Shown here: positions 1 to 63,920 of the stretch, piece after piece
How the letters are laid out: the number at the start of each line of letters is the position of its first letter
Numbering within the stretch: position 1 is the first letter of the stretch
Assembly (NCBI GenBank): GCA_017625405.1
Contig: JAGALB010000008.1
Location: 1 to 63,920 of the forward strand
From: Ruminiclostridium sp.
Lineage (GTDB): Bacteria > Bacillota > Clostridia > Oscillospirales > Ruminococcaceae
Reading direction: 5' to 3'
DNA: 63,920 nt
Notes under the pieces: model-generated
Told to the model about the DNA's origin: nothing
Database searches by the model: none
Seen by the model: the letters and a program-made list of their open reading frames with translations, nothing else
Made by a program: the position numbers and the translations under genes

Positions 1-61
1 TTAAGCCTGACAGGGTAAATTACCCTGTCAGGCTTAAATTAAAATTAAAAGTTTTCGGAAA
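1..61. repeat. 61-bp terminal repeat, left copy, with a 37-bp palindrome
   Basis: Identical base for base to 63860-63920 at the other end of the window. Positions 1-18 and 20-37 are perfect reverse complements around one central base, so the unit can form an 18-bp hairpin or cruciform. An AT-rich tail follows. Either the contig closes on itself or, more likely for a chromosomal region, both ends fall in copies of a dispersed repeat where assembly stopped. Confidence 0.9.
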
Positions 62-66
62 GGAGT

Positions 67-103
67 CTGAGGAAAAGCCCTTTTACAAAAGGGTTTTCCT
101 CAG
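67..103. repeat. Hairpin inside a dispersed intergenic element
   Basis: Positions 67-76 pair with 94-103 and 78-84 with 87-93, with one bulged G at 77. The surrounding 45-125 resembles, in inverted orientation, the element at 63768-63855: both contain a G-rich stretch, a hairpin and then CTTCTATA. No coding potential is seen. Confidence 0.6.
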
Positions 104-140
104 TAATGCCTGTAAAGCTTCTATACGGATATCCACCTTA

Positions 141-198
141 CAACTGCGGGGTTAATTATTTCCTGCAAAAGGCAGGAATTGCCAAAGGCGGCTCGCCC
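141..198 (+). repeat. GGCAGGAAYTGCC-family dispersed repeat, copy A
   Basis: Reads CAACTGCGGGGTTAA, a short AT spacer, then AAAAGGCAGGAATTGCC and AAAGGCGGCTCGCC. The 31 bases 167-197 recur exactly at 327-357. The same order of blocks is found at 12431-12500 and, inverted, at 37313-37380. A perfect 10-bp-arm hairpin (199-208 with 211-220) follows directly. Confidence 0.75.
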
Positions 199-326
199 CA
201 AGCTTTTTGTAAAAAGCTTGACCAAAAACTTTTATTTCTCGCTTTGCTCGGTCTGAAGAGAAAAAGAGCGTTTTTTGCTATTTGAGCCCCTGCCGTTTTA
301 CCTGCTTCGGCAACGCAGAATCTTGT

Positions 327-363
327 AAAAGGCAGGAATTGCCAAAGGCGGCTCGCCTTTTTT
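327..363 (+). repeat. GGCAGGAAYTGCC-family repeat, second copy, with terminator-like hairpin
   Basis: An exact 31-base copy of 167-197. Its last part forms AAAGGCG (344-350), loop GCT, CGCCTTT (354-360) and then a T run on the plus strand. It looks like an intrinsic terminator facing the 3' end of spoIIE. For spoIIE itself the hairpin is in place, but the U-run is on the wrong side. Confidence 0.6.
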
Positions 364-2626
364 ATTTTACAATCTTTACACCGATAACTGTAATATCATC
401 CTCCTTTCCTTTTTCAGCCGAAAGCCGCAGTGCTTCGCCTATGGTATCTATAATCGCATTCAGGTCTGCGTTTTTATCACGCATAACAATGTTTTCAAGC
501 CATGCCTTATCAATATCCGCACCGTCGCTTGTCATTATGATTACATCGCCTGCGGCGGCGGAAAAGTGTTTTTCTCCGTATTCTGCTTCAAATTCAACTC
601 CCAGCGGTATTCCATCCCCCGAAAGCTCGGCAAATCTATTTCCGCATCGCACGAATGTAGAAGCACTTCCTGCCTTGTAAAGGGAAATTTCGCCGTTTGT
701 GAGATTGATACGGCAGACATCCAGGGTAGCAAAGCTTTCATCTGCCGATTTTACCATAAGAGAGGTGTTCAGCATTTCAATCGAAGCGTTGAAATCAATG
801 CCCGCCTTCAGCATTCTTGCAAGCATACCGCAGGAAAAGGCGCTGTCTATTCTTGCACGACTGCCGCTGCCCATTCCGTCGGAAAGAATCATATACACAT
901 TTCCTTTTCCGTCGTTGAAGCATTCATGGCAGTCGCCGCTTTTTTTATTTTCGGGCTTGCAGCGGCTGAAAACCTTGATAAGAGCGTCATAAGCGGAGCG
1001 TTCAGATAAGGTGAGGTGAACCATTCCGCCGTTTTCCGTCAGCATTGGCAGGTCAAACTCCTTGTGCAGTGCAAAGGACAGCTTTTTCGATATTGTTTCC
1101 GCATTGAAAACAGAGCTTTTTTCGCCGTATGCGTCAATAACAAGCCGCCTGTCAATATTCATTGCGGTTACGGCAGGGGATATAAGCCCGTTTTCTCTGA
1201 GAACATTTTCAGCCGTCTGCGAAGCTTCATAGTCGAAGCTGTTATCACTGCAAAGCTCTTCTGCCGCTTTTTCAAGCATATTCTGCGTGGAGCTTAACTG
1301 TGCGGTGAGAATCCTGCGCATCTCGCCGATTTTCCTTGCACTGCTTCTTGCACAGCTGTAAGCGGCATAGCAGCGGTTAAGCTCAGAGGCAAGACTGCGC
1401 CTTTCGGGACAGATTTCCGCAAAATGTCCAGTCAGCATATTTTCGTCTGCAAGTATCCCTGCACGTATGCTTTTTACCGCCTTGTTCATGATATCGGCGC
1501 TGCGGTTGTAGCATTCGCCCCAGCAGTACATATTGTTTCTGCAGGTCCTGCATATATTTTCCGAGGCGGTTATATATATTTCCGACGGGTCATGTATGTT
1601 TTCACGGTCAAGAACCTCAGCGGTCTTTTTTATTGCGCTGTTCATCTCTCCGATTGCACTGCCCATTCCCGAAAGTCTGCATCCGAATGAATAGAAAGGC
1701 TTTCTTGAAGCGGCAACGGCGGCGCTGCAGCGATGAGGAAAAACAGGAATGTATTTTTCAGGAATGACAGCAGAAACAAATGCTCCGAAAAGGCAGGAAG
1801 ATACGCAGATTATGCTTTCTTCGGTAGGCTCTGTTACAAGCACTCCTGCACCGAGAACAAAAACAAGGGCACAGGCTCTTGTAATTCTGCCGTATCTGCT
1901 GAAAAGCGAAACTGCAAGGGAGGACAAGGCGAGAATAATTGCGGCAGGCGCAAAGTTTTTGTCGGCTGCTGTGATTCCCACAGCGGAGAGTATTCCTACC
2001 ATAGCGGAAGGATTGCCTGCAATATATGGCGACAGACATATGGCAGCAGCGGATACGAATATACCGCCGTTGAACATTTCGAGACGCAGTCCCGTAAGTG
2101 CGGTTATAAGAATGGCATAAATAACCCCTGCCGACAGAGTGAGCCATATATTTTCTTCAGAACGGGGCTTGTCCTTTTCTTTAAAAAAGGTGTTCAGGGA
2201 TAATACGGAAATTACGGTCAGAATCCCGAAGGCGAAGCCTGTGAATATATCCATCGGCGACTCTGCCGCAGGGAGATTTGCGGTGAAGACGCAGATCCCT
2301 GAAGCTGCTGCGGTGATGATTCCCATGATTCTGCCCTGTTTTTCGCCCGTAATAAGCCTTATGGCAAGTATGGCAGTCATTGCGGCGATATGCGGCACAG
2401 CCAGGGCGAAATTCCCTGTTACGGCAAAGCCTGTCACTGCACCAGAAAAGGCACATATGCAGTTCATTCCCGTAAGCGAGCCGATTATTGCTGCAGGGAA
2501 AGGGGAAAGCTTTTCAAAAACAGGGGATACAGCAAGAAAGAAGGTGACAATCGCTGTAAAAAGTCCTTCCTTAAAACTGAAATCCCTTTCTTTGTCCGAA
2601 AAAACAGCATCAATGCTTTTTTCCAT
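362..2626 (-). CDS. spoIIE: Stage II sporulation protein E, membrane-bound PP2C serine phosphatase
   Basis: SpoIIE dephosphorylates SpoIIAA and so releases sigma-F in the forespore; it also works at the polar septum. The protein (about 754 residues) has the family layout. The first 300 or so residues form a series of hydrophobic helices, a middle region of about 250 residues contains a Cys-rich patch (CRTCRNNMYCWGEC), and a C-terminal PP2C domain follows. The PP2C motifs DGMGSGSRAR (about residue 580) and MTSDGAD (about 690) carry the metal-binding aspartates. An ATG three codons upstream abuts the AAAGGA site, so the ATG at 2626, nine bases away, is preferred. It follows ksgA on the same strand but has its own promoter. 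Identification is firm; the exact start is less so. Confidence 0.95.
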   Translation of the reverse strand: MEKSIDAVFSDKERDFSFKEGLFTAIVTFFLAVSPVFEKLSPFPAAIIGSLTGMNCICAFSGAVTGFAVTGNFALAVPHIAAMTAILAIRLITGEKQGRIMGIITAAASGICVFTANLPAAESPMDIFTGFAFGILTVISVLSLNTFFKEKDKPRSEENIWLTLSAGVIYAILITALTGLRLEMFNGGIFVSAAAICLSPYIAGNPSAMVGILSAVGITAADKNFAPAAIILALSSLAVSLFSRYGRITRACALVFVLGAGVLVTEPTEESIICVSSCLFGAFVSAVIPEKYIPVFPHRCSAAVAASRKPFYSFGCRLSGMGSAIGEMNSAIKKTAEVLDRENIHDPSEIYITASENICRTCRNNMYCWGECYNRSADIMNKAVKSIRAGILADENMLTGHFAEICPERRSLASELNRCYAAYSCARSSARKIGEMRRILTAQLSSTQNMLEKAAEELCSDNSFDYEASQTAENVLRENGLISPAVTAMNIDRRLVIDAYGEKSSVFNAETISKKLSFALHKEFDLPMLTENGGMVHLTLSERSAYDALIKVFSRCKPENKKSGDCHECFNDGKGNVYMILSDGMGSGSRARIDSAFSCGMLARMLKAGIDFNASIEMLNTSLMVKSADESFATLDVCRINLTNGEISLYKAGSASTFVRCGNRFAELSGDGIPLGVEFEAEYGEKHFSAAAGDVIIMTSDGADIDKAWLENIVMRDKNADLNAIIDTIGEALRLSAEKGKEDDITVIGVKIVK

Positions 2627-2660
2627 AAAATTCATTCCTTTCAGATATTGCGTTAAGACA

Positions 2661-2693
2661 ATTCTAACATCTGAAAGGAAAAATTTTTGTCAA
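2661..2693 (-). promoter_or_regulatory. spoIIE promoter, sigma-A type with 21-bp spacer and Spo0A-box match
   Basis: Reading the minus strand, TTGACA (2693-2688) and TAGAAT (2666-2661) are separated by 21 bases instead of 17. The Bacillus subtilis spoIIE and spoIIG promoters are known for 21-22 bp spacers and depend on Spo0A~P. A TTTGTCAAA overlaps the -35 on the plus strand (2686-2694), one mismatch from the 0A-box TTTGTCGAA. Spo0A control is inferred from these features. Confidence 0.65.
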
Positions 2694-2709
2694 AGAAAGG
2701 GATTATGAT

Positions 2710-3567
2710 TTATTTTTCTGAAATTTTATCGCTCAGTGCGGCAAAATCTTCCATTTTAAGCTCTTCTGGACGGGCAGTCGCCTTGATACCACAGCTTATG
2801 AGCATTTCCGCAAGCTCGGTCTTAGGGATTCTGAATTCAGCCGAAACAGGATTTATAAGCTGCTTTCTTCTCTGGGAGAATGCTGCATGGACAAGTCTGA
2901 AGAAAAGCTTTTCGTCCTTTGGAGTGTATTTCGGCTGACGGCTTATATCAAGCCTGATTACTGCGCTGTCAACATTGGGGGCGGGCATAAAGCTGCCACG
3001 GTTTACACGGAACAGCATTTTCGGTGTGCTGTAAAAATTGACGCCGACGGTAATCGCTCCGCAGTCACGCTCCCCGACCTTTGCACAAAGTCTGTCCGCC
3101 GCTTCCTTCTGCACCATTACGGTGATACAGCTTATGGGGAGCTTTTCCTCCAGCAGCTTCATAATTACGGGAGAGGTTATGTAGTAAGGCAGATTTGCAC
3201 ATACAACAATTTCTTCAAAGCCGCTGAGCTTCTCTTTTATAAGTGCGTGCAGGTCTGTTTCCATTACATCGCCGAAGACGATTTCCACATTGTCGAATTC
3301 CGAAAGGGTTTCTTCAAGTATGGGCTTAAGACCTGTGTCGATTTCTACCGCCACAACCTTGTCGCAACGCTTTGCAAGCTCTTTTGTAAGTACGCCCACG
3401 CCTGTTCCGATTTCGATAGCAGCAACGCCTGCCTTACAACCGCCCATTTCCGCAATTTTTGGGCAGACGGAAGGGTTTATAAGGAAGTTCTGTCCCAAGG
3501 ATTTGGTAAAGGCAAAGCCATGCTTTGTAAAAAGCTCTTTAATTGTACCTATATTGGTAAGTTCCAT
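2710..3567 (-). CDS. ksgA: 16S rRNA adenine-N6,N6 dimethyltransferase (KsgA/RsmA)
   Basis: Methylates two adjacent adenines in the 3' hairpin of 16S rRNA during small-subunit assembly, using S-adenosylmethionine. The 285-residue length is normal. Visible motifs are LGQNFL (24-29), the SAM-binding EIGTGVG (52-58) and the catalytic-loop NLPYYI (about 125). The ATG at 3567 has AAGGA nine bases upstream. It lies downstream of a U32 protein gene with a repeat-bearing gap of 106 bases, and upstream of spoIIE. Loss of this enzyme gives kasugamycin resistance in other bacteria. Confidence 0.95.
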   Translation of the reverse strand: MELTNIGTIKELFTKHGFAFTKSLGQNFLINPSVCPKIAEMGGCKAGVAAIEIGTGVGVLTKELAKRCDKVVAVEIDTGLKPILEETLSEFDNVEIVFGDVMETDLHALIKEKLSGFEEIVVCANLPYYITSPVIMKLLEEKLPISCITVMVQKEAADRLCAKVGERDCGAITVGVNFYSTPKMLFRVNRGSFMPAPNVDSAVIRLDISRQPKYTPKDEKLFFRLVHAAFSQRRKQLINPVSAEFRIPKTELAEMLISCGIKATARPEELKMEDFAALSDKISEK

Positions 3568-3645
3568 ATTTTCAGTCCTTAATAAGTGTCATAAAGCAGT
3601 TTGTATTCTCCTGCAGCTTTGCCTGTTCCGATGCGGACAGTTTTT

Positions 3646-3676
3646 TAAGCAGGAATCGCCATAGGCGGCACGCCTA
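3646..3676 (+). repeat. GGCAGGAAYTGCC-family repeat, diverged short copy
   Basis: AAGCAGGAATCGCC followed by ATAGGCGGCACGCCT matches the 3' half of the copies at 167 and 12470 with a few changes. It fills most of the gap between the U32 gene and ksgA. No T run follows on either strand. Confidence 0.6.
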
Positions 3677-4873
3677 GGACGGTTTGCGGAGAATAGAATT
3701 CTTCGGAAATTCAGTGGGGTAAGGGAAGGTAAGCTTTTCGGTTGCATGATTTGCAATTCTTACGCTTTCGCCCTTGTCGTTTATCATTTCCGAGGGAGTG
3801 AATTTTACAGGTTCACGTCCCGGTATAAGGATTTCCAGCTCGTCGTCAAGTGTGAAATAGTTTCGCTGGGTAAGCTTTATGCAGCCGTTTTCATAGCCGT
3901 CAACCACGCCTGCAAAATCATAGGCACGGTAATAACCGCTGTCCTCGTAGTACTGTTCGGCGTCATCGTGGTTGTAGAAAAAGCCTGTGCAGTAGTGTCG
4001 GTGGCTGACCTTGTAAACTTCATCAAGAACCCACTGAGGCGGCTGTTCGTTTCTGTATGCGCAGTCCAGCGCCGCACGGTAAGCGTTGGTAACGGTAGCC
4101 ACATAGTAGGAGGATTTTGCTCTGCCTTCGATTTTCAGGCTGGTAACGCCTGCGTCAAGCAGCTCTCTTACATGCTCAATCATACATAAATCCTTGGCAT
4201 TAAGAATATAAGTGCCACGGTTGTCTTCAAAAATTTCAAAATCCTGACCGATGCGCTTTTCTTCGGTAATGAAGTATTTCCAGCGGCAGGGCTGGGCACA
4301 GGCACCTCTGTTTGCGTCACGGTCAACGAGATATTTGGATAAAAGGCATCTGCCCGAAAAGGAAACACACATTGCACCGTGAACAAAAGCTTCAATTTCC
4401 ATATCTTCGGGGATATTGTCACGGATTCTGCGGATTTCCGCAAGGCTGACCTCACGTGCAAGAACGATTCGTCTTGCACCCAGGCGGTAAAGCTCATTTG
4501 CGGTTTCATAGTTCATGATACCCACCTGAGTAGACATATGGATGTCAAGACCGGGCGCATATTTCTTTACCATAGCCATAACGCCTATATCCGCAACAAT
4601 AGCCGCATCAATGCCTGCATCGGCAGCTTCCTTTATAAACTGCGGAAAGGCTTCCGCCTCGTCATTTGTGGGAACAATATTACAGGTCAGATATACCTTT
4701 ACATTACGGCTGTGTGCGTGCTGCACTGCGCTTCTGAGAGCGTCCGTGTCAAAGTTTTTCGGACCTGCACGCATACCGAAATTCTGTCCGCCGATATATA
4801 CTGCGTCGCAGCCGTAGTCAACCGCTGCTTCAAAGCATTCATAATCCCCTGCGGGGGAGAGCAGTTCTGCCAA
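3674..4873 (-). CDS. trhP: U32 family peptidase-like protein, probable tRNA hydroxylation protein TrhP
   Basis: U32 proteins of this branch (E. coli YegQ/TrhP, B. subtilis YrrN/YrrO) carry an Fe-S cluster and are needed for 5-hydroxyuridine at tRNA wobble position 34; protease activity is doubtful. The conserved block EAFVHGAMC, SGRCLLS, ANRGACAQPCRW at about residues 165-200 shows the cluster cysteines. Length is about 399 residues. The N-terminus is best read as MAELLSPAGDYE from TTG 4873, eight bases after AAGGAG; a GTG three codons upstream overlaps that site. It sits 15 bases after mltG. In B. subtilis yrrL (mltG) and yrrMNO are also neighbours, which supports the TrhP reading. The yrrM methyltransferase is absent here. 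Confidence 0.85.
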   Translation of the reverse strand: MAELLSPAGDYECFEAAVDYGCDAVYIGGQNFGMRAGPKNFDTDALRSAVQHAHSRNVKVYLTCNIVPTNDEAEAFPQFIKEAADAGIDAAIVADIGVMAMVKKYAPGLDIHMSTQVGIMNYETANELYRLGARRIVLAREVSLAEIRRIRDNIPEDMEIEAFVHGAMCVSFSGRCLLSKYLVDRDANRGACAQPCRWKYFITEEKRIGQDFEIFEDNRGTYILNAKDLCMIEHVRELLDAGVTSLKIEGRAKSSYYVATVTNAYRAALDCAYRNEQPPQWVLDEVYKVSHRHYCTGFFYNHDDAEQYYEDSGYYRAYDFAGVVDGYENGCIKLTQRNYFTLDDELEILIPGREPVKFTPSEMINDKGESVRIANHATEKLTFPYPTEFPKNSILRKPS

Positions 4874-4888
4874 AAGTGTCACTCCTTG

Positions 4889-6544
4889 TTATTCTGTGGG
4901 TCTCAGTTCCGCTAAAATCAGGTTTTCTTCGTGCTGTTCCTTGGTTTCGGCATAGAATACCTCGCCTGTTTCCTCGTTTGCACAGAAGAAGAAATAGTTT
5001 GTATCAGCCGCATTGAGAACGGCGTTTATTGCGTCAAGACCGGGGTTGCACACAGGGCCTGCAGGAATACCGTTGCAGGTGTAGGTGTTGTATGCGTCGG
5101 CATAGCGCTTGTATCTGAGACTGTCATCTTTGAGATAGGGTTTTATTTCATTTTCAACATAAAGAATTGTAACGTCGGATTCAAGCTTTGGGAAGCTTTC
5201 GGAATTTCTGATACGGTTTAAGAATACGCTTGCAACGTAGTACATATCTTCTACGTTTGCAGCTTCCTTCTGCACCATAGAAGCAAGGGTTATAACCTCG
5301 TCAAGGGTCATATTCATTTCGCCCATCTGCTTGTACATGGTACGTGTGATTTTGCTGTCGAAGTTGTCGAAAATCTTTCCTGCAACTTCTTTTGCGTTCT
5401 TTTCGGAATTCTTGTACATTGCACGTGCTTCTTCGCTTGTGCCGTTATGAAGGCTCTTGTCTGCCATAGCCTGAACCATGTAGAATTCATAGGTATCAGG
5501 GAAGAGATAGCCCTCCAGCTGGTTGTATTTAAGAGAGCTTTCGGAAAGACGCTTTTCAAACTCAAAATCGTTCTGAAGGCTGCTGTAATACTTTTCAAAA
5601 TCCTCTGCAAAGCATACGCAGTTTTCTTCGAGTATTTCACCGATTTCACGGGCGGTCATACCTTCCACAATACGTATTTCCACGGTTTTGGAAACATAGG
5701 CCTCCGTCTGGAGAGTGCTGTAAAGCGTCATGTAAGACATAGTTGAGCTGAGAGTGTAGGTGCCGGGGATGAATTCGTCATCCTTGCCCGTAACATCACC
5801 GAACCATTTGAAGAATTTGGGCGAGCTTATGATGTTGTTTTCGTTGAGTATCGCCGCAACGGTTTCCGTGTCGGCATCCTCGGGGATTTCAACGTCCATT
5901 CTGAAATCGTTGGTAACGATACCTGTAAGGTCAAGTGCGAAGGTAATCAGATACTGGGAGATGAAGACAGAAACACCGATGATTGCGGCACAGAGAAGTG
6001 CACCGATAAGAATAAAGGCAAAGGTGCGTGTGTGCTGACGCTGCTTTTCATAGCGGAGCTTCATACGTCCGATTTCACGGCGTTCTTCCTTTTCCTCCTC
6101 GGTCATTTCTTCTTCAGGCTCTTCTTCTGTATATTCCTCAGAAGGCTTCGGAGAAGGACGCACAGCGTTCATCATCTGGGTAGCCGCCTGTTCATAATGT
6201 CCGTCGTCTTCTGTGCTGTCATATTCGGGGATGACAGGGCCTGCCGAGGGTTCATATACAGGAACATCCTCTTCTTCATCCTCATCATCGTATACAACAG
6301 GCTCATCAGGCTCGGGCACAGGTTCGGCGACATGGCTTCTGCGCTTGCTGTCGATTGAGAAAAGTATATCGTTAAGACTTTTTTCCTTATCGTCGGTTGT
6401 TACGGTTTCGCTTACCAAGCTTCTTCTGGGAGCAGGCTTTGCAGCTTCCTGCTGCTTCGGAGCGGGAGCAGGCTTTGTCGATTCACTGCCGCTATGTAAA
6501 AAGGCGGCGAGGCTTTCTACTTCATTATTTCTCTTTTCTTCCAA
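4889..6544 (-). CDS. mltG: Endolytic murein transglycosylase MltG (YceG family)
   Basis: Membrane-anchored lytic transglycosylase that cuts nascent peptidoglycan strands and sets glycan chain length. The 551-residue protein has a long charged, Pro/Glu-rich cytoplasmic region (1-170), one transmembrane helix (about 175-200, FAFILIGALLCAAIIGVSVF) and an extracellular YceG domain. The catalytic glutamate lies in LASMVQKEAANVEDM near residue 425, and LEGYLFPDTYEF is also conserved. The TTG start follows GAGGTG by five bases. The cytoplasmic extension is longer than in E. coli (340 residues in total) but long forms are common in Gram-positives. It lies between fau/5-FCL and the U32 gene, all minus strand. 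Confidence 0.92.
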   Translation of the reverse strand: MEEKRNNEVESLAAFLHSGSESTKPAPAPKQQEAAKPAPRRSLVSETVTTDDKEKSLNDILFSIDSKRRSHVAEPVPEPDEPVVYDDEDEEEDVPVYEPSAGPVIPEYDSTEDDGHYEQAATQMMNAVRPSPKPSEEYTEEEPEEEMTEEEKEERREIGRMKLRYEKQRQHTRTFAFILIGALLCAAIIGVSVFISQYLITFALDLTGIVTNDFRMDVEIPEDADTETVAAILNENNIISSPKFFKWFGDVTGKDDEFIPGTYTLSSTMSYMTLYSTLQTEAYVSKTVEIRIVEGMTAREIGEILEENCVCFAEDFEKYYSSLQNDFEFEKRLSESSLKYNQLEGYLFPDTYEFYMVQAMADKSLHNGTSEEARAMYKNSEKNAKEVAGKIFDNFDSKITRTMYKQMGEMNMTLDEVITLASMVQKEAANVEDMYYVASVFLNRIRNSESFPKLESDVTILYVENEIKPYLKDDSLRYKRYADAYNTYTCNGIPAGPVCNPGLDAINAVLNAADTNYFFFCANEETGEVFYAETKEQHEENLILAELRPTE

Positions 6545-6558
6545 GCTAACACCTCATT

Positions 6559-7113
6559 TCAGTTTATATATCTGATTTTTTCTTCTGTTACTACAATATC
6601 CACAGGCAGGTCGTATTCCTCGGTGGTGACTTCACCGATGAAGTCTTCATAGCATATACCGACGGAAACGCCGTTGTAATCTTTAAGGAAGCGGTCATAA
6701 TAACCACCGCCATAGCCCATTCTGAAGCCCTTTTCATCAAAGGACAGGGCAGGGGTGACACAGACACTCAGCGAAAAATCGGTAACCTCCCTGTCTCCGC
6801 AGGGCTCAGGTATGCCGAAAGCACCTGTCTGCAAATCGGCAAGGCTGTCTATTTCAATGAAACGCATGGTTTTACCCTCGCATTTCGGAACGGCAACGAT
6901 TTTTCCGCAGTGAAGCATGGCTTCGATAAAAAGTATGGTGTCCACCTCTATTTCGGTGGAAACATAGGTGAGGATGGTTTCTGCCTCGGCAATTTCGGGG
7001 AGATCTATAAGGCTGTTATAAATCGGAATATCCCTTTTAAGCCTGTAATCGGCATCAAGTCCTCTGCGTCTGCCGAGAAGCTCAGCTCTCAGCTCTTTCT
7101 TGCTCAGCAGCAC
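6559..7113 (-). CDS. 5-formyltetrahydrofolate cyclo-ligase
   Basis: Converts 5-formyl-THF to 5,10-methenyl-THF with ATP, recycling folate. The 184-residue length and the motif GYGGGYYDRFL near residue 131 are typical; the N-terminal KKELRAELLGRR and the ESEIEVDT-like strand STEIEVDT also fit. The likely GTG start at 7113 overlaps the end of the DJ-1 gene by ten bases and lacks a strong ribosome site, which suggests translational coupling. Confidence 0.9.
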   Translation of the reverse strand: MLLSKKELRAELLGRRRGLDADYRLKRDIPIYNSLIDLPEIAEAETILTYVSTEIEVDTILFIEAMLHCGKIVAVPKCEGKTMRFIEIDSLADLQTGAFGIPEPCGDREVTDFSLSVCVTPALSFDEKGFRMGYGGGYYDRFLKDYNGVSVGICYEDFIGEVTTEEYDLPVDIVVTEEKIRYIN

Positions 7114-7646
7114 TGGAGTGAAGCCTTTACCTTGGCTGCCTTTGCTTCTCCTGCAAGAAGCTTTGAAAGCTCAAGACCGAATTCCAGCGCAACTCCGGGA
7201 CCCTTTCCGGTAATTACCTTTCCGTCACGTACAACGCCCTGTTCGGGAATTTCAGCACCTTCAAGGAAATTTTCAAAACCGGGGAAGCATACTGCCTTTT
7301 TACCGTTCAGGATTCCTTTTTTGCCGAGTATTGAAGGCGCAGCGCAGATAGCGGCAATATACTTGTCATTCTGTACGCAGTAGTCAATAGTGTCCTGTAC
7401 GGTGCGGCTCTTTTCAAGGTTGAGAGTGCCGGGCATACCGCCGGGAAGCACAATCATATCAATATCATCGGAGAGCATAAAATCAACCTCTGTAATATCG
7501 GGGATTACAGCGATACCGTGAGAGCTTACAACAACTTCTTCGCCGATACCCACGGTTTTTACATCAAGCTCGCTTCTTCTGAGAATATCAACAGGGGTAA
7601 TAGCTTCTGTTTCTTCAAAGCCGTTTGCTAAAAATACATAAATCAT
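7104..7646 (-). CDS. DJ-1/PfpI family protein (ThiJ-like)
   Basis: A 180-residue protein of the DJ-1 superfamily. It has FLANGFEETEA near the N-terminus, a DMIVLPGGMPG strand and a probable nucleophile Cys101 in the elbow AAICAAPSIL. Family members include oxidative-stress chaperones and glyoxalase/deglycase-like enzymes, so the substrate cannot be stated. The ATG at 7646 lies eight bases after AAAGGA; the reading frame is open further upstream, but that stretch lies inside the preceding gene. It is 13 bases from the upstream DUF2156 gene and overlaps the cyclo-ligase. Confidence 0.88.
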   Translation of the reverse strand: MIYVFLANGFEETEAITPVDILRRSELDVKTVGIGEEVVVSSHGIAVIPDITEVDFMLSDDIDMIVLPGGMPGTLNLEKSRTVQDTIDYCVQNDKYIAAICAAPSILGKKGILNGKKAVCFPGFENFLEGAEIPEQGVVRDGKVITGKGPGVALEFGLELSKLLAGEAKAAKVKASLQCC

Positions 7647-7659
7647 GTCAAATTTCCTT

Positions 7660-8532
7660 TCAGTTAATGCGTATGCGGAATTTTTCCTCCATAAAGCAGG
7701 GATAATAGGATTGCTTTGCCTTGCGGAGATTTTCTTCTCCCATATCCTCTTCACGATTCACGTATTTTGCATTGTGAACGCAGTTCAGGAGAAATTGTCT
7801 GTTTATCATAGGGTATGCACCCTGAAAATCCGTAAATGCCTTTTCAACGTGTACCACAAAGGTATCGCTGTTCGTCTGCTCGCCGAAGGAGAAGGCCTGT
7901 ATCTGTCCGTTTACACGGATAAGTCCACCCTTGTAGCCGAGAGCTTCAAAATTCTGAAGTCCCACACGCACAGCGCAGATTTCTTCTGCCTTGTCGGTAT
8001 TGCCCATGCAGTTGTTGCGTCTGCACCACTCGTCATTCATTCCCATACATTCGGCAATATTTGAGCTGTCAATTTCTTCAAAGCTCCAGTTGTTGTCGGA
8101 AAAACGGGCTATGTGGTTACGCTTTGCGTGATATTTCTTGCCTTTAAGCTCGGTTAAATCCTCGTAGCTGTAAATATAGTCGTAATAATCGGGATTGGTG
8201 GAAACCTCGGCTCTGCTTCCGTACATTTCTTTAAGCTCCAGCATGGAAAGCTTGTTCATAGTGGTGAAAACAAAGGGGATACCTTCATTTTTACAGTAAT
8301 TTCCCATTTCGGAAATTACTTCCGCAATATCGCCCTTTCCCGCAGGAAAAAAGAAGCCATTACTGTTTTTCAGCAGATAAAAGTCCTTGTATCTGCATAT
8401 TTTTATATCATAGATGTTCTGCCAGCAGAAATTATTTCCGAAGGTGTATTCACAGCCCCGGAAATCAGACAGGGCGAGCAGCTCGTCCGCCCATTTCTTG
8501 TCAGACAGCAGAACGGGTCTGAATTCAAGCAT
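7660..8532 (-). CDS. DUF2156 domain protein, GNAT-fold (phosphatidylglycerol lysyltransferase C-terminal-like)
   Basis: The 290-residue soluble protein starts LEFRPVLLSDKKWADELL and contains CEYTFGNNFCWQNIY and KRNHIARF, which fit the DUF2156 family. That family shares the double GNAT fold of the MprF aminoacyl-transferase domain. There is no membrane domain here, so it is not MprF itself and no substrate is assigned. ATG 8532 follows AAAGGA. It lies between tmk and the DJ-1 gene, three bases from the tmk stop. Confidence 0.8.
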   Translation of the reverse strand: MLEFRPVLLSDKKWADELLALSDFRGCEYTFGNNFCWQNIYDIKICRYKDFYLLKNSNGFFFPAGKGDIAEVISEMGNYCKNEGIPFVFTTMNKLSMLELKEMYGSRAEVSTNPDYYDYIYSYEDLTELKGKKYHAKRNHIARFSDNNWSFEEIDSSNIAECMGMNDEWCRRNNCMGNTDKAEEICAVRVGLQNFEALGYKGGLIRVNGQIQAFSFGEQTNSDTFVVHVEKAFTDFQGAYPMINRQFLLNCVHNAKYVNREEDMGEENLRKAKQSYYPCFMEEKFRIRIN

Positions 8533-8535
8533 TTT

Positions 8536-9177
8536 TTATTCCTTTTCTATTATTCTGCATAAATCAGCATTTATCTCTTCTATTGTTCTCGGATTGTCGC
8601 CTTTATTGCAGGGTATTATTATCCAGCCGTCACGGCTTGCAACGTATAAGGCAGCTTCACGGCAGGCTTTCAGGAAATCCACATTCTGTTCGTGAATATC
8701 CTTTTTGCTTTCGTCGCCGTCATAGCGTGCGGAAAGAAGCTTCTGGGAGATTTCGACGGGCATGTCCAGGAAAACCGTCTTATCGGGTCTGGGAAGCCCC
8801 ATTTTTCCATATTCGAAATCATAAAGCCAGTCAAGGTAGCTGTCCCATTCGCTTTTCTGAAGCTTTGTCATCTGATAGATGGCGTTTGAGGTGGTATATC
8901 TTGCGGAGATAACGGGTGCGCCGCTTTCGTAAAGCTCCTGCCAGTGTGTCTTGAAGCTTGTGTAGCGGTCGACAGCGTAGATTGCACTTGCGGAATATGC
9001 GCTTGCGGAAGGATTTTCTTCGTGGAATTTTCCTGCCAGATAATCGCTTACGATTTTACCGCTGTTAGTATTATAATAAGGGAAGGTGATAAAATGTGCG
9101 TCGGTAAATTTTTCTTTCAGCATTTCAAACTGTGTGGATTTTCCGCATCCGTCAAGTCCGTCAATTACGAAAAGCAC
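8536..9177 (-). CDS. tmk: Thymidylate kinase family protein
   Basis: Phosphorylates dTMP to dTDP with ATP. The P-loop GLDGCGKST is at about residues 7-15. AIYAVDRYTSF and the later SARYTTSNAIYQMTKL correspond to the DR-Y substrate region, though the DRY/F block is diverged from classical Tmk. Length is about 213 residues. GTG at 9186 overlaps the AAGGAG site, so the GTG at 9177, eight bases away, is preferred. It is the first gene of the minus-strand run that continues to ksgA. A related deoxynucleoside kinase role cannot be excluded. Confidence 0.8.
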   Translation of the reverse strand: MLFVIDGLDGCGKSTQFEMLKEKFTDAHFITFPYYNTNSGKIVSDYLAGKFHEENPSASAYSASAIYAVDRYTSFKTHWQELYESGAPVISARYTTSNAIYQMTKLQKSEWDSYLDWLYDFEYGKMGLPRPDKTVFLDMPVEISQKLLSARYDGDESKKDIHEQNVDFLKACREAALYVASRDGWIIIPCNKGDNPRTIEEINADLCRIIEKE

Positions 9178-9213
9178 CTGAAACACTCCTTTTTAAACAT
9201 AATATATCAGTTT

Positions 9214-9242
9214 ATTGTAGCATATTTGAGAAAAATAGTCAA
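9214..9242 (-). promoter_or_regulatory. Sigma-A promoter for the tmk-led minus-strand run
   Basis: On the minus strand TTGACT (9242-9237) and TACAAT (9219-9214) are 17 bases apart, and TGC before TACAAT gives an extended -10. The tmk ribosome site follows about 25 bases on. Confidence 0.75.
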
Positions 9243-9268
9243 GTACGGTAACGTAGGGGGGCTAAAAA

Positions 9269-9392
9269 GCAGGGACAGGGTGAAGCGGCACGCATAACTT
9301 TTGTGTATTAAAACATTTTGCTTATCCCTGCCGTTTTGCTTTTCCGACAGAGCAGATTTTTTAAAAGGCAGGGACAGGGTGAAGCGGCACGC
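9269..9392 (+). repeat. 25-bp direct repeat pair before the CDF gene
   Basis: The 25 bases at 9269-9293 (GCAGGGACAGGG, then TGAAGCGGCACGC) recur exactly at 9368-9392. The motif looks like a variant of the GGCAGG...GGCACGCC family. Between them, 9334-9345 contains the inverted core CCCTGCCG. The second copy ends four bases before the operator palindrome. Confidence 0.75.
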
Positions 9393-9395
9393 TTC

Positions 9396-9416
9396 ATGTT
9401 AGTTATTGACTAACAT
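9396..9416 (+). promoter_or_regulatory. Candidate operator: 21-bp palindrome over the CDF -35 box
   Basis: Perfect 8-base arms ATGTTAGT (9396-9403) and ACTAACAT (9409-9416) flank TATTG. The palindrome covers the -35 hexamer (9406-9411), a typical repressor position. The GTTAG/CTAAC half-sites recall DtxR- or MarR-type operators. No regulator gene is nearby, so its identity is open. Confidence 0.65.
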
Positions 9417-9435
9417 TATAGTTTTGTGTTATATT
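9406..9435 (+). promoter_or_regulatory. Promoter of the CDF exporter gene
   Basis: TTGACT at 9406-9411 with TTATAT (9429-9434, 17-base spacer) or TATATT (9430-9435). The start codon at 9466 is preceded by GGAGG (9453-9457). Confidence 0.7.
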
Positions 9436-9465
9436 AATCAAAACCGACAAACGGAGGTATGACAA

Positions 9466-10632
9466 ATGATATCGCTTCTTTCGAGAATTTTCATAAAGGA
9501 TTATAAAAACGTCACTGACCCTGCTGTCCGCAGAGGTTACGGTATGCTTACGGGAATAATGGGCATAGTGCTGAATCTCCTGTTATTCGGCGGAAAGCTT
9601 TTCGCAGGTATTATAACAGGTGCGATTTCCGTAACCGCAGACGCATTCAACAACCTTTCTGATGCGGGTACATCGGTTATTTCCATGGTGGGTATAAAGC
9701 TTGCAGGCAGACCCGCCGACAAGGAACATCCCTTCGGCCACGGCAGAATGGAGTATGTGGCGGGACTTGCGGTAGCTGCGGTTATCCTGATAATGGGTTA
9801 TGAACTTGGCAAAGACAGTATAATCAAGATTTTCAATCCCGAAGAGGTTACCTTCAACGTGGTTTCGCTGATAATTCTCGGTGCCTCGGTGCTGGTTAAA
9901 TTCTATATCTGCCTCTACAACAGAAAGATAGGAAAGCTTGTGAATTCTCCTGCAATGAAAGCCACTGCCGTAGACAGCCTTTCTGACTGCATATCAACCG
10001 CTGCGGTTATTGCAGGCCTTGTTGTATATGAAATATTCAGCGTCAATATTGACGGTTACGTAGGTATACTTGTTGCGTTATTCATTTTCAAGGCAGGCTT
10101 TGAAGCCGCGAAGGAAAGCCTCACCCCCCTTATCGGCGAACGCCCTGACAGCGATTATGTAAAGGAAATTGAAAGCACGGTAATGGGCTATGAGGGAATT
10201 ATCGGAATCCATGACCTTATCGTTCACAATTACGGTGTAGGCTCGAACATCATTTCTCTTCATGCGGAAGTTCCCTCGGAAATGGGATTTATGGAGGCTC
10301 ATGAGCTGATTGACGTAATCGAGAATGACCTGAAGGAAAAATATGCCGCTGTGGCTACTGTACATATGGACCCTGTGGAAACTACCAATGAAACTGCACG
10401 TAAATACAAGGAGCTTGTAAAAAGCTTTATTTCGGAAATCAGCCCTGAAATTTCCATGCATGATTTCCGCATGACCGATGGCGTGAAGAACCGCAACCTT
10501 ATTTTTGATGTGGTAGTTCCTTACAAATTCAGAATGAATGATAATGCCATAAAGGCACTTATCTGTGAAAAAATAAAGCGTGAAGATGAAAATCTCAACG
10601 CAGTTATCACAATTGATAAGGAAATGGCATAA
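9466..10632 (+). CDS. Cation diffusion facilitator exporter, Mn(II)-type metal site
   Basis: A 388-residue CDF protein with six N-terminal transmembrane helices and a cytoplasmic domain from about residue 215. The transport site reads N62-x3-D66 in helix 2 (TADAFNNLSDAG) and D170-x3-D174 in helix 5 (ATAVDSLSDC). This N-D/D-D pattern is that of manganese exporters such as pneumococcal MntE; zinc members use HxxxD in helix 5. Manganese export is therefore inferred, though Fe(II) is possible. HPFGHGRMEYVAGL is the family's conserved loop. The C-terminal part carries HDLIVHNYGVG and HAEVP, the usual dimerising domain. It stands alone, with its own operator-bearing promoter, and the cloverleaf element starts at the base after its stop codon. 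Confidence 0.9.
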   Translation: MISLLSRIFIKDYKNVTDPAVRRGYGMLTGIMGIVLNLLLFGGKLFAGIITGAISVTADAFNNLSDAGTSVISMVGIKLAGRPADKEHPFGHGRMEYVAGLAVAAVILIMGYELGKDSIIKIFNPEEVTFNVVSLIILGASVLVKFYICLYNRKIGKLVNSPAMKATAVDSLSDCISTAAVIAGLVVYEIFSVNIDGYVGILVALFIFKAGFEAAKESLTPLIGERPDSDYVKEIESTVMGYEGIIGIHDLIVHNYGVGSNIISLHAEVPSEMGFMEAHELIDVIENDLKEKYAAVATVHMDPVETTNETARKYKELVKSFISEISPEISMHDFRMTDGVKNRNLIFDVVVPYKFRMNDNAIKALICEKIKREDENLNAVITIDKEMA

Positions 10633-10744
10633 GGCGACACACGTGCTTTTTCTGCGGCTTTGCCGCAGAAAAAGCAAACCGCCGGCAGCATCTTCGATGC
10701 TGCCGGCGGTTGTTTTTGCAGTACTGCAAAAACCGTGTGTCGCC
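10633..10744. repeat. 112-bp perfect cloverleaf element: closing stem plus three hairpins
   Basis: An 11-bp closing stem (10633-10643 with 10734-10744) encloses three back-to-back hairpins. Hairpin 1 has a 14-bp stem (10645-10658 with 10662-10675) and loop TTT. Hairpin 2 has a 16-bp stem (10677-10692 with 10696-10711) and a TTC loop. Hairpin 3 is a 22-base palindrome (10712-10722 with 10723-10733). Every pairing is exact. Outside loops, only 10644 and 10676 are unpaired. It begins right after the CDF stop codon. It has no terminal T run, so it is not a standard terminator. Possible natures are a non-autonomous mobile element, a structured RNA 3' end, or a protein-binding DNA cruciform. Confidence 0.9.
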
Positions 10745-10778
10745 GTGTATTTATGCACCCGAGGGATTATTTTTTGCC

Positions 10779-10822
10779 GCAGCAGCTTCTGCCCGCAATA
10801 CTTCACAGGAATAAGCTGCTGC
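10779..10822. repeat. Inverted repeat downstream of the cloverleaf
   Basis: GCAGCAGCTT (10779-10788) and AAGCTGCTGC (10813-10822) are perfect 10-base arms around a 24-base loop. It may belong to the same element as the cloverleaf 35 bases upstream. The rest of 10745-10924 shows no gene. Confidence 0.6.
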
Positions 10823-10924
10823 ATTTTCTGCGTATGCAGTCTGTAAAATATATGCAACGTAAACGAAAATAATTACCGTTTTTTTAAATTTAGCATAAAA
10901 AGGGAGAAATTCAAGTAATTTTCA

Positions 10925-10953
10925 TTGCTATTTTGTCGGAATTATGTTATACT
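10925..10953 (+). promoter_or_regulatory. Promoter of the sugar-phosphate transferase gene
   Basis: TTGCTA (10925-10930), a 17-base spacer and an extended -10, TGTTATACT ending at 10953. AAGGAG follows at 10971-10976. Confidence 0.65.
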
Positions 10954-10983
10954 TTAGCCATAACGTCCGAAAGGAGCGATATG

Positions 10984-12390
10984 ATGTTCAGAACACCACG
11001 CACAGGAACTAATGTCAAACGTCTTGTTATCTTCCTGAATGCGCTTTTCAATACATTATTATATACATCAATCTTTGCCTTTGTGTGGGAGGAATATTAC
11101 AACCCTCCGCTTAATAATATGGGCTTTTTCAAAAACGGTAATATTATTCTCTATTTCATCTATGCGGTAATCTACTTTATCCTTGTTGAAATGTACGGCG
11201 GCTTCAGGATAGGAAGTCTGAGAATTACCGACTCGGTATTCACTCAGGTGATAACAGTAACCCTCACCGACGGTATTGCTTATCTTCTTATGTGCCTTAT
11301 TGCCAGACGTATACTTAATCCGCTGATACTTATTGCGACACTTCCTGTGGTTGTGTGTGTGACACTTCTTTGGAGCGTATACATACACCGCAATTTCGCA
11401 AGATTGTTCCCGCCCAAGAAGATGATTCTCGTGTACGCAAACAAATCCGCCCGTTCTCTTGTGTATAAGATGAGCAAGCGCTATGATAAGTTCATTATCT
11501 GTGCCGCAATCAATGTGGATGAAGGCTTTGAAAGGATTTCCCGTGAAATTCTGAATTTTGATGCTGTTGTAATCTGCGATACGGAAAACCGTATCAGAAA
11601 TGATATTCTCAAATTCTGCTTCAAGCATAAAATCGTTACATATGTAACCCCGAAGATTTCCGATATTATAATCAGAGGCTCGGAGGAACTGCATATTCTG
11701 GATACTCCGTTGCTGGTGAGTCGTAATTTCGGCGCAAAGATGGAGCAGAGAATCATAAAGAGAGCTTTTGATTTTGTGGTATCTCTTATTGCGCTGATTG
11801 TGCTTTCTCCGTTCCTGCTTATAACCGCAATCGCAGTAAAGGCATATGACGGCGGTCCTGCAATATACAAGCAGAAGCGTCTTACTTACGGTGGAAAGGA
11901 ATTTTATCTCTATAAATTCCGTTCGATGGTGGTTGATGCGGAAAAGGACGGCAAGGCAAGACTTGCGGCACAGGGCGACAGCAGAATCACACCTGTGGGC
12001 GAGTTTATCCGTAAGACAAGACTGGATGAGCTTCCTCAGCTTATAAATATTCTTAAAGGCGAAATGTCAATTGTCGGTCCCAGACCCGAGCGTCCCGAAA
12101 TAGCAAAGGAATATGAGGAAACAATTCCCGAATTCAGCTTCCGCCTTAATGCCAAGGCAGGCCTTACAGGCTATGCACAGGTTATGGGCAAGTATAACAC
12201 CACACCTTATGACAAGCTGAAGATGGACCTTATCTATATTGAGAATTTCTCGATTTTACTTGACCTTAAGATTATGTTCATGACCATACGCACTATCTTT
12301 GAAAAGGAAAGCACCGAGGGTATCGACGAATCGGCACTTAACGCAATGGATATGAGCTATAAGGAAACAGAAGAAAAAGTGACAGTTTAA
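10984..12390 (+). CDS. Polyprenyl-phosphate sugar-1-phosphate transferase (bacterial sugar transferase family)
   Basis: A monotopic phosphoglycosyl transferase that loads the first sugar phosphate onto undecaprenyl phosphate, starting a surface polysaccharide unit. The N-terminal half holds about four hydrophobic helices and a Rossmann-like linker. The C-terminal catalytic domain begins at AFDFVVSLIALIVLSPFLL and contains KQKRLTYGGKEFYLYKFRSM, RKTRLDELPQLINILKGEMS and VGPRPERPE, with the Asp-Glu pair of LDEL as catalytic core. Length is about 468 residues. ATG codons at 10981 and 10984 lie four and seven bases after AAGGAG; the second is chosen. No other glycan genes are adjacent, so the sugar is unknown. 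Its promoter lies upstream and a terminator-bearing repeat downstream, so it looks monocistronic. Confidence 0.9.
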   Translation: MFRTPRTGTNVKRLVIFLNALFNTLLYTSIFAFVWEEYYNPPLNNMGFFKNGNIILYFIYAVIYFILVEMYGGFRIGSLRITDSVFTQVITVTLTDGIAYLLMCLIARRILNPLILIATLPVVVCVTLLWSVYIHRNFARLFPPKKMILVYANKSARSLVYKMSKRYDKFIICAAINVDEGFERISREILNFDAVVICDTENRIRNDILKFCFKHKIVTYVTPKISDIIIRGSEELHILDTPLLVSRNFGAKMEQRIIKRAFDFVVSLIALIVLSPFLLITAIAVKAYDGGPAIYKQKRLTYGGKEFYLYKFRSMVVDAEKDGKARLAAQGDSRITPVGEFIRKTRLDELPQLINILKGEMSIVGPRPERPEIAKEYEETIPEFSFRLNAKAGLTGYAQVMGKYNTTPYDKLKMDLIYIENFSILLDLKIMFMTIRTIFEKESTEGIDESALNAMDMSYKETEEKVTV

Positions 12391-12430
12391 AAGGACAGCC
12401 TGCCGTGTCCGTCATATAATAGTTTTTAAT

Positions 12431-12500
12431 CCCGCCGTTTTGCAACTGCGGGATTAATCGTTTCTTATAAAAGGCAGGAACTGCCAAAGGCGGCACGCCT
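12431..12500 (+). repeat. GGCAGGAAYTGCC-family dispersed repeat, copy B (full form)
   Basis: Order of blocks: CCCGCCGTTTT, GCAACTGCGGGATTAA, CGTTTCTTATAAAAGGC, AGGAACTGCC, AAAGGCGGCACGCC. The reverse complement of 37313-37380 follows the same order. CCCGC/GCGGG can pair as one stem and GGCAG/CTGCC as another. Confidence 0.75.
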
Positions 12501-12518
12501 TGCCGCTTTTTTATTTTT
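12490..12518 (+). terminator. Intrinsic terminator after the sugar transferase gene
   Basis: GCGGCA (12490-12495), loop CGCCT, TGCCGC (12501-12506), followed by TTTTTTATTTTT. It reuses the 3' end of repeat copy B. The remaining gap to rpoB is AT-rich, with an 8-base-arm inverted repeat at 12544-12568. Confidence 0.7.
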
Positions 12519-12618
12519 ACTACAAATTTCTTTGTTTTCCGACATTATATATTTAAATTGTATATAATTACGCACAAAAACACCTATGGATTTTATTTTA
12601 TTTTTTCCAAAAATATAC

Positions 12619-12647
12619 TTGACAAATTCCTTGACTTGTTATATAAT
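12619..12647 (+). promoter_or_regulatory. Consensus sigma-A promoter of rpoBC
   Basis: TTGACA (12619-12624), 17 bases, TATAAT (12642-12647): both hexamers perfect. About 80 bases of leader precede the start codon. A weaker -10-like TATAAT at 12563-12568 lies upstream with a poor -35. Confidence 0.85.
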
Positions 12648-12732
12648 AAAATACTGAATTATAATGGACTTATTAACGAAAACTGGGAAAAAAGCCAATG
12701 TTTTTCAAAAATTTAAGGAGTGATTTAAGCCA

Positions 12733-15700
12733 ATGGTGAATGTTAAGCCGGTGCAGTTGGGTAATACTACCCGAATGAGTTTTTCCAAGATTAATGAGGT
12801 TATCGATATGCCGAACCTCATCGAAATCCAGAAAAATTCGTACAAATGGTTCCTTGAAGAAGGTATTAAGGAAGTATTCAACGATATTTCTTCTATTACC
12901 GATTCAAACGGCAAGCTTGTTCTTAGCTTCGTGGACTACAGGATTGATGAAAATCCCAAGTACACAATTGAAGAATGCAAGGAAAGAGATGTAACCTATG
13001 CAGCTCCATTAAGAGTAAAGGCTCATCTGCGTAATGAAGAAACAGGCGAAGTTGCCGAAAGTGAAATCTTCATGGGCGATTTCCCGCTTATGACAGACAG
13101 CGGTACTTTCGTAATCAACGGTGCTGAACGTGTTATCGTATCACAGCTCGTACGTTCTCCCGGCGTTTACTATGGCTTTGACTATGATAAGACAGGTAAG
13201 AAGCTGTTCACGTCACAGGTTATTCCTAACCGTGGTGCATGGCTCGAATACGAAATGGACTCCAATGATGTATTCTATGTTCGTATCGACAAGAACAGAA
13301 AGATTCCTGCAACTACTTTAATCCGTGCCCTCGGCAAGGGTACAGACGAAGAGCTTATACAGCTTTTCGGCGAGGATGAACGTATCCAGCAGACAATAAC
13401 CCAGAAGGACTCTACCAAGAATATGGAAGAGGCCCTGCTTGAGGTTTACAAGAAATTAAGACCCGGTGAACCCCCCACGGTTGAATCCGCACAGGGTCAC
13501 TTAAATAACCTTTTCTTTGACGCAAAGCGTTATGACCTCTCTCGTTTCGGACGCTACAAGTTCAACAAGAAGCTTGGTGTTTCCGGACGTATCATCGGCC
13601 ATAAGCTCATGCGTCCCGTTGCCAACCCCCTTACAGGCGAAATCATGGCTGAAATCGGTGAAGTTATCTCCACTGACAAGGGCTTTGAAATCGAACAGGC
13701 AGGTGTAGGCGAAGTATTCCTTGATGTTGAAGGCAGAGAGATAAAGGTTATCGGTAACCAGATGGTTGATATTGCTCCTTATTTTGAAGAGGATATCGAC
13801 TTTGAGGCTCTCGGTATCAATGAAAAGGTATTTTTCCCCGCATTAAAGGAAATTCTCGACGAATATGATTCCAGAGAAGAAATTGAGGAACAGCTCAGAC
13901 TCAGAGCAGACGACCTCGTTCCCAAGCATATTACTCTTGACGATATCTTTGCAAGCGTAAGCTATTTCATCAACCTCTGCGAAGGCGTAGGTCAGGTTGA
14001 CGATATCGACCACTTAGGTAACAGACGTATCCGTTCCGTAGGCGAACTCCTTCAGAACCAGTTCAGAATCGGTTTCACAAGAATGGAACGTGTTATCCGT
14101 GAACGTATCGGCTTACAGCAGGATACAGACAAGATTTCCCTCAATACACTGGTAAATATCAGACCTGTTGTGGCTGCTATCAAGGAATTCTTCGGTTCAT
14201 CTCCTCTTTCTCAGTTCATGGACCAGAACAACCCCCTTGCAGAGCTTACCCACAAGAGAAGACTTTCTGCCCTCGGTCCCGGCGGTCTTTCCCGTGACAG
14301 AGCGGGCTTCGAAGTACGAGACGTACACTACTCCCACTACGGACGTATGTGTCCTATCGAAACTCCTGAAGGTCCTAACATCGGTCTTATTTCCTATCTT
14401 GCATCCTTTGCAAGAATCAACAAGTACGGTTTTATCGAAACTCCCTACCGTAAGGTTGACAAGGCAACAGGAAAGGTTCTCGATGATGTTGTTTACATGA
14501 CAGCTGACGTTGAAGACCTCTATACAATCGCACAGGCGAACGAACCCCTTGATGAAAACGGACATTTCGTAAGAGCGCGTGTAACTGCACGCCGCAGAGA
14601 TGAAATCCTTGAAGTAAACCGTGACAGCGTTGACTACATGGACGTATCTCCTAAGATGGTAGTTTCCGTTGCTACTGCTATGATTCCTTTCCTTGAAAAC
14701 GACGACGCAAACCGTGCGTTGATGGGATCAAACATGCAGCGTCAGGCTGTTCCGCTGCTTGTTACCGAGTCACCTGTTGTTGGTACCGGTATGGAATACA
14801 AGGCTGCTGTTGACTCAGGCGTATGCGTACTTGCCAAGGAAGACGGTGTAGTTTCCAAGGTAAGCGCAGATGAAATTGTTATCCGTGACGAACTCGGTCA
14901 GGATCACAAGTACAAGCTCATCAAGTTCAAGAGAAGCAACCAGGGTACCTGCGTAAACCAGCGCCCCATTGTTTCCAAGGGTGACGTTGTAAAGGCAGGC
15001 ACAGTAATCGCTGACGGTCCTGCTACAAGCCAGGGTGAAATCTCCCTCGGTAAGAACGCACTTATCGGCTTTATGACCTGGGAAGGTTATAACTACGAAG
15101 ACGCCGTTCTTATCAATGAAAAGTTAGTTTATAATGATGTATACACATCTATCCATATTGAAGAATACGAACTCGAATGCCGTGATACAAAGCTCGGACC
15201 GGAAGAAATCACAAGAGACATCCCCAACCTCGGCGATGACGCTCTCAAGGATCTGGACGAAAGAGGTATCATCCGTATCGGTGCGGAAGTTCACTCCGGC
15301 GATATTCTCGTAGGTAAGGTTGCACCCAAGGGCGAAACCGAGCTTACAGCTGAAGAAAGACTTCTCCGTGCAATCTTCGGTGAAAAGGCAAGAGAAGTAC
15401 GTGACAGCTCACTCCGTGTACCTCATGGTGAAAGCGGCGTAATCGTAGACGTAAAGGTATTCACAAGAGAAAACTGCGATGAGCTTGCAGCAGGCGTAAA
15501 CATGGTTGTACGCTGCTACATCGCTCAGAAGCGTAAGATCTCCGTAGGTGACAAGATGGCGGGTCGTCACGGTAACAAAGGTGTCGTTTCCCGTATCCTT
15601 CACCAGGAAGACATGCCCTTCCTCCCCGACGGTACACCTCTTGACATCGTGCTTAACCCTCTGGGCGTACCTTCCCGTATGAACATCGGTCAGGTTCTCG

Positions 15701-16494
15701 AAGTTCACTTAGGCTACGCTGCAAAGGCTCTCGGCTGGAAGATCATGACTCCCGTATTTGACGGCGCACACGAAGAAGATATCAGACAGTGCTTTGCTAT
15801 GGCTGACGAACAGCGTGAAAACTATGTAGGCAAGGACGGTCCCGAAATCGACTTCTCCAAGATTCCTATGACACAGGAAGCTAAGACACAGCTTATCGAC
15901 GGACGTACAGGTGAAAAGTTCGACAGCCTCGTAACCGTTGGTTATATGTACTACCTCAAGCTTCACCACCTTGTTGACGACAAGATTCACGCACGTTCCA
16001 CAGGTCCTTACTCACTGGTAACACAGCAGCCTCTCGGCGGTAAGGCTCAGTTCGGCGGTCAGCGTTTCGGTGAAATGGAAGTATGGGCTCTTGAAGCTTA
16101 CGGCGCAGCTTACACTCTCCAGGAAATCCTCACTGTTAAGTCTGACGACGTTGTAGGACGTGTAAAGACATATGAAGCAATCGTAAAGGGCGAAAACGTT
16201 CCGAAGCCCGGCGTTCCCGAATCCTTCAAGGTTCTTATCAAGGAACTCCAGTCCCTCGGTCTTGACGTTAAGGTTCTTGACGAAAACCAGGAAGAAATCG
16301 ACCTTAAGCAGACATTCGACGACGACGATATGGGTACAGTAAGCCCTGACGAATTCGAATACGTTGCCGATGACAGCGAAATTGATTCTGCATTTATTCC
16401 CGAAGAAGTTGACGATTTCGGCATGGAAGATGACGACGGCTTTGATGACGGCGACATCTATGATGACGATGACTCCTTTGATGAAGAAGAATAA
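12733..16494 (+). CDS. rpoB: DNA-directed RNA polymerase subunit beta
   Basis: Catalytic beta subunit of RNA polymerase, 1253 residues. The rifampicin-region sequence [26 protein letters not shown] is wild type at the positions matching E. coli D516, H526 and S531, so target-based rifampicin resistance is not predicted. The catalytic-region [12 protein letters not shown] and the C-terminal [19 protein letters not shown] are intact. The last 60 or so residues form a strongly acidic Asp/Glu tail, making it longer than B. subtilis RpoB (1193). AAGGAG lies 12 bases before the ATG. It forms an operon with rpoC and is not preceded by rplL here. Confidence 0.98.
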
Positions 16495-16553
16495 TTCCGT
16501 TACTGCGGTAATTCAAGGCAATCTGAACTTTAAAAGAATTGAGGTTTGTGAAA

Positions 16554-19500
16554 TTGGCATTTAATGTTTTTGAATCAATGAAAATAGGTCTTGCTTCACC
16601 CGAACAGATCCGTGCGTGGAGCTACGGCATAGTTGAACGCCCCGAAACAATCAATTACAGAACCCAGAAGCCCGAGCGTGACGGTCTTTTCTGCGAACGC
16701 ATCTTCGGACCCCAGAAGGACTGGGAATGTGCCTGCGGTAAGTACAAGCGCATCCGCTTCAAGGGCAAAATCTGTGAACGCTGCGGCGTTGAAGTAACAA
16801 GAAACAAGGTAAGACGTGAAAGAATGGGTCATATAGAGCTTGCAGCTCCTGTTTCCCACATCTGGTATTTCAAGGGTACACCTTCCCGTATCGGTCAGGT
16901 GCTTGATATCTCCCCCAAGCGTCTTGAAGAAGTACTCTACTTCACAAAATATATCGTAACAGACCCCGGTAATACCGTTCTTTCCAAGGGTGAGCTCCTT
17001 TCCGAAAAGGAATACTCTGACATGAGAGAACGTTATGACGACGGCTTCAAGGCATCCATGGGTGCGGAAGCTATCAAGGAACTCCTTATGGAGATTGATC
17101 TTGACAAGCTTGCTGATGAACTCAAGGAAGAGCTTGAAGGCACACAGCAGGGTCAGAAGCGCTTAAAGCTCTTAAAGCGCCTTGACGTTATCGAAGCATT
17201 CAGACAGAGCGGTAACCGCCCCGAGTGGATGATTCTTGACGTTATCCCCGTAATTCCCCCCGATATCCGTCCTATGGTTCTCTTAGACGGCGGCAGATTT
17301 GCTACCAGTGACCTGAATGACCTTTACAGACGTGTTATCAACAGAAACAACCGTTTAAAGAAGATGTTAGAGCTCAAGGCTCCTGACATTATCATAAGAA
17401 ACGAAAAGAGAATGCTCCAGGAAGCTGTTGACGCATTAATCGACAACGGCAGACACGGCAGAGCCGTTACAGGTCCTTCCAACCGTCCTTTAAAGTCCCT
17501 TTCCGATATGCTCAAGGGTAAGCAGGGACGTTTCCGTCAGAACCTTCTCGGTAAGCGTGTTGACTACTCCGGACGTTCCGTTATCGTTGTAGGCCCTGAC
17601 CTTCGAATGGATCAGTGCGGTCTTCCTAAGGAAATGGCAATCGAGCTCTTCAAGCCCTTTGTAATGAAGGAACTTGTAAAGAGAGGTCTTTCCAACAATA
17701 TCAAGAGCGCAAGAAAAATGGTTGACCGTGCAACAGATGAAGTATGGGACGTTTTAGAAGACGTTATCAAGGATCATCCCGTTCTCCTCAACCGTGCGCC
17801 TACACTTCACCGCTTAGGTATCCAGGCGTTCTCTCCTGTACTGGTTGAAGGCCGTGCATTAAAGCTTCACCCCCTCGTATGTACAGCTTATAACGCTGAC
17901 TTCGACGGCGACCAGATGGCTGTTCACCTTCCTCTTTCCGAAGAGGCTCAGGACGAAGCAAGAAACTTAATGCTTGCTGCAAAGAACCTTCTGAAGCCTT
18001 CCGACGGACGTCCTGTTGCAGTTCCTACACAGGATATGATCCTCGGCTCCTACTACCTTACACTTTCCAAGGATGGTGAAATGGGTGAAGGAAAGGTATT
18101 CCGTGACTTCAATGAAGCTCTCATGGCATACCAGGATGGTGTTATTTCCATTCATGCAAAAATCAAGGTAAGAGTTACCAAGGAAATCGGCGAAGAAAAG
18201 ATCCAGAGCCTTATTGATACAACAGTAGGTAAGATCATCTTCAACGAACACATTCCTCAGGATCTCGGCTTTGTTGACAGAAGCAAGCCCGAAAATGCCC
18301 TCAAGCTTGAAATTGACTTCAAGGTAGGCAAGAAGGAGCTTGGCAAGATCATTGACAAGTGTATCAAGAGCCACGGCACAACAGTAACCGCACAGGTTCT
18401 TGACAAGATAAAGGCTCTCGGCTTCAAGTACTCCACAAAGGCTGCTATCACAGTAGCTGTATGTGACGCTACAATTCCTCCCGCAAAGAAGGAAATCCTC
18501 CACAATGCGGACGAAGCTGTTCAGCAGATCAACAAGAAGTTCCAGAGAGGTTTCATTTCCAACTCTGAACGTAAGGAAGCTGTTCTCGACATCTGGAGCA
18601 GGGCTACCGACGATGTATCCGACGCACTGAAGAACGGTCTTGACCAGTACAACCCGATCTTCATGATGGCTGACTCCGGTGCCCGTGGTAGTATGAACCA
18701 GATCCGTCAGCTTGCAGGTATGAGAGGTCTTATCGCAAATACTTCCGGTGAAACAATCGAAATTCCGATTCGTGCCAACTACCGTGAAGGCCTTAACATC
18801 ATGGAATACTTCATTTCCTCCCGTGGTGCCCGTAAGGGTCTTGCTGATACAGCGCTCCGTACCGCTGACTCGGGTTACCTTACAAGACGTCTTGTAGACG
18901 TATCCCAGGAAGTTATCATCCGTATGGATGACTGCGGAACAACCGACGGCATCGAAGTATTTGACATCCGTGATGGTAAGGAAATCATCGAACCCTTACA
19001 GGAACGTCTCGTCGGCAGATATCTTGCAGAAGATATTCTTGACTCAAACGGTAATGTTCTTGTTTCCACAGAAAAGCTTATCAATGACGCTGATGCAGCT
19101 AAGATTATTGCTTCAGGTGCTGAAAAGGTAAAGATCCGCTCTGTTCTTACATGTGCTGCAAAGCATGGTGTATGTGCAAAGTGCTACGGTTCTTCACTTG
19201 CAAACGGCAATCCTATCACAAGCGGCGAAGCTGTTGGTATCATTGCAGCTCAGTCTATCGGTGAACCTGGTACACAGCTTACAATGAGAACCTTCCATAC
19301 CGGTGGTATCGCTGGTGCGGAAGATATCACACAGGGTCTTCCCCGTGTTGAAGAACTCTTTGAAAGCCGTCGACCCAAGTCCAGTGCTATCATTACAAAG
19401 ATTTCCGGTAAAATCCGTTTTGAAGAAATCAAGAAGACACGTCATGCCATTGTTACTGCTGACGACGGTACAGAGGAAGCTTATCCCGTACCCTTCGGTT

Positions 19501-20087
19501 ACAGAATCAAGAGAGGCATTGAAGACGGTGTTTATATGGAAGCCGGCGACGCAATCACAGAAGGTTCATTCAATCCTCACGATATTCTCCTTGTTAAGGG
19601 CGAACAGGCTGTTCAGAACTACATTATCAGTGAAGTTCAGAAGGCTTACCGTACACAGGGTGTAGATATCAACGACAAGCACATCGAAGTTATTGTACGT
19701 CAGATGATGAGAAAGGTAAAGGTTGACGATCCCGGAGATTCTTACCTCCTTCCCGCATCTATTATCGACAAGAACGAGCTTGTTACAATTATTGAAAAGC
19801 TTGATGAGAGAAAGGCAAACGGCGAGGATATCAAGTATCCTGTATGTTCACCTGTTCTCCTCGGTATCACAAAGGCAGCTCTTGCCACAAGCAGCTTCCT
19901 CTCTGCTGCTTCCTTCCAGGAAACAACAAGAGTTCTTACCGACGCTGCTATTCACGGTAAGGTTGACCCGCTCCTCGGTCTTAAGGAAAATGTTATCATC
20001 GGTAAGCTTATTCCTGCAGGTACAGGTATGAATGCAGGCAAGGAAACCGAAGAAGAAACAGTGGTTACTGAATCCGAGGTTGTGTAA
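16554..20087 (+). CDS. rpoC: DNA-directed RNA polymerase subunit beta'
   Basis: The beta' subunit, about 1177 residues. The N-terminal zinc site [20 protein letters not shown], the active-site [12 protein letters not shown] (about residue 447) and the second zinc site [11 protein letters not shown] are all present. The start is ambiguous: GTG 16548 is only two bases from GAGGT, TTG 16554 is eight bases away and gives [18 protein letters not shown], close to other clostridial beta' starts. It follows rpoB by about 60 bases and is probably cotranscribed. Confidence 0.98.
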
Positions 20088-20126
20088 CAATTTGCACAAA
20101 ACAGTGATATAATTTTCATAGAAAAT

Positions 20127-20177
20127 GGCGAAAGTTACGAATTTTTACATGAAAGTATGAAATTCTTGACTTTCGCC
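20127..20177 (+). terminator. Long imperfect inverted repeat after rpoC, overlapping the rpsL promoter
   Basis: GGCGAAAGT (20127-20135) pairs with ACTTTCGCC (20169-20177), and GAATTT (20139-20144) with AAATTC (20159-20164). A T-rich TTGTTTTTG follows. It could end rpoBC transcripts. The right arm overlaps the -35 box of the next promoter, so it could also be an operator. Confidence 0.45.
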
Positions 20178-20194
20178 TTGTTTTTGTGTATAAT
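20166..20194 (+). promoter_or_regulatory. Promoter of rpsL-rpsG-fusA
   Basis: TTGACT (20166-20171), 17 bases, TATAAT (20189-20194). The leader to the rpsL ATG is about 55 bases, with GGAGGTG before the start. Confidence 0.8.
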
Positions 20195-20252
20195 ATTGAA
20201 TGTTGTGGGACAACTATGCCCATAAACATAAATTTTTATTGGAGGTGAAATA

Positions 20253-20681
20253 ATGCCAACCTTTAACCAGCTCGTAAGAAAGGGCAGAGAGGTATCCGAA
20301 AAGAAGTCCAAGGCTCCTGCACTCTTAAAGGGTTTAAACACTCTTAAGAAAGAAGCAACAAACGTACAGGCTCCCCAGAAGAGAGGCGTATGTACAGCTG
20401 TTCGTACTGCAACACCTAAGAAGCCTAACTCCGCTATGCGTAAGGTAGCCAGAGTAAGACTTTCCAACGGTTACGAAGTTACTGCTTATATCCCCGGCAT
20501 CGGACACAAGCTTCAGGAACACTCCGTTGTTCTTATCAGAGGCGGACGTGTTAAGGACTTACCTGGTGTACGTTATCACATTATCCGTGGTACACTCGAC
20601 GCACAGGGCGTTGACGGTAGAATGCAGGGTAGATCCAAGTACGGCGCTAAGCGTCCGAAGGCTGGTGCAAAAAAAGCGTAA
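20253..20681 (+). CDS. rpsL: 30S ribosomal protein S12
   Basis: Decoding-centre protein of the small subunit, 142 residues. [17 protein letters not shown] and [14 protein letters not shown] carry the lysines matching E. coli K42 and K87 in the sensitive form, so ribosomal streptomycin resistance through S12 is not predicted. GGAGGTGAAATA precedes the ATG. The L7Ae-like gene (ybxF) found between rpoC and rpsL in Bacillus is absent. Confidence 0.98.
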
Positions 20682-20848
20682 GTAACTTGTAATCAAGTTT
20701 GATCAACTGCCGCATTTGCGGGTATTATATAGATGATACCTCTGAATGCACGGCGGGAGATTCGGGGAAAATCCCCGACGCTTTCGAGTACCGATGATTT
20801 TCATTTGTCGCAAAATGCGACGCAAAGTTTATGAAGGAGGGAAGTAAA
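20682..20848 (+). promoter_or_regulatory. Structured rpsL-rpsG spacer, possible S7 control region
   Basis: The 167-base gap holds at least two clear hairpins, TCGGGGA/TCCCCGA (20762-20768 with 20772-20778) and GTCGCA/TGCGAC (20807-20812 with 20816-20821), plus a weaker CCGC/GCGG one near 20711. In E. coli S7 represses the str operon by binding the rpsL-rpsG spacer. A similar role here is inferred only from position and structure. Confidence 0.4.
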
Positions 20849-21319
20849 GTGCCTAGAAGAGGTAACGTACCTAAGCGTGATGTATTACCTGATCCGCTTT
20901 ATAATTCGGAGCTTGTAACAAGACTCATCAACAACATCATGTTAGACGGTAAAAAGGGCGTAGCACAGAAGATTGTCTACGGCGCATTCGAAATTGTAGG
21001 TGAAAAGACCGGCAAGGAACCCCTTGAGGTTTTTGAAACAGCAATGGAAAACATTATGCCCCAGGTTGAGGTAAAGGCTCGCCGTGTGGGTGGTGCAACA
21101 TATCAGGTTCCTATGGAAGTTCGTCCCGAAAGAAGAAGAACTTTAGGTCTGAGATGGATTACTGCATACAGCAGAGCAAGAAACGAAAAGACAATGAAGG
21201 AAAGACTCGCAAACGAGATTCTCGACGCATTAAACGGTCAGGGCGGTTCTTGCAAGAAGCGTGACGATACTCATAGAATGGCTGAAGCTAACAGAGCATT
21301 CGCACACTACAAGTGGTAA
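20849..21319 (+). CDS. rpsG: 30S ribosomal protein S7
   Basis: Primary binding protein for the 3' domain of 16S rRNA, 156 residues, the usual length. It begins [20 protein letters not shown], read from GTG 20849, seven bases after AAGGAGG; an upstream in-frame ATG lies before that ribosome site and is rejected. It ends 16 bases before fusA. Confidence 0.97.
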
Positions 21320-21335
21320 TAGTTAAGGAGGAAAT

Positions 21336-23414
21336 ATGGCAAGAGAAGTATCTCTCGAAATGACCCGTAACATCGGTATTATGGCTCATATTGACGCCGG
21401 TAAGACAACAACTACTGAGCGTATCCTTTTCTATACAGGTGTAAACCATAAGATCGGTGAAACTCACGACGGTGCTTCCACAATGGACTGGATGGAACAG
21501 GAAGCAGAAAGAGGTATTACAATTACTTCTGCTGCTACAACTGCATTCTGGAAGAAGCACAGAGTTAACATTATCGACACTCCCGGTCACGTTGACTTCA
21601 CCGTTGAAGTTGAACGTTCCCTGAGAGTACTTGACGGTTCCGTAACAGTTTTATGTGCTAAGGGCGGTGTAGAACCCCAGTCTGAAACTGTATGGCGTCA
21701 GGCAGATAAATATCAGGTACCGAGAATGGTATATGTCAACAAGATGGATATTATGGGTGCTGACTTCTACAACGTAGTTGGCATGATCAAGGATCGTCTT
21801 AAGGCAAATGCTGTTCCGATTCAGCTCCCTATCGGCTCTGAAAGCACATTCAGAGGAATCGTAGACCTCGTTGAAATGAACGCAGACGTCTACTATGATG
21901 ATCTCGGTAAGGACATGAGAGTTGAAGAAATCCCTGAAGATATGAAGGAAATTGCAGCTAAGTACAGAGAAGAACTCCTCGAAGCTGTTTCTGAACAGGA
22001 CGAAGAGATCATGGAAAAGTACCTCGGCGGCGAAGAAATTTCCATTGAAGAAATCAAGAGATGTATCAGAAAGGCAACCATCGCTAATGAAATGGTTCCC
22101 GTAGTTTGTGGTACATCCTACAGAAACAAGGGCGTACAGAAGCTCCTTGACGCTGTAGTTGACTATATGCCTTCTCCTCTTGACATCCCTGCTATCAAGG
22201 GTACAGACCCTGATACAGGCGACGAAACTGAGAGAAAAGCAGGCGACAACGAACCTTTCTCCGCTCTCGCATTCAAGATCGCTACCGACCCCTTTGTTGG
22301 TAAGCTCTGCTACTTCCGTGTTTACTCCGGTACAGTAGAAGCAGGTGCAAGCGTTCTCAATGCTACTAAGGGCAAGAAGGAACGTATGGGCCGTATCTTA
22401 CAGATGCATGCTAACCACAGACAGGACCTCGATATCTGCTACTGTGGCGATATCGCAGCAGCTGTAGGTGTTAAGAACACAACAACAGGTGACACACTTT
22501 GTGATGAAGCTCATCCTGTTATTCTCGAATCCATGGAATTCCCGGACCCCGTTATCTCGCTGGCTATCGAGCCCAAGACAAAGGCTGGTCAGGAAAAGAT
22601 GGCTCTCGCTTTAGCAAAGCTTGCTGAAGAAGACCCCACATTCAAAACCTATACAGACGAAGAAACAGGTCAGACAATCATTTCCGGTATGGGTGAACTT
22701 CACCTCGAAATCATTGTTGACAGACTTCTCCGTGAATTCAAGGTTGAAGCTAATGTAGGTGCTCCTCAGGTAGCATATAAGGAAACAATCACAGGCTCCA
22801 CAGAGCAGGATACAAAGTACGCTCGTCAGTCCGGTGGTAAGGGTCAGTACGGTCACGTTAAAATCCGTGTTGAACCCAACGAATCCGGTAAGGGTTACGA
22901 ATTTGTCAACAGCATTGTCGGCGGTTCTATTCCTAAGGAATACATCCCCGCAGTTGACGCAGGTATCCAGGGCGCTATGCAGGCTGGTGTACTGGCAGGA
23001 TTCCCCGTAGTTGACCTTAAGGTTACACTCTACGACGGTTCTTACCATGAAGTTGACTCTTCTGAAATGGCGTTCAAGATTGCAGGTTCTATGGCAATCA
23101 AGGAAGCTTGTAAGAAGGCTAACCCCGTAATTCTCGAACCTATCATGAAGGTAGTAGTTATCGTTCCTGAAGAATACATGGGCGACGTTATCGGCGATAT
23201 CAGCTCACGTCGTGGTAACATTCAGGGTATGGAAGACAGAAACGGTGTTAAGCAGATCAATGCACTCGTTCCGCTTTCTGAAATGTTCGGTTACTCCAAT
23301 GACTTACGTTCCAAGTCTCAGGGCCGTGGTCAGTATGTAATGGAACCCCACAGCTATATCCAGGTTCCCAAGAACATTGCAGACGGCATTATCAGCAAGA
23401 GAGCAAAGGATTAA
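21336..23414 (+). CDS. fusA: Elongation factor G
   Basis: GTPase that drives ribosomal translocation, 692 residues. G1 [20 protein letters not shown]3 DTPGHVDF and G4 NKMD are present, and the domain IV loop with [18 protein letters not shown] is intact. AAGGAGG lies just before the ATG. It is the third gene of rpsL-rpsG-fusA, with tuf behind a separate promoter. Confidence 0.98.
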
Positions 23415-23442
23415 TTTTTCTTAAAAATTTTTCAAAAAACTC

Positions 23443-23471
23443 TTGTAATTTCAGTAATTTTTTGGTACAAT
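23443..23471 (+). promoter_or_regulatory. Promoter of tuf
   Basis: TTGTAA (23443-23448), 17 bases, TACAAT (23466-23471) preceded by TGG, an extended -10. It lies in the 101-base fusA-tuf gap, so tuf can be expressed apart from fusA. Confidence 0.7.
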
Positions 23472-23515
23472 AGTATCATCATAGTTTTAATTAAACTTTT
23501 AGGAGGACAAATCAA

Positions 23516-24718
23516 ATGGCAAAGCAGCATTTTGAACGTACCAAGCCCCATGTAAACATTGGTACAATCGGTCACGTTGACCACGGTAAGACAACAACAA
23601 CAGCAGCTATCACAAAGTACCTTGCAATGAAGGGTCAGGCTAAGTTCGAAGCATACGATATGATCGACAAGGCTCCCGAAGAAAGAGAACGTGGTATCAC
23701 AATCAACACAGCTCACGTTGAGTACGAAACAGACAAGCGTCACTACGCTCACGTTGACTGCCCTGGCCACGCTGACTACATCAAGAACATGATCACTGGT
23801 GCAGCTCAGATGGACGGCGCTATCCTCGTAGTAGCTGGTACAGACGGCCCTATGGCTCAGACAAAGGAACACATCCTTCTTGCTCACCAGGTAGGCGTTC
23901 CTGCAATGGTAGTATTTATCAACAAGTGTGATGACGTTGACGATGATGAACTTCTCGACCTCGTTGAAATGGACATCCGTGACGTTCTTTCCGCTAACGA
24001 CTTCCCTGGCGATGACATCCCCGTTGTACGTGGTTCCGCTAAGGTAGCTCTTGACTGCACAAGCCAGGATCCTTCCGCTCCTGAATACGCTTGCATCAAG
24101 GCTCTTATGGACGCAGTAGACGAATACATTCCTACTCCTGACCGTAAGGCTGACCAGCCCTTCCTTATGCCTGTAGAAGATACTATGACAATCACAGGTC
24201 GTGGTACAGTTGCTACTGGTAGAGTTGAAAGAGGTATCCTCAAGACAAACGATACAGTTGAAATCACAGGTCTTACAGACGAACCCAAGCAGACAGTTGT
24301 TACAGGTATCGAAATGTTCCGTAAGATTCTTGATTACGCTGAAGCTGGCGATAACATCGGTGCTCTTCTCCGTGGTATCCAGAGAAGCGAAATCGAACGT
24401 GGTCAGGTTCTTTGTAAGCCCGGCTCCATCAAGCCCCTCACAAAGTTCTCCGGTCAGGTTTACGTATTAAAGAAGGAAGAAGGCGGTCGTCACACACCTT
24501 TCTTCTCCAACTACCGTCCTCAGTTCTTCTTCAGAACAACAGACGTTACAGGTGTTATCACACTTCCCGCTGACAAGGAAATGTGCATCCCTGGCGATAA
24601 CGTAACAATGGATGTTGAACTCATCACTCCTATCGCTATCGAAGAAGGCCTCCGTTTCGCTATCCGTGAAGGTGGTAGAACAGTAGGTTCCGGCGTTATC
24701 ACAAAGGTTGAAGAATAA
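23516..24718 (+). CDS. tuf: Elongation factor Tu
   Basis: GTPase that brings aminoacyl-tRNA to the ribosome, 400 residues. [27 protein letters not shown] and NKCD are the G motifs, and the C-terminal beta barrels are intact ([24 protein letters not shown]). AGGAGGACAAATCAA precedes the ATG. Codons are strongly biased, as expected for a very abundant protein. Confidence 0.98.
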
Positions 24719-24750
24719 TTTATTCTTTAATCACCCCTAATTAAATAACT

Positions 24751-24872
24751 AAAACCCATTCGTCAAGTTGACTCAGGAATCGTAAATCTCAGGTTTAGGG
24801 CAGACGCCTTAGTTTAACCTTGAATTGCTGAGTAAGGTGCTTAAAGCCGACGCTTAAAACGAATGGGTTTTT
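24751..24872 (+). ncRNA. Structured element behind tuf: 13-bp closing stem with inner helices
   Basis: AAAACCCATTCGT (24751-24763) pairs exactly with ACGAATGGGTTTT (24859-24871), a T-rich stretch following. Inside, ACTCAG (24771-24776) pairs with CTGAGT (24828-24833), AGGTT with AACCT, and TAGGGC with GCCTTA over a four-base loop, stacking into one long arm. This looks like a folded RNA with a terminator-like end, or a repeat element. No known RNA family is recognised. Confidence 0.5.
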
Positions 24873-24891
24873 AATTTTTCGGAGGTCAGAA

Positions 24892-25422
24892 ATGGAGTAT
24901 TGGGATATTTATGATGCTGAACGTGTGAAAACCGGCAGAACTATGGTGCGTGGTTCTGAATTTGAGGATGATGCATATCATCTCGTGGTTCACGTCTGCA
25001 TTTTTAACGATAAGAATGAAATGCTTATACAGCAAAGACAGCCGTTTAAAGAGGGCTGGCCGGATATGTGGGATATAACCGTCGGCGGCAGCGCTGTTAC
25101 CGGAGATACGAGTCAGAAAGCTGCTGAAAGGGAAGTGCTTGAGGAAATCGGCTTAAAGCTTGATCTCAGGGGTATCCGCCCGCATCTTACCGTGAATTTT
25201 GACCGTGGTTTCGACGATATTTATCTTATTGAGAAGAATGTTGATATAAATGAATTGACACTCCAGCCGGAGGAGGTGCAGGCAGTTAAATGGGCAGGAA
25301 GAGATGAAATCCTCGCCATGATTGAGAAGGGTGATTTTATTCCTTATTATCCCGAGCTTGTAAATCTTTTCTTTCAGATCCGTAAAAAATACGGTTGTAT
25401 CAGCAAAGAAACACACTCTTAA
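24892..25422 (+). CDS. Nudix hydrolase
   Basis: A 176-residue protein of the subgroup close to isopentenyl-diphosphate isomerase and YfcD-like Nudix enzymes (start WDIYDAERVKTGRTMVRG). The Nudix box is GSAVTGD then TSQKAAE then REVLEEIGL (66-88). Position 72, normally Glu, is Asp, while the metal-binding REVLEE is intact. The substrate is unknown. GGAGG lies just upstream. Its last 23 bases overlap the end of the convergent ACT gene. Confidence 0.87.
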   Translation: MEYWDIYDAERVKTGRTMVRGSEFEDDAYHLVVHVCIFNDKNEMLIQQRQPFKEGWPDMWDITVGGSAVTGDTSQKAAEREVLEEIGLKLDLRGIRPHLTVNFDRGFDDIYLIEKNVDINELTLQPEEVQAVKWAGRDEILAMIEKGDFIPYYPELVNLFFQIRKKYGCISKETHS

Positions 25423-25852
25423 GCTTTTTCTCGAAATCTGAGCTGTCGCTTGCCCTTACAACAACAGAAATCTCATCTTCCGATGTTGTGACGAGTATAG
25501 GCGTTATATTAAGCTCCGATAATACGCTGAACACTTTCATGGCAAAGCCCTTACCGTTAATCATATCCGAGGTTTTAACGCTTATCTTCACGTTTCCGCA
25601 GCTTACAAGCGGCGGTCGGTAAAAGCTCAGACTTCCGAGCACCTTAAGCATAAGCGAAATATCATCATCGGAAAAGGTGAAGCCTACGGAAGTTCTGTCG
25701 GTAGAAACCGAGGCTCTTGAAATCATGTCAATATTGATGTTTTCTTCTGCCGAAAGTCTGAACAAACGGTAAATGAAGTCGCTTTCGCTTTCGTAAGGGA
25801 TATTCCCGAATGTAACTACGGAAATATGTTCAGTTACATTGAAATTAATCAT
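25400..25852 (-). CDS. Stand-alone ACT-domain protein, resembling the regulatory part of aspartokinase
   Basis: A 150-residue protein with two ACT-like halves and no kinase domain. The second half, VKISVKTSDMINGKGFAMKVF and LNITPILVTTSEDEISVVV, resembles the effector-binding region of lysine-sensitive aspartokinases. In B. subtilis the aspartokinase beta subunit is a similar-sized regulatory piece made from an internal start, so a regulatory role in the aspartate pathway is plausible. ATG 25852 is preceded by GGAGGTAAAT. It follows dapB after a hairpin terminator. The aspartokinase itself is not in the window. Confidence 0.75.
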   Translation of the reverse strand: MINFNVTEHISVVTFGNIPYESESDFIYRLFRLSAEENINIDMISRASVSTDRTSVGFTFSDDDISLMLKVLGSLSFYRPPLVSCGNVKISVKTSDMINGKGFAMKVFSVLSELNITPILVTTSEDEISVVVRASDSSDFEKKLKSVFLC

Positions 25853-25876
25853 ATTTACCTCCAAAGGTATAAAAAT

Positions 25877-25907
25877 ACGCCGCACAGTATGCCTGTGCGG
25901 CGTTTTT
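25877..25907 (-). terminator. Hairpin terminator between dapB and the ACT gene
   Basis: ACGCCGCACAG (25877-25887), loop TATGC, CTGTGCGGCGT (25893-25903), with T runs on both strands (AAAAA at 25871-25875 on the minus-strand exit side). It may end or attenuate the asd-dapB transcript before the ACT gene. Confidence 0.75.
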
Positions 25908-25917
25908 AACATCCATT

Positions 25918-26676
25918 TTAAGAATTCTGAAGTAAATCTGACATATCATAAAGTCCGCTTTCTCTGTCTGAAAGGAAGATTGCGGCGTTGATAGAGCCGT
26001 TTGCGAAAACTTCCTTTGAGCCTGCAGAGTGTGACAGGGTGATAACCTCGTCATGTCCTGCGAAAATGATATCGTGTTCGCCTACGATTGTACCGCCACG
26101 GATAGCGTGCATTCCGATTTCATCGGCTTCACGGGCTTTTCTGACGTTGTGACGGTCGTAAACGTACTTCATCTTATTATCCAGCTCACCGTTAAGTGCT
26201 TCAGCAATCATGATTGCTGTGCCTGAAGGAGCGTCTTTTTTCAGATTGTGATGTTTTTCCACAATTTCAATGTCATACTGACCGCCGAGAACGTTAACGG
26301 CACGTTTGCCCAGCTCAACCAGAAGGTTGATGCCAAGGGACATATTGAATGTGAAAAAAATCGGAATCTGTTCAGCTGTTTTCTTGATTGTTGCAATTTC
26401 ATCAGCTGAATAACCTGTGGTTGCAGCAACAAGCGGAACATTATTGATTGTGCAGTAGGAAAGCAGGTCGGGGAGAGCAGAGGGGTGGGAAAAGTCGATG
26501 ATGACATCAGGCTTTTCGGCAAGCTCTGCGGGCTTCTTTACGATAGGGAACTGACCATTCTGTGTGTCGTTCAGGTCAATACCTGCCACAACCTGACAAT
26601 CGTCACGCTGTGCAACAAGATTTGCGATAACCCTGCCCATTTTTCCGTTTGCACCTGTAATAGCAATTTTAACCAT
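25918..26676 (-). CDS. dapB: 4-hydroxy-tetrahydrodipicolinate reductase
   Basis: Reduces the DapA product with NAD(P)H in lysine and diaminopimelate synthesis. The nucleotide-binding GANGKMG (8-14) and catalytic EKHHNLKKDAPSGTA are present; 252 residues is normal. Of two in-frame ATGs the first overlaps AAAGGA, so 26676, nine bases away, is preferred. It is the fourth gene of the asd-GNAT-dapA-dapB unit. Confidence 0.96.
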   Translation of the reverse strand: MVKIAITGANGKMGRVIANLVAQRDDCQVVAGIDLNDTQNGQFPIVKKPAELAEKPDVIIDFSHPSALPDLLSYCTINNVPLVAATTGYSADEIATIKKTAEQIPIFFTFNMSLGINLLVELGKRAVNVLGGQYDIEIVEKHHNLKKDAPSGTAIMIAEALNGELDNKMKYVYDRHNVRKAREADEIGMHAIRGGTIVGEHDIIFAGHDEVITLSHSAGSKEVFANGSINAAIFLSDRESGLYDMSDLLQNS

Positions 26677-26695
26677 TTTTAACATCCTTTACAGT

Positions 26696-27577
26696 TTAAA
26701 CAAGGCCTACCTTTGCGAGTTCAGCACGAAGCTTTTCAATCTTGGCAGCTTCCATCTTTACAAGAGGAAGTCTGCATTCGCCCACATTCTTGCCCATAAG
26801 GTTCATAGCTTCCTTTACAGGAATGGGGTTAACGTCGATGAACATTGCGTTTTCCATATCAAGGTACTTGTTCTGGAGCTCGAGAGCCTTTTCACGTTCG
26901 CCGTTCATGAAAAGCATAACCATATCATGCTTTTCTCTGGGGATAACGTTGGAGGAAACGGAGATAACGCCCTTTCCGCCGAATGCGAGAACGCCGAGAA
27001 CCTGATCATCATTGTCTGAATAGATATCAAGGTCAGTCTTTGCAGCGATTTCAGCAATAAGGGAGAAGTTGCCGCTTGCTTCCTTGGTAGCAACAATGTT
27101 GGGGTGCTTTGCAAGTTCGATGTATGTATCAACAGAGATTGTCATACCTGTTCTGGAAGGAACATTGTAAAGAATAATTGGGATATTTACAGCGTCTGCA
27201 ATAGCTGTGAAGTGTGCAACAAGTCCACGCTGGGAAGTCTTGTTGTAGTAGGGTGTAACCTGTAAAAGTGCGTCAGCGCCTACTGCTTCAGCCTGCTTTG
27301 AAAGCTCAATTGCATAGCCTGTGTCGTTGCTGCCTGTGCCTGCGATTACAGGAATACGCTTAGCAACCTTTTCAACAGTGAAGCGGATAGCTTCAATGTG
27401 TTCTTCATCAGTCATTGTGGAAGCTTCGCCTGTTGTACCGCATACAACGATAGCGTCAGTACCGCCTGCGATCTGTTCTTCGATTATGTCGGCGAAAACA
27501 TCGTAGTTGATGCTTCCGTCAGCGTTCATAGGAGTAATGATAGCAACAGCTGCACCTGTAAAAATAGTGTTCTTCAT
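26696..27577 (-). CDS. dapA: 4-hydroxy-tetrahydrodipicolinate synthase
   Basis: Condenses pyruvate with aspartate semialdehyde, the first committed step to lysine. The 293-residue protein shows CGTTGEAS (46-53), the tyrosine of YNVPSRTGM and the Schiff-base lysine in VATKEASGN. AAGGTG precedes the ATG. It sits directly in front of dapB, which uses its product. Confidence 0.97.
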   Translation of the reverse strand: MKNTIFTGAAVAIITPMNADGSINYDVFADIIEEQIAGGTDAIVVCGTTGEASTMTDEEHIEAIRFTVEKVAKRIPVIAGTGSNDTGYAIELSKQAEAVGADALLQVTPYYNKTSQRGLVAHFTAIADAVNIPIILYNVPSRTGMTISVDTYIELAKHPNIVATKEASGNFSLIAEIAAKTDLDIYSDNDDQVLGVLAFGGKGVISVSSNVIPREKHDMVMLFMNGEREKALELQNKYLDMENAMFIDVNPIPVKEAMNLMGKNVGECRLPLVKMEAAKIEKLRAELAKVGLV

Positions 27578-27597
27578 TTTAGTTCACACCTTTCATG

Positions 27598-28053
27598 TCA
27601 GAATAGGGTTTTGTCAAGAGTGAAAGTAATCCACTCGTTTTCGTTTTTCATTCCCTGCGCTTTGTAGAATTCAGCGGAAGCCTTGTTCCAGTCGGCACAT
27701 TTCAGCTCAATCTGTTCGCAGTCAGTATCCTTTGCAATTTCTCTTGCCTTGTTCAGCAGCACCTTGCCGAGTCCTTTTCCGCGATATTCCTCACGGACAT
27801 ACAAATCCTCAATATAAAGGATTTTTCTGCCTGTAAAGGTTGTGAGCTTAAAAAAGAAATTCATTATGCCCGAAGGCTTTCCGTCGTAGTAAAGAGTGTA
27901 GCTCAGCAGCATTCCGCTGTCAATAAGCTCTTTCAGTCTGTCCTCGGTAGTTGTGAAAATACTGAGGGCGTTATGGTGAGCCATAAGCTCACGGGTGAGC
28001 ATATAAGCGGTTTTGCTGTCTGCGGCGGTATTTTTGATTACTTCAGAATTCAT
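27598..28053 (-). CDS. GNAT family N-acetyltransferase
   Basis: A 151-residue acetyltransferase with the acetyl-CoA loop REEYRGKGLGKVLL and the C-terminal ADWNKASAEFYKAQGM. ATG 28053 starts one base after the asd stop codon, so it is probably coupled to asd. Placement inside a lysine operon might mean an amine or amino acid substrate, but nothing in the sequence shows it. Confidence 0.85.
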   Translation of the reverse strand: MNSEVIKNTAADSKTAYMLTRELMAHHNALSIFTTTEDRLKELIDSGMLLSYTLYYDGKPSGIMNFFFKLTTFTGRKILYIEDLYVREEYRGKGLGKVLLNKAREIAKDTDCEQIELKCADWNKASAEFYKAQGMKNENEWITFTLDKTLF

Positions 28054-28054
28054 A

Positions 28055-29134
28055 TCAGTCAAAGTAACCCTTTGCAGCGTAAAGCTCAGCCATAAGAACA
28101 GCACCGCCTGCAGCGCCTCTTAATGTGTTGTGGGAAAGACATACAAACTTGTAGTCGTACTGTGTATCTTCTCTTAAACGGCCGATGGAAACTGCCATAC
28201 CGTTTTCAAGATTTCTGTGAACCTTAGCCTGGGGGAAGTTATCTTCTTCAAAGTAGTTGAGGAACTGCTTGGGAGCAGAGGGGAGGTCGAGTTCCTGGGG
28301 AACGCCCTTGAACTGCTTCCAGATGTCGAGGATTTCTTCCTTGCTGGGCTTGTTTTCAAACTTTACGAATACAGCTGCGAAGTGACCGTTGGAAACGGGA
28401 ACACGTAAGCACTGTGTTGTGATAGAGGGAGAATCAGCCTTTACAATCTTGCCGTCCTTGATTTCGCCCCATACCTTTAAGGGTTCCTGTTCGGACTTTT
28501 CTTCTTCACCGCCGATGAAGGGGATAAGGTTATCTACCATTTCAGGCCATGTTTCAAAAGTCTTGCCTGCGCCGGAAATTGCCTGGTATGTGCATGCGAG
28601 AATATTCTTGATACCGTACTTTCTTAAAGGAGAGAGTGCGGGAACGTAGCTCTGGATAGAGCAGTTGGACTTAACGGAGATGAAGCCTCTCTTTGTGCCG
28701 AGACGCTTCTTCTGGTCAGCAACGATAGCCATGTGTTCATCGTTGATTTCAGGGATGATCATAGGAACGTCATCTGTGAAACGGTGTGCGGAGTTGTTGG
28801 ACATAACAGGGCATTCGTGCTTTGCGTAAGCTTCTTCAAGAGCCTTGATTTCGTCCTTCTTCATATCTACTGCGCAGAATACGAAGTCAACCTCAGCTGC
28901 AATCTTTTCGATGTCAGCAGTAGCGTCCATAACAACGATGTCAGCCATTGATTCGGGCATGGGCTTTTCTTCGATAAGCCATTTCTTTACTGCGTCCTTA
29001 TATTTCTTTCCTGCGGAACGGGGGGAAGCTGCAAGGGTTGTAACCTTGAACCAGGGGTGATTTTCAAGAAGAACTGCGAAACGCTGTCCTACCATACCTG
29101 TTGCGCCGATAATACCTACTTTGTACTGTTTCAT
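28055..29134 (-). CDS. asd: Aspartate-semialdehyde dehydrogenase
   Basis: Reduces aspartyl phosphate to aspartate semialdehyde. The 359-residue length, GATGMVGQRF at the N-terminus and catalytic cysteine in KSNCSIQ mark the archaeal/fungal-type subgroup rather than the shorter E. coli form. ATG 29134 starts MKQYKVGIIGATGM; longer readings run into the riboswitch expression platform. First gene of the unit behind the lysine riboswitch. Confidence 0.96.
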   Translation of the reverse strand: MKQYKVGIIGATGMVGQRFAVLLENHPWFKVTTLAASPRSAGKKYKDAVKKWLIEEKPMPESMADIVVMDATADIEKIAAEVDFVFCAVDMKKDEIKALEEAYAKHECPVMSNNSAHRFTDDVPMIIPEINDEHMAIVADQKKRLGTKRGFISVKSNCSIQSYVPALSPLRKYGIKNILACTYQAISGAGKTFETWPEMVDNLIPFIGGEEEKSEQEPLKVWGEIKDGKIVKADSPSITTQCLRVPVSNGHFAAVFVKFENKPSKEEILDIWKQFKGVPQELDLPSAPKQFLNYFEEDNFPQAKVHRNLENGMAVSIGRLREDTQYDYKFVCLSHNTLRGAAGGAVLMAELYAAKGYFD

Positions 29135-29170
29135 TTTAAATTCCAGCCTTTCTTCTGTTGTATAAATTAT

Positions 29171-29194
29171 AAAAAAAACCGACATTAAGCCGGT
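29171..29194 (-). terminator. Expression-platform terminator of the lysine riboswitch
   Basis: On the minus strand ACCGGC, loop TTAAT, GTCGGT (one G-U pair) is followed by eight T residues (29178-29171), just before the asd start. Confidence 0.85.
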
Positions 29195-29220
29195 CATCAA
29201 ACAAAAATAGTTTTATTTGA

Positions 29221-29381
29221 CGATAGCTCTCCATCACATGATGACAATCGTACGCCTGTTCGACGGACAACCAGGATTACGCGTCACAGCTCACGCAACC
29301 TTCGGCAATATCCCCTTTCACACAGGCAACAGGCTGAACTGTTGACGCCGGTGCTACTGATGAATAATGCGCCTCTATCTG
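29221..29381 (-). promoter_or_regulatory. Lysine riboswitch (L-box) aptamer
   Basis: On the minus strand the element opens with GATAGAGGCGC and closes with GGAGAGCTATCG, the P1 signature of lysine riboswitches. AGTAGCACCGGCG and GGGGATATTGCCGAAGG match internal conserved blocks. The terminator at 29171-29194 follows, so lysine binding is expected to stop transcription before asd. No gene lies in 29135-29605 apart from this control region and the next promoter. Confidence 0.93.
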
Positions 29382-29387
29382 AAAATC

Positions 29388-29416
29388 ATTTTACCATATA
29401 GAAAAGGCTTTGTCAA
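29388..29416 (-). promoter_or_regulatory. Promoter of the lysine riboswitch operon
   Basis: TTGACA (29416-29411), 17 bases, TAAAAT (29393-29388) on the minus strand. The transcript would begin just before the aptamer. Confidence 0.85.
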
Positions 29417-29532
29417 CAGTTTTTTTAACATATTATGCGGTATAATTACAAAAGTTTCCGTGCATATTTATGCAGTAATATGTCACAGTTCAGAAAGTGA
29501 ATAAAAAGATTGCACAAAAAAAGAGGAAATTG

Positions 29533-29561
29533 TTGACAATAGACAAAAATCTTGGTATAAT
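29533..29561 (+). promoter_or_regulatory. Perfect extended sigma-A promoter of the DUF1508 gene
   Basis: TTGACA (29533-29538), 17 bases, TATAAT (29556-29561) preceded by TGG. Both hexamers are consensus and the -10 is extended, so high expression is expected. Confidence 0.85.
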
Positions 29562-29605
29562 AAAGCAAAGGGGTCACCCTTAAATTCAGAAAGGAATTGA
29601 TAAAA

Positions 29606-29983
29606 ATGGGCAAGTTTGCAATTAAAAAGACTAACACAGGCTATACAATCAGCCTTAAGGCAGGTAACGGTGAAGTAATCGGCATCGGCGGCGAAGTTTT
29701 CAGCTCTCTCAAGAGTGCGGAAAACAGCATCGAGAGCATCAAGAAGAATGCTCCTGTTGCAAATATCGAAGACCAGACAATTGAAGGCTTTGAAGCTCAG
29801 AAGCACCCCAAGTTTGAAATTTACAAGGATAACGCAGGTGAATTCCGCTTCCGCTTAAAGGCAAAGAACGGTGAACCTATCTTAGCTTCCGAAGGCTATA
29901 AGGCAAAGGACAGCTGCAAGAACGGTATCGCAAGCGTAGTCAAGAACGCTCCCGAAGCTGAAGTAATCCAGCCTGAAGAATAA
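29606..29983 (+). CDS. DUF1508 (YegP family) protein with two tandem repeats
   Basis: A small soluble protein of about 125 residues built from two copies of the YegP fold, a repeat of roughly 50 residues. Repeat 1 has GKFAIKKTNTGYTISLKAGNGEVI and SSLKSAENSIESIKKNA; repeat 2 has PKFEIYKDNAGEFRFRLKAKNGE and KAKDSCKNGIASVVKNA. The function of the family is unknown. The ATG at 29606 is ten bases after AAAGGA; an upstream TTG overlaps it. It has its own very strong promoter and terminator, so it is monocistronic and probably abundant. Confidence 0.88.
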   Translation: MGKFAIKKTNTGYTISLKAGNGEVIGIGGEVFSSLKSAENSIESIKKNAPVANIEDQTIEGFEAQKHPKFEIYKDNAGEFRFRLKAKNGEPILASEGYKAKDSCKNGIASVVKNAPEAEVIQPEE

Positions 29984-29997
29984 TTCAATACATAAAA

Positions 29998-30027
29998 ACG
30001 GCGGCACAAGGCGTGCCGCCGTTTTTT
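29998..30027 (+). terminator. Terminator of the DUF1508 gene
   Basis: ACGGCGGCAC (29998-30007), loop AAGGC, GTGCCGCCGT (30013-30022), then a T run. The GGCGGCAC core is the same as the 3' half of the dispersed repeat family. Confidence 0.9.
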
Positions 30028-30066
30028 ATGAAGGATGAAAAAATATTGCATATTTTTCAGAAAAAC

Positions 30067-30096
30067 GTGACAATAGCGGTGTAAAAATTGTATTAT
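30067..30096 (+). promoter_or_regulatory. Probable promoter of the sigma factor operon
   Basis: GTGACA (30067-30072), 18 bases, TATTAT (30091-30096). It is sigma-A-like, but an ECF-type autoregulated promoter could overlap. Confidence 0.5.
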
Positions 30097-30130
30097 AGAC
30101 AGGACGTCCGAAAAAAGGAGAGTAACGGAG

Positions 30131-30622
30131 GTGAGAAGGATTACCGCACAGGAATTTGAATATTACGTCAGCACTTTCAGCGGAGCCGTGTTCCGCACGG
30201 CGATGTGCTACACGAAAAACAAGGCTGATGCCGACGACATAATGCAGGAAGTTTTCCTGAAACTTTATACGGCAGATACATATTTTGAGAATGATACACA
30301 TGCAAAGGCGTGGCTTATAAAGGTGACGGCGAATATGTGCAGAAATATGCTGAAAAACCCGTGGAAAAAGCTGATACAGCCCATAGAAGCGGCAGAAAAT
30401 ATGCCTGCTGAAAGCGAAAGGAAAAGCGGTCTTGTTGATATCGTAATGAAAATGAAATCAAAGAACCGTATTGTGCTTTACATGCACTATTTTGAGGGCT
30501 ACACCACAAGGGAAATAGCAGAAATTCTCGGTATAAAGGAAAATGCGGTGACTTCTCAACTCTACCGTGGAAGAAAACAGCTTAAGGACCTGCTTTTGAA
30601 GGAGGGCTATGATGAACTATAA
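30131..30622 (+). CDS. ECF-type RNA polymerase sigma factor
   Basis: A 163-residue sigma-70 family protein with region 2 (FRTAMCYTKNKADADDIMQEVFLKLY) and region 4 (LYMHYFEGYTTREIAEILGIKENAVTSQLYRGRKQLK) and no regions 1 or 3. The start is GTG 30131, ten bases after GGAG. The next gene overlaps it by 11 bases and encodes a single-pass membrane protein, as expected for a sigma/anti-sigma pair. Confidence 0.9.
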   Translation: MRRITAQEFEYYVSTFSGAVFRTAMCYTKNKADADDIMQEVFLKLYTADTYFENDTHAKAWLIKVTANMCRNMLKNPWKKLIQPIEAAENMPAESERKSGLVDIVMKMKSKNRIVLYMHYFEGYTTREIAEILGIKENAVTSQLYRGRKQLKDLLLKEGYDEL

Positions 30623-31844
30623 GAAAATATTTGACGACTCCTTTTCCACGCTTGCTCCCCTGACAGCTAACGAAGAAATCATAAGAAACGTTACGGAAAG
30701 GGCGGAAAAAATGGAAAAGAAGAAAAGAATCAGCATAAAGAAGCCTGTTATCGCAGTATGTGCGGCAGTAGCGGCGGTGGCTGTGGGGACAATTTCGGTA
30801 GGCGCGGCGACAGGCTGGGGCTATATTGACTATTTCAAGAATATGTTCGCTCAAAATTATGAGGGCAGCGTTGCAGTGAATACCGAAATTAAGGAAGTTC
30901 CTGTGCAGACAACCGCAGAATATCAGGATATTTCTGAAAATACAACCGCTTCTGAATCAACAGCGCAGACAACCGAAAAGATAGAATACATGCCTGAACA
31001 GCCTATCGGCACTTTTGATTTTGAAAAGCACGGCAAGGCACTTGATTTAACCATGGAGGGCGATGGTGTAACCGCAACTGTTGACGGAATACTGGTTTAT
31101 GACGATATGTGCTATCTCATGTATACAGTTGAAGCAACTGACGAGCTGTTACAGAAAACAAACGGCGAAATCCCGGGGCTGAGAATTGATTTCGGTCATT
31201 TCGGCTTCAGGGTAGACGGAAAAATCGCAGGGGGTATGGGTTATTCAACAGGCAGTCTTTCCGTGGAAGGCAACAAGAGAACAGGCTTTATAGAAATCGA
31301 ATATGACAACGTTGATATGGCGGGCAAAACCCTCAATATTACCTTTATTTCCGAAGCATATTCGGATGGAAACTATACGGAGATTCTCAATCAGAAGCAG
31401 GATATTCCTGTGGATTTTCCCGTTTCCGAAACTATTGAAAGAGAGCTTGGCACAGCTGTAAAAACAGAGACCTTTGATGGTACTCTGCTTAAGGCAAGAG
31501 TTTCAGGCTTCAGGACAATGCTTTTCTTTGACGGTGTTACAACTGTTCTTATGCCCGATTACTCAAAGCTTACTCCCGAACAGATTAAAGACGAAGAATA
31601 CATAAAATCCATTGAACCTGAAAAATCTGCAGCTGAAAGCTTAAGAGATGAGCTGATACCCGACGAAAAGGCAGTTGTAACTCTTAAAGACGGTACAATC
31701 GTTATGGCAAAAACAGAACAAACACACAGCACTCAGGAGGGCAGCAGTATAACAACAGAAATCGAACTGAGATATACCTATCCTGTTTATCCCAGCGATA
31801 TTGAAAGCATTTCATTCAGTGATTACAGCATAGCTATTGAATAA
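30612..31844 (+). CDS. DUF4179-type membrane protein, probable anti-sigma factor
   Basis: A 410-residue protein with a short cytoplasmic N-terminus (about 1-48), one transmembrane helix (about 49-73, PVIAVCAAVAAVAVGTISVGAA) and a large extracellular part. The region after the helix, with GWGYIDYFKNMFA, fits DUF4179 proteins coded beside ECF sigma factors. A Thr/Glu-rich linker follows at about 95-125. ATG codons lie at 30609 and 30612; the second is six bases from GGAGG. Control of the upstream sigma factor is inferred from gene overlap and topology. Confidence 0.8.
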   Translation: MNYKKIFDDSFSTLAPLTANEEIIRNVTERAEKMEKKKRISIKKPVIAVCAAVAAVAVGTISVGAATGWGYIDYFKNMFAQNYEGSVAVNTEIKEVPVQTTAEYQDISENTTASESTAQTTEKIEYMPEQPIGTFDFEKHGKALDLTMEGDGVTATVDGILVYDDMCYLMYTVEATDELLQKTNGEIPGLRIDFGHFGFRVDGKIAGGMGYSTGSLSVEGNKRTGFIEIEYDNVDMAGKTLNITFISEAYSDGNYTEILNQKQDIPVDFPVSETIERELGTAVKTETFDGTLLKARVSGFRTMLFFDGVTTVLMPDYSKLTPEQIKDEEYIKSIEPEKSAAESLRDELIPDEKAVVTLKDGTIVMAKTEQTHSTQEGSSITTEIELRYTYPVYPSDIESISFSDYSIAIE

Positions 31845-31851
31845 CAAAACA

Positions 31852-31878
31852 GGCGGCACAACGTGCCGCCGTTTTTTT
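31852..31878 (+). terminator. Terminator between the DUF4179 gene and convergent spoIVA
   Basis: GGCGGCAC (31852-31859), loop AAC, GTGCCGCC (31863-31870), then G and a run of T. It is again the GGCGGCAC/GTGCCGCC stem. spoIVA ends inside the T run on the opposite strand. Confidence 0.85.
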
Positions 31879-33352
31879 ATAAAATAATACAGATAAGCCC
31901 GCCGCATCCTTCGTTGATGATACGTTCGATAGTTTCCTGAAGCTTGCCTCTTGCGTCGGAGGGCATACGGTAAAGCTTGTTGTGAAGCCCCTCGTTCACC
32001 AGCTCATGAAGGGATTTTCCGAAGATGTTGCTTTCCCAGATTTTGGTGGGGTTTTCTTCAAATTCCTTTAAAAGATAGTGAATCAGCTCTTCACTCTGAC
32101 GTTCCGAACCTACAACAGGTGAAACCTCTGTTTCGATATTTGCGGACATCATGTGGATAGACGGAGCCTGTGCCCTGAGTCTTACACCATATTTTCCGCC
32201 CTGCTTTACAATTTCCGGCTCTGCAAGGGTAAGCTCGTTTATGTCGGGCATTACAATGCCGTAGCCTGTTGCCTGCACCTCGTCCAGAGCAGTCTTTACC
32301 TTCTCGTATTTCCGCTTGATTTCCGCAAGCTCTATCATGCATGGCATCAGATCCCCCTCGTCGTGAAGCTGAAGACCTGTTGTTTCTCCCAGAATCTGGT
32401 AGAAAAGCTCGTTCTTTACCTCGATTTTTACATAGCCTGCACCTTTTCCCAGATCAATTTCTTCAACCTCACAGCCTGAGATATGTTCGCAGTCAGAAAG
32501 GCGGCAGGTAATGCCCTTGATTTCCGAGATGGAGCTTATGCTTCCTGCGGATTCTTTAAGTGAGCTGAAAATTTCTTTTTTCAGCCAGTGTTCCTTGTCG
32601 AGAACAGTAAGCCAGCGTGGAATTTTCACGGCGATTTCCTTTACAGGAAACTGCAGAAGGATTTCGGTCAGAATTTCCTTGATTTCCTGTTCGCCGATTT
32701 CAAGACAGTTGAGCGGAATAACAGGCTTTCCATATTTTTCTGAAAGCTCAGCCGCAAGAGCCTTGCTTTCCTCGCTGCCGGGATTCTTGCAGTTCATTAC
32801 GACTGCAAAGGGCTTGTTTATTTCCGTAAGTTCGGCTACAACACGTGCTTCTGCTTCTGCGTACTCCTCTCTGGGAATATCAGAAATGCTGCCGTCGGTT
32901 GTTACTACAAGACCGATTGTGGAATGCTCGTTGATGACTTTCTGTGTGCCCACCTCTGCCGCCATATTGAACGGAATTTCGGTGTCAAACCAGGGAGTCA
33001 TAACCATTCTGGGCTGCTCGTTTTCGATATAGCCGATTGAACTGGGAACAATATATCCCACGCAGTCAATAAGACGCACGTTCATGAAGGTGTTATCGTC
33101 AAGATGGATTGAAATTGCTTCTTCGGGTACGAATTTCGGCTCTGTGGTCATAATGGTTTTTCCTGCCGCACCCTGAGGAAGCTCATCAACCGCACGTTCA
33201 CGGCGGTAGGTGCTTTCGATGTTGGGGATTACCACCGACTGCATAAAGCGGCTGATGAAGGTTGATTTACCTGAACGGACAGGTCCTACTACACCAATAT
33301 AGATATTTCCGTCCGTTCTCATGGAAATATCGTGATAAATGGAATTATTCAT
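31877..33352 (-). CDS. spoIVA: Stage IV sporulation protein A, spore coat basement-layer ATPase
   Basis: SpoIVA is a mother-cell ATPase that polymerises on the forespore surface and anchors the coat. The 491-residue protein aligns along its length with the B. subtilis protein. It has Walker A GPVRSGKST (23-31), LPQGAAGKTIMTTEPKFVP, VDCVGY as Walker B, EHSTIGLVVTTDG and the C-terminal IINEGCGGLICIIL. ATG 33352 follows GAGGAGG; a start six codons earlier is unneeded. It lies ten bases downstream of sipL. Confidence 0.97.
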   Translation of the reverse strand: MNNSIYHDISMRTDGNIYIGVVGPVRSGKSTFISRFMQSVVIPNIESTYRRERAVDELPQGAAGKTIMTTEPKFVPEEAISIHLDDNTFMNVRLIDCVGYIVPSSIGYIENEQPRMVMTPWFDTEIPFNMAAEVGTQKVINEHSTIGLVVTTDGSISDIPREEYAEAEARVVAELTEINKPFAVVMNCKNPGSEESKALAAELSEKYGKPVIPLNCLEIGEQEIKEILTEILLQFPVKEIAVKIPRWLTVLDKEHWLKKEIFSSLKESAGSISSISEIKGITCRLSDCEHISGCEVEEIDLGKGAGYVKIEVKNELFYQILGETTGLQLHDEGDLMPCMIELAEIKRKYEKVKTALDEVQATGYGIVMPDINELTLAEPEIVKQGGKYGVRLRAQAPSIHMMSANIETEVSPVVGSERQSEELIHYLLKEFEENPTKIWESNIFGKSLHELVNEGLHNKLYRMPSDARGKLQETIERIINEGCGGLICIIL

Positions 33353-33362
33353 ACGTTCCTCC

Positions 33363-34910
33363 TCAGACAATGGGAATCAGCAGCATACAGGGCGCTGAAA
33401 GCTGTTCTTCTTCCAGTTCGTTTTCGGCTATTACCGCAGAAACACCTGAATTGTACCGCTTGGCAATATCCCAGATTTTTTCGCCCTTTTCTGCGTAGTA
33501 AAGTTTCAGGGCATAGTCGCTGTCCTTTTTAAGGGGCTTTTCTTCGGCAATTGTAATTTCGCTTACTGCACATACTGTGCTTACCTTGTATACAAGCCCC
33601 TGGACTGAAAGCTGAATCTGAACATCAGCGGTATGGTCGCCTGTAATTGAATAGCTTACGTTGTTTACTCCTGCGGTCACATCAGCGGAGTAGGCGCCGA
33701 TTTCAGCTTCGGTGTCGGTTTCAATTTCAAAGGCCTCGCTCTTTTCCGTGAACAGCGGTCTGCCGTCGCTGTCCTTGCCGAAAAGCCAGATATTCATCTG
33801 TCCGCCCAGAATCATCTTTCCGCTTTGTTCCGAGCAGCGGTAGGTGCAGCCTGTAAGGTCGCACTTGCAGTCGTAAACCTCCGCCAGAATACCGTCGTTA
33901 TATTCAAGGGTTGATTTAAGTCCGTACTGAGATATTACACATGAGGGTGTATGCTCCAGCTTTACGGGTGTGCAGGTATGTGTGCATTCATAATCGGTGG
34001 AATAGATGTCGCACACGGGCGAAACAGAGATTTCCCTGTACGCATTCACCTTGCAGTCAATTGTGATTTCACAGCCCAGCAGTCTGTTTTCGCCGTCATC
34101 GCTCTGCTTGATTTCAAGGTCACAGTCCAGCACGTTCATTGTTGCAAAGCAGGTGTGTGAGTCTGTGATTCCGTCAACATCAATAATCTGACTCAGCGGA
34201 ACAACGGCTTCCATCACTTCTGTTTCAGTGCCTTCGCCAGCCTTGGTAAGGTATAATGCCCTGAGCTTTGCTTCGCCCTTGATTACCACCTTGTCGGCGA
34301 TAATTTTTGTATCGGTAACGCCTGCGTGACAGCTTACCGAAAGAATGGATGCGATACCGCCGCCTGTGCCTGTTTCAATATCTTCTCTTGCCACATACTG
34401 ACGGTCTGCGTAAAGGCGGCAGCCGCAGTAGGTTACCTCTTCCTTCCGTGCCTGAACGCCAAGCCCCGAAGCATCGGTGAGAATACTGCTTTCGGTGCAG
34501 CCTGTAACACGCACCTTGCAGCTTACCGCACCTCTGACATCAATGCGTCTTCCGCTTACGGCACGGCAGTTGCAGTAATCAGTTTTCTGGAAAAAGGTTA
34601 CTGCGGGTTTTTCCGCTGCCTTTGCAAGCTCTACCGTCTTGGAATAGGTGAATCTCTGTTCAACGCAGTTAATGCAGCTGCTGTTTTCCGACAGATACAG
34701 CACCTTTATGTATACAACCCCGTCAAGAAACAGCTGAGTTCCCGAAACGCTGTATGATACAATTCCCGGTGTGAGGGTGCATCTGAGTATCTTGAAGATG
34801 TCAGGGTAGTAATCGGGCAGAACGTAGTCAAATTCGACGCCCTGCTCCACCTGTCCGTCGCATACCGTTTCGGTGAGATAAACAGGTTCTTTATCAAGTA
34901 ACAGTTTCAT
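33363..34910 (-). CDS. sipL: SPOCS/LysM spore morphogenesis protein, SipL-like
   Basis: A 515-residue protein with several DUF3794 (SPOCS) modules, the first starting near residue 30 (VEFDYVLPDYYPDIFKILRC), and a C-terminal LysM domain (about 465-513, GEKIWDIAKRYN). This is the architecture of C. difficile SipL, which binds SpoIVA through its LysM domain and is needed for coat localisation. Its position directly before spoIVA agrees. It is rich in cysteine. ATG 34910 has GGAGG upstream. Confidence 0.9.
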   Translation of the reverse strand: MKLLLDKEPVYLTETVCDGQVEQGVEFDYVLPDYYPDIFKILRCTLTPGIVSYSVSGTQLFLDGVVYIKVLYLSENSSCINCVEQRFTYSKTVELAKAAEKPAVTFFQKTDYCNCRAVSGRRIDVRGAVSCKVRVTGCTESSILTDASGLGVQARKEEVTYCGCRLYADRQYVAREDIETGTGGGIASILSVSCHAGVTDTKIIADKVVIKGEAKLRALYLTKAGEGTETEVMEAVVPLSQIIDVDGITDSHTCFATMNVLDCDLEIKQSDDGENRLLGCEITIDCKVNAYREISVSPVCDIYSTDYECTHTCTPVKLEHTPSCVISQYGLKSTLEYNDGILAEVYDCKCDLTGCTYRCSEQSGKMILGGQMNIWLFGKDSDGRPLFTEKSEAFEIETDTEAEIGAYSADVTAGVNNVSYSITGDHTADVQIQLSVQGLVYKVSTVCAVSEITIAEEKPLKKDSDYALKLYYAEKGEKIWDIAKRYNSGVSAVIAENELEEEQLSAPCMLLIPIV

Positions 34911-34940
34911 GGTTTAACCTCCGTTTTCATTTTTCAAGAA

Positions 34941-34970
34941 ATTATATTCACCTGTTGTACGTGTTATGAC
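34941..34970 (-). promoter_or_regulatory. Candidate sigma-E promoter of sipL-spoIVA
   Basis: On the minus strand GTCATAA (34970-34964) and, about 16 bases on, GAATATAATT (-10 at 34949-34940) resemble the sigma-E pattern of TCATA and CATATAAT. spoIVA is sigma-E-dependent in Bacillus and Clostridioides. No sigma-A match is better placed. Confidence 0.5.
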
Positions 34971-35058
34971 AAGCAATGATTAAAAATTACGGATAGGCAC
35001 TTTTCGTAATCTTCAGATTATGTTTCTGACAAAATTTGCTTCAATATTACAAAAATAA

Positions 35059-35087
35059 TTGACAAATCTGCCGTAATGTGATAAAAT
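35059..35087 (+). promoter_or_regulatory. Promoter of the GGDEF-EAL gene
   Basis: TTGACA (35059-35064), 17 bases, TAAAAT (35082-35087) preceded by TGA, an extended -10. Confidence 0.8.
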
Positions 35088-35128
35088 ATTTTATTAATTG
35101 TAAAGATAAATGAAAGGGAGTGGATTGC

Positions 35129-37285
35129 ATGGGATTGACGACATATCTGTTTATTGTGGTTTTTGCCGTTCTTCTGGTGGTTGCTTTTGTTGCAACTCTC
35201 AGACTTCATCGTGAACGCCAGAAAAATGACCGTCTTTCGGCACTGGTCAATACAGGTCAGATATATACAATCACATGGTCCACTGATTTCAGACTTATCG
35301 AAGTCAATAAATCTCTGGGAGATTTTCTTAAAACAGCGCAGCTGAAGCCTGATGAGAATTTCCTGAAAAGACTTTTCCTTGATGATGCTTCAATCGGCAC
35401 CACGGGTGGTGTACTGCTTATGGGGGCTATGGTAAAGACGGGCAGAAAAACAGTTATTTCCATGCCCGACGGCAGCGAAAGACATATTATCTGGCGAAGC
35501 AGAATTGTCGGCTCGGAGGAGTCGTGCAGTATCGTTGCTTCTACAGGTGTTGATATAACCGACAGAGTTGAGCTTAAAGAAGCCCTTGACAGCATACGTC
35601 ACGAACATGCGGCGGTAAGCGAGGGACTGAAGGTTGCTTCCGAAAGTGCCGATTTCGGTATTCTTACAATCAGTCATGCTGATCACGGATATGTGATCGA
35701 CATTTCTCCGAATGGTCTTACCATGATGAATATGAAGGAAGCAGATTTTATGGAGCTTACCGACAGGATTTCTTCCTGTGACAGGGATATTTTCATGGAA
35801 ACCATCAGGCGCATTTTCAAAGGTGAGATGTCTACGGCTGATGTGGGCGCAGGCTTTGAAGTTTCCGACGGTGAGGTGCACCGTTTTGTATTCCATTTCA
35901 AGTCTACCAAAAATCCCGCAGACGGTCTTTACTGTATTACGGCGGCTTTTCTTGATACCTCGTCCAAGAAAAGTATTGCTATGGCAGAAAATGAGAGCGA
36001 TTCGGATCCCGTTACAGGCTTTCTCAAAAGAAACAGCTTTTTTGCTGAAGCACAGGATTATCTTGATGAATCCGTGGAGGAAAACCTCGGCGTAGCTTTT
36101 GTCAGCATAAAGCTCAACCGTTTTCAGAAGATATTCACCCTTATGGGTAATGAAACTGCCGAAAAGCTTCTTAACGTATATGCAGGCGGAATTGAAAAAT
36201 GCAGTGCAAAGCCTGCCTTTTTCGGAAAGATGTCGGTTGACACCTTCGCCGCTATCATTCCTTGCGAAGGCAGGGAAACAGCTCTGAAATTCGTAAAGAA
36301 TCTGGGTCTTTATGTGGAAAATTCCTGCAACGGAAAGATTCTTCCCGAAATACTTACGGGACAGTCGGGCTTTACAGCAGGTATATATCTTTACGATGGA
36401 AATGACGATGTAATTTCCGCTTATAACAAGGCCGAACTTTCGCTGGTCGCTGATTTCTCCGAGGACGGCGGCAATTGCCGTTTCTTCAGTGATGAAATCG
36501 CAATGGAGCTTTATAACCGTGACATTATGGAGCAGGAGCTCAGAGCAGCGCTTTCAGACAATCAGCTCGAGCTTTACTATCAGCCCAAAACCGACTTCGA
36601 TGGCAAAATATACGGTGCAGAGGCGCTTGTACGCTGGAATCACCCGCACAGCGGTGTTATTTCCCCTGAAGCATTCATTCCTGTTGCGGAAGAATGCGGA
36701 CTTATCACACGCATTGATGAGTGGGGTCTTATGCAGGCATGCAGGCAGGCAAAATACTGGCAGGAAAAGGGATACAGGAAAATCCGTGTTTCGGTCAATA
36801 TGTCCCATGACCAGCTTTTAAAGACAGATGTGGTTGCGGCGATAAAGAAGGCGCTTGACGAAACACAGCTTGACCCTGCACAGCTGGAAATTGAAATTAC
36901 CGAAACAATGGCTATGCAGGATATAAACCGCACTATTGAGCTTCTGAAGAAAATCCGCAGTCTTGGTGTATGTGTTTCCATGGATGATTTCGGAACGGGT
37001 TATTCATCCCTTTCAGCTCTTCAGCAGCTGCCTGTGGATATTCTTAAAATTGACCGCAGCCTGATTTTCGATATCTGCTTCAATCCTACCTCTTACAATA
37101 TTATCAAGGCTATTGTCGAGATGGCAAATGCCCTTGATCTTGAAGTACTTGCAGAGGGTATTGAAACGGAGGAGCAGAGCGAAATCCTCAGAAAGCTTGG
37201 CTGCCACATTGCACAGGGTTATTTTTACAGCAAGCCTCTTTCGGCAGAGAATATGGAAAAAATGCTTTCAGAGCTTTCGGAGTAG
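35129..37285 (+). CDS. Membrane PAS-GGDEF-EAL protein, probable c-di-GMP phosphodiesterase
   Basis: About 718 residues: an N-terminal transmembrane helix (2-24), PAS-like segments (about 35-280), a degenerate GGDEF domain (about 290-450) and an EAL domain (about 465-715). The diguanylate cyclase motif is replaced by SVDTF, so synthesis is unlikely. In the EAL domain EALVRW, EITETMA, DDFGTGYSSL and AEGIETEEQ are intact, as needed for metal binding and hydrolysis of c-di-GMP to pGpG. The degenerate GGDEF may bind GTP or act structurally. ATG 35129 lies eight bases after GGGAG. Monocistronic. Confidence 0.9.
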   Translation: MGLTTYLFIVVFAVLLVVAFVATLRLHRERQKNDRLSALVNTGQIYTITWSTDFRLIEVNKSLGDFLKTAQLKPDENFLKRLFLDDASIGTTGGVLLMGAMVKTGRKTVISMPDGSERHIIWRSRIVGSEESCSIVASTGVDITDRVELKEALDSIRHEHAAVSEGLKVASESADFGILTISHADHGYVIDISPNGLTMMNMKEADFMELTDRISSCDRDIFMETIRRIFKGEMSTADVGAGFEVSDGEVHRFVFHFKSTKNPADGLYCITAAFLDTSSKKSIAMAENESDSDPVTGFLKRNSFFAEAQDYLDESVEENLGVAFVSIKLNRFQKIFTLMGNETAEKLLNVYAGGIEKCSAKPAFFGKMSVDTFAAIIPCEGRETALKFVKNLGLYVENSCNGKILPEILTGQSGFTAGIYLYDGNDDVISAYNKAELSLVADFSEDGGNCRFFSDEIAMELYNRDIMEQELRAALSDNQLELYYQPKTDFDGKIYGAEALVRWNHPHSGVISPEAFIPVAEECGLITRIDEWGLMQACRQAKYWQEKGYRKIRVSVNMSHDQLLKTDVVAAIKKALDETQLDPAQLEIEITETMAMQDINRTIELLKKIRSLGVCVSMDDFGTGYSSLSALQQLPVDILKIDRSLIFDICFNPTSYNIIKAIVEMANALDLEVLAEGIETEEQSEILRKLGCHIAQGYFYSKPLSAENMEKMLSELSE

Positions 37286-37289
37286 TTAT

Positions 37290-37441
37290 AAATTAAAACG
37301 GCAGATTAAAGGGTGCCCCTTCGGGCAGTTCCCGCCTTTTATAAGAAACAGTTAACCCCGCAGTTGAAAAACGGCGGGGTTTAAAACTTCTGTAAGGCGG
37401 ACACACCAAGGCGAGCCGCCTTAATCTGCCGTTTTAAATTT
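37290..37441. mobile_element. MITE-like palindromic element with terminal inverted repeats; contains repeat copy C
   Basis: Left end TAAAACGGCAGATTAA (37294-37309) is the exact reverse complement of 37421-37436, and flanking A/T bases extend the match. Inside is an inverted copy of the GGCAGGAAYTGCC repeat (37313-37380), with a stem ACCCCGC/GCGGGGT. The last part has AAGGCGAGCCGCCTT. About 150 bp and non-coding, it lies between the phosphodiesterase stop and the transporter promoter. The size and ends suggest a non-autonomous mobile element. Confidence 0.6.
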
Positions 37442-37461
37442 ATGAAAAACATCATTTTTTC

Positions 37462-37490
37462 TTGACATTATCATATTTTCTGCGTATAAT
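37462..37490 (+). promoter_or_regulatory. Consensus promoter of the tandem symporter genes
   Basis: TTGACA (37462-37467), 17 bases, TATAAT (37485-37490), both perfect, about 20 bases after the MITE-like element. Confidence 0.85.
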
Positions 37491-37526
37491 AGAAATGTTG
37501 CGTAATAAAAAATGAAAGGATTTCAT

Positions 37527-38885
37527 ATGGCAAGAGAACAGCTTAAAAGCCGCCTCGGATTCATTCTTCTGAGTGCAGGCTGTGCAATAGGAATCGGAAA
37601 CGTATGGAAGTTTCCTTATGTTACCGGTGAAAACGGCGGCGGACTTTTTGTCCTTATATATTTATTTTTCCTCATTATATTCGGTGTGCCGATTATGACA
37701 ATGGAGTTTTCCATGGGACGTGCGGCACAGAAAAGCCCTGTAAAGCTTTACCAGCAGCTTCAGAAGAAAGGTCAGAAATGGCATATCCATGGTATTTTCA
37801 GTCTGGTGGGAAATTATCTGCTGATGATGTTCTATACAACAGTTTCGGGCTGGATGCTCCGTTACTTTGTTTCAACAGCGGCAGGTGACTTTACAGGACT
37901 GGATACAGCAGGCATTAAAAGCTATTACGACGGTATGCTTGCTGACCCTGTTACAATGATAATCTATCTTGCGGTAATTATTGCCGTTGGCGCTCTTGTA
38001 TGCTCCTTCAGCTTACAAGGCGGACTTGAAAAAATCACGAAAGTAATGATGTCCGCACTGATAATCATAATGGTTATTCTTGCTGTAAACAGCATTTTCA
38101 CCAAGGGCGGTGCAGAAGGCCTCAGCTTCTATCTTCTTCCCGACATCAGCAAGATTCAGGATAAGGGTATAGGCAATGTAATTGTAGCGGCAATGAACCA
38201 GTCGTTCTTTACACTCAGTATTGGTATCGGCTCAATGGCAATCTTCGGCAGCTACATCGGCAAGGACCGTTCTCTGCTGGGTGAATCGGTAAATATCGCT
38301 TTGCTTGACACCTTCGTGGCGATTACATCGGGACTTATAATTTTCCCTGCCTGCTTTGCCTACGGCGTTGATGTAAACAGCGGACCTGAGCTTATTTTCC
38401 TGACTCTTCCCAATATTTTCAACAATATGCCTCTGGGCAGACTCTGGGGAAGCCTGTTCTTCGTGTTCATGTCCTTTTCGGCGCTTTCAACAGTGCTTGC
38501 TGTGTTTGAAAATATTACTTCATGTACCCGTGACCTTACAGGCTGGAGCAGAAAGAAGGCAAGCCTCATAAACGGTATTTCCCTGTTTGTGCTTTCCATT
38601 CCCTGTGCACTGGGCTTCAATCTGCTGAAGGATGTTGCACCTCTCGGCAAGGGCACGAATATTATGGATTTCGAGGATTTCCTTGTAAATAATATTATTC
38701 TCCCTCTCGGCTCGCTTGTAATAGTTCTTTTCTGTACACGCAGAATCGGCTGGGGCTGGGATAATTTCGTGGGAGAAGCAAACCAGGGCAAGGGGCTTAA
38801 GGTTCAGAAATGGATGAAGGGTTATATGACCTATGTTCTCCCTGTGGTTATTTTGATTGTATTTATTGTAGGACTTGTATCCTGA
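37527..38885 (+). CDS. Sodium-dependent transporter, neurotransmitter:sodium symporter family (first of two)
   Basis: A 452-residue LeuT-fold protein with about 11 hydrophobic helices. The helix 1 motif is SAGCAIGIGNVWKFPYVTGENGGG, holding the backbone substrate and sodium sites; the family norm is GSAVGLGNIWRFPY. Bacterial members import amino acids with Na+. The substrate is unknown. ATG 37527 is six bases after AAAGGA; an upstream ATG precedes that site. Its paralogue starts 19 bases downstream. Confidence 0.92.
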   Translation: MAREQLKSRLGFILLSAGCAIGIGNVWKFPYVTGENGGGLFVLIYLFFLIIFGVPIMTMEFSMGRAAQKSPVKLYQQLQKKGQKWHIHGIFSLVGNYLLMMFYTTVSGWMLRYFVSTAAGDFTGLDTAGIKSYYDGMLADPVTMIIYLAVIIAVGALVCSFSLQGGLEKITKVMMSALIIIMVILAVNSIFTKGGAEGLSFYLLPDISKIQDKGIGNVIVAAMNQSFFTLSIGIGSMAIFGSYIGKDRSLLGESVNIALLDTFVAITSGLIIFPACFAYGVDVNSGPELIFLTLPNIFNNMPLGRLWGSLFFVFMSFSALSTVLAVFENITSCTRDLTGWSRKKASLINGISLFVLSIPCALGFNLLKDVAPLGKGTNIMDFEDFLVNNIILPLGSLVIVLFCTRRIGWGWDNFVGEANQGKGLKVQKWMKGYMTYVLPVVILIVFIVGLVS

Positions 38886-38904
38886 CATTGAAAGGAATTG
38901 ACAA

Positions 38905-40254
38905 ATGGAAAATAAAAGCAGCTTCAGTTCAAAAATAGGCTTTGTGCTTGCGGCAGCAGGCTCAGCCGTAGGTCTCGGAAACATCTGGCGTTTCCCGTAT
39001 CTTGCGGCAAAATACGGCGGCGGTATGTTCTTACTCGTATATCTTATTCTTGCGATAACCTTCGGCTTTGCGCTGATGATAACGGAAATCTCTATCGGCA
39101 GAAAAACAGGAAAAAGCGTTATCGGCGCTTATTCCGCAATCAATAAGAAATTTTCTCCCTTAGGCATTATTGCGGCACTTGTTCCCGCTATAATTTTCCC
39201 TTACTACTGTGTTATCGGCGGCTGGGTAATGAAATATATCACAGTCTACATCACAGGTGCAGATGCAGAAGCGGCAGCGGACAAGGGTAAATATTTTGAG
39301 GTTTTCATTGCCAATACAGGCGAATCCGTTGTTTACTTCCTGCTGTTCATTATCATTACAGCAGTAATTGTTATGCTGGGTGTTGAAAAGGGCATTGAAA
39401 AGGTCAGCAAGATAATGATGCCCGTGCTGGTGCTGATTTCTCTTTTTGTTGCAATCTATTCGCTGACAATTCCCGGTGCTGTTGACGGCTTTATCTACTA
39501 CATCAAGCCTAATTTTGCAGATTTCGGAATCGAAACCATAGTAGCGGCAATGGGTCAGCTTTTCTACTCTATGTCCCTTGCAATGGGTATTATGATTACT
39601 TACGGTTCCTATATGAGAAAAGAAGATAATCTCGAAGGCTCTGTAAGACAGATCGAGGTTTTCGATACTGCAATTGCATTTCTTTCGGGTATGATGATCG
39701 TGCCTGCGGTTTTCGCCTTTTCAGGCGGTGACCCCACAAAAATCAACGCAGGCCCCGGTCTTATGTTCCAGACTCTCCCTCAGGTATTTGAGTCTATGAC
39801 AGGCGGACGCATTATTGGTTTTATCTTCTTTGTGCTGGTATTCCTGGCGGCGCTTACATCGTCAATTTCCCTTATGGAAACAATTGTTTCGGTTGTTATG
39901 GAAAAGTTTAAGATGAAGCGTATTCCTGCCTGCCTTGTTGTAATTGCGTTCTCCCTTGCAATGGGTATGCTTTCTGTTCTCGGCTTCGGCGTATGGTCGG
40001 ATGTAAAGCCCTTCGGAAAGAGTGATATTCTTACATTCTTCGACTTCCTCAGCAATAACATTATAATGCCGATAGTTGCGCTTATAACCTGTATTTTAAT
40101 CGGCTATGTGGCAAAGACAAAGTATGTCGAGGATGAGGTGCAGCTCAATTCCGCATTCAAATCAAAGAAAATGTACCGTGTAATGATAAAGTATGTATGT
40201 CCTGTATTCATGGTTATCATTTTCATATCCTCTGTTTTCGGTTTTGCAGGATAA
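38905..40254 (+). CDS. Sodium-dependent transporter, neurotransmitter:sodium symporter family (second of two)
   Basis: A 449-residue paralogue of the previous gene with the canonical helix 1 motif AAAGSAVGLGNIWRFPYLAAKYGGG. YCVIGGWVMKYI and the helix 6 region FYSMSLAMGIMITYGSYM fit the family. The two proteins differ widely outside the core motifs, so the duplication is old and they probably have different substrates. Cotranscribed with the first copy and followed by a terminator. Confidence 0.93.
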   Translation: MENKSSFSSKIGFVLAAAGSAVGLGNIWRFPYLAAKYGGGMFLLVYLILAITFGFALMITEISIGRKTGKSVIGAYSAINKKFSPLGIIAALVPAIIFPYYCVIGGWVMKYITVYITGADAEAAADKGKYFEVFIANTGESVVYFLLFIIITAVIVMLGVEKGIEKVSKIMMPVLVLISLFVAIYSLTIPGAVDGFIYYIKPNFADFGIETIVAAMGQLFYSMSLAMGIMITYGSYMRKEDNLEGSVRQIEVFDTAIAFLSGMMIVPAVFAFSGGDPTKINAGPGLMFQTLPQVFESMTGGRIIGFIFFVLVFLAALTSSISLMETIVSVVMEKFKMKRIPACLVVIAFSLAMGMLSVLGFGVWSDVKPFGKSDILTFFDFLSNNIIMPIVALITCILIGYVAKTKYVEDEVQLNSAFKSKKMYRVMIKYVCPVFMVIIFISSVFGFAG

Positions 40255-40259
40255 TAAAG

Positions 40260-40286
40260 GCGGCGGTTATAAACCGCCGCTTTTCT
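40260..40286 (+). terminator. Terminator after the symporter pair
   Basis: GCGGCGGTT (40260-40268), loop ATA, AACCGCCGC (40272-40280), then TTTTCTGTT. The T run is short, so read-through into the small gene 30 bases on is possible. Confidence 0.7.
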
Positions 40287-40312
40287 GTTCATATTATTTC
40301 CGAGGTGATAAT

Positions 40313-40513
40313 ATGAAAGAAAACGAAAACCGCACACTTTTCACAGCTGCCGCTTCTTCTGGTGACTGCACAGGCCTTATTCCTTCGGGTGGCAATCATA
40401 CACCTGAGGAAATAGATGAATACAGGGATATAGTGCCTTTTGCGATGCCTGCAAAGGATAAAGGCTATGACAGGGCGGAAATGAAAAGAATTGAAAAGCA
40501 GAACAAGGTATAA
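40313..40513 (+). CDS. Small unknown protein, 66 residues
   Basis: Not recognised. It is read from ATG 40313, five bases after GAGGTG, and ends just before a strong terminator, so it is bounded like a real gene. The sequence is hydrophilic with no signal or membrane segment: MKENENRTLFTAAASSGDC, then TGLIPSGGNHTPEEIDEYRDI and a basic end (KRIEKQNKV). The middle part TPEEIDEYRDIVPFAMPAK looks like a folded or binding segment. Confidence 0.65.
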   Translation: MKENENRTLFTAAASSGDCTGLIPSGGNHTPEEIDEYRDIVPFAMPAKDKGYDRAEMKRIEKQNKV

Positions 40514-40520
40514 AAAACCA

Positions 40521-40551
40521 GGCGGTGCATAAGCACCGCCCGTTTTTCTTT
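40521..40551. terminator. Bidirectional terminator between the small gene and hpf
   Basis: GGCGGTGC (40521-40528), loop ATAA, GCACCGCC (40533-40540), with TTTTTCTTTTT downstream on the plus strand and six T on the minus-strand exit. It serves both convergent genes. Confidence 0.85.
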
Positions 40552-40557
40552 TTCATA

Positions 40558-41097
40558 TCATTCATCACTGGGTTCAAGCACTGCATAATTTTCATCAGCA
40601 CGCTTGTAAACAACATTTATAACGCCTGTATCAGCGTTCTTGAACATGAAGAAGCCGTGACCCAGCATATTCATCTGTAAGATAGCCTCATCAACGCTCA
40701 TAGGCTTGAGAGTAAATTTCTTGTGCTTGATTACCTCGTAGTCAGTCTGTTCATCAGGAGTATCCTCGAACTTATCCGCAAAGGAAGTATCACGAAGCTG
40801 CTTTGCAAGCTTTGTCTTGTTCTTTCTTATCTGGCGGATAATCTTGTCGATACAAGCGTCAAGTGCGTCATTCTTGTCTTCTGCAGACTGCTCTGCACGG
40901 AACATAACGCCGCTGTATGTGACTGTAAGCTCAAGAACAATCAGATTCTTAATGGTGCTGAGTGTGAGCTTTGCCTTTGCGTCGTCACCGAAGAACTTGT
41001 CAAGTTTTGCGGAAATTCTTTCTTCTGCATAGTCTGTGAAGCTCTGGCTTAACTGCATTTTCTTAGCTGTAATCTGAATTGTCATATTGGTAATCAT
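40558..41097 (-). CDS. hpf: Long-form ribosome hibernation promoting factor
   Basis: Binds the small subunit and dimerises ribosomes into 100S particles in stationary phase. The 179-residue protein has the N-terminal HPF domain (MTIQITAKKMQLSQSFTDYAEERISAKLDKFF) and the C-terminal dimerisation domain (YEVIKHKKFTLKPMSVDEAILQMNMLGHGFFMF). Start ATG 41097 has AAGGA five bases upstream; an ATG four codons in is also possible. It is divergent from miaB across a 312-base gap that holds both promoters. Confidence 0.94.
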   Translation of the reverse strand: MITNMTIQITAKKMQLSQSFTDYAEERISAKLDKFFGDDAKAKLTLSTIKNLIVLELTVTYSGVMFRAEQSAEDKNDALDACIDKIIRQIRKNKTKLAKQLRDTSFADKFEDTPDEQTDYEVIKHKKFTLKPMSVDEAILQMNMLGHGFFMFKNADTGVINVVYKRADENYAVLEPSDE

Positions 41098-41107
41098 TCC
41101 TTTCCTT

Positions 41108-41121
41108 AGGAGTATACTCCT
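41108..41121 (-). promoter_or_regulatory. Palindrome in the hpf leader containing Shine-Dalgarno-like sequence
   Basis: AGGAGTATACTCCT is a perfect 14-base palindrome ten bases before the hpf start. As RNA it gives a five-base stem with an AGGAG and its complement next to the true ribosome site, so it could tune translation. Confidence 0.4.
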
Positions 41122-41156
41122 TTTCGGGCTGCTGTCTGCCTTTGCCCTATGACCAC

Positions 41157-41185
41157 ATTATAGCACATTGTGCTAAAATATACAA
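41157..41185 (-). promoter_or_regulatory. hpf promoter with a palindrome in its spacer
   Basis: On the minus strand TTGTAT (41185-41180), 17 bases, TATAAT (41162-41157) preceded by TGC. The spacer carries the palindrome TAGCAC-AAT-GTGCTA (41175-41161), which touches the -10. It is a good operator position, regulator unknown. Confidence 0.65.
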
Positions 41186-41316
41186 GTGTTTTTATGCGAT
41201 TTTTGAAATTTTGGATAAATTATACAAAAAATTATTCCGTTTATCATACTATAAGCCGAAAATGAGCCGAAGCCGGAATCCTTTTGGAAAGTGTTGCAAA
41301 AACTCACTGTTCATAC

Positions 41317-41345
41317 TTGAAAAATTCTGCATTTTATGGTATACT
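41317..41345 (+). promoter_or_regulatory. Promoter of miaB
   Basis: TTGAAA (41317-41322), 17 bases, TATACT (41340-41345) preceded by TGG. The leader to the miaB ATG is about 60 bases. Confidence 0.7.
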
Positions 41346-41409
41346 ATTATGGTGTATTTCCTGATGAAAGGCGGCGACTGCTCTGATACAGACTATAACT
41401 CCCGAGGAA

Positions 41410-42780
41410 ATGAAGGAACAGCAGTTTTTTATGAAGCGTGTGTGTGCGGTAACACATATGTTTGACCATGTTCCGCTGGCATATACCCACAGCTACGGCT
41501 GTCAGCAGAATGTTTCCGACGGTGAAAAGATAAACGGTATGCTTTACCGAATGGGTTACGATATTACCGACGACCCCGAAAAAGCAGATTTTATACTTTA
41601 TAACACCTGTGCTGTCCGTGAAAATGCGGAAAACCGTGTTTTCGGCAATCTGGGCGCTCTGAAGCATCTCAAAAACCGCAACCCCGACCTGATTATTGCG
41701 GTATGCGGCTGTATGGTTCAGCAGGAACATATTGCAGAGCGTATAAAAAAGACCTTTCCCTTTGTGGATCTGGTTTTCGGCACTCATGTGCTACACCGTT
41801 TTCCTGAATTTCTTTACAGCATTTTTGAAAAGGGCAAGCGTGTATTTGAACTGCCCCAGTGCGACGGTGTAATCTGCGAGGGTATTCCTGTAAAGCGTGA
41901 CAGCAAGTTCAGGGCAAGTGTTCCGATAATGTACGGCTGCAACAATTTCTGCACCTACTGCATAGTGCCTTATGTCCGTGGACGTGAGCGTTCACGTGCC
42001 CCCGGAGAAATTATTTCCGAGGTTAAGGGGCTTATAGAAAAGGGCTATAAGGAAATACTTCTTTTAGGACAGAACGTAAATTCCTACGACGGAGGCGGCA
42101 TGAATTTCAGCGGGCTTCTGCGTGAGCTTGACAGCATCGACGGTGATTTTGTCATCAATTTCATGACCTCACATCCCAAGGACTGCAGCCACGAGCTTAT
42201 AGACACCATTGCAGACAGCAGGCATATTTCATGGCATCTGCATCTGCCTGTCCAGAGCGGCAGCGACAGAATCCTGAAGCTTATGAACAGACATTACGAT
42301 GTTGCACATTATACGGAGCTTGTGGAATATGCAAGAAGAAGAATCCCCGACATACAGCTTACAACGGATATTATCGTAGGTTTCCCCGGTGAAACCTATG
42401 AGGATTTCACCGAAACCCTGGAGCTTATGCGTAAGATTAAGTACGACAGCGCCTTTACATTCATATACAGCAAGCGTGAGGGTACAAAGGCGGCGGAAAT
42501 GGACGACCCTGTATCTGATGAGGATAAGGGAAAATGGTTCAGGGAGCTTCTTGAGGTTCAGGGCGAATGCGGCGACGAAGCCTACAAGAAGTACGTGGGA
42601 CAGACAATGCGTATTCTCTGCGAGGGCAGGGGACGTACAGACGAAAGCCTTTATACAGGCAAATCACGTCAGAACATTATAGTAGATTTTAACGGCAATG
42701 AACAGCATATCGGTCAGTTTGTTGACGTAAAAATAACCAGAGCGCTTAACTGGGCGCTTGTGGGTGAAATTATACAGTAA
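41410..42780 (+). CDS. miaB: tRNA-2-methylthio-N6-dimethylallyladenosine synthase
   Basis: Radical-SAM methylthiotransferase that adds a methylthio group to i6A37 of tRNA. The UPF0004 cysteines are in YGCQQNVSD, NTCAVRENAE and CGCMVQQ; the radical-SAM triad is CNNFCTYC in MYGCNNFCTYCIVPYVRGRERSR, and a TRAM domain ends the protein. 456 residues. The ATG has GAGG only two bases upstream, and the frame stays open upstream to 41368 with sensible residues (TALIQTITPEE), so a non-ATG start such as CTG 41383 is possible. miaA, which makes its substrate, lies six kb downstream. Confidence 0.95.
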   Translation: MKEQQFFMKRVCAVTHMFDHVPLAYTHSYGCQQNVSDGEKINGMLYRMGYDITDDPEKADFILYNTCAVRENAENRVFGNLGALKHLKNRNPDLIIAVCGCMVQQEHIAERIKKTFPFVDLVFGTHVLHRFPEFLYSIFEKGKRVFELPQCDGVICEGIPVKRDSKFRASVPIMYGCNNFCTYCIVPYVRGRERSRAPGEIISEVKGLIEKGYKEILLLGQNVNSYDGGGMNFSGLLRELDSIDGDFVINFMTSHPKDCSHELIDTIADSRHISWHLHLPVQSGSDRILKLMNRHYDVAHYTELVEYARRRIPDIQLTTDIIVGFPGETYEDFTETLELMRKIKYDSAFTFIYSKREGTKAAEMDDPVSDEDKGKWFRELLEVQGECGDEAYKKYVGQTMRILCEGRGRTDESLYTGKSRQNIIVDFNGNEQHIGQFVDVKITRALNWALVGEIIQ

Positions 42781-42795
42781 GAAAGGAAAAATATT

Positions 42796-43209
42796 ATGGA
42801 CGCAATCAAGGCTGCAAGAGAACTGGGCAAGGCTATCCAGGCTGATCCCCGTTACATCGACTATGTAAACGCAAAGGAAGCAAACGACAAGGATGAGGAA
42901 CTCCAGAACCTTATCGGCGAATTCAATCTGAAGCGCCAGAACATCCAGTACGAAATGAACAAGCCCGACGGCGAAAAGGATGCAGAAAAGATCCAGAAGC
43001 TCAACACTGAAATGCAGGAATGCTACGGCAAGGTTATGGGCAACGTGAACATGGCTAACTTTGTTATCGTAAAGAACGCTTTGGACAAGCTTCTTGAAGA
43101 TGTAAACATGATTATTTCCATGTGCTGCGAGGGTGAAGATCCCGACACATGCGAGCCTGCTGCTCATGCATGTTCCGGAAGCTGCTCCACCTGCGGAGGC
43201 TGCCACTGA
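42796..43209 (+). CDS. YlbF/YmcA family protein with Cys-rich tail
   Basis: A 137-residue helical protein of the Com_YlbF family. In B. subtilis YlbF, YmcA and YaaT form a complex that affects RNase Y, biofilm and competence and carries Fe-S clusters; ymcA there lies between miaB (ymcB) and mutS, the same place as here. The C-terminal tail has seven cysteines in 27 residues (110, 111, 119, 126, 130, 133, 136), ending CSGSCSTCGGCH. An Fe-S or zinc site is likely. YmcA or YlbF identity cannot be settled from sequence reading alone. Confidence 0.85.
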   Translation: MDAIKAARELGKAIQADPRYIDYVNAKEANDKDEELQNLIGEFNLKRQNIQYEMNKPDGEKDAEKIQKLNTEMQECYGKVMGNVNMANFVIVKNALDKLLEDVNMIISMCCEGEDPDTCEPAAHACSGSCSTCGGCH

Positions 43210-43243
43210 TTTTCCGCCCTTGGGGCGAAAAACTAAAAATGAA

Positions 43244-43348
43244 AAGTGAATAGTGAATAGTTAAGGAGTGCCCGTAGGGCACGGATTTAAAAATAATCGC
43301 CGCAGGCGATGCCTTAACTTTTCACCTTTCATTATCAGTTATTCACTT
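43244..43348. mobile_element. MITE-like element before mutS
   Basis: Ends AAGTGAATA (43244-43252) and TATTCACTT (43340-43348) are inverted repeats, as are AGTTAAGG (43259-43266) and CCTTAACT (43312-43319). Two hairpins lie inside: GTGCCC/GGGCAC (43267-43281) and TCGCC/GGCGA (43297-43309). About 105 bp, non-coding. The layout is that of a small non-autonomous repeat element. Confidence 0.6.
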
Positions 43349-43350
43349 GA

Positions 43351-43398
43351 AAATTCTTTACGCAAAAACAGATTTATCTGTTTTTGCGTAAAGAATTT
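43351..43398 (+). promoter_or_regulatory. Perfect 23-bp hairpin in front of mutS
   Basis: 43351-43373 is the exact reverse complement of 43376-43398, leaving a two-base centre (so an effective loop of about four to six). It ends 13 bases before the mutS ribosome site and lacks a T run, so it is not a standard terminator. It could protect or control the mutS message, or be part of the neighbouring repeat element. Confidence 0.75.
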
Positions 43399-43423
43399 GA
43401 AGAAACGGAATGGAGTGAAAGTA

Positions 43424-46021
43424 ATGAGTGCACCTGAAGAAAAGGTTTCCCCGATGCTTGCCCAGTATCTTAAAATAAAAGAAAAGTATAAGGATTATGT
43501 TGTATTTTTCCGTCTGGGCGACTTTTATGAAATGTTCTATGACGAAGCCGAAAAAATTTCCCGTGAGCTGGAGCTTACCCTTACTGCAAGGGCAGGCGTG
43601 CCTATGTGCGGCGTGCCTTATCATGCCTGTGAGGTTTATCTCAAGAAGCTTATCGACAAGGGTTATAAGGTTGCACTCTGCGAGCAGATGCAGGACCCTG
43701 CCACAACAAAAGGACTTGTTGAACGTGACGTTATAAGGCTTGTTACTCCAGGTACGCTTTATGAAGACAGCATGCTGGACGAGTCACGCAATAACTATAT
43801 CGCCTGCTTCTACGCAAAGGAAGACAGCTGCGGCATGGTGTTTGCGGATATTTCCACAGGCGAATTTCATGTGATTGAAAAAAGCGGTGCTTCTCTCTGT
43901 CAGGATATTGAAAACGAGCTTTCACGTTATGTTCCGTCGGAAATTCTGTTCAATGAACGCTTCCTTGATTTTCAGGAAGTGCATGATTTCATACAGGTGC
44001 GTATCGAGCGTGCCACAGGCGAGCTTTTTGACGAGGAGCGTTTTGAGGAGCTTTCACGTGAAGAACTTAGCGAGCAGTATTTCGGTGAAAACACATATGA
44101 CGCAGAGCTTTTGCAGCTGCCCCTTGCAGCAAAGGCTCTCTATGCGGTTTTCCGCTACATAAACGACACACAGAAGGCGAAAATCAAGCGCAGTGTAAAG
44201 CTTCTCACACATTTTGGTGATGACTATATGTCCCTGCCTATTACCACAAGGCGCAATCTTGAGCTTACCGAAACAATGCGCGGCAAGGAAAAGAAAGGCT
44301 CACTCCTGTGGGTGCTGGACAGAACAAAAACAGCAATGGGCAGAAGAAAGCTCCGCCGTTTTATCGAGCAGCCCCTTCTTAATCCTGCTGTGATTTTACA
44401 GCGACTTGAAGCAGTTGACTGCTTTTTCAGTGATTATACTTTCCGTGAGGATATGCGTGAAGCTCTCAGCGGAATATACGACCTTGAAAGACTCATAACA
44501 CGTATCGTCTACCGTGCGGCAAACCCCAGGGATGTCATGGCGCTGGGCTGCACCTGCGAAAGAATCCCTGCACTTAAGGCTCTTCTTTCAGACGGTAAAT
44601 CCGCACTGCTAAGAAAGCTGAATCTTGAAATAAGCGAGCTTTCCGATATAGCTGCACTGGTACGCAACGCAATAAAGGAAGATCCGCCTGCGCTGATGAA
44701 GGACGGCGGTTATATAAACGACGGCTTCAATGCAGAGCTGGACAGACTCCGTGACATCACCAGAGGCGGAAAGAACATACTTGAAGAAATCGAAGCCAGA
44801 GAGCGTGAAGCAACAGGCATCAAGAATCTGAGAGTGCGCTATAACCGTGTTTTCGGCTATTATATCGAGGTTTCCAAGGGTAATATTTCCCTTGTGCCCG
44901 AGCATTATATCAGAAAACAGACTTTAACCAACGGAGAACGCTACATAACCGAGGAATTAAAGAAAATTGAAAACGAAATTCTGGGCGCAAATGATAAGAT
45001 TTTAGCTCTTGAAGCTGAAATTTTCGCAGAGGTGCGTGAATTTATTGCAGAGCGTCTTGAAGCGGTACAGGAAACAGCCGAAGCGGTTGCATACCTTGAT
45101 GTGCTCCAGAGCTATGCAACGGTATCTGCCGAAAATGATTACGTAAGACCTGATATTTCTCTTGAAAATGTAGTGGAAATCCATGACGGAAGACACCCTG
45201 TAATTGAAAAAATCCGTAACGATACACTCTTTACTCCCAACAGCACCCTGCTTGATACGGACAAGAGCCGTATGCACATTATCACAGGCCCCAATATGGC
45301 AGGTAAGTCCACATATATGCGTCAGGTTGCGCTTATTACCCTTATGGCGCAGATAGGCTGCTTTGTTCCTGCGAAAAGTGCCAGAATCGGTATCGTTGAC
45401 AGTATTTTTACCCGTGTAGGCGCCAGCGATGACCTTGCGGCAGGACAGTCTACCTTTATGGTTGAAATGAACGAGGTTGCGGAAATCCTCAGAGGTGCAA
45501 CAAAGAAGAGTCTTGTTATTCTTGATGAAATCGGCAGAGGTACTTCAACCTTTGACGGTATTTCCATTGCCAAATCCGTTGCGGAGCATATAAATGGAAA
45601 AATCGGCTGCAAGACCCTGTTTGCAACGCACTATCACGAGCTTATCTCCCTTGAAAAGGAAAATGAGGGCATCAGGAATTACAGCGTTGCCGTTACCAAG
45701 AAGGGTGATGACATAAAGTTCCTTCACAAGATAGTCGAGGGCGGTACCGACAACAGCTACGGTATTGAGGTAGCCAAGCTTGCAGGACTTCCTTCAAAGG
45801 TGATTGAAGCAGCGAAAAAGACTCTCAGGGCTATGGAGCTTGATTCAAAGATAGACCTTGAAAAACAGCTTGAAGAGGAAGAAAGCCTTGATACCCTCTA
45901 TGACTTCACTGCCCTTGCAAAAAACAATGCAATACAGATGGTAAGAAATCTGGACCTTGACGATATGACTCCCAGAGAAGCTTACGCAAAGCTTGAAGAA
46001 TTAAAGAAAATGCTTGAATGA
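43424..46021 (+). CDS. mutS: DNA mismatch repair protein MutS
   Basis: Mismatch-recognising ATPase, about 865 residues. The N-terminal domain has the mismatch-wedge motif in RLGDFYEMF (about 30-38). The ATPase domain has Walker A GPNMAGKST (about 622) and DEIGRGTSTFDG (about 700), then FATHYHEL. The ATG at 43424 follows GGAGTG by six bases and gives MSAPEEKVSPMLAQYLKIK; upstream frame crosses the hairpin and repeat and is rejected. mutL follows after 16 bases. Confidence 0.97.
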   Translation: MSAPEEKVSPMLAQYLKIKEKYKDYVVFFRLGDFYEMFYDEAEKISRELELTLTARAGVPMCGVPYHACEVYLKKLIDKGYKVALCEQMQDPATTKGLVERDVIRLVTPGTLYEDSMLDESRNNYIACFYAKEDSCGMVFADISTGEFHVIEKSGASLCQDIENELSRYVPSEILFNERFLDFQEVHDFIQVRIERATGELFDEERFEELSREELSEQYFGENTYDAELLQLPLAAKALYAVFRYINDTQKAKIKRSVKLLTHFGDDYMSLPITTRRNLELTETMRGKEKKGSLLWVLDRTKTAMGRRKLRRFIEQPLLNPAVILQRLEAVDCFFSDYTFREDMREALSGIYDLERLITRIVYRAANPRDVMALGCTCERIPALKALLSDGKSALLRKLNLEISELSDIAALVRNAIKEDPPALMKDGGYINDGFNAELDRLRDITRGGKNILEEIEAREREATGIKNLRVRYNRVFGYYIEVSKGNISLVPEHYIRKQTLTNGERYITEELKKIENEILGANDKILALEAEIFAEVREFIAERLEAVQETAEAVAYLDVLQSYATVSAENDYVRPDISLENVVEIHDGRHPVIEKIRNDTLFTPNSTLLDTDKSRMHIITGPNMAGKSTYMRQVALITLMAQIGCFVPAKSARIGIVDSIFTRVGASDDLAAGQSTFMVEMNEVAEILRGATKKSLVILDEIGRGTSTFDGISIAKSVAEHINGKIGCKTLFATHYHELISLEKENEGIRNYSVAVTKKGDDIKFLHKIVEGGTDNSYGIEVAKLAGLPSKVIEAAKKTLRAMELDSKIDLEKQLEEEESLDTLYDFTALAKNNAIQMVRNLDLDDMTPREAYAKLEELKKMLE

Positions 46022-46037
46022 AACGAGGTGAATTGCC

Positions 46038-48047
46038 GTGGCAAGGATAAATCTGCTGGACAGAAGCGTATATGAGCTGATTGCGGCAGGCGAGGTAATC
46101 GAACGTCCTTCGTCGGTTATAAAGGAGCTTGTGGAAAACTCCATTGACGCAGGCGCAAAGCATATTACAATCGAAATCAAGGACGGCGGAAGCAGCTTTA
46201 TGCGTGTTACCGACGACGGCTGCGGCATTGCCTTTGACGAAGTGCCTACGGCGTTCTTACGTCACGCCACCAGCAAGGTGCAGTCTGCTGATGACCTTGA
46301 AAGCATAATGACGCTGGGCTTCAGAGGTGAGGCGCTTGCTTCCGTTGCGGCGGTGGCAAAGGTTGAGGTGCTTACAAAGGAAGCGGATGAACAATACGGC
46401 ACAAGCTTTAAAATAAACGGCGGCGACATTCTGGAGCATGAACGCACAGGCTGTCCCGACGGTACAACACTCATTATCCGTGACCTTTTCTACAATGTGC
46501 CTGCACGACAGAAATTCTTAAAGCGTGATGTTACCGAGGGCAACCAGGTGCAGGGGCTTATTGACAAGCTTGCACTTGCTCATCCCGATGTAAGCTTCCG
46601 CCTGATACGTGATAACAAGCAGGTGCGCAGTACAGGCGGCGACGGTGATTATTACAGCGCAATCTATGCCGTTTTCGGCAAGCAGTTTGCGGGAAGTCTT
46701 ATTCCAGTTGAATATTCTATGGGTGATATAACTCTGACAGGCTATATTTCCTCGCCTCTGTTCACAAGACCCAACCGTTCAATGCAGTATTTCTTTGTGA
46801 ACGGCAGATATGTGCGCTCGGTAATATGCCTTACTGCCCTTGAAGAAGGATACAGAGGCAGTATCATGACGGGAAAATTCCCTGCCTGCGTGCTGAATAT
46901 AACAATGCCTCCCGAACTTTGTGATGTAAACGTAAGCCCATCCAAAACGGAAATACGTTTTGCGGATGAAAAGCAGATATTCGATCTTCTGAATTTCGGC
47001 ACAAGAAATGCTATTCTGAACGCCGATAATAAACGTGAAATAAAGCTGGAGAAGCAGCAGCCCGTTTCTGCACCCGTTGCTCCTCAGCCTCTTGAAAAGC
47101 GTGTGGAAGCGGCAATCCGCACCGCACCTCAGGAAGGCTTTGTGAAGATGAGCTCTGAGGAGTACAAGGAAAAGGTTGCAAAAAACCTTGACGACGACAG
47201 AATGTTCAGAATCAGGGAAAAGGAAGTACGCTTCCATTCTCCGCTGAGCGGCATACAGCCCAGAAAGACTGAAACATCCTTTGTTCAGCAGCATATAGCC
47301 GAGCCTGAGCCTGTAAAAACGCAGGAAAACACTTCGGCATGGCAGAAATCGGATTTTGCGCCGAAAACTGCCCCCATAGCAGAAGAAAAAGAAGAAAACA
47401 CATACAAATTCATCACGGGCGCTTCTCTTGAAGCAAAGGAACAGCTGCCGGCGGTTACCGAGCAGGAGCCTGTGCAGCCCATAAAGGTGATAGGTGAGCT
47501 TTTCGCAACCTATATTCTTTGTCAGTGCGGCGATGAATTCATAATGATAGACAAGCACGCAGCCCATGAACGTATAAAATTTGAAAAGAAGAAAACCGAG
47601 CTTACCACGTCTTCCCAGCTTCTTACGGAAAGCATCTGCGTTGACCTTTCTCCTGAGCAGTACGACGCTCTTTCAGGCAACGAGGACAAGCTGTCCGATG
47701 CAGGGGTTGATATAATCCTGCATGACGGTGTACGCTGCGAAATTACCGCTGCGCCCTCCGCTTTTGCAGGCGAAAAGGTTAATCCCTCGGATATTGTTGT
47801 CCGTGCGGCGGATATGCTTGCAAGCGGCAATGACAATATTATCGGCGAAATTTATGACGATCTGCTTCACAGCCGTGCCTGCAAGTCGGCGGTAAAGGCG
47901 AATGATATAAACCATCCCGACGAACTGCGTGTTATTGCCGAAGAGGTATGGCAAAACGAAAAAATCCGTTTCTGTCCTCATGGCAGACCTGTTATGGTGA
48001 AGCTGACAAAGCAGGAAATTGAAAAATATTTCAGCAGAATAGTTTAA
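46038..48047 (+). CDS. mutL: DNA mismatch repair protein MutL, endonuclease type
   Basis: The 669-residue protein has the GHL ATPase N-terminus (IAAGEVIERPSSVIKELVENSIDAGA, DDGCGI, GFRGEALAS) and a C-terminal endonuclease domain. The metal motif reads DKHAAHERIKFE near residue 504, with Lys in place of the usual Gln but the Asp, His and Glu residues kept; CKSAVKAND and CPHGRP complete the site. GTG start after GAGGTG. As in most non-enteric bacteria it would nick DNA itself, without MutH. Confidence 0.96.
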   Translation: MARINLLDRSVYELIAAGEVIERPSSVIKELVENSIDAGAKHITIEIKDGGSSFMRVTDDGCGIAFDEVPTAFLRHATSKVQSADDLESIMTLGFRGEALASVAAVAKVEVLTKEADEQYGTSFKINGGDILEHERTGCPDGTTLIIRDLFYNVPARQKFLKRDVTEGNQVQGLIDKLALAHPDVSFRLIRDNKQVRSTGGDGDYYSAIYAVFGKQFAGSLIPVEYSMGDITLTGYISSPLFTRPNRSMQYFFVNGRYVRSVICLTALEEGYRGSIMTGKFPACVLNITMPPELCDVNVSPSKTEIRFADEKQIFDLLNFGTRNAILNADNKREIKLEKQQPVSAPVAPQPLEKRVEAAIRTAPQEGFVKMSSEEYKEKVAKNLDDDRMFRIREKEVRFHSPLSGIQPRKTETSFVQQHIAEPEPVKTQENTSAWQKSDFAPKTAPIAEEKEENTYKFITGASLEAKEQLPAVTEQEPVQPIKVIGELFATYILCQCGDEFIMIDKHAAHERIKFEKKKTELTTSSQLLTESICVDLSPEQYDALSGNEDKLSDAGVDIILHDGVRCEITAAPSAFAGEKVNPSDIVVRAADMLASGNDNIIGEIYDDLLHSRACKSAVKANDINHPDELRVIAEEVWQNEKIRFCPHGRPVMVKLTKQEIEKYFSRIV

Positions 48048-48055
48048 GGTAATCT

Positions 48056-48997
48056 ATGGAAAAAATCTTTATTGTTGTAGTCTGCGGAGCTACCGCCAGC
48101 GGCAAGACAAGGCTTGCAATAGACCTTGCAAAACGCTTTGACGGCGAAATAGTATCCGCCGATTCGATGCAGATATATAAAAAACTGGATATTGCCAGCG
48201 CAAAGCCTGACGAAAAGGAAAAGGACGGAATCATACATCACATGATGGATTTCTTAGAGCCTACAACCCCTTTTTCGGTGGCTGATTACGTACCAATGGC
48301 AAGGGAGATAATAGCGGATATACACAGCCGTGGAAAGCTCCCCATAATATGCGGCGGTACAGGGCTTTATATAAATTCCCTTGTGGATAATATCGAGTTT
48401 GACGATACGGGAAGCGACCCCTCATTCCGTGAGGAGATGAAACGGCTTGCCGGGGAGCAGGGGAATGGCGCTGTTCTTGAAAAGCTGCGTGGAATCGACC
48501 CTGAAAGTGCCGCAAGACTTCATGAAAACAACCTTTCACGTGTGATACGTGCGCTGGAGGTCTACCATATCAGCGGAAAGACCATGACGCAGATTCAGGC
48601 TGAAAGCAGGCTCAATCCGTCGCCGTATGAACCCTGCATGATGATGATAGACTATGACGACAGGGAAGTGCTTTATGAGCGTATAGACCGCAGAGTCGAT
48701 ATTATGATAGAAAACGGTCTGTTAGAGGAGGCACGTGAATTCTTTACCCATGATGACTATGTAACAGCCGCACAGGCTATCGGCTATAAAGAGCTTAAAG
48801 CGTACTTCGACGGCACAGCGGAGCTTGCGGAGTGCGTGGAAAACCTGAAGCGTGAAACACGCAGATATGCAAAAAGACAGCTTACATGGTTTAAAAAGGA
48901 TATACGAATTAACCGAATTTCTTCGTCAAAATCAACAAATTATGAAGAAATTTTAGAAAATGCAGAAAAATTAGTGAAAAAATATAGCATTTTATAA
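48056..48997 (+). CDS. miaA: tRNA dimethylallyltransferase
   Basis: Adds the dimethylallyl group to A37, making the substrate of MiaB. The 313-residue protein has the P-loop GATASGKT, SADSMQIYKKLDIASAKP, HHMMDFLEP and CGGTGLYINSLVDN, then the tRNA-binding region ending in RYAKRQLTWFKKD. Only a weak AAGG precedes the ATG, nine bases after the mutL stop, so coupling to mutL is likely. hfq follows. Confidence 0.96.
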   Translation: MEKIFIVVVCGATASGKTRLAIDLAKRFDGEIVSADSMQIYKKLDIASAKPDEKEKDGIIHHMMDFLEPTTPFSVADYVPMAREIIADIHSRGKLPIICGGTGLYINSLVDNIEFDDTGSDPSFREEMKRLAGEQGNGAVLEKLRGIDPESAARLHENNLSRVIRALEVYHISGKTMTQIQAESRLNPSPYEPCMMMIDYDDREVLYERIDRRVDIMIENGLLEEAREFFTHDDYVTAAQAIGYKELKAYFDGTAELAECVENLKRETRRYAKRQLTWFKKDIRINRISSSKSTNYEEILENAEKLVKKYSIL

Positions 48998-49013
48998 AAA
49001 AGTATGTTATAAT
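48985..49013 (+). promoter_or_regulatory. Possible extended -10 promoter of hfq
   Basis: TGTTATAAT (49005-49013) is a good extended -10 in the miaA-hfq gap; the -35 is poor. The leader that follows has a 9-base inverted repeat, TATGGTTTT (49026-49034) with AAAACCATA (49072-49080). Confidence 0.5.
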
Positions 49014-49146
49014 GAAAAATATTATTATGGTTTTTTATGCGTTGTGCTTGTTTTTGGGGCGTAAATGTGTGAAAACCATATAAGAAAATATTTATTTGGG
49101 TGACTGCACGAGGTGCGGTATTATGGTTAAGGAAGGATATTGAACA

Positions 49147-49404
49147 ATGGCAAAGGACATGAATTTACAGGATGTTTTCCTGAATCAGGCAAGAAAAGAG
49201 AGAATTCCCGTTACAATTTTTATTACAAACGGCTTCCAGTTCAAGGGAATCATCAAAGGCTTTGACAGCTACATCGTAGTGCTCGATTCTGACGGAAGAC
49301 AGAATCTTATTTATAAGCACGCTATTTCCACAATTACACCTTTAAGACCTATTTCTCTCCTGGACGCTTTTGAAAAGGAAGAAAAGGACGAAGAACAGGA
49401 ATAA
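49147..49404 (+). CDS. hfq: RNA chaperone Hfq
   Basis: A hexameric Sm-like RNA chaperone, 85 residues. Sm1 spans [35 protein letters not shown] and Sm2 is [12 protein letters not shown]; the usual YKHA signature is present. The short acidic C-terminus ([10 protein letters not shown]) is typical of Gram-positive forms. It follows miaA as in many bacteria, behind a 150-base leader. Confidence 0.96.
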
Positions 49405-49425
49405 GTTTACGCAGGGGGCGTATAA

Positions 49426-50667
49426 ATGGCAGAGACGGATAAGAAACGGACTTTGACCACCAGATTTATTTGGCTGATTATAGGACTTTTCTTTGTAATC
49501 ATGATTGTAAGCCAGCTGGTGATACACTTTTACAACCCTATCAGAACCGAGGTTGCGTCCCTTTATACAACTACCGAATCGGTAGGCTTCAAGGGCATTT
49601 ATGTGCGTAATGAAAAGCTGGTTTCCTACAACGTCAGCGGAGTTATAAGCTATCTTCACCCCGACGGCTCCAGAATTGCGAAGAACTCGGTCATTGCCGA
49701 GGTTTACAGCAGCCAGAACGACCTTGCCATACAGCAGGAGATAGAATCCCTTATGGCACAGCGTTCCGTGCTTGTTGACGCACAGGAGCTTGTAGGCGCC
49801 GATACTTCACAGCTTGAATCGTTTTCCACACAGATTTACGACAAGCACGCACAGATAATGCAGCATCTTTACGACAAGGACTATGATGCTGCGGCAGCGC
49901 TCAAGAGCGATATGCTCAATCTTTACAGTAAAAAAGAGATTGTAAAGGGCGTTGAAACCTCATACAGCGATAAGATTGCAGAAATCGACAACCGCATTTC
50001 CATGCTCCGTGGCCGTATTTCAAAAGCACCTTATGAGATTTCCATCGGTGAAACAGGTTATTTTGTAAGCCGTGTGGACGGTTATGAGGATATTCTGAAC
50101 AGCGATACTGTTTTCACACTGACAAAAGAGCAGGTTGAATATATTATTTCCTCCGAAGAGCAGGAAACAAATCCCAAGGGCGTAATCGGAAAGCTTATTG
50201 ACGATTACAAGTGGTACATGATTGCAGTTCTTGACACTGTCCGTCTCGGTACGGTTTTCGAGGGCGCAAACGTAACTCTCAGGGTAGGCTCTTCACAGCA
50301 GAATGTAAAGGCGGATATTATTAGCCTTGAACGCCAGCCTGACGGTAGCAGCCTGTGTATATTCGAGTGTGATATGTTTTCTTCGGATTTCGTAGACGGA
50401 CGTGTTACTCAGGTAAAACTGCTCATGGACGACTATGAGGGTATCAGAATCCCGACTGAGGCAATCCGCTTTGACGATGAGGATAACGCAGGGGTGTTCA
50501 CTCTTAACGGTATTGAGGTTGTTTTCAAAAAAATCAAACAGATTATTTCCGAGGAGGATTATACCCTCGTCGTGGATACAAGCGATTTGGACGGATATAT
50601 CTCCTTATATGATACTATTATAGTGGAAGGAAAGGATTTGTATGACGGAAAAATCATTGACAAATGA
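49426..50667 (+). CDS. HlyD-like membrane-fusion protein of the division cluster
   Basis: A 413-residue protein with a short cytoplasmic start, a transmembrane helix (about 15-35, WLIIGLFFVIMIVSQLVI), a biotinyl-lipoyl-like segment (YNVSGVISYLHPDGSRIAKNSVIAEVYSS), a helical region (about 100-190) and a beta-rich end. This is the shape of a HlyD-type adaptor, but no transporter gene is adjacent. It lies between hfq and yggS-sepF, a placement that suggests a cell-envelope role. The exact role is unknown. Its last 26 bases overlap yggS. Confidence 0.75.
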   Translation: MAETDKKRTLTTRFIWLIIGLFFVIMIVSQLVIHFYNPIRTEVASLYTTTESVGFKGIYVRNEKLVSYNVSGVISYLHPDGSRIAKNSVIAEVYSSQNDLAIQQEIESLMAQRSVLVDAQELVGADTSQLESFSTQIYDKHAQIMQHLYDKDYDAAAALKSDMLNLYSKKEIVKGVETSYSDKIAEIDNRISMLRGRISKAPYEISIGETGYFVSRVDGYEDILNSDTVFTLTKEQVEYIISSEEQETNPKGVIGKLIDDYKWYMIAVLDTVRLGTVFEGANVTLRVGSSQQNVKADIISLERQPDGSSLCIFECDMFSSDFVDGRVTQVKLLMDDYEGIRIPTEAIRFDDEDNAGVFTLNGIEVVFKKIKQIISEEDYTLVVDTSDLDGYISLYDTIIVEGKDLYDGKIIDK

Positions 50668-51364
50668 GGCACTTTCCACGGTAACAGATAATTACCGCCG
50701 CCTGTCCGAGCGTATAGAAAATGCTAAGGTAAAGGCGGGAAGAACTGATGATGTGCATTTCATGGCAGTAACCAAGACTGTACCGCCTGAAATTGTCAAT
50801 CATTCGGTTTCTCTGGGAATAAAGCTTCTTGGCGAAAACCGTGTGCAGGAGTTTCTTGACAAGTACGAAAGCTACGACGGTGACTATGATGTGCATTTTA
50901 TCGGCGGCCTTCAGACCAACAAGGTAAAATACATCATTGATAAAGTAAGTATGATACATTCGGTGGACAGCGTAAAGCTTGCTGCCGAAATTGACAAGCG
51001 TGCCGCAGCGGCAGGCAGGATAATGGACGTCTTACTTGAGGTAAATATCGGCGGTGAGCTGTCAAAGAACGGCATACCCGCAGATGATGTCCTTTCCCTT
51101 GCGGCTGAAGCGGAGCAGTTCGGGAATATCAGGGTGAGAGGTCTTATGACTATTCCTCCTGTGGATGTGAACGGCAGCTCGGAACGGTATTTTGAAAAAA
51201 TGCAGCGCCTTTATGCTGATCTGAAATCTCAGTCGGCAGGCAAGGAGAATTTCCTGGTTGATACCCTTTCAATGGGCATGTCGGGAGATTTTGAAAAGGC
51301 AATAGTTTATGGTTCAACAATAGTAAGAATCGGAAGCTTACTATTCGGATACAGGAAATACTAA
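50642..51364 (+). CDS. YggS/PROSC family PLP-binding protein
   Basis: A 240-residue pyridoxal-phosphate-binding protein of the alanine-racemase fold, involved in vitamin B6 homeostasis and not known to catalyse a reaction. MAVTKTVPPE carries the PLP lysine; LGENRVQEF, HFIGGLQTNKVKYI and LSMGMSGDFEKAI are signature blocks. The start ATG at 50642 follows GGAAAGGA and lies inside the end of the HlyD-like gene. sepF follows after 19 bases. Confidence 0.95.
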   Translation: MTEKSLTNEALSTVTDNYRRLSERIENAKVKAGRTDDVHFMAVTKTVPPEIVNHSVSLGIKLLGENRVQEFLDKYESYDGDYDVHFIGGLQTNKVKYIIDKVSMIHSVDSVKLAAEIDKRAAAAGRIMDVLLEVNIGGELSKNGIPADDVLSLAAEAEQFGNIRVRGLMTIPPVDVNGSSERYFEKMQRLYADLKSQSAGKENFLVDTLSMGMSGDFEKAIVYGSTIVRIGSLLFGYRKY

Positions 51365-51383
51365 TTTTTGGGGGGATTTTTTC

Positions 51384-51839
51384 ATGGGTTTCATGGATCA
51401 GTTCAAAAAAATGGCAGGAATGAATGGTAACGACGAGGGTTACGAATCTGAAAACGATTATGCAGATTCCATGCCTTCCACAATCGGCTTTGACGATGAT
51501 TATTCCACACCTGTCAAGACTTCTACAATCAAGAGCAGCAAGACATTGAGCATTCCCGCAACAGCACACCTTCAGGTTATTGTTGTAAAGCCTGAAAGAT
51601 ACGGTGATGCAGCGGCAATTGCTGATCATTTCAAGAGCAAGAGAACAGTTGTATTAAACCTTGACAACACAAACAAGGATGTTGCAAACCGCCTTATCGA
51701 CTTCCTCGGCGGTGTAGCTTATGCTATGGACGGCGAACTCAAGCGTATAGCCAATATGACATACATAATCGTACCGTTCAATGTTGATATTTCGGGCGAT
51801 ATGATTGACGAGCTGGGCGGAAACGCTGACTTTATCTGA
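51384..51839 (+). CDS. sepF: Cell division protein SepF
   Basis: FtsZ-binding, membrane-associated protein that helps arrange the septum. The 151-residue protein has the N-terminal amphipathic start MGFMDQFKKMAGM, an acidic linker and the SepF core (LQVIVVKPERYGDAAAIADHFKSKRTVVLNLDN, then RLIDFLGGVAYAMDGELKRIA). GGGGGGA precedes the ATG. Its stop codon overlaps the ylmH start by one base. Confidence 0.95.
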   Translation: MGFMDQFKKMAGMNGNDEGYESENDYADSMPSTIGFDDDYSTPVKTSTIKSSKTLSIPATAHLQVIVVKPERYGDAAAIADHFKSKRTVVLNLDNTNKDVANRLIDFLGGVAYAMDGELKRIANMTYIIVPFNVDISGDMIDELGGNADFI

Positions 51840-52579
51840 TGAAGGAGCTTTCTTCACGGGAAAGTATTGAAAAGCGTGTTTCGGATTTATGCTATATTGC
51901 CGACAAGCAGTATACACCGAAATTCACTGCCTTTCTTAACGAGCAGGAGCAGTTTTTTGCAAAGAGCTTTCTTGACTCACAGGGGGCTGTCTATGCCTTC
52001 TGGGGCGGTGCAGAGTGCTGCACACGAAAAATGCTCTGCGTGCTTCCCTTTGAAATGGAAGCTGAGTTTCCCGTGTACCCCGTTACAATAACTTTCAGAA
52101 AAGCTTACACTCTCACCCACAGGGATTTTCTCGGCTCGTTCATGGCTCTTCAGATAGGCCGTGAGCAGATCGGTGATATTCTTATGGGGGAGGGTTATGC
52201 TATTGTTTTCTGCACACTGACAGCTCATGATATGATAACTGCTGACATCTCCAAAATCGGCAGGGTGGGCGTTGATATTTCAGACGGAATCAACGCACCT
52301 CTTCCCGAAGCGGTGTTTGAAGAAACTGCGGTTGTTGTGGCATCTCTGCGTTCCGATTGCGTTGTAAGCGCACTTTCGGGACTGAGCAGGGAGAAGTCTG
52401 CCGATTTTATAAGGGCAGGCAATCTGACGCTTAATTATGAGAGCTGCGGCTCGGTCAGCAAGCTTCTGGCACAGGGTGATATTATTTCTCTCAGAGGCTA
52501 CGGCAAATTCGTACTTTGCGACGAGGGCGTGCAGACTAAAAAAGGAAAACTGAGGATTACTCTTAAAAAATATATCTGA
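51839..52579 (+). CDS. YlmH-like RNA-binding protein with S4 domain
   Basis: A 246-residue protein with the YlmH layout: an N-terminal domain of about 170 residues (HRDFLGSFMALQIGREQIGDI is the conserved block) and a C-terminal S4 RNA-binding domain (SREKSADFIRAGNLTLNYE, DIISLRGYGKF). YlmH has been linked to ribosome rescue of stalled 50S complexes in Bacillus. It starts at the sepF stop codon, so is coupled. Confidence 0.9.
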   Translation: MKELSSRESIEKRVSDLCYIADKQYTPKFTAFLNEQEQFFAKSFLDSQGAVYAFWGGAECCTRKMLCVLPFEMEAEFPVYPVTITFRKAYTLTHRDFLGSFMALQIGREQIGDILMGEGYAIVFCTLTAHDMITADISKIGRVGVDISDGINAPLPEAVFEETAVVVASLRSDCVVSALSGLSREKSADFIRAGNLTLNYESCGSVSKLLAQGDIISLRGYGKFVLCDEGVQTKKGKLRITLKKYI

Positions 52580-52623
52580 TAATTTATCCGATTCTGTTCG
52601 GAACTGAGAAAGGAAGGACAAAA

Positions 52624-53568
52624 ATGGACGCTAGCAATATTAGCAGCAAGAGCTTCACTGAAGCTATGCGAGGCTATAAGAAGGAAGAGGTTGACGAATT
52701 CCTTGATGATGTTTCCCAGGAATTTGCTAAGCTGAAGAGCATCAACAGCGAGCTTGAAAAGAAGCTTGAGGTTCTTGCGGACAAGATCCGTGAATATCGT
52801 GAAGATGAAGATGCCCTCAAGGAAGCGCTTCTCGGTGCTCAGAAGCAGGGACGTCAGGTTGTGGAAGAAGCCAAGGAAAAGGCTAAGAACATGATCGACG
52901 AGGCTCAGGAAAAGTGTGATAATATGATTGCTGACGCTGAGGCGGTAGTTGCCCAGAAGAACGAAGAAGGCGAAAAGGCAATCGCAGATGCACTTGCAGA
53001 AAAGGCAAGAATCGAAGAAGAAGCAAAGCAGAGAGCTGAAGAACTCCATACCGAAATGGAAATCCAGAATGAAATCGACAAGGAAATTCTTGCAAGAACA
53101 AGAAGAGAAGCTGAAGATTTCAGAACAAAGCTCATTATTGAATACAATAACCACATCGAGCTTATCAAGAAGCTCCCCGAAATGTGCCAGACCGAGTTCG
53201 TCAAGGAAACTGTTGATAACCATGATACAGCAAACTTACGTGAACTCCTTGCACAGCAGAAGGGCGAAGAGGTTATCACTCCCGTTGCCGAGATTCCCGA
53301 AGAGGAAGAAAATGACGACGACGTAAAGGTTGTAAGCAGCTTCAACGAAATCGAAGTGCAGGAAGCGCAGTCTGAAGAAGTTGAAGAGGTTGAAGAAGAA
53401 ATCGGCGGTTTCACCGTTGAAAATGCATTCGCAGAAGAAGACGAGGAAGATGACAACACACCTGATTTCTTAAAGCCCAAGCACAGCGGAAACAAATCCA
53501 AGTTTGAAAAGCTTGAATTCGGCAACAATACACATAACGGAAATAACAAGAATAAGAAAAGAAGATAA
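52624..53568 (+). CDS. divIVA: DivIVA domain protein
   Basis: Coiled-coil protein that marks curved membrane at poles and septa. The 314-residue protein begins with the membrane-binding region (SSKSFTEAMRGYKKEEVDEFLDDVSQEFAKL), followed by long heptad-rich helices to about residue 200. It is longer than Bacillus DivIVA (164) because of an acidic, disordered tail with a basic, Asn-rich end (KKRR). Located between ylmH and ileS, as in many Firmicutes. Confidence 0.93.
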   Translation: MDASNISSKSFTEAMRGYKKEEVDEFLDDVSQEFAKLKSINSELEKKLEVLADKIREYREDEDALKEALLGAQKQGRQVVEEAKEKAKNMIDEAQEKCDNMIADAEAVVAQKNEEGEKAIADALAEKARIEEEAKQRAEELHTEMEIQNEIDKEILARTRREAEDFRTKLIIEYNNHIELIKKLPEMCQTEFVKETVDNHDTANLRELLAQQKGEEVITPVAEIPEEEENDDDVKVVSSFNEIEVQEAQSEEVEEVEEEIGGFTVENAFAEEDEEDDNTPDFLKPKHSGNKSKFEKLEFGNNTHNGNNKNKKRR

Positions 53569-53591
53569 GTCAAAGGAAAGGACACAAGACA

Positions 53592-56384
53592 ATGGCACAG
53601 GATTACAACGAAACACTTAATCTGCCGCAGACCGAATATCCTATGAGAGGTAATCTTCCTGCAAGAGAACCCAAGTGGCTTGAACAGTGGGAAAGCGACA
53701 GACTTTATTACGAGCTCCAGAAGAAGAACGAAGGACTTCCGAAATACATCCTTCACGATGGCCCCCCCTATGCCAACGGTAACATTCATATGGGTACCGC
53801 TCTTAATAAGGTTTTAAAGGACATTATCGTAAAGTACAAGTCCATGACAGGCTACCAGGCACCTTTTGTTCCCGGTTGGGACTGTCACGGTCTTCCTATT
53901 GAATTAAAGGCACTCAAGCAGATCGGTGCAGACGGAAGCGCGATCGACCCAGTAGAGCTCCGCAAGTGCTGCCGTGAGTTCGCTCTTTCCTGCCTTGACG
54001 ATCAGAAGGCTCAGTTCAAGCGTCTGGGCGTATGGGGCGATTTTGATGATCCTTATCTTACAATTGCTCCTGAATTTGAAGCAAAGCAGGTTGAAGTTTT
54101 CGGCAAGATGGCTGAAAAGGGTCTTATGTACAAGGGCTTAAAGCCTGTTTACTGGTGCCCCGACTGTAACACAGCCCTTGCAGAAGCTGAAATCGAATAC
54201 GAAGATGACGTATGCTACTCTATTTATGTTAAGTTCCCCATTTCTGATTCCAAGGGCAAGTTTGATGATCTCGGAATCGACCTGAACAAAGCATACGCAG
54301 TTATCTGGACAACCACAACATGGACACTCCCCGGCAACGTTGCTGTCTGCCTCGGTCCCAACTACGAATATACATTCGTAAAGGTTGAAGACGAAGAAAG
54401 CAAGTTCTGCGGCGATTATCTCCTTATGGCGGTTGACCTTGCTTCCACAGTTATGGAAGCAGCAGGAATCAAGAAGTACTCCACAGTAGGTAACTTCCTC
54501 GGTTCCGAACTTGAATTCATCGAAACAGATCATCCCTTCATGGGCAGAAAGTCCACAATTATCCTCGGTGACCACGTAACTCTCGAAAGCGGTACAGGCT
54601 GCGTTCATACAGCTCCCGGCTATGGTCTTGAGGACTTTGAAGTATGCAACAAGTACAAGGGTATGTTCGATATTATCGTAGGTGTAAGCGACAGAGGTAT
54701 TCTTAACGAATTATCCGGCCAGTTCGCAGGTATTGCAACAGGCGACGCACACCCCGTAATTGCAAAGAAGCTTGAGGACGACGGCAATCTTCTCGCTATG
54801 GAAAAGATTGTTCACCCCTATCCTCACTGCTGGAGATGCCACAAGCCCATTATCTACCGTGCAACAGAACAGTGGTTCTGCTCTGTTGAAAAGTTTGCTG
54901 ATGAAGCTGTAAAGGCTATCGAAGAAGTAACATGGATTCCCGGCTGGGGCGAAGAACGTATCAAGAACATGGTACGTGACAGAAGTGACTGGTGTATTTC
55001 CCGTCAGCGCCGCTGGGGTGTTCCGATTCCCGTATTATACTGCAAGGACTGCGGAAAGCCCATTGTAAACGCTGAAACAATCAAGGCTATTTCTGACCTT
55101 TTCCGTGCTGAAACAGCAGACGCATGGTATTCAAAGGAACCCGCTGAATTTATCCCTGCTTCCGTAAAGTGCGAATGCGGCTGTGGCACATTCACAAAGG
55201 AAATGGATATTTTCGACGTATGGTTTGACTCCGGTGTATCCTGGGCAGCAGTAATGGATGAAAGAGAATATCTCTCCAGCCCTGCTGACCTTTATCTCGA
55301 AGGCTGTGACCAGTACAGAGGCTGGTTCCAGAGCTCACTTTTAACATCCGTTGCCGCAACAGGTCATGCACCTTATAAGGCAGTATGCACACACGGCTGG
55401 ATTGTTGACGGTAAGGGCGAAAAGATGTCCAAGTCCAAGGGTAACTATATTGTTCCCGAACAGGTTATTGAAAAGTACGGTGCAGACGTTCTCCGTCTGT
55501 GGGTAACCTCTCTTGATTACCACAGCGACGTACGTGTATCTGATGATATTTTAAAGCAGCTTTCTGAAACTTACAGAAAGATCCGTAACACTGCCCGTTA
55601 CATCCTCGGTAACCTCTGCAACGGCAAGGGCTTCAACCCCGATACAGACATGGTTGCTTTAGACAAGCTTGAAGATATTGACAAGTGGGCACTTTCCAAG
55701 TATGACACACTTATCGAAAAGGTTAAGAAGGCATACGAGGATATGGACTACTATCATGCATATCACGCAATCAACAGCTTCTGCGTTGTTGATATGTCCA
55801 ACTTCTACCTTGATATTCTCAAGGACAGACTCTACTGCGAAAAGGAAGACGGTGAAAGCCGCCGTGCAGCACAGACTGCTATGTATATCATCTTAAGCGG
55901 TCTTACAAGACTTGTTGCACCTATCCTTTCCTTTACAGCTGATGAAATCTGGCAGGAGCTTCCCAAGAAGGAAGGCGACGACAAGCGTCACGTTGTATTC
56001 AACAAGATGCCTGAGGTTACAGGTATTTCCGTTGATACAGCCAAGTGGGACAAGATTCACGCTATCCGTGATGATGTGCTTGTTGCTCTTGAAAAGAAGC
56101 GTAATGACAAGGTAATCGGTAAGTCCCTTGAAGCTAAGGTAATTCTCCACACCAAGGAAGATTTAAGCGATATTCTCCCTGAGCTTGACAAGGCATTCAT
56201 CGTATCTCAGGTAGAGCTTGCTGACGGCGAAGGCGAATTCAAGGGTAATTACGAAGGACTTTCCGTAACCGTTGAAAAGGCAACAGGCGAAAAGTGTGCA
56301 CGTTGCTGGACATACTCTGATACAGTAGGTAAGTGTGCAGCTCACGCTGACCTCTGCGCAAGATGTGCGTCTGTAATTGAATAA
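53592..56384 (+). CDS. ileS: Isoleucyl-tRNA synthetase
   Basis: Class I synthetase, 930 residues. The HIGH-type motif is in PPYANGNIHMGTALN, KMSKS in GEKMSKSKGNY, and the editing domain motif TTTWTLPGN is intact. The C-terminal zinc site is CARCWTYSDTVGKC and CARC. The bacterial length and zinc finger suggest the mupirocin-sensitive type. No T-box leader is visible; it is 23 bases from divIVA. Confidence 0.97.
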   Translation: MAQDYNETLNLPQTEYPMRGNLPAREPKWLEQWESDRLYYELQKKNEGLPKYILHDGPPYANGNIHMGTALNKVLKDIIVKYKSMTGYQAPFVPGWDCHGLPIELKALKQIGADGSAIDPVELRKCCREFALSCLDDQKAQFKRLGVWGDFDDPYLTIAPEFEAKQVEVFGKMAEKGLMYKGLKPVYWCPDCNTALAEAEIEYEDDVCYSIYVKFPISDSKGKFDDLGIDLNKAYAVIWTTTTWTLPGNVAVCLGPNYEYTFVKVEDEESKFCGDYLLMAVDLASTVMEAAGIKKYSTVGNFLGSELEFIETDHPFMGRKSTIILGDHVTLESGTGCVHTAPGYGLEDFEVCNKYKGMFDIIVGVSDRGILNELSGQFAGIATGDAHPVIAKKLEDDGNLLAMEKIVHPYPHCWRCHKPIIYRATEQWFCSVEKFADEAVKAIEEVTWIPGWGEERIKNMVRDRSDWCISRQRRWGVPIPVLYCKDCGKPIVNAETIKAISDLFRAETADAWYSKEPAEFIPASVKCECGCGTFTKEMDIFDVWFDSGVSWAAVMDEREYLSSPADLYLEGCDQYRGWFQSSLLTSVAATGHAPYKAVCTHGWIVDGKGEKMSKSKGNYIVPEQVIEKYGADVLRLWVTSLDYHSDVRVSDDILKQLSETYRKIRNTARYILGNLCNGKGFNPDTDMVALDKLEDIDKWALSKYDTLIEKVKKAYEDMDYYHAYHAINSFCVVDMSNFYLDILKDRLYCEKEDGESRRAAQTAMYIILSGLTRLVAPILSFTADEIWQELPKKEGDDKRHVVFNKMPEVTGISVDTAKWDKIHAIRDDVLVALEKKRNDKVIGKSLEAKVILHTKEDLSDILPELDKAFIVSQVELADGEGEFKGNYEGLSVTVEKATGEKCARCWTYSDTVGKCAAHADLCARCASVIE

Positions 56385-56392
56385 AAACTATG

Positions 56393-56423
56393 TTTGCACT
56401 GCTGTTTTACGCAGCAGTGCAAA
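56393..56423 (+). promoter_or_regulatory. 12-bp hairpin between ileS and lspA
   Basis: TTTGCACTGCTG (56393-56404) pairs with CAGCAGTGCAAA (56412-56423) around a seven-base loop. No T run follows, so it is more likely a processing or stability element than a terminator. Confidence 0.55.
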
Positions 56424-56453
56424 ATTAAATTTGTGTGAAAAAGGGGAAAAGGA

Positions 56454-56990
56454 TTGAAAAACAAGACTTTGAAATTTAATCTTATAATGGTGCTGGTAAG
56501 TCTTTTGTCGGTAGTCCTTGACCAGTTCACAAAATGGCTTGCGGTAACATATGTAAAACCCGTGGGCACTATTCCCGTAATTAAATTCGGTGAAACCGAA
56601 TGGGTGAATTTCACTTATTGCGAAAATACAGGTATGTCCTTCAGTCTGCTTGAGGGACAGAGATTTATTCTTATTGCTCTTCCTATACTGCTTATCGGTA
56701 TTGTTGAATATCTTATATTTTGCGGTAAGATTGAAAGCAAGGCAATGAAAATAGCGCTTGCATTTCTTGCAGGCGGCGGTTTCGGAAATCTGATTGACCG
56801 TATTTTCCTCGGATATGTGGTTGATTTCATTGATTTTCGTATCATCAACTTTGCGATCTTCAATTTTGCGGATATCTGCGCTGTTTTAGGCGGATTCGCT
56901 TTCGCAATAATGATGGTTGTGACTGAGAGCAGAGAAGAAAAGCGAAAAAAACTGGAAGAAAACAAGGCGGCAGAAGATGGAAATTCTTGA
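56454..56990 (+). CDS. lspA: Lipoprotein signal peptidase (signal peptidase II)
   Basis: Membrane aspartyl protease that removes signal peptides from prolipoproteins. The 178-residue protein has four hydrophobic helices. The catalytic aspartates are in GGGFGNLIDRI and FNFADICAVLG; DQFTKW near the N-terminus is also conserved. The TTG start lies seven bases after AAGGGG. The Lys/Glu-rich tail overlaps the start of the next gene by 14 bases. Confidence 0.95.
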   Translation: MKNKTLKFNLIMVLVSLLSVVLDQFTKWLAVTYVKPVGTIPVIKFGETEWVNFTYCENTGMSFSLLEGQRFILIALPILLIGIVEYLIFCGKIESKAMKIALAFLAGGGFGNLIDRIFLGYVVDFIDFRIINFAIFNFADICAVLGGFAFAIMMVVTESREEKRKKLEENKAAEDGNS

Positions 56991-57885
56991 ATTTACCGCA
57001 GAAGAAGCAGGCGCAAGGCTTGACAAATTCATTTCCGAGCAGACAAGCGGAGAGCTGACCCGCAGTGCTGCTGTAAAGCTTATTGAGGATGGTAACTGCA
57101 CTGTAAATGATAAGGCAGTAGCGAAGAATTATAAGCTGAAGTCAGGCGATAAAATATTGATTGAAATTCCCGAAGCGGTGGATGTGGATATTCTTCCTGA
57201 GAATATCCCTCTTGATATTGTATACGAAGACAACGACCTGCTGGTTGTAAACAAGCCTAAAGGAATGGTTGTTCATCCTGCTCCCGGGCATTATTCGGGT
57301 ACTCTTGTAAATGCGCTGATGTATCACTGCAAGGACAGTCTTTCAGGTATAAACGGAGAAATCCGTCCCGGTATTGTTCACAGAATTGACAAGGATACAA
57401 GCGGACTTCTTATTGTGGCAAAGAACGACACAGCACATAAAGGGCTTGCCGCACAGATAAAGGAGCACAGCTTCACCCGTGAATATGAAGCGGTGGTGAA
57501 CGGCTCTGTAAAAGAGGACGGAATTGTGAATGCACCTATCGGCAGACACAAGACTGACCGTAAAAAAATGTGCGTAACCACAGAAAACAGCAGAGAAGCG
57601 GTTACACACTACTTTGTAATTGAAAATTTCGGTGATTCCACGCATCTGAGACTTCGTCTGGAAACAGGCAGAACGCATCAGATACGTGTTCACATGGCAT
57701 ATATCGGGCACAGCGTTGCGGGTGATGAGGTTTACGGAAACGGCAAACCGAAATCCCTTATGGGTCAATGTCTGCACGCTAAAAAAATCGGATTTGTTCA
57801 TCCTGTAACAGGTGAATATCTGGAGTTTGACAGCGAGTTGCCCGAATACTTTAAAAAATTCCTGAACGGTAAAAGAAAAATATGA
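56977..57885 (+). CDS. rluD: RluA/RluD family pseudouridine synthase
   Basis: Makes pseudouridine in 23S rRNA (RluD type) or related RNA. The 302-residue protein has an N-terminal S4 domain (ARLDKFISEQ, LIEDGNCTVN) and the catalytic core with HRIDKDTSGLLIVAKN, where Asp is the nucleophile. LRLETGRTHQIRVHM is the second conserved block. It follows lspA with an overlap, the order seen in Bacillus (lspA-rluD/ylyB). Precise target site is not determined. Confidence 0.93.
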   Translation: MEILEFTAEEAGARLDKFISEQTSGELTRSAAVKLIEDGNCTVNDKAVAKNYKLKSGDKILIEIPEAVDVDILPENIPLDIVYEDNDLLVVNKPKGMVVHPAPGHYSGTLVNALMYHCKDSLSGINGEIRPGIVHRIDKDTSGLLIVAKNDTAHKGLAAQIKEHSFTREYEAVVNGSVKEDGIVNAPIGRHKTDRKKMCVTTENSREAVTHYFVIENFGDSTHLRLRLETGRTHQIRVHMAYIGHSVAGDEVYGNGKPKSLMGQCLHAKKIGFVHPVTGEYLEFDSELPEYFKKFLNGKRKI

Positions 57886-58685
57886 ATTTTGAAAAAGTTG
57901 TAATTATGACCGACCTTGACGGAACATTGCTTAATGATAAAAAGCAGATTTCCGAAAAGGATATGGCGGCAATTGATGAATTCCGCAAAGGCGGCGGTAT
58001 TTTTACCGTTGCAACAGGCAGAGGCGTGGCTATGTCACGCAGAGTTGTGGATGTGCTTGAAATTGATACTCCCTGCGTTATTTTCAACGGTGCGGCGGTT
58101 TATGATTTCAATGAAAAACGCTTCCTTTGGCACAGCTCCATGCCTGATTTCGCCGTAGGGTACATAAAGACGCTTATGAAGCAGTTTCCTGATATCGGAA
58201 TTGAGGTGCTCAGAGGGGAAGAGGTTTTTGTCGTGAATAACAACAAAACCGTTGACGAACATATGGCGATTGAAAATGTCGTTCCCGTCTATATGGATAT
58301 TGATGATGTTCCGAAGGACGGATGGCTGAAGGTGCTGATTGCATATCCGCCCGAAAAGCTGGATACTGTTACAGAGTACACGAAAACTGACTGTAATAAG
58401 GGCGTCAACTGGGTGCGTTCCTCGCCTGTATATTACGAAATGCTCCCCGAGGGTATAAGCAAGGGCACGGGGCTTCCGAGACTTCTTGAAGCTATGGGTG
58501 AAACAGAGCGTTTTACAGTTGCGTCGGGAGATTTCGGCAATGATTATGATATGGTAAGAATGGCTGATCTGGGTGTTGCGGTTGCCAATGCGCAGCAGGC
58601 GGTAAAGGATGCCGCAAAGCTTGTGGTAGGCGACAACAACAGCTCGCCCATGTCGCAGATAATTGAGTATATCAAAACACTTTGA
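57882..58685 (+). CDS. HAD superfamily hydrolase, Cof type
   Basis: A 267-residue phosphatase of the IIB HAD subfamily. Motif I is MTDLDGTLLND with the nucleophile Asp, and motif IV is ASGDFGNDYDM, with GISKGTGLPRLLE before it. Such proteins dephosphorylate sugar phosphates, flavin or cofactor precursors; the substrate is unknown. The ATG overlaps the rluD stop codon by four bases. Confidence 0.92.
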   Translation: MNFEKVVIMTDLDGTLLNDKKQISEKDMAAIDEFRKGGGIFTVATGRGVAMSRRVVDVLEIDTPCVIFNGAAVYDFNEKRFLWHSSMPDFAVGYIKTLMKQFPDIGIEVLRGEEVFVVNNNKTVDEHMAIENVVPVYMDIDDVPKDGWLKVLIAYPPEKLDTVTEYTKTDCNKGVNWVRSSPVYYEMLPEGISKGTGLPRLLEAMGETERFTVASGDFGNDYDMVRMADLGVAVANAQQAVKDAAKLVVGDNNSSPMSQIIEYIKTL

Positions 58686-58699
58686 CGGAGGAAAACAAA

Positions 58700-59554
58700 A
58701 TGGGATTTCTTGAAACATTATTCAAAAGTGCAAGCAGAACTATCGGCAGAGAAGTGGGCAAAAAGGCTGTCAATGCGGTAGTTGATATCTTTGATGACGA
58801 TGACAAGAAGAAAAAGTCAAAGTCAAAAGCAGATACCACAGCACAGAAGAAAACTGTAAAGAAGGCTGCCGAGGTAGAAGAAATCAAGGCAGAAAACCCC
58901 AATATTGCTGCTTCTTCTCCTATGGCTATGGCGGCAGCAAAGGGCGACTCCCCTTATGATACAACACCTGATATGCCCTGTCCTTTCGTTGAATTCAACG
59001 GCTGGCTCTGCATAAAGGGCGGTACTCCCCAGGAAATTATCAAGACTCTCGGCCTTAAAAACAGCTATGAAGCCAACTGGGAAAGCGGTCTCAAGGCTGC
59101 AAGCGAAAACTTTATGAAAAAGGTTTTCGTTTCTCCCGTTATAAACGGCTGTGTTCTTGTAATCGGCTACATACCTTTCGGCGTTAAGAATTCCGTAAAG
59201 GAAGAACTTGCGGTACTTGATAAAATTGCCGATAAGTTTGATGAAATGACCTGTTTTGCAACCCAGAGCACGGTTGATATCCACGTATGGGCAAAGTATG
59301 TGAACGGCAAGCTTAAGAGAGGCTACGGCTGGCTTGGTGAAAGCGGCGTGGTTTATCTTAATCAGGGCAATCCTACTCCCGAGGAAGTACGTCTCGGGTA
59401 TGACAAGCTCATTACCGATACAGACTGTGATTGGGAAACCGCACAGTTCGCAGATACAGAGCATGTATTCACTATGTCAAAGGAATGGGGAATTTCTCCC
59501 GATTTATCCGATGTTGACGGCAAGGAAGGCACAGGCTTTGTGTGCGATTTATAA
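58700..59554 (+). CDS. Unknown protein with Lys-rich N-terminal region
   Basis: Not recognised. The 284-residue soluble protein starts with a possible amphipathic helix (GFLETLFKSASRTIGREVGKK), then an acidic-basic low-complexity stretch (FDDDDKKKKSKSK, about 30-70). A folded domain follows (about 100-284), rich in Trp and Gly (EFNGWLCIKGGTPQEII, GYGWLGESGVVYLNQG). No catalytic motif is clear. GGAGG precedes ATG 58700. It is the gene after the HAD phosphatase and before transketolase. Confidence 0.7.
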   Translation: MGFLETLFKSASRTIGREVGKKAVNAVVDIFDDDDKKKKSKSKADTTAQKKTVKKAAEVEEIKAENPNIAASSPMAMAAAKGDSPYDTTPDMPCPFVEFNGWLCIKGGTPQEIIKTLGLKNSYEANWESGLKAASENFMKKVFVSPVINGCVLVIGYIPFGVKNSVKEELAVLDKIADKFDEMTCFATQSTVDIHVWAKYVNGKLKRGYGWLGESGVVYLNQGNPTPEEVRLGYDKLITDTDCDWETAQFADTEHVFTMSKEWGISPDLSDVDGKEGTGFVCDL

Positions 59555-59621
59555 TAAGTAAACTTTGACGAGGAATCGTCTTTAATAAACCGCAGGTGCG
59601 GTTAAAATACAGGAGGTCAAT

Positions 59622-60464
59622 ATGGACGCAACTTTAAAAAAGCAGCTTCAGATAACTGCTACAAAAGTCAGAATGGGCATTATTGAGGGCGTTTACAATG
59701 CCAAAGCGGGACATCCCGGTGGCTCTCTTTCCATCGCTGACACTTTAACCTATCTCTACATGGCAAGAATGAATGTAAACCCCGAAGACCCCACAATGGC
59801 AGACCGTGACAGACTTGTTCTTTCCAAGGGTCACACAGCGCCTGCACTTTATGCTTGCCTTGCACACAGAGGCTTTTTCCCTGTGGAAGAATTAAAGACA
59901 TTAAGAAAAATCGACTCCCGTTTACAGGGTCATCCTGTTTTAGGCAAGATTCCCGGCGTTGATATGAGCACAGGCTCTCTCGGTCAGGGTGTATCCGCTG
60001 CCTGCGGTATGGCTCTTTCGGGCAAGATTTCCAATGAAACATATAAGGTATACGCAATTCTCGGCGACGGTGAAATCCAGGAAGGTCAGGTATGGGAATC
60101 CGCAATGTTTGCGGCTCACTACCAGCTTGATAACCTCGTTTTCGTAGTTGATAACAACAATCTTCAGATTGACGGTGCAATCGGCGACGTTATGAGTCCC
60201 TATCCTATTGACGAAAAGTTCCAGGCATTCGGCTGGCACGTTATCACAATCGACGGTCACGATTTCGACGCAATCGAAAAGGCGTTCAACGAAGCTGAAA
60301 CAATCGCAAACCAGCCTACTGTAATTATCCAGAAGTCTGTAAAGGGCAAGGGCGTTTCCTACATGGAAAACAACGTTGCATGGCACGGTGCAGCTCCCAA
60401 CGAAGAGCAGTACAACATCGCTATGAACGAATTACAGGCTCAGCTTGACGAATTACAGAAGTAA
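59622..60464 (+). CDS. Transketolase, N-terminal subunit
   Basis: One half of a two-gene transketolase; 280 residues with the thiamine-diphosphate domain. GHPGGSLSIADTLTYLY binds cofactor, and GDGEIQEGQVWESAMFAAHYQLDNLVFVVDNNN is the TPP motif from GDG to NNN. Pairs with the next gene, 17 bases on, to interconvert pentose and triose/hexose phosphates. GGAGG precedes the ATG. Confidence 0.95.
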   Translation: MDATLKKQLQITATKVRMGIIEGVYNAKAGHPGGSLSIADTLTYLYMARMNVNPEDPTMADRDRLVLSKGHTAPALYACLAHRGFFPVEELKTLRKIDSRLQGHPVLGKIPGVDMSTGSLGQGVSAACGMALSGKISNETYKVYAILGDGEIQEGQVWESAMFAAHYQLDNLVFVVDNNNLQIDGAIGDVMSPYPIDEKFQAFGWHVITIDGHDFDAIEKAFNEAETIANQPTVIIQKSVKGKGVSYMENNVAWHGAAPNEEQYNIAMNELQAQLDELQK

Positions 60465-60481
60465 GAGAAAGGATTATATAT

Positions 60482-61417
60482 ATGGAAAAGAAAGCTACAC
60501 GTGAAAGCTACGGCGAAGGTCTTATACAGCTTGCTGAAGTACGTCCTGACTTAGTTGTTCTTGACGCTGACCTTGCTGCTGCTACAAAGACAGGTATTTT
60601 CAAGAAGGCTTGCCCCGACAAGCATTTCGACTGCGGTATTGCTGAAGCAAATATGATGGGTGTTGCAGCAGGTATTGCTTCAACAGGCAAGCTTGTTTTT
60701 GCAAGCTCCTTTGCAATGTTTGCAGCAGGCCGTGCATTTGAAATCGTAAGAAACAGCATCTGCTATCCCAAGTTAAACGTTAAAATCGGTGCAACTCACG
60801 CAGGTATCTCTGTTGGTGAAGACGGTGCTTCCCACCAGTGTAACGAAGATATCGCCCTTATGACTGCACTTCCCAATATGACAGTCATCAACCCTGCCGA
60901 TGATGTTGAAGCAAAGGCAGCTGTACTTGCAATGGCTGACTATGTAGGACCTACCTACATGAGATTCGGCAGACTTGCTGTTCCGGTATTCAACGACGCT
61001 GCAACCTACAAGTTTGAAGTAGGCAAGGGTATTCAGTTAAAGGACGGCAAGGACATTACAATTATCGCAACAGGTCTTATGGTTGCTGAAGCAATCGAAG
61101 CCGGCAAGGCGCTTGCTGAACAGGGTATTGACGCACGTATCATCAACATCCACACAATCAAGCCTATTGACCGTGATATCATCATCAAGGCGGCTAAGGA
61201 AACAGGCAAGATTATCACTGTTGAAGAACACAGCGTAATCGGCGGTCTCGGTTCTGCAGTTGCAAACGTTGTAACTGAGGAATGCCCCGTTCCCGTTATC
61301 AAAATCGGCGTAAACGACTGCTTCGGTCACAGCGGCCCTGCAGTTGCTCTCCTCAAGGAATTCGGTCTTTGTGCAGAAAACATTGTCAATGTTACAAAGG
61401 CAGCACTTGGTAAGTAA
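60482..61417 (+). CDS. Transketolase, C-terminal subunit
   Basis: The 311-residue second half, with the pyrimidine-binding domain (FDCGIAEANMMGVAAGIASTGKLVFASSFA, holding the catalytic Glu in GIAEANM) and the C-terminal domain (IINIHTIKPIDRDIIIKAAKETGKIITVEEHS). Split transketolases are common in clostridia and archaea. A strong terminator follows, ending the unit. Confidence 0.95.
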   Translation: MEKKATRESYGEGLIQLAEVRPDLVVLDADLAAATKTGIFKKACPDKHFDCGIAEANMMGVAAGIASTGKLVFASSFAMFAAGRAFEIVRNSICYPKLNVKIGATHAGISVGEDGASHQCNEDIALMTALPNMTVINPADDVEAKAAVLAMADYVGPTYMRFGRLAVPVFNDAATYKFEVGKGIQLKDGKDITIIATGLMVAEAIEAGKALAEQGIDARIINIHTIKPIDRDIIIKAAKETGKIITVEEHSVIGGLGSAVANVVTEECPVPVIKIGVNDCFGHSGPAVALLKEFGLCAENIVNVTKAALGK

Positions 61418-61424
61418 AAAAATT

Positions 61425-61451
61425 AAAGGCTCCCATGTGGGAGCCTTTTTT
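61425..61451 (+). terminator. Terminator after the transketolase genes
   Basis: AAAGGCTCCCA (61425-61435) and TGGGAGCCTTT (61438-61448) form an 11-bp stem, followed by a T run. Confidence 0.92.
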
Positions 61452-61469
61452 ATTCTGATGAGATATGAA

Positions 61470-61952
61470 TTATAAGCTCAGCGTAATTTCTCTTCCGCTT
61501 TTCTTGTACTCTTCAACCGCTACGCCGCACTTTTCCAACATCATAACCGATGCCTTTACGCTTTCGGTGTCTGCGTACTTGTTTTCAAGATATACAACCT
61601 TCTTGATGCCACACTGAATAATGGCCTTGGCGCATTCATTACAGGGGAAAAGTGTTACGTATAGAGTAGCACCGTTTACACCGTGCATACTGCTGTTTAA
61701 AATTGCGTTAAGCTCTGCATGGCACACAAAGGGGTACTTTGTATCAAGCGAGCATTCGCCTGTTCTCTCCCAGGGCATTTCGTCATCGATACAGCCTGTG
61801 GGCATACCGTTATAGCCGACGGAAACAATCTTCTTTTCGCTGTTTACGATGCAGGCTCCCACCTGAGTGGAATTATCCTTGCTTCTCTGTGCAGAAAAAA
61901 GGGCGATGCCCATAAAATATTCATCCCATGATATGTAGTCTGTACGTTTCAT
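61470..61952 (-). CDS. Deoxycytidylate deaminase
   Basis: Deaminates dCMP to dUMP, feeding thymidylate synthesis. The 160-residue protein has the zinc sites CHAELNAIL and PCNECAK, plus the upstream GACIVNSEKKIVSVGYNGMPTGC typical of the ComE/dCMP deaminase group. ATG 61952 follows AAAGGA by six bases. It lies 13 bases from a coiled-coil gene read on the same strand. Confidence 0.92.
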   Translation of the reverse strand: MKRTDYISWDEYFMGIALFSAQRSKDNSTQVGACIVNSEKKIVSVGYNGMPTGCIDDEMPWERTGECSLDTKYPFVCHAELNAILNSSMHGVNGATLYVTLFPCNECAKAIIQCGIKKVVYLENKYADTESVKASVMMLEKCGVAVEEYKKSGREITLSL

Positions 61953-61965
61953 AAATTGTCCTTTC

Positions 61966-62907
61966 TTAAAGCGGAGTGTCAATCACAAGGCTTTCAAGCT
62001 GTTTTCTTACTTCCTTTATATCGCTTTGAAGCTGGTCACGCTTTTCTTCCAGTCTGTAAATAGTCGAAATGATTTTATCACGCATTTTTTCTGCACTCTC
62101 GAGAGATTTACGTATTTTATTGAGTACGATAATTTCGCTTATAAAATTTTCAAGAACTATGTCGGCAAACGAAAGAAAATCGTTGATTTCCAGCTGCAGG
62201 TCAGCATCAATAGACCTGACATCCGCAAGCTCGGTACGGAATCTGCTAAGGTGTACCTGAAGAAGGTTCAGCTCCTCCTGTGCATTGCTGAGGTAAGTGT
62301 ATTTCGCACGGCCGCAGGAATATTGGCTGAGTATATCCTCATCTGCGCTGTTTTCTGCGTTTTCCAGTTCTGCTGTTATTCTTTCGGCAGATGACTTCGC
62401 TTTTGTACCTATGGCAAGTGCTTCGTCTATTTCCTTTATTTCGTTCTGCATTCTGCCCACAAGCCGGTCAAGACGCATAATTTCATCAGCCTTGGGATGC
62501 CCTGACTGTTTCAGCTGTGTGAATTTTTCATTGATTACTGCTTCGTACTCTTCTTCCGCTTTGCCGATTTTTTCAAGCTCGTTTTCGTAATATGTTATAT
62601 TGTCGCAGACAGCATTGAATTCCTTCAGTGCTGTTTCATACTTCAGTGCTGCGGCATAAGCCTCGTCACGTTCCTTTTCAAGCTTTTCAACCTTGTTTCC
62701 TGTAATGCTGCTGAGAATTGAAGCCAGACTGAATTTTTCAAGATTATCAACGTCCTGTTGCTCCTTTATCCTGATTTTATCGAGCTCGTCCAGTCTGATT
62801 TTCAGTTCCTGTCTTCTTTTATAGATAACAGCAAGCTTTGCCCTGATGCTTTCCTTGCTGTAAACCTGTTGTCTGAGCGTTTCTGCCTTTTCATTGGTGT
62901 AGTTCAT
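61966..62907 (-). CDS. Coiled-coil protein of unknown function
   Basis: Not recognised. A 313-residue, highly charged and almost wholly helical protein with heptad-like repeats along its length (for example KRRQELKIRLDELDKIRIKEQQD). It has no signal peptide or membrane segment. A short hydrophobic break occurs near 57-69 (FSLASILSSITGN). GAGAGGAAAT precedes ATG 62907, and a consensus promoter lies upstream. Cotranscribed with the dCMP deaminase gene. Confidence 0.75.
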   Translation of the reverse strand: MNYTNEKAETLRQQVYSKESIRAKLAVIYKRRQELKIRLDELDKIRIKEQQDVDNLEKFSLASILSSITGNKVEKLEKERDEAYAAALKYETALKEFNAVCDNITYYENELEKIGKAEEEYEAVINEKFTQLKQSGHPKADEIMRLDRLVGRMQNEIKEIDEALAIGTKAKSSAERITAELENAENSADEDILSQYSCGRAKYTYLSNAQEELNLLQVHLSRFRTELADVRSIDADLQLEINDFLSFADIVLENFISEIIVLNKIRKSLESAEKMRDKIISTIYRLEEKRDQLQSDIKEVRKQLESLVIDTPL

Positions 62908-62932
62908 AATATTTCCTCTCTTTCATTTATTA

Positions 62933-62961
62933 ATTATAATATGTATTCAGTATTATGTCAA
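62933..62961 (-). promoter_or_regulatory. Consensus promoter of the coiled-coil/dCMP deaminase pair
   Basis: On the minus strand TTGACA (62961-62956), 17 bases, TATAAT (62938-62933). Back to back with the rsuA-type promoter, 14 bases away. Confidence 0.85.
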
Positions 62962-62975
62962 GCATAGTGAAAAAC

Positions 62976-63004
62976 TTTACTTATTCCGTGATTTGTGATA
63001 TAAT
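62976..63004 (+). promoter_or_regulatory. Promoter of the RsuA-type gene
   Basis: TTTACT (62976-62981), 17 bases, TATAAT (62999-63004) preceded by TGA, an extended -10. Confidence 0.75.
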
Positions 63005-63031
63005 CGGATTAATAAATTAAGGCGGTGCAAT

Positions 63032-63742
63032 ATGCGTATAGATAAATTCGTATCGGAGCAGGGAGGTATATCCCGTTCTGATGCCAAAACAATGATAAGA
63101 AAGGGTCAGATTCTGGTCAATGGTACTGTGGTAAAATCAGCAGATGCAAAGATTGACCCCGAAAAGGATATAATAACCATAAACGGCAAAGATGTGGCTT
63201 ACAGGCAGTTCATGTATATAATGCTCAACAAGCCTGACGGAGTAATCTGTGCAACCCGTGACGGCCTCAGCGAAACAGTGCTGGAGCTTCTTCCTCCCGA
63301 TTTCAGACGTAAGGGAATATTCCCCGCAGGGCGGCTTGATAAGGACACAGAGGGCTTTGTGTTTATTACCGATGACGGAGCACTTGCCCACAGGATGCTT
63401 TCTCCTAAGAACCACGTGGAAAAGGAATATATTGTTACTCTTGAGAAGCCTGCCGAAGAAGGTTATATTGAGCTTTTTGCGTCAGGTATGACTATTGACG
63501 GGGATGAGAAATGCCTGCCTGCAAAGCTTATTATGACGGACAGACCCGATGTGGTAAGGCTGATACTTCATGAGGGCAAATATCATCAGGTAAAGCGGAT
63601 GATGGAAGCGGCAGGAAACAGGGTAACGCATCTGAAAAGAGTGCGTATGGGAGGGATAACCCTTGACCCGACGCTAGCTTCAGGTGAATCGAGAGAAATT
63701 ACAGCCGAAGAGCTTTCTCATTTGTGGGATAATATGGAATAA
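63032..63742 (+). CDS. RsuA family pseudouridine synthase
   Basis: A 236-residue rRNA pseudouridine synthase with an N-terminal S4 domain (MRIDKFVSEQGGISRSDAKTMIRKGQILVNG) and the catalytic block FPAGRLDKDTEGFVFIT, whose Asp is the nucleophile. EGKYHQVKRMMEAAGN is the second family signature. RsuA acts on 16S U516; RluB and RluF relatives act on 23S, so the target is not settled. AAGGCGGTG precedes the ATG. Confidence 0.93.
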   Translation: MRIDKFVSEQGGISRSDAKTMIRKGQILVNGTVVKSADAKIDPEKDIITINGKDVAYRQFMYIMLNKPDGVICATRDGLSETVLELLPPDFRRKGIFPAGRLDKDTEGFVFITDDGALAHRMLSPKNHVEKEYIVTLEKPAEEGYIELFASGMTIDGDEKCLPAKLIMTDRPDVVRLILHEGKYHQVKRMMEAAGNRVTHLKRVRMGGITLDPTLASGESREITAEELSHLWDNME

Positions 63743-63767
63743 AACACTCCGCAGCTTAAGAGCGGTA

Positions 63768-63859
63768 CTCATATAGAAGTTTTATAAGTATTTATCGTGG
63801 GACACCTTTCTGTAGAAAGGTTATCCCCCGAACCCCCTTCCAAAGACTTTAATAATGAT
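63768..63859 (-). repeat. Dispersed intergenic element at the right end
   Basis: Contains a hairpin ACCTTTCT/AGAAAGGT (63804-63811 with 63814-63821), a CCCCCGAACCCCCTTCC stretch and TATAGAAG. Its reverse complement parallels 45-125 at the other end of the window. No gene is seen in 63743-63859. Confidence 0.55.
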
Positions 63860-63920
63860 TTAAGCCTGACAGGGTAAATTACCCTGTCAGGCTTAAATTA
63901 AAATTAAAAGTTTTCGGAAA
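63860..63920. repeat. 61-bp terminal repeat, right copy
   Basis: Identical to 1-61. Here the upstream flank extends the palindrome: arms grow from 18 to 20 bases (63858 onward), matching bases 38-39 of the left copy's continuation. Confidence 0.9.

What the first reader, a model, noticed from the sequence alone, without database searches (positions are those of the whole stretch)
10633..10744. A perfect DNA/RNA cloverleaf right after the CDF stop codon
Four helices (11, 14, 16 and 11 bp) with no mismatch form a closed four-way junction in 112 bases, leaving only two unpaired bases outside the loops. Such perfect pairing is not expected by chance or from a terminator, and it has no T run. Exact pairing in all arms points to recent origin or strong selection for DNA folding, as in hairpin-ended replication origins, REP-type or transposon-end elements, or a structured RNA. 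A neighbouring 10-base inverted repeat at 10779-10822 may be part of it. I do not know a described family with this layout.
Basis: seen in the sequence. Interest (0 to 1): 0.78.

Follow-up and report, generated by a model that had tools for sequence, protein, structure and literature searches.

The report
Dispersed cloverleaf DNA elements, flipping tips
The perfect cloverleaf is one copy of a family of small intergenic DNA elements, found in this bacterium and some relatives, that keep a four-armed fold while their letters change and their hairpin tips flip, which points to folding of the DNA itself more than of an RNA.

Summary
The cloverleaf is real and far beyond chance: 112 bases, 51 Watson-Crick pairs, nothing unpaired outside three small loops (z -15.6). 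It is not unique. Structure-based searches found ten cloverleaves in this genome plus one weak candidate, and hits in six of 70 other genus genomes. Clear copies share a closing stem and three near-perfect arms with 3-4-base loops. Copies in this genome share almost no sequence; copies in G005/G028/G048 are visibly related. At five of five testable sites the nearest relative, G004, lacks the element. Of 1,169 predicted pairs six are G-U. Tips are enriched in GCGNAGC/GCAAAGC, a DNA mini-hairpin type. At one site shared by three species the stems are identical (0 of 88 positions) while loops differ, some exactly reverse-complemented. I read them as mobile or once mobile non-autonomous DNA elements whose arms are kept perfect, and tips inverted, by template switching at replication. 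What moves them is unknown; no Y1 transposase was found in this genome. The neighbouring inverted repeat is separate.

The parts
10633..10643 (.). closing stem, 5' strand (11 bp with 10734-10744)
   Evidence: sequence and fold
10644..10676 (.). arm 1: 15-bp perfect hairpin, loop TTT, tip GCTTTGC
10677..10711 (.). arm 2 (central): 16-bp perfect hairpin, loop TTC; with the T runs of its neighbours it matches an intrinsic terminator on both strands
10712..10733 (.). arm 3: 22-base palindrome, 9 bp with loop GTAC
10734..10744 (.). closing stem, 3' strand
   Evidence: ORF; orthologue in G004 77% identical, followed by the downstream sequence without the element
10933..12390 (+). downstream ORF in the same direction (looks like a sugar-phosphate transferase; name recalled, not tested)
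   Evidence: ORF

Best explanation
The element is one copy of a dispersed family of small (core about 90-115 bp) DNA elements whose shared property is a four-way-junction fold: one closing stem and three near-perfect arms capped by 3-4-base loops. Shown: the shared fold, dispersal between genes, presence/absence between related species, related copies with mostly paired changes, few G-U pairs, and inversion of loops while stems stay identical at one locus of three species. Inferred: the elements are or were mobile as non-autonomous units moved by an unknown enzyme. When the DNA is single-stranded, probably during replication, the arms fold as DNA hairpins; copying across the folded arm (template switching) turns most mismatches into perfect pairs and sometimes copies the tip the other way round. 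This would explain perfect arms, paired changes and flipped tips without an RNA function. Copies can be lost by deletion between short repeats. In this window the copy directly follows a stop codon and may also end transcription in both directions.
For: 1) Family in this genome. A perfect-hairpin scan of stretches found cloverleaves of other sequence. Model R1 (window copy plus 24 artificial pair-preserving variants) found CL3, CL4 and CL5 at E <= 4.2e-12. Model R2, built from 8 real copies, found two clear copies not used to build it (C22, E 4.6e-10; C45, E 2.9e-9) and a weak one (C51, E 0.001). 2) Relatives. R2 hit 7 of 71 genus genomes, own included, at E <= 0.01; in G005, G028 and G048 the closing stem is GGGCGGCGAAGCCGC/GCGGCTTCGCCGCCC, with GGA for GAA in one orthologous pair. 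3) Empty sites. Five of five testable sites (CL1, CL2, CL4, CL5, CL10) lack the element in G004 with flanking sequence in place. 4) DNA more than RNA. 1,163 Watson-Crick and 6 G-U pairs in 27 elements, against 11.6% G-U in folded shuffles. GCGNAGC/GCAAAGC tips (either strand) in 14 of 33 arms in G000 and 35 of 48 elsewhere, against 1 of 303 other perfect hairpins of at least 9 bp in the G000 sample, class B masked. PMC4686876 (passages read) calls GNA-loop mini-hairpins extraordinarily stable DNA, Tm 78 C for GCGAAGC. 5) Flips. At one site shared by G005, G028 and G048 every difference in the 97-base core lies in the loops (7, 3 and 5 of 9 loop positions; 0 of 88 others), flanks differing at 27 of 394, 92 of 390 and 85 of 386; GGA/TCC and AAA/TTT are exact reverse complements. 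A second orthologous pair shows GAA/TTC in one arm. 6) Template switching makes quasi-palindromes perfect in E. coli: PMC7202029 (abstract and part of the introduction); it can yield multi-base compensatory changes: PMC8794818 (abstract and part of the introduction).
Against: No moving enzyme was found: PF01797 has no match in this genome; other transposases were not searched. No clear target-site duplication at CL1 or CL10. G000 copies share almost no sequence (blastn, E <= 1e-3: only CL5-CL6, 23 bases), odd for recent copies of one source. Stems are not always corrected: in the orthologous pair G028 C9:7751 / G005 C6:54207 two stem positions changed on one side only, leaving one mismatch and one G-T pair. 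17 of 27 elements have an arm, mostly the central one, followed by at least 5 T in 8 bases (6 on both strands; 6 of 11 in G000), which fits a terminator. Ascertainment: CL2, CL6 and CL7 were found by a perfect-hairpin scan and R1 was trained on perfect pairs, so perfection is partly selected. The polarity of presence/absence has no outgroup: five losses in G004 would look the same, and at CL2 and CL4 G004 has other short sequence in place. Loop flips are shown at few sites, in one clade of close species.
Confidence: 0.55

Rival explanations
1. A transcription terminator or mRNA-stabilising 3' structure: the GC-rich central arm followed by the T-containing arm beside it stops transcription, in one or both directions. 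It could coexist with mobility.
For: Both strands of the window's central arm match the consensus and the element follows a stop codon. 17 of 27 elements have an arm followed by at least 5 T in 8 bases. 14 of 24 elements lie between genes in the same direction and 5 between convergent genes (ORF calls by script, some doubtful; G016 and G103 left out).
Against: 10 of 27 elements, 5 of 11 in G000, have no such tail. Four of 24 lie between divergent genes, among them CL5, where no gene ends (CL6 is uncertain). Where only one strand has the tail and the neighbours are readable (searches compared), it suits the reading direction at 2 loci (CL4; the G028 C9:7751 / G005 C6:54207 pair) and not at 4 (CL5; the G028 C9:18564 / G048 C1 locus; G028 C9:5216; G034). 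Other long perfect hairpins of this genome lack the special tip (1 of 303), and RNA would tolerate G-U pairs.
Confidence: 0.25
2. A structured non-coding RNA of unknown family.
For: Stable conserved fold and paired changes among related copies.
Against: No credible Rfam match, best 26.8 bits against a gathering score of 49. Six G-U pairs of 1,169; almost no unpaired residues to conserve; loops flip; the structure is nearly the same on both strands.
Confidence: 0.1
3. Independent local origin: each cloverleaf arose in place by repeated template switching at a small hairpin, with no transposition.
For: G000 copies share almost no sequence. Template switching can make perfect stems in one event (PMC8794818, abstract). 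At CL2 the G004 site holds a small hairpin (by eye).
Against: The same plan with the same tip types; a shared closing stem in G005/G028/G048; one element with the same arms at two places of G028; no precursor hairpin seen by eye at CL1, CL5 or CL10 in G004.
Confidence: 0.2
4. Classical REP/BIME elements moved by a RAYT transposase.
For: Intergenic, palindromic, lineage-specific, several hairpins in one unit.
Against: No Y1_Tnp in this genome. About ten copies, while PMC2817692 (abstract) says REPs usually exceed 100 copies per genome. No regular GTAG tag seen by eye, not counted.
Confidence: 0.05
5. An assembly artefact (fold-back chimaera).
For: G000 is a 64-contig draft.
Against: Ten or more copies of different sequence; the same locus in three other genomes with about 90-98% flank identity.
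Confidence: 0.02

Closest known systems
REP/BIME elements (GTAG and CGTC REPs)
   Same: Small palindromic intergenic repeats, some species-specific, some in units that may fold into larger structures (PMC3733652 and PMC2817692, abstracts).
   Different: Four-way junction with three near-perfect arms, GCGNAGC/GCAAAGC-type tips, about ten copies, almost no shared sequence among copies in G000, no Y1/RAYT gene in the genome.
Repetitive hairpin-forming / double-hairpin elements of mitochondrial DNA
   Same: Hairpin elements invading intergenic regions, scattered distribution, structurally and compositionally divergent (PMC2800124, abstract; listing).
   Different: Bacterial chromosome; closed cloverleaf; tip inversion between orthologues.
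MITEs (non-autonomous DNA transposons; features recalled)
   Same: Short, intergenic, inverted-repeat ends (the closing stem), present or absent between relatives.
   Different: No target-site duplication or parent transposon seen; interior made of further palindromes; extreme sequence turnover in G000.
AAV inverted terminal repeat (works-like only; recalled)
   Same: Nested palindromes forming a multi-armed DNA structure; inner segments occur in inverted orientations (flip/flop).
   Different: Not at a DNA end, no replication protein known; here only loops of single arms are seen inverted.
Quasi-palindromes subject to template-switch correction
   Same: The mutational process proposed for keeping arms perfect (PMC7202029, PMC8794818).
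   Different: Those are local sequences, not a dispersed family with a fixed plan.

Membership tests
REP/BIME-RAYT | Y1/RAYT transposase in the genome | tested here: not met
   PF01797: 0 matches in own genome; the control rings in 5 of 14 genomes. Draft assembly, so a loss is possible; G028 clade not tested.
REP/BIME-RAYT | GTAG or CGTC tag beside the palindrome | tested here: inconclusive
   By eye no regular tag; GTAG occurs beside a minority (for example G005_C31b); not counted.
MITE | terminal inverted repeats, short, intergenic, without a gene of its own | tested here: met
   Closing stems and contexts. Short ORFs cross some copies and were not studied.
MITE | target-site duplication | tested here: inconclusive
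   None clear at CL1 or CL10.
MITE | parent autonomous transposon | not tested
   Only the Y1 family was searched.
Intrinsic terminator | GC stem followed by a T run, at the end of genes | tested here: inconclusive
   Tail at 17 of 27 elements; window copy on both strands; strand and context often do not suit. No transcript data.
Known RNA families (Rfam 15) | score above the gathering threshold | tested here: not met
   window 9000-12500: best 26.8 bits against 49.
Mitochondrial RHE/DHE | located in mitochondrial DNA | tested here: not met
   Found in bacterial genomes; analogy only.
Phage or plasmid element | found in phage or plasmid records | tested here: not met
   Viral contigs: 0 for the window closing-stem pattern and 0 for the G028 pattern, exact matches only. 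Phage and plasmid collections searched with the G028 copy only: no match.

The most novel reading that the evidence does not exclude
A new class of bacterial mobile DNA recognised by its shape, not its sequence: a cloverleaf of single-stranded DNA with ultra-stable tips that an unknown enzyme moves or processes, so that the arm sequences are free to turn over while the four-way-junction fold is kept, with hairpin tips inverting at replication.
Probability: 0.3. Interest if true: 0.9.

Novelty: new variant of a known kind. Interest (0 to 1): 0.73.

Why it matters
If right, these elements are a natural record of what replication does to near-perfect DNA hairpins in a chromosome: arms copied onto themselves, tips inverted, structures lost by slippage. 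They would make the question of how compensatory changes arise testable in bacteria, and could extend recognition by shape (recalled example: integron attC sites) to a new mobile element. The structure-based search also shows a family that sequence search did not see in this genome.

Tried and rejected
Sequence search for copies of the window element: in the own genome only itself; among 99 genomes (own plus 98 relatives) other matches at E <= 0.001 were in G004 and G057, both in the flank, and in G096, covering one arm only (G096 not followed up). The exact closing-stem pattern is in 1 of 71 genus genomes, the own one.

Rfam gave nothing above threshold. The order-level search hit 3 of 394 genomes, but only 10 candidates per genome were scored and G034 and G048, positive, read as negative; it is no evidence of absence. 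Its G157 hit does not fold into a clean three-armed cloverleaf. The R1 genus search hit 2 of 71, G000 and weakly G103. The whole-genome R1 search found CL1, CL3, CL4 and CL5 of the 11 places. Local R1 with default filters found 6 of the 8 copies known then, with filters off 8 of 8. G016 and G103 copies are looser.

Controls: relaxed scan, 6 places in 562,381 bases of G000 (5 three-armed cloverleaves and 1 weak place) and 0 in a further 297,423; block shuffles of the same 859,804 bases gave 1 (whether three-armed was not printed). The first run of that control stopped with an error. A further 322,101 bases gave 3, two of them cloverleaves, CL6 and CL7.

Literature: eight searches showed no cloverleaf repeat of this kind in the titles and abstract starts listed; most subscription papers are not held. 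Papers seen as outline with abstract: PMC8794818, PMC2267715, PMC3733652, PMC4524435, PMC2800124, PMC7202029, PMC2817692; as passages: PMC4686876. Chloroplast hairpin inversions were searched for; no paper was read.

Dropped or incomplete: CL3 flank in G004 unresolved; CL6-CL9 and CL11 had no G004 flank on hand; class B is left out of the cloverleaf counts. In the G005-G048 and G028-G048 comparisons an upstream stretch aligns poorly, which inflates those flank differences. The count holds both strands of 8 elements chosen for structure, so its 16 rows are not independent.

Full report
OBSERVATION. The 112 bases at 10633-10744 form a closed four-way junction: an 11-bp closing stem and three hairpins of 15, 16 and 9 bp (the last can also be an 11-bp loopless palindrome), with no unpaired base outside the loops. 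The DNA fold is -62.7 kcal/mol against -20.35 +/- 2.71 in 200 shuffles. It directly follows the stop codon of the upstream gene.

EMPTY SITE. The neighbouring inverted repeat at 10779-10822 is present there, so it is separate.

A FAMILY BY STRUCTURE. At E <= 0.001 no sequence copy of the cloverleaf was found in the own genome or 98 relatives, apart from single-arm matches in G096. A script looking for closing stems filled with perfect hairpins, run on stretches of the own genome G000, found CL2, CL4, CL3, CL5, CL6 and CL7; a covariance model R1 made from the window copy and artificial pair-preserving variants had found CL3, CL4 and CL5 by whole-genome search before their stretches were taken and showed CL8 locally. 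With filters off R1 scores 8 of 8 copies at 40 bits or more on both strands. A model of those eight, R2, found two more clear copies and one weak one in the whole genome: 11 places in 21 rows. The places: CL1 window; CL2 C8:13102; CL3 C29:47724; CL4 C23:31739; CL5 C53:47499; CL6 C42:17376; CL7 C55:3945; CL8 C2:28114; CL9 C22:29301; CL10 C45:24825; CL11 C51:46669 (weak, a looser array of hairpins). In 1,181,905 bases of G000 R2 hit CL1-CL8 and part of one class B array; in 490,641 bases of other genomes, mainly G004, G014 and loci of relatives, nothing at E <= 1. The script found no cloverleaf in 200,000 bases of G014 and 176,747 of G004. CL1-CL8 cores have a GC content of 0.56-0.70 against 0.436 for the G000 stretches.

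RELATIVES. R2 hits 7 of 71 genus genomes at E <= 0.01: G000, G016, G103, G034, G005, G048 and G028; the G016 and G103 copies are looser. In G005, G028 and G048 the closing stem is GGGCGGCGAAGCCGC/GCGGCTTCGCCGCCC, with GGA for GAA in one orthologous pair, and arms of different copies are recognisably related but differ by paired changes, for instance CTTTCTTCGGGC, CTTTTGTTCGGGC, CTTTGCTTCGGGC and CTTTGTTTCGGGC, each with its perfect partner. Similarity among copies at different places mostly spans about 90-180 bp, so the unit reaches some 20-25 bp or more beyond the closing stem. One element occurs with the same arms at two places of G028.

PRESENCE AND ABSENCE. Flanking genes of CL2, CL4 and CL5 are in place in G004 and the element is missing; CL10 is missing too, cleanly. 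With CL1 that makes five of five testable sites. CL3 is unresolved; CL6-CL9 and CL11 were not testable with the DNA on hand. At CL2 and CL4 G004 has other short sequence in place. Without an outgroup, losses in G004 are possible. In G005 the orthologue of one G028 copy has lost nearly all of it by a deletion whose ends share CCCGC, so loss does happen.

DNA MORE THAN RNA. Over 27 elements the predicted folds hold 1,163 Watson-Crick and 6 G-U pairs; folded shuffles hold 11.6% G-U. CL2, CL6 and CL7 came from a perfect-hairpin scan and R1 favours perfect pairs, so part of this is selection of copies by me; CL9-CL11 and the copies elsewhere were mostly found with R2, and the six G-U pairs lie there. 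In the structure-fitted alignment of eight G000 copies (both strands, 16 rows, not independent) 97.8% of 718 cells pair, which shows the plan, not selection. Loops have 3 bases in 70 of 81 arms, and the tip GCGNAGC or GCAAAGC (either strand) occurs in 14 of 33 arms in G000 and 35 of 48 elsewhere, against 1 of 303 other perfect hairpins of at least 9 bp in the G000 sample, class B masked. Several arms elsewhere are copies of one another. PMC4686876 (passages) describes GNA-loop mini-hairpins with GC pairs as extraordinarily stable DNA.

FLIPPED TIPS. L283 (G005), L284 (G028) and L285 (G048) are one locus in three close species. The differences inside the 97-base core fall in the three loops: 7, 3 and 5 of 9 loop positions and 0 of 88 others; flanks differ at 27 of 394, 92 of 390 and 85 of 386 positions, the last two inflated by a poorly aligned stretch. 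GGA/TCC and AAA/TTT are exact reverse complements. A second orthologous pair (G028 C9:7751 and G005 C6:54207) has GAA/TTC in one arm, but also two one-sided stem changes that leave a mismatch in one species and a G-T pair in the other, so correction is not complete. Among 37 pairs of arms with identical 8-bp tips the loops were the same in 8, exact reverse complements in 8 and otherwise different in 21. GGA to TCC by substitution would need three hits in three bases beside unchanged stems, so I read these as inversions.

TERMINATOR SIGNAL. 17 of 27 elements have an arm, mostly the central one, followed by at least 5 T in 8 bases, 6 of them on both strands; in G000 6 of 11. Of 24 elements 14 lie between genes in the same direction, 5 between convergent and 4 between divergent genes, 1 near a contig end (ORFs of at least 90 codons by script, some doubtful; G016 and G103 left out). 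Where the tail is on one strand only and the neighbours are readable, it suits the reading direction at 2 loci and not at 4. So a terminator role is possible for many copies, the window's among them, but does not explain the family.

MECHANISM. Best reading: non-autonomous DNA elements that fold as single strands; the arms template their own repair during replication (template switching makes quasi-palindromes perfect in E. coli, PMC7202029; it can yield paired changes, PMC8794818), tips get inverted in the same way, and copies are lost by slippage. Shown are the family, the fold, the presence/absence and the pair and loop statistics. Inferred are mobility, single-strand folding in the cell and the copying mechanism. 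Unknown is what moves them: no Y1 transposase was found in the draft genome and other families were not searched. The puzzle that remains is why copies in G000 share almost no sequence although at least five are absent from G004: turnover is very fast, or the copies came from different sources, or some arose in place.

COMPARISON. Nearest kinds are REP/BIME, MITEs and the hairpin-forming repeats of mitochondrial DNA; none fits on all tested features. The held literature searched showed no such family in the listings I saw. I call it a new variant of dispersed hairpin repeats; recognition by shape would be a larger claim and is kept as the novel case.

Noticed in passing
window 10769-10826: The neighbouring inverted repeat is a separate conserved element: G004, G015 (same spot) and G057 (another locus) share the core CTGCCYGCRATNTTTCNCRGRAATR, with flanking sequence that varies and in part pairs. 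No credible Rfam match; could be an unknown RNA motif.
   Followed up: partly
G000 C8:17640 and 19195; C17:26117 and 27645; C6:9356 and 16500; C22:22820 (L207-L216): A second repeat family (class B), at seven places in G000 and only two short weak hits in 70 other genus genomes: two or three perfect hairpins in a row without a closing stem, the first varying by paired changes. R2 matches part of a similar array at L152:12890, so it may be kin to the cloverleaves.
   Followed up: partly
window 1-37 and 63858-63898: A near-identical palindrome TTAAGCCTGACAGGGTAA.. stands near both ends of the window contig and at ends of other contigs (L139, L194, L202, L204); the assembly seems to break at this dispersed repeat.
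   Followed up: no
window 67-103; L154, L159, L161, L196, L202, L255: A dispersed hairpin of the type TTGAGGGAAACCCTTTT..AAAAGGGTTTCCCTCAA, perfect in six other stretches and 88% in the window.
   Followed up: no
window 43351-43398: A 23-bp perfect inverted repeat with 2 bases between the arms.
   Followed up: no
L308:6860-6930 (G005) against L296:5150-5400 (G028): Orthologous site where the cloverleaf was lost by a deletion with CCCGC at both ends.
   Followed up: yes
L309:1402-1697 (G005): Two cloverleaves about 105 bp apart in one intergenic region.
   Followed up: no
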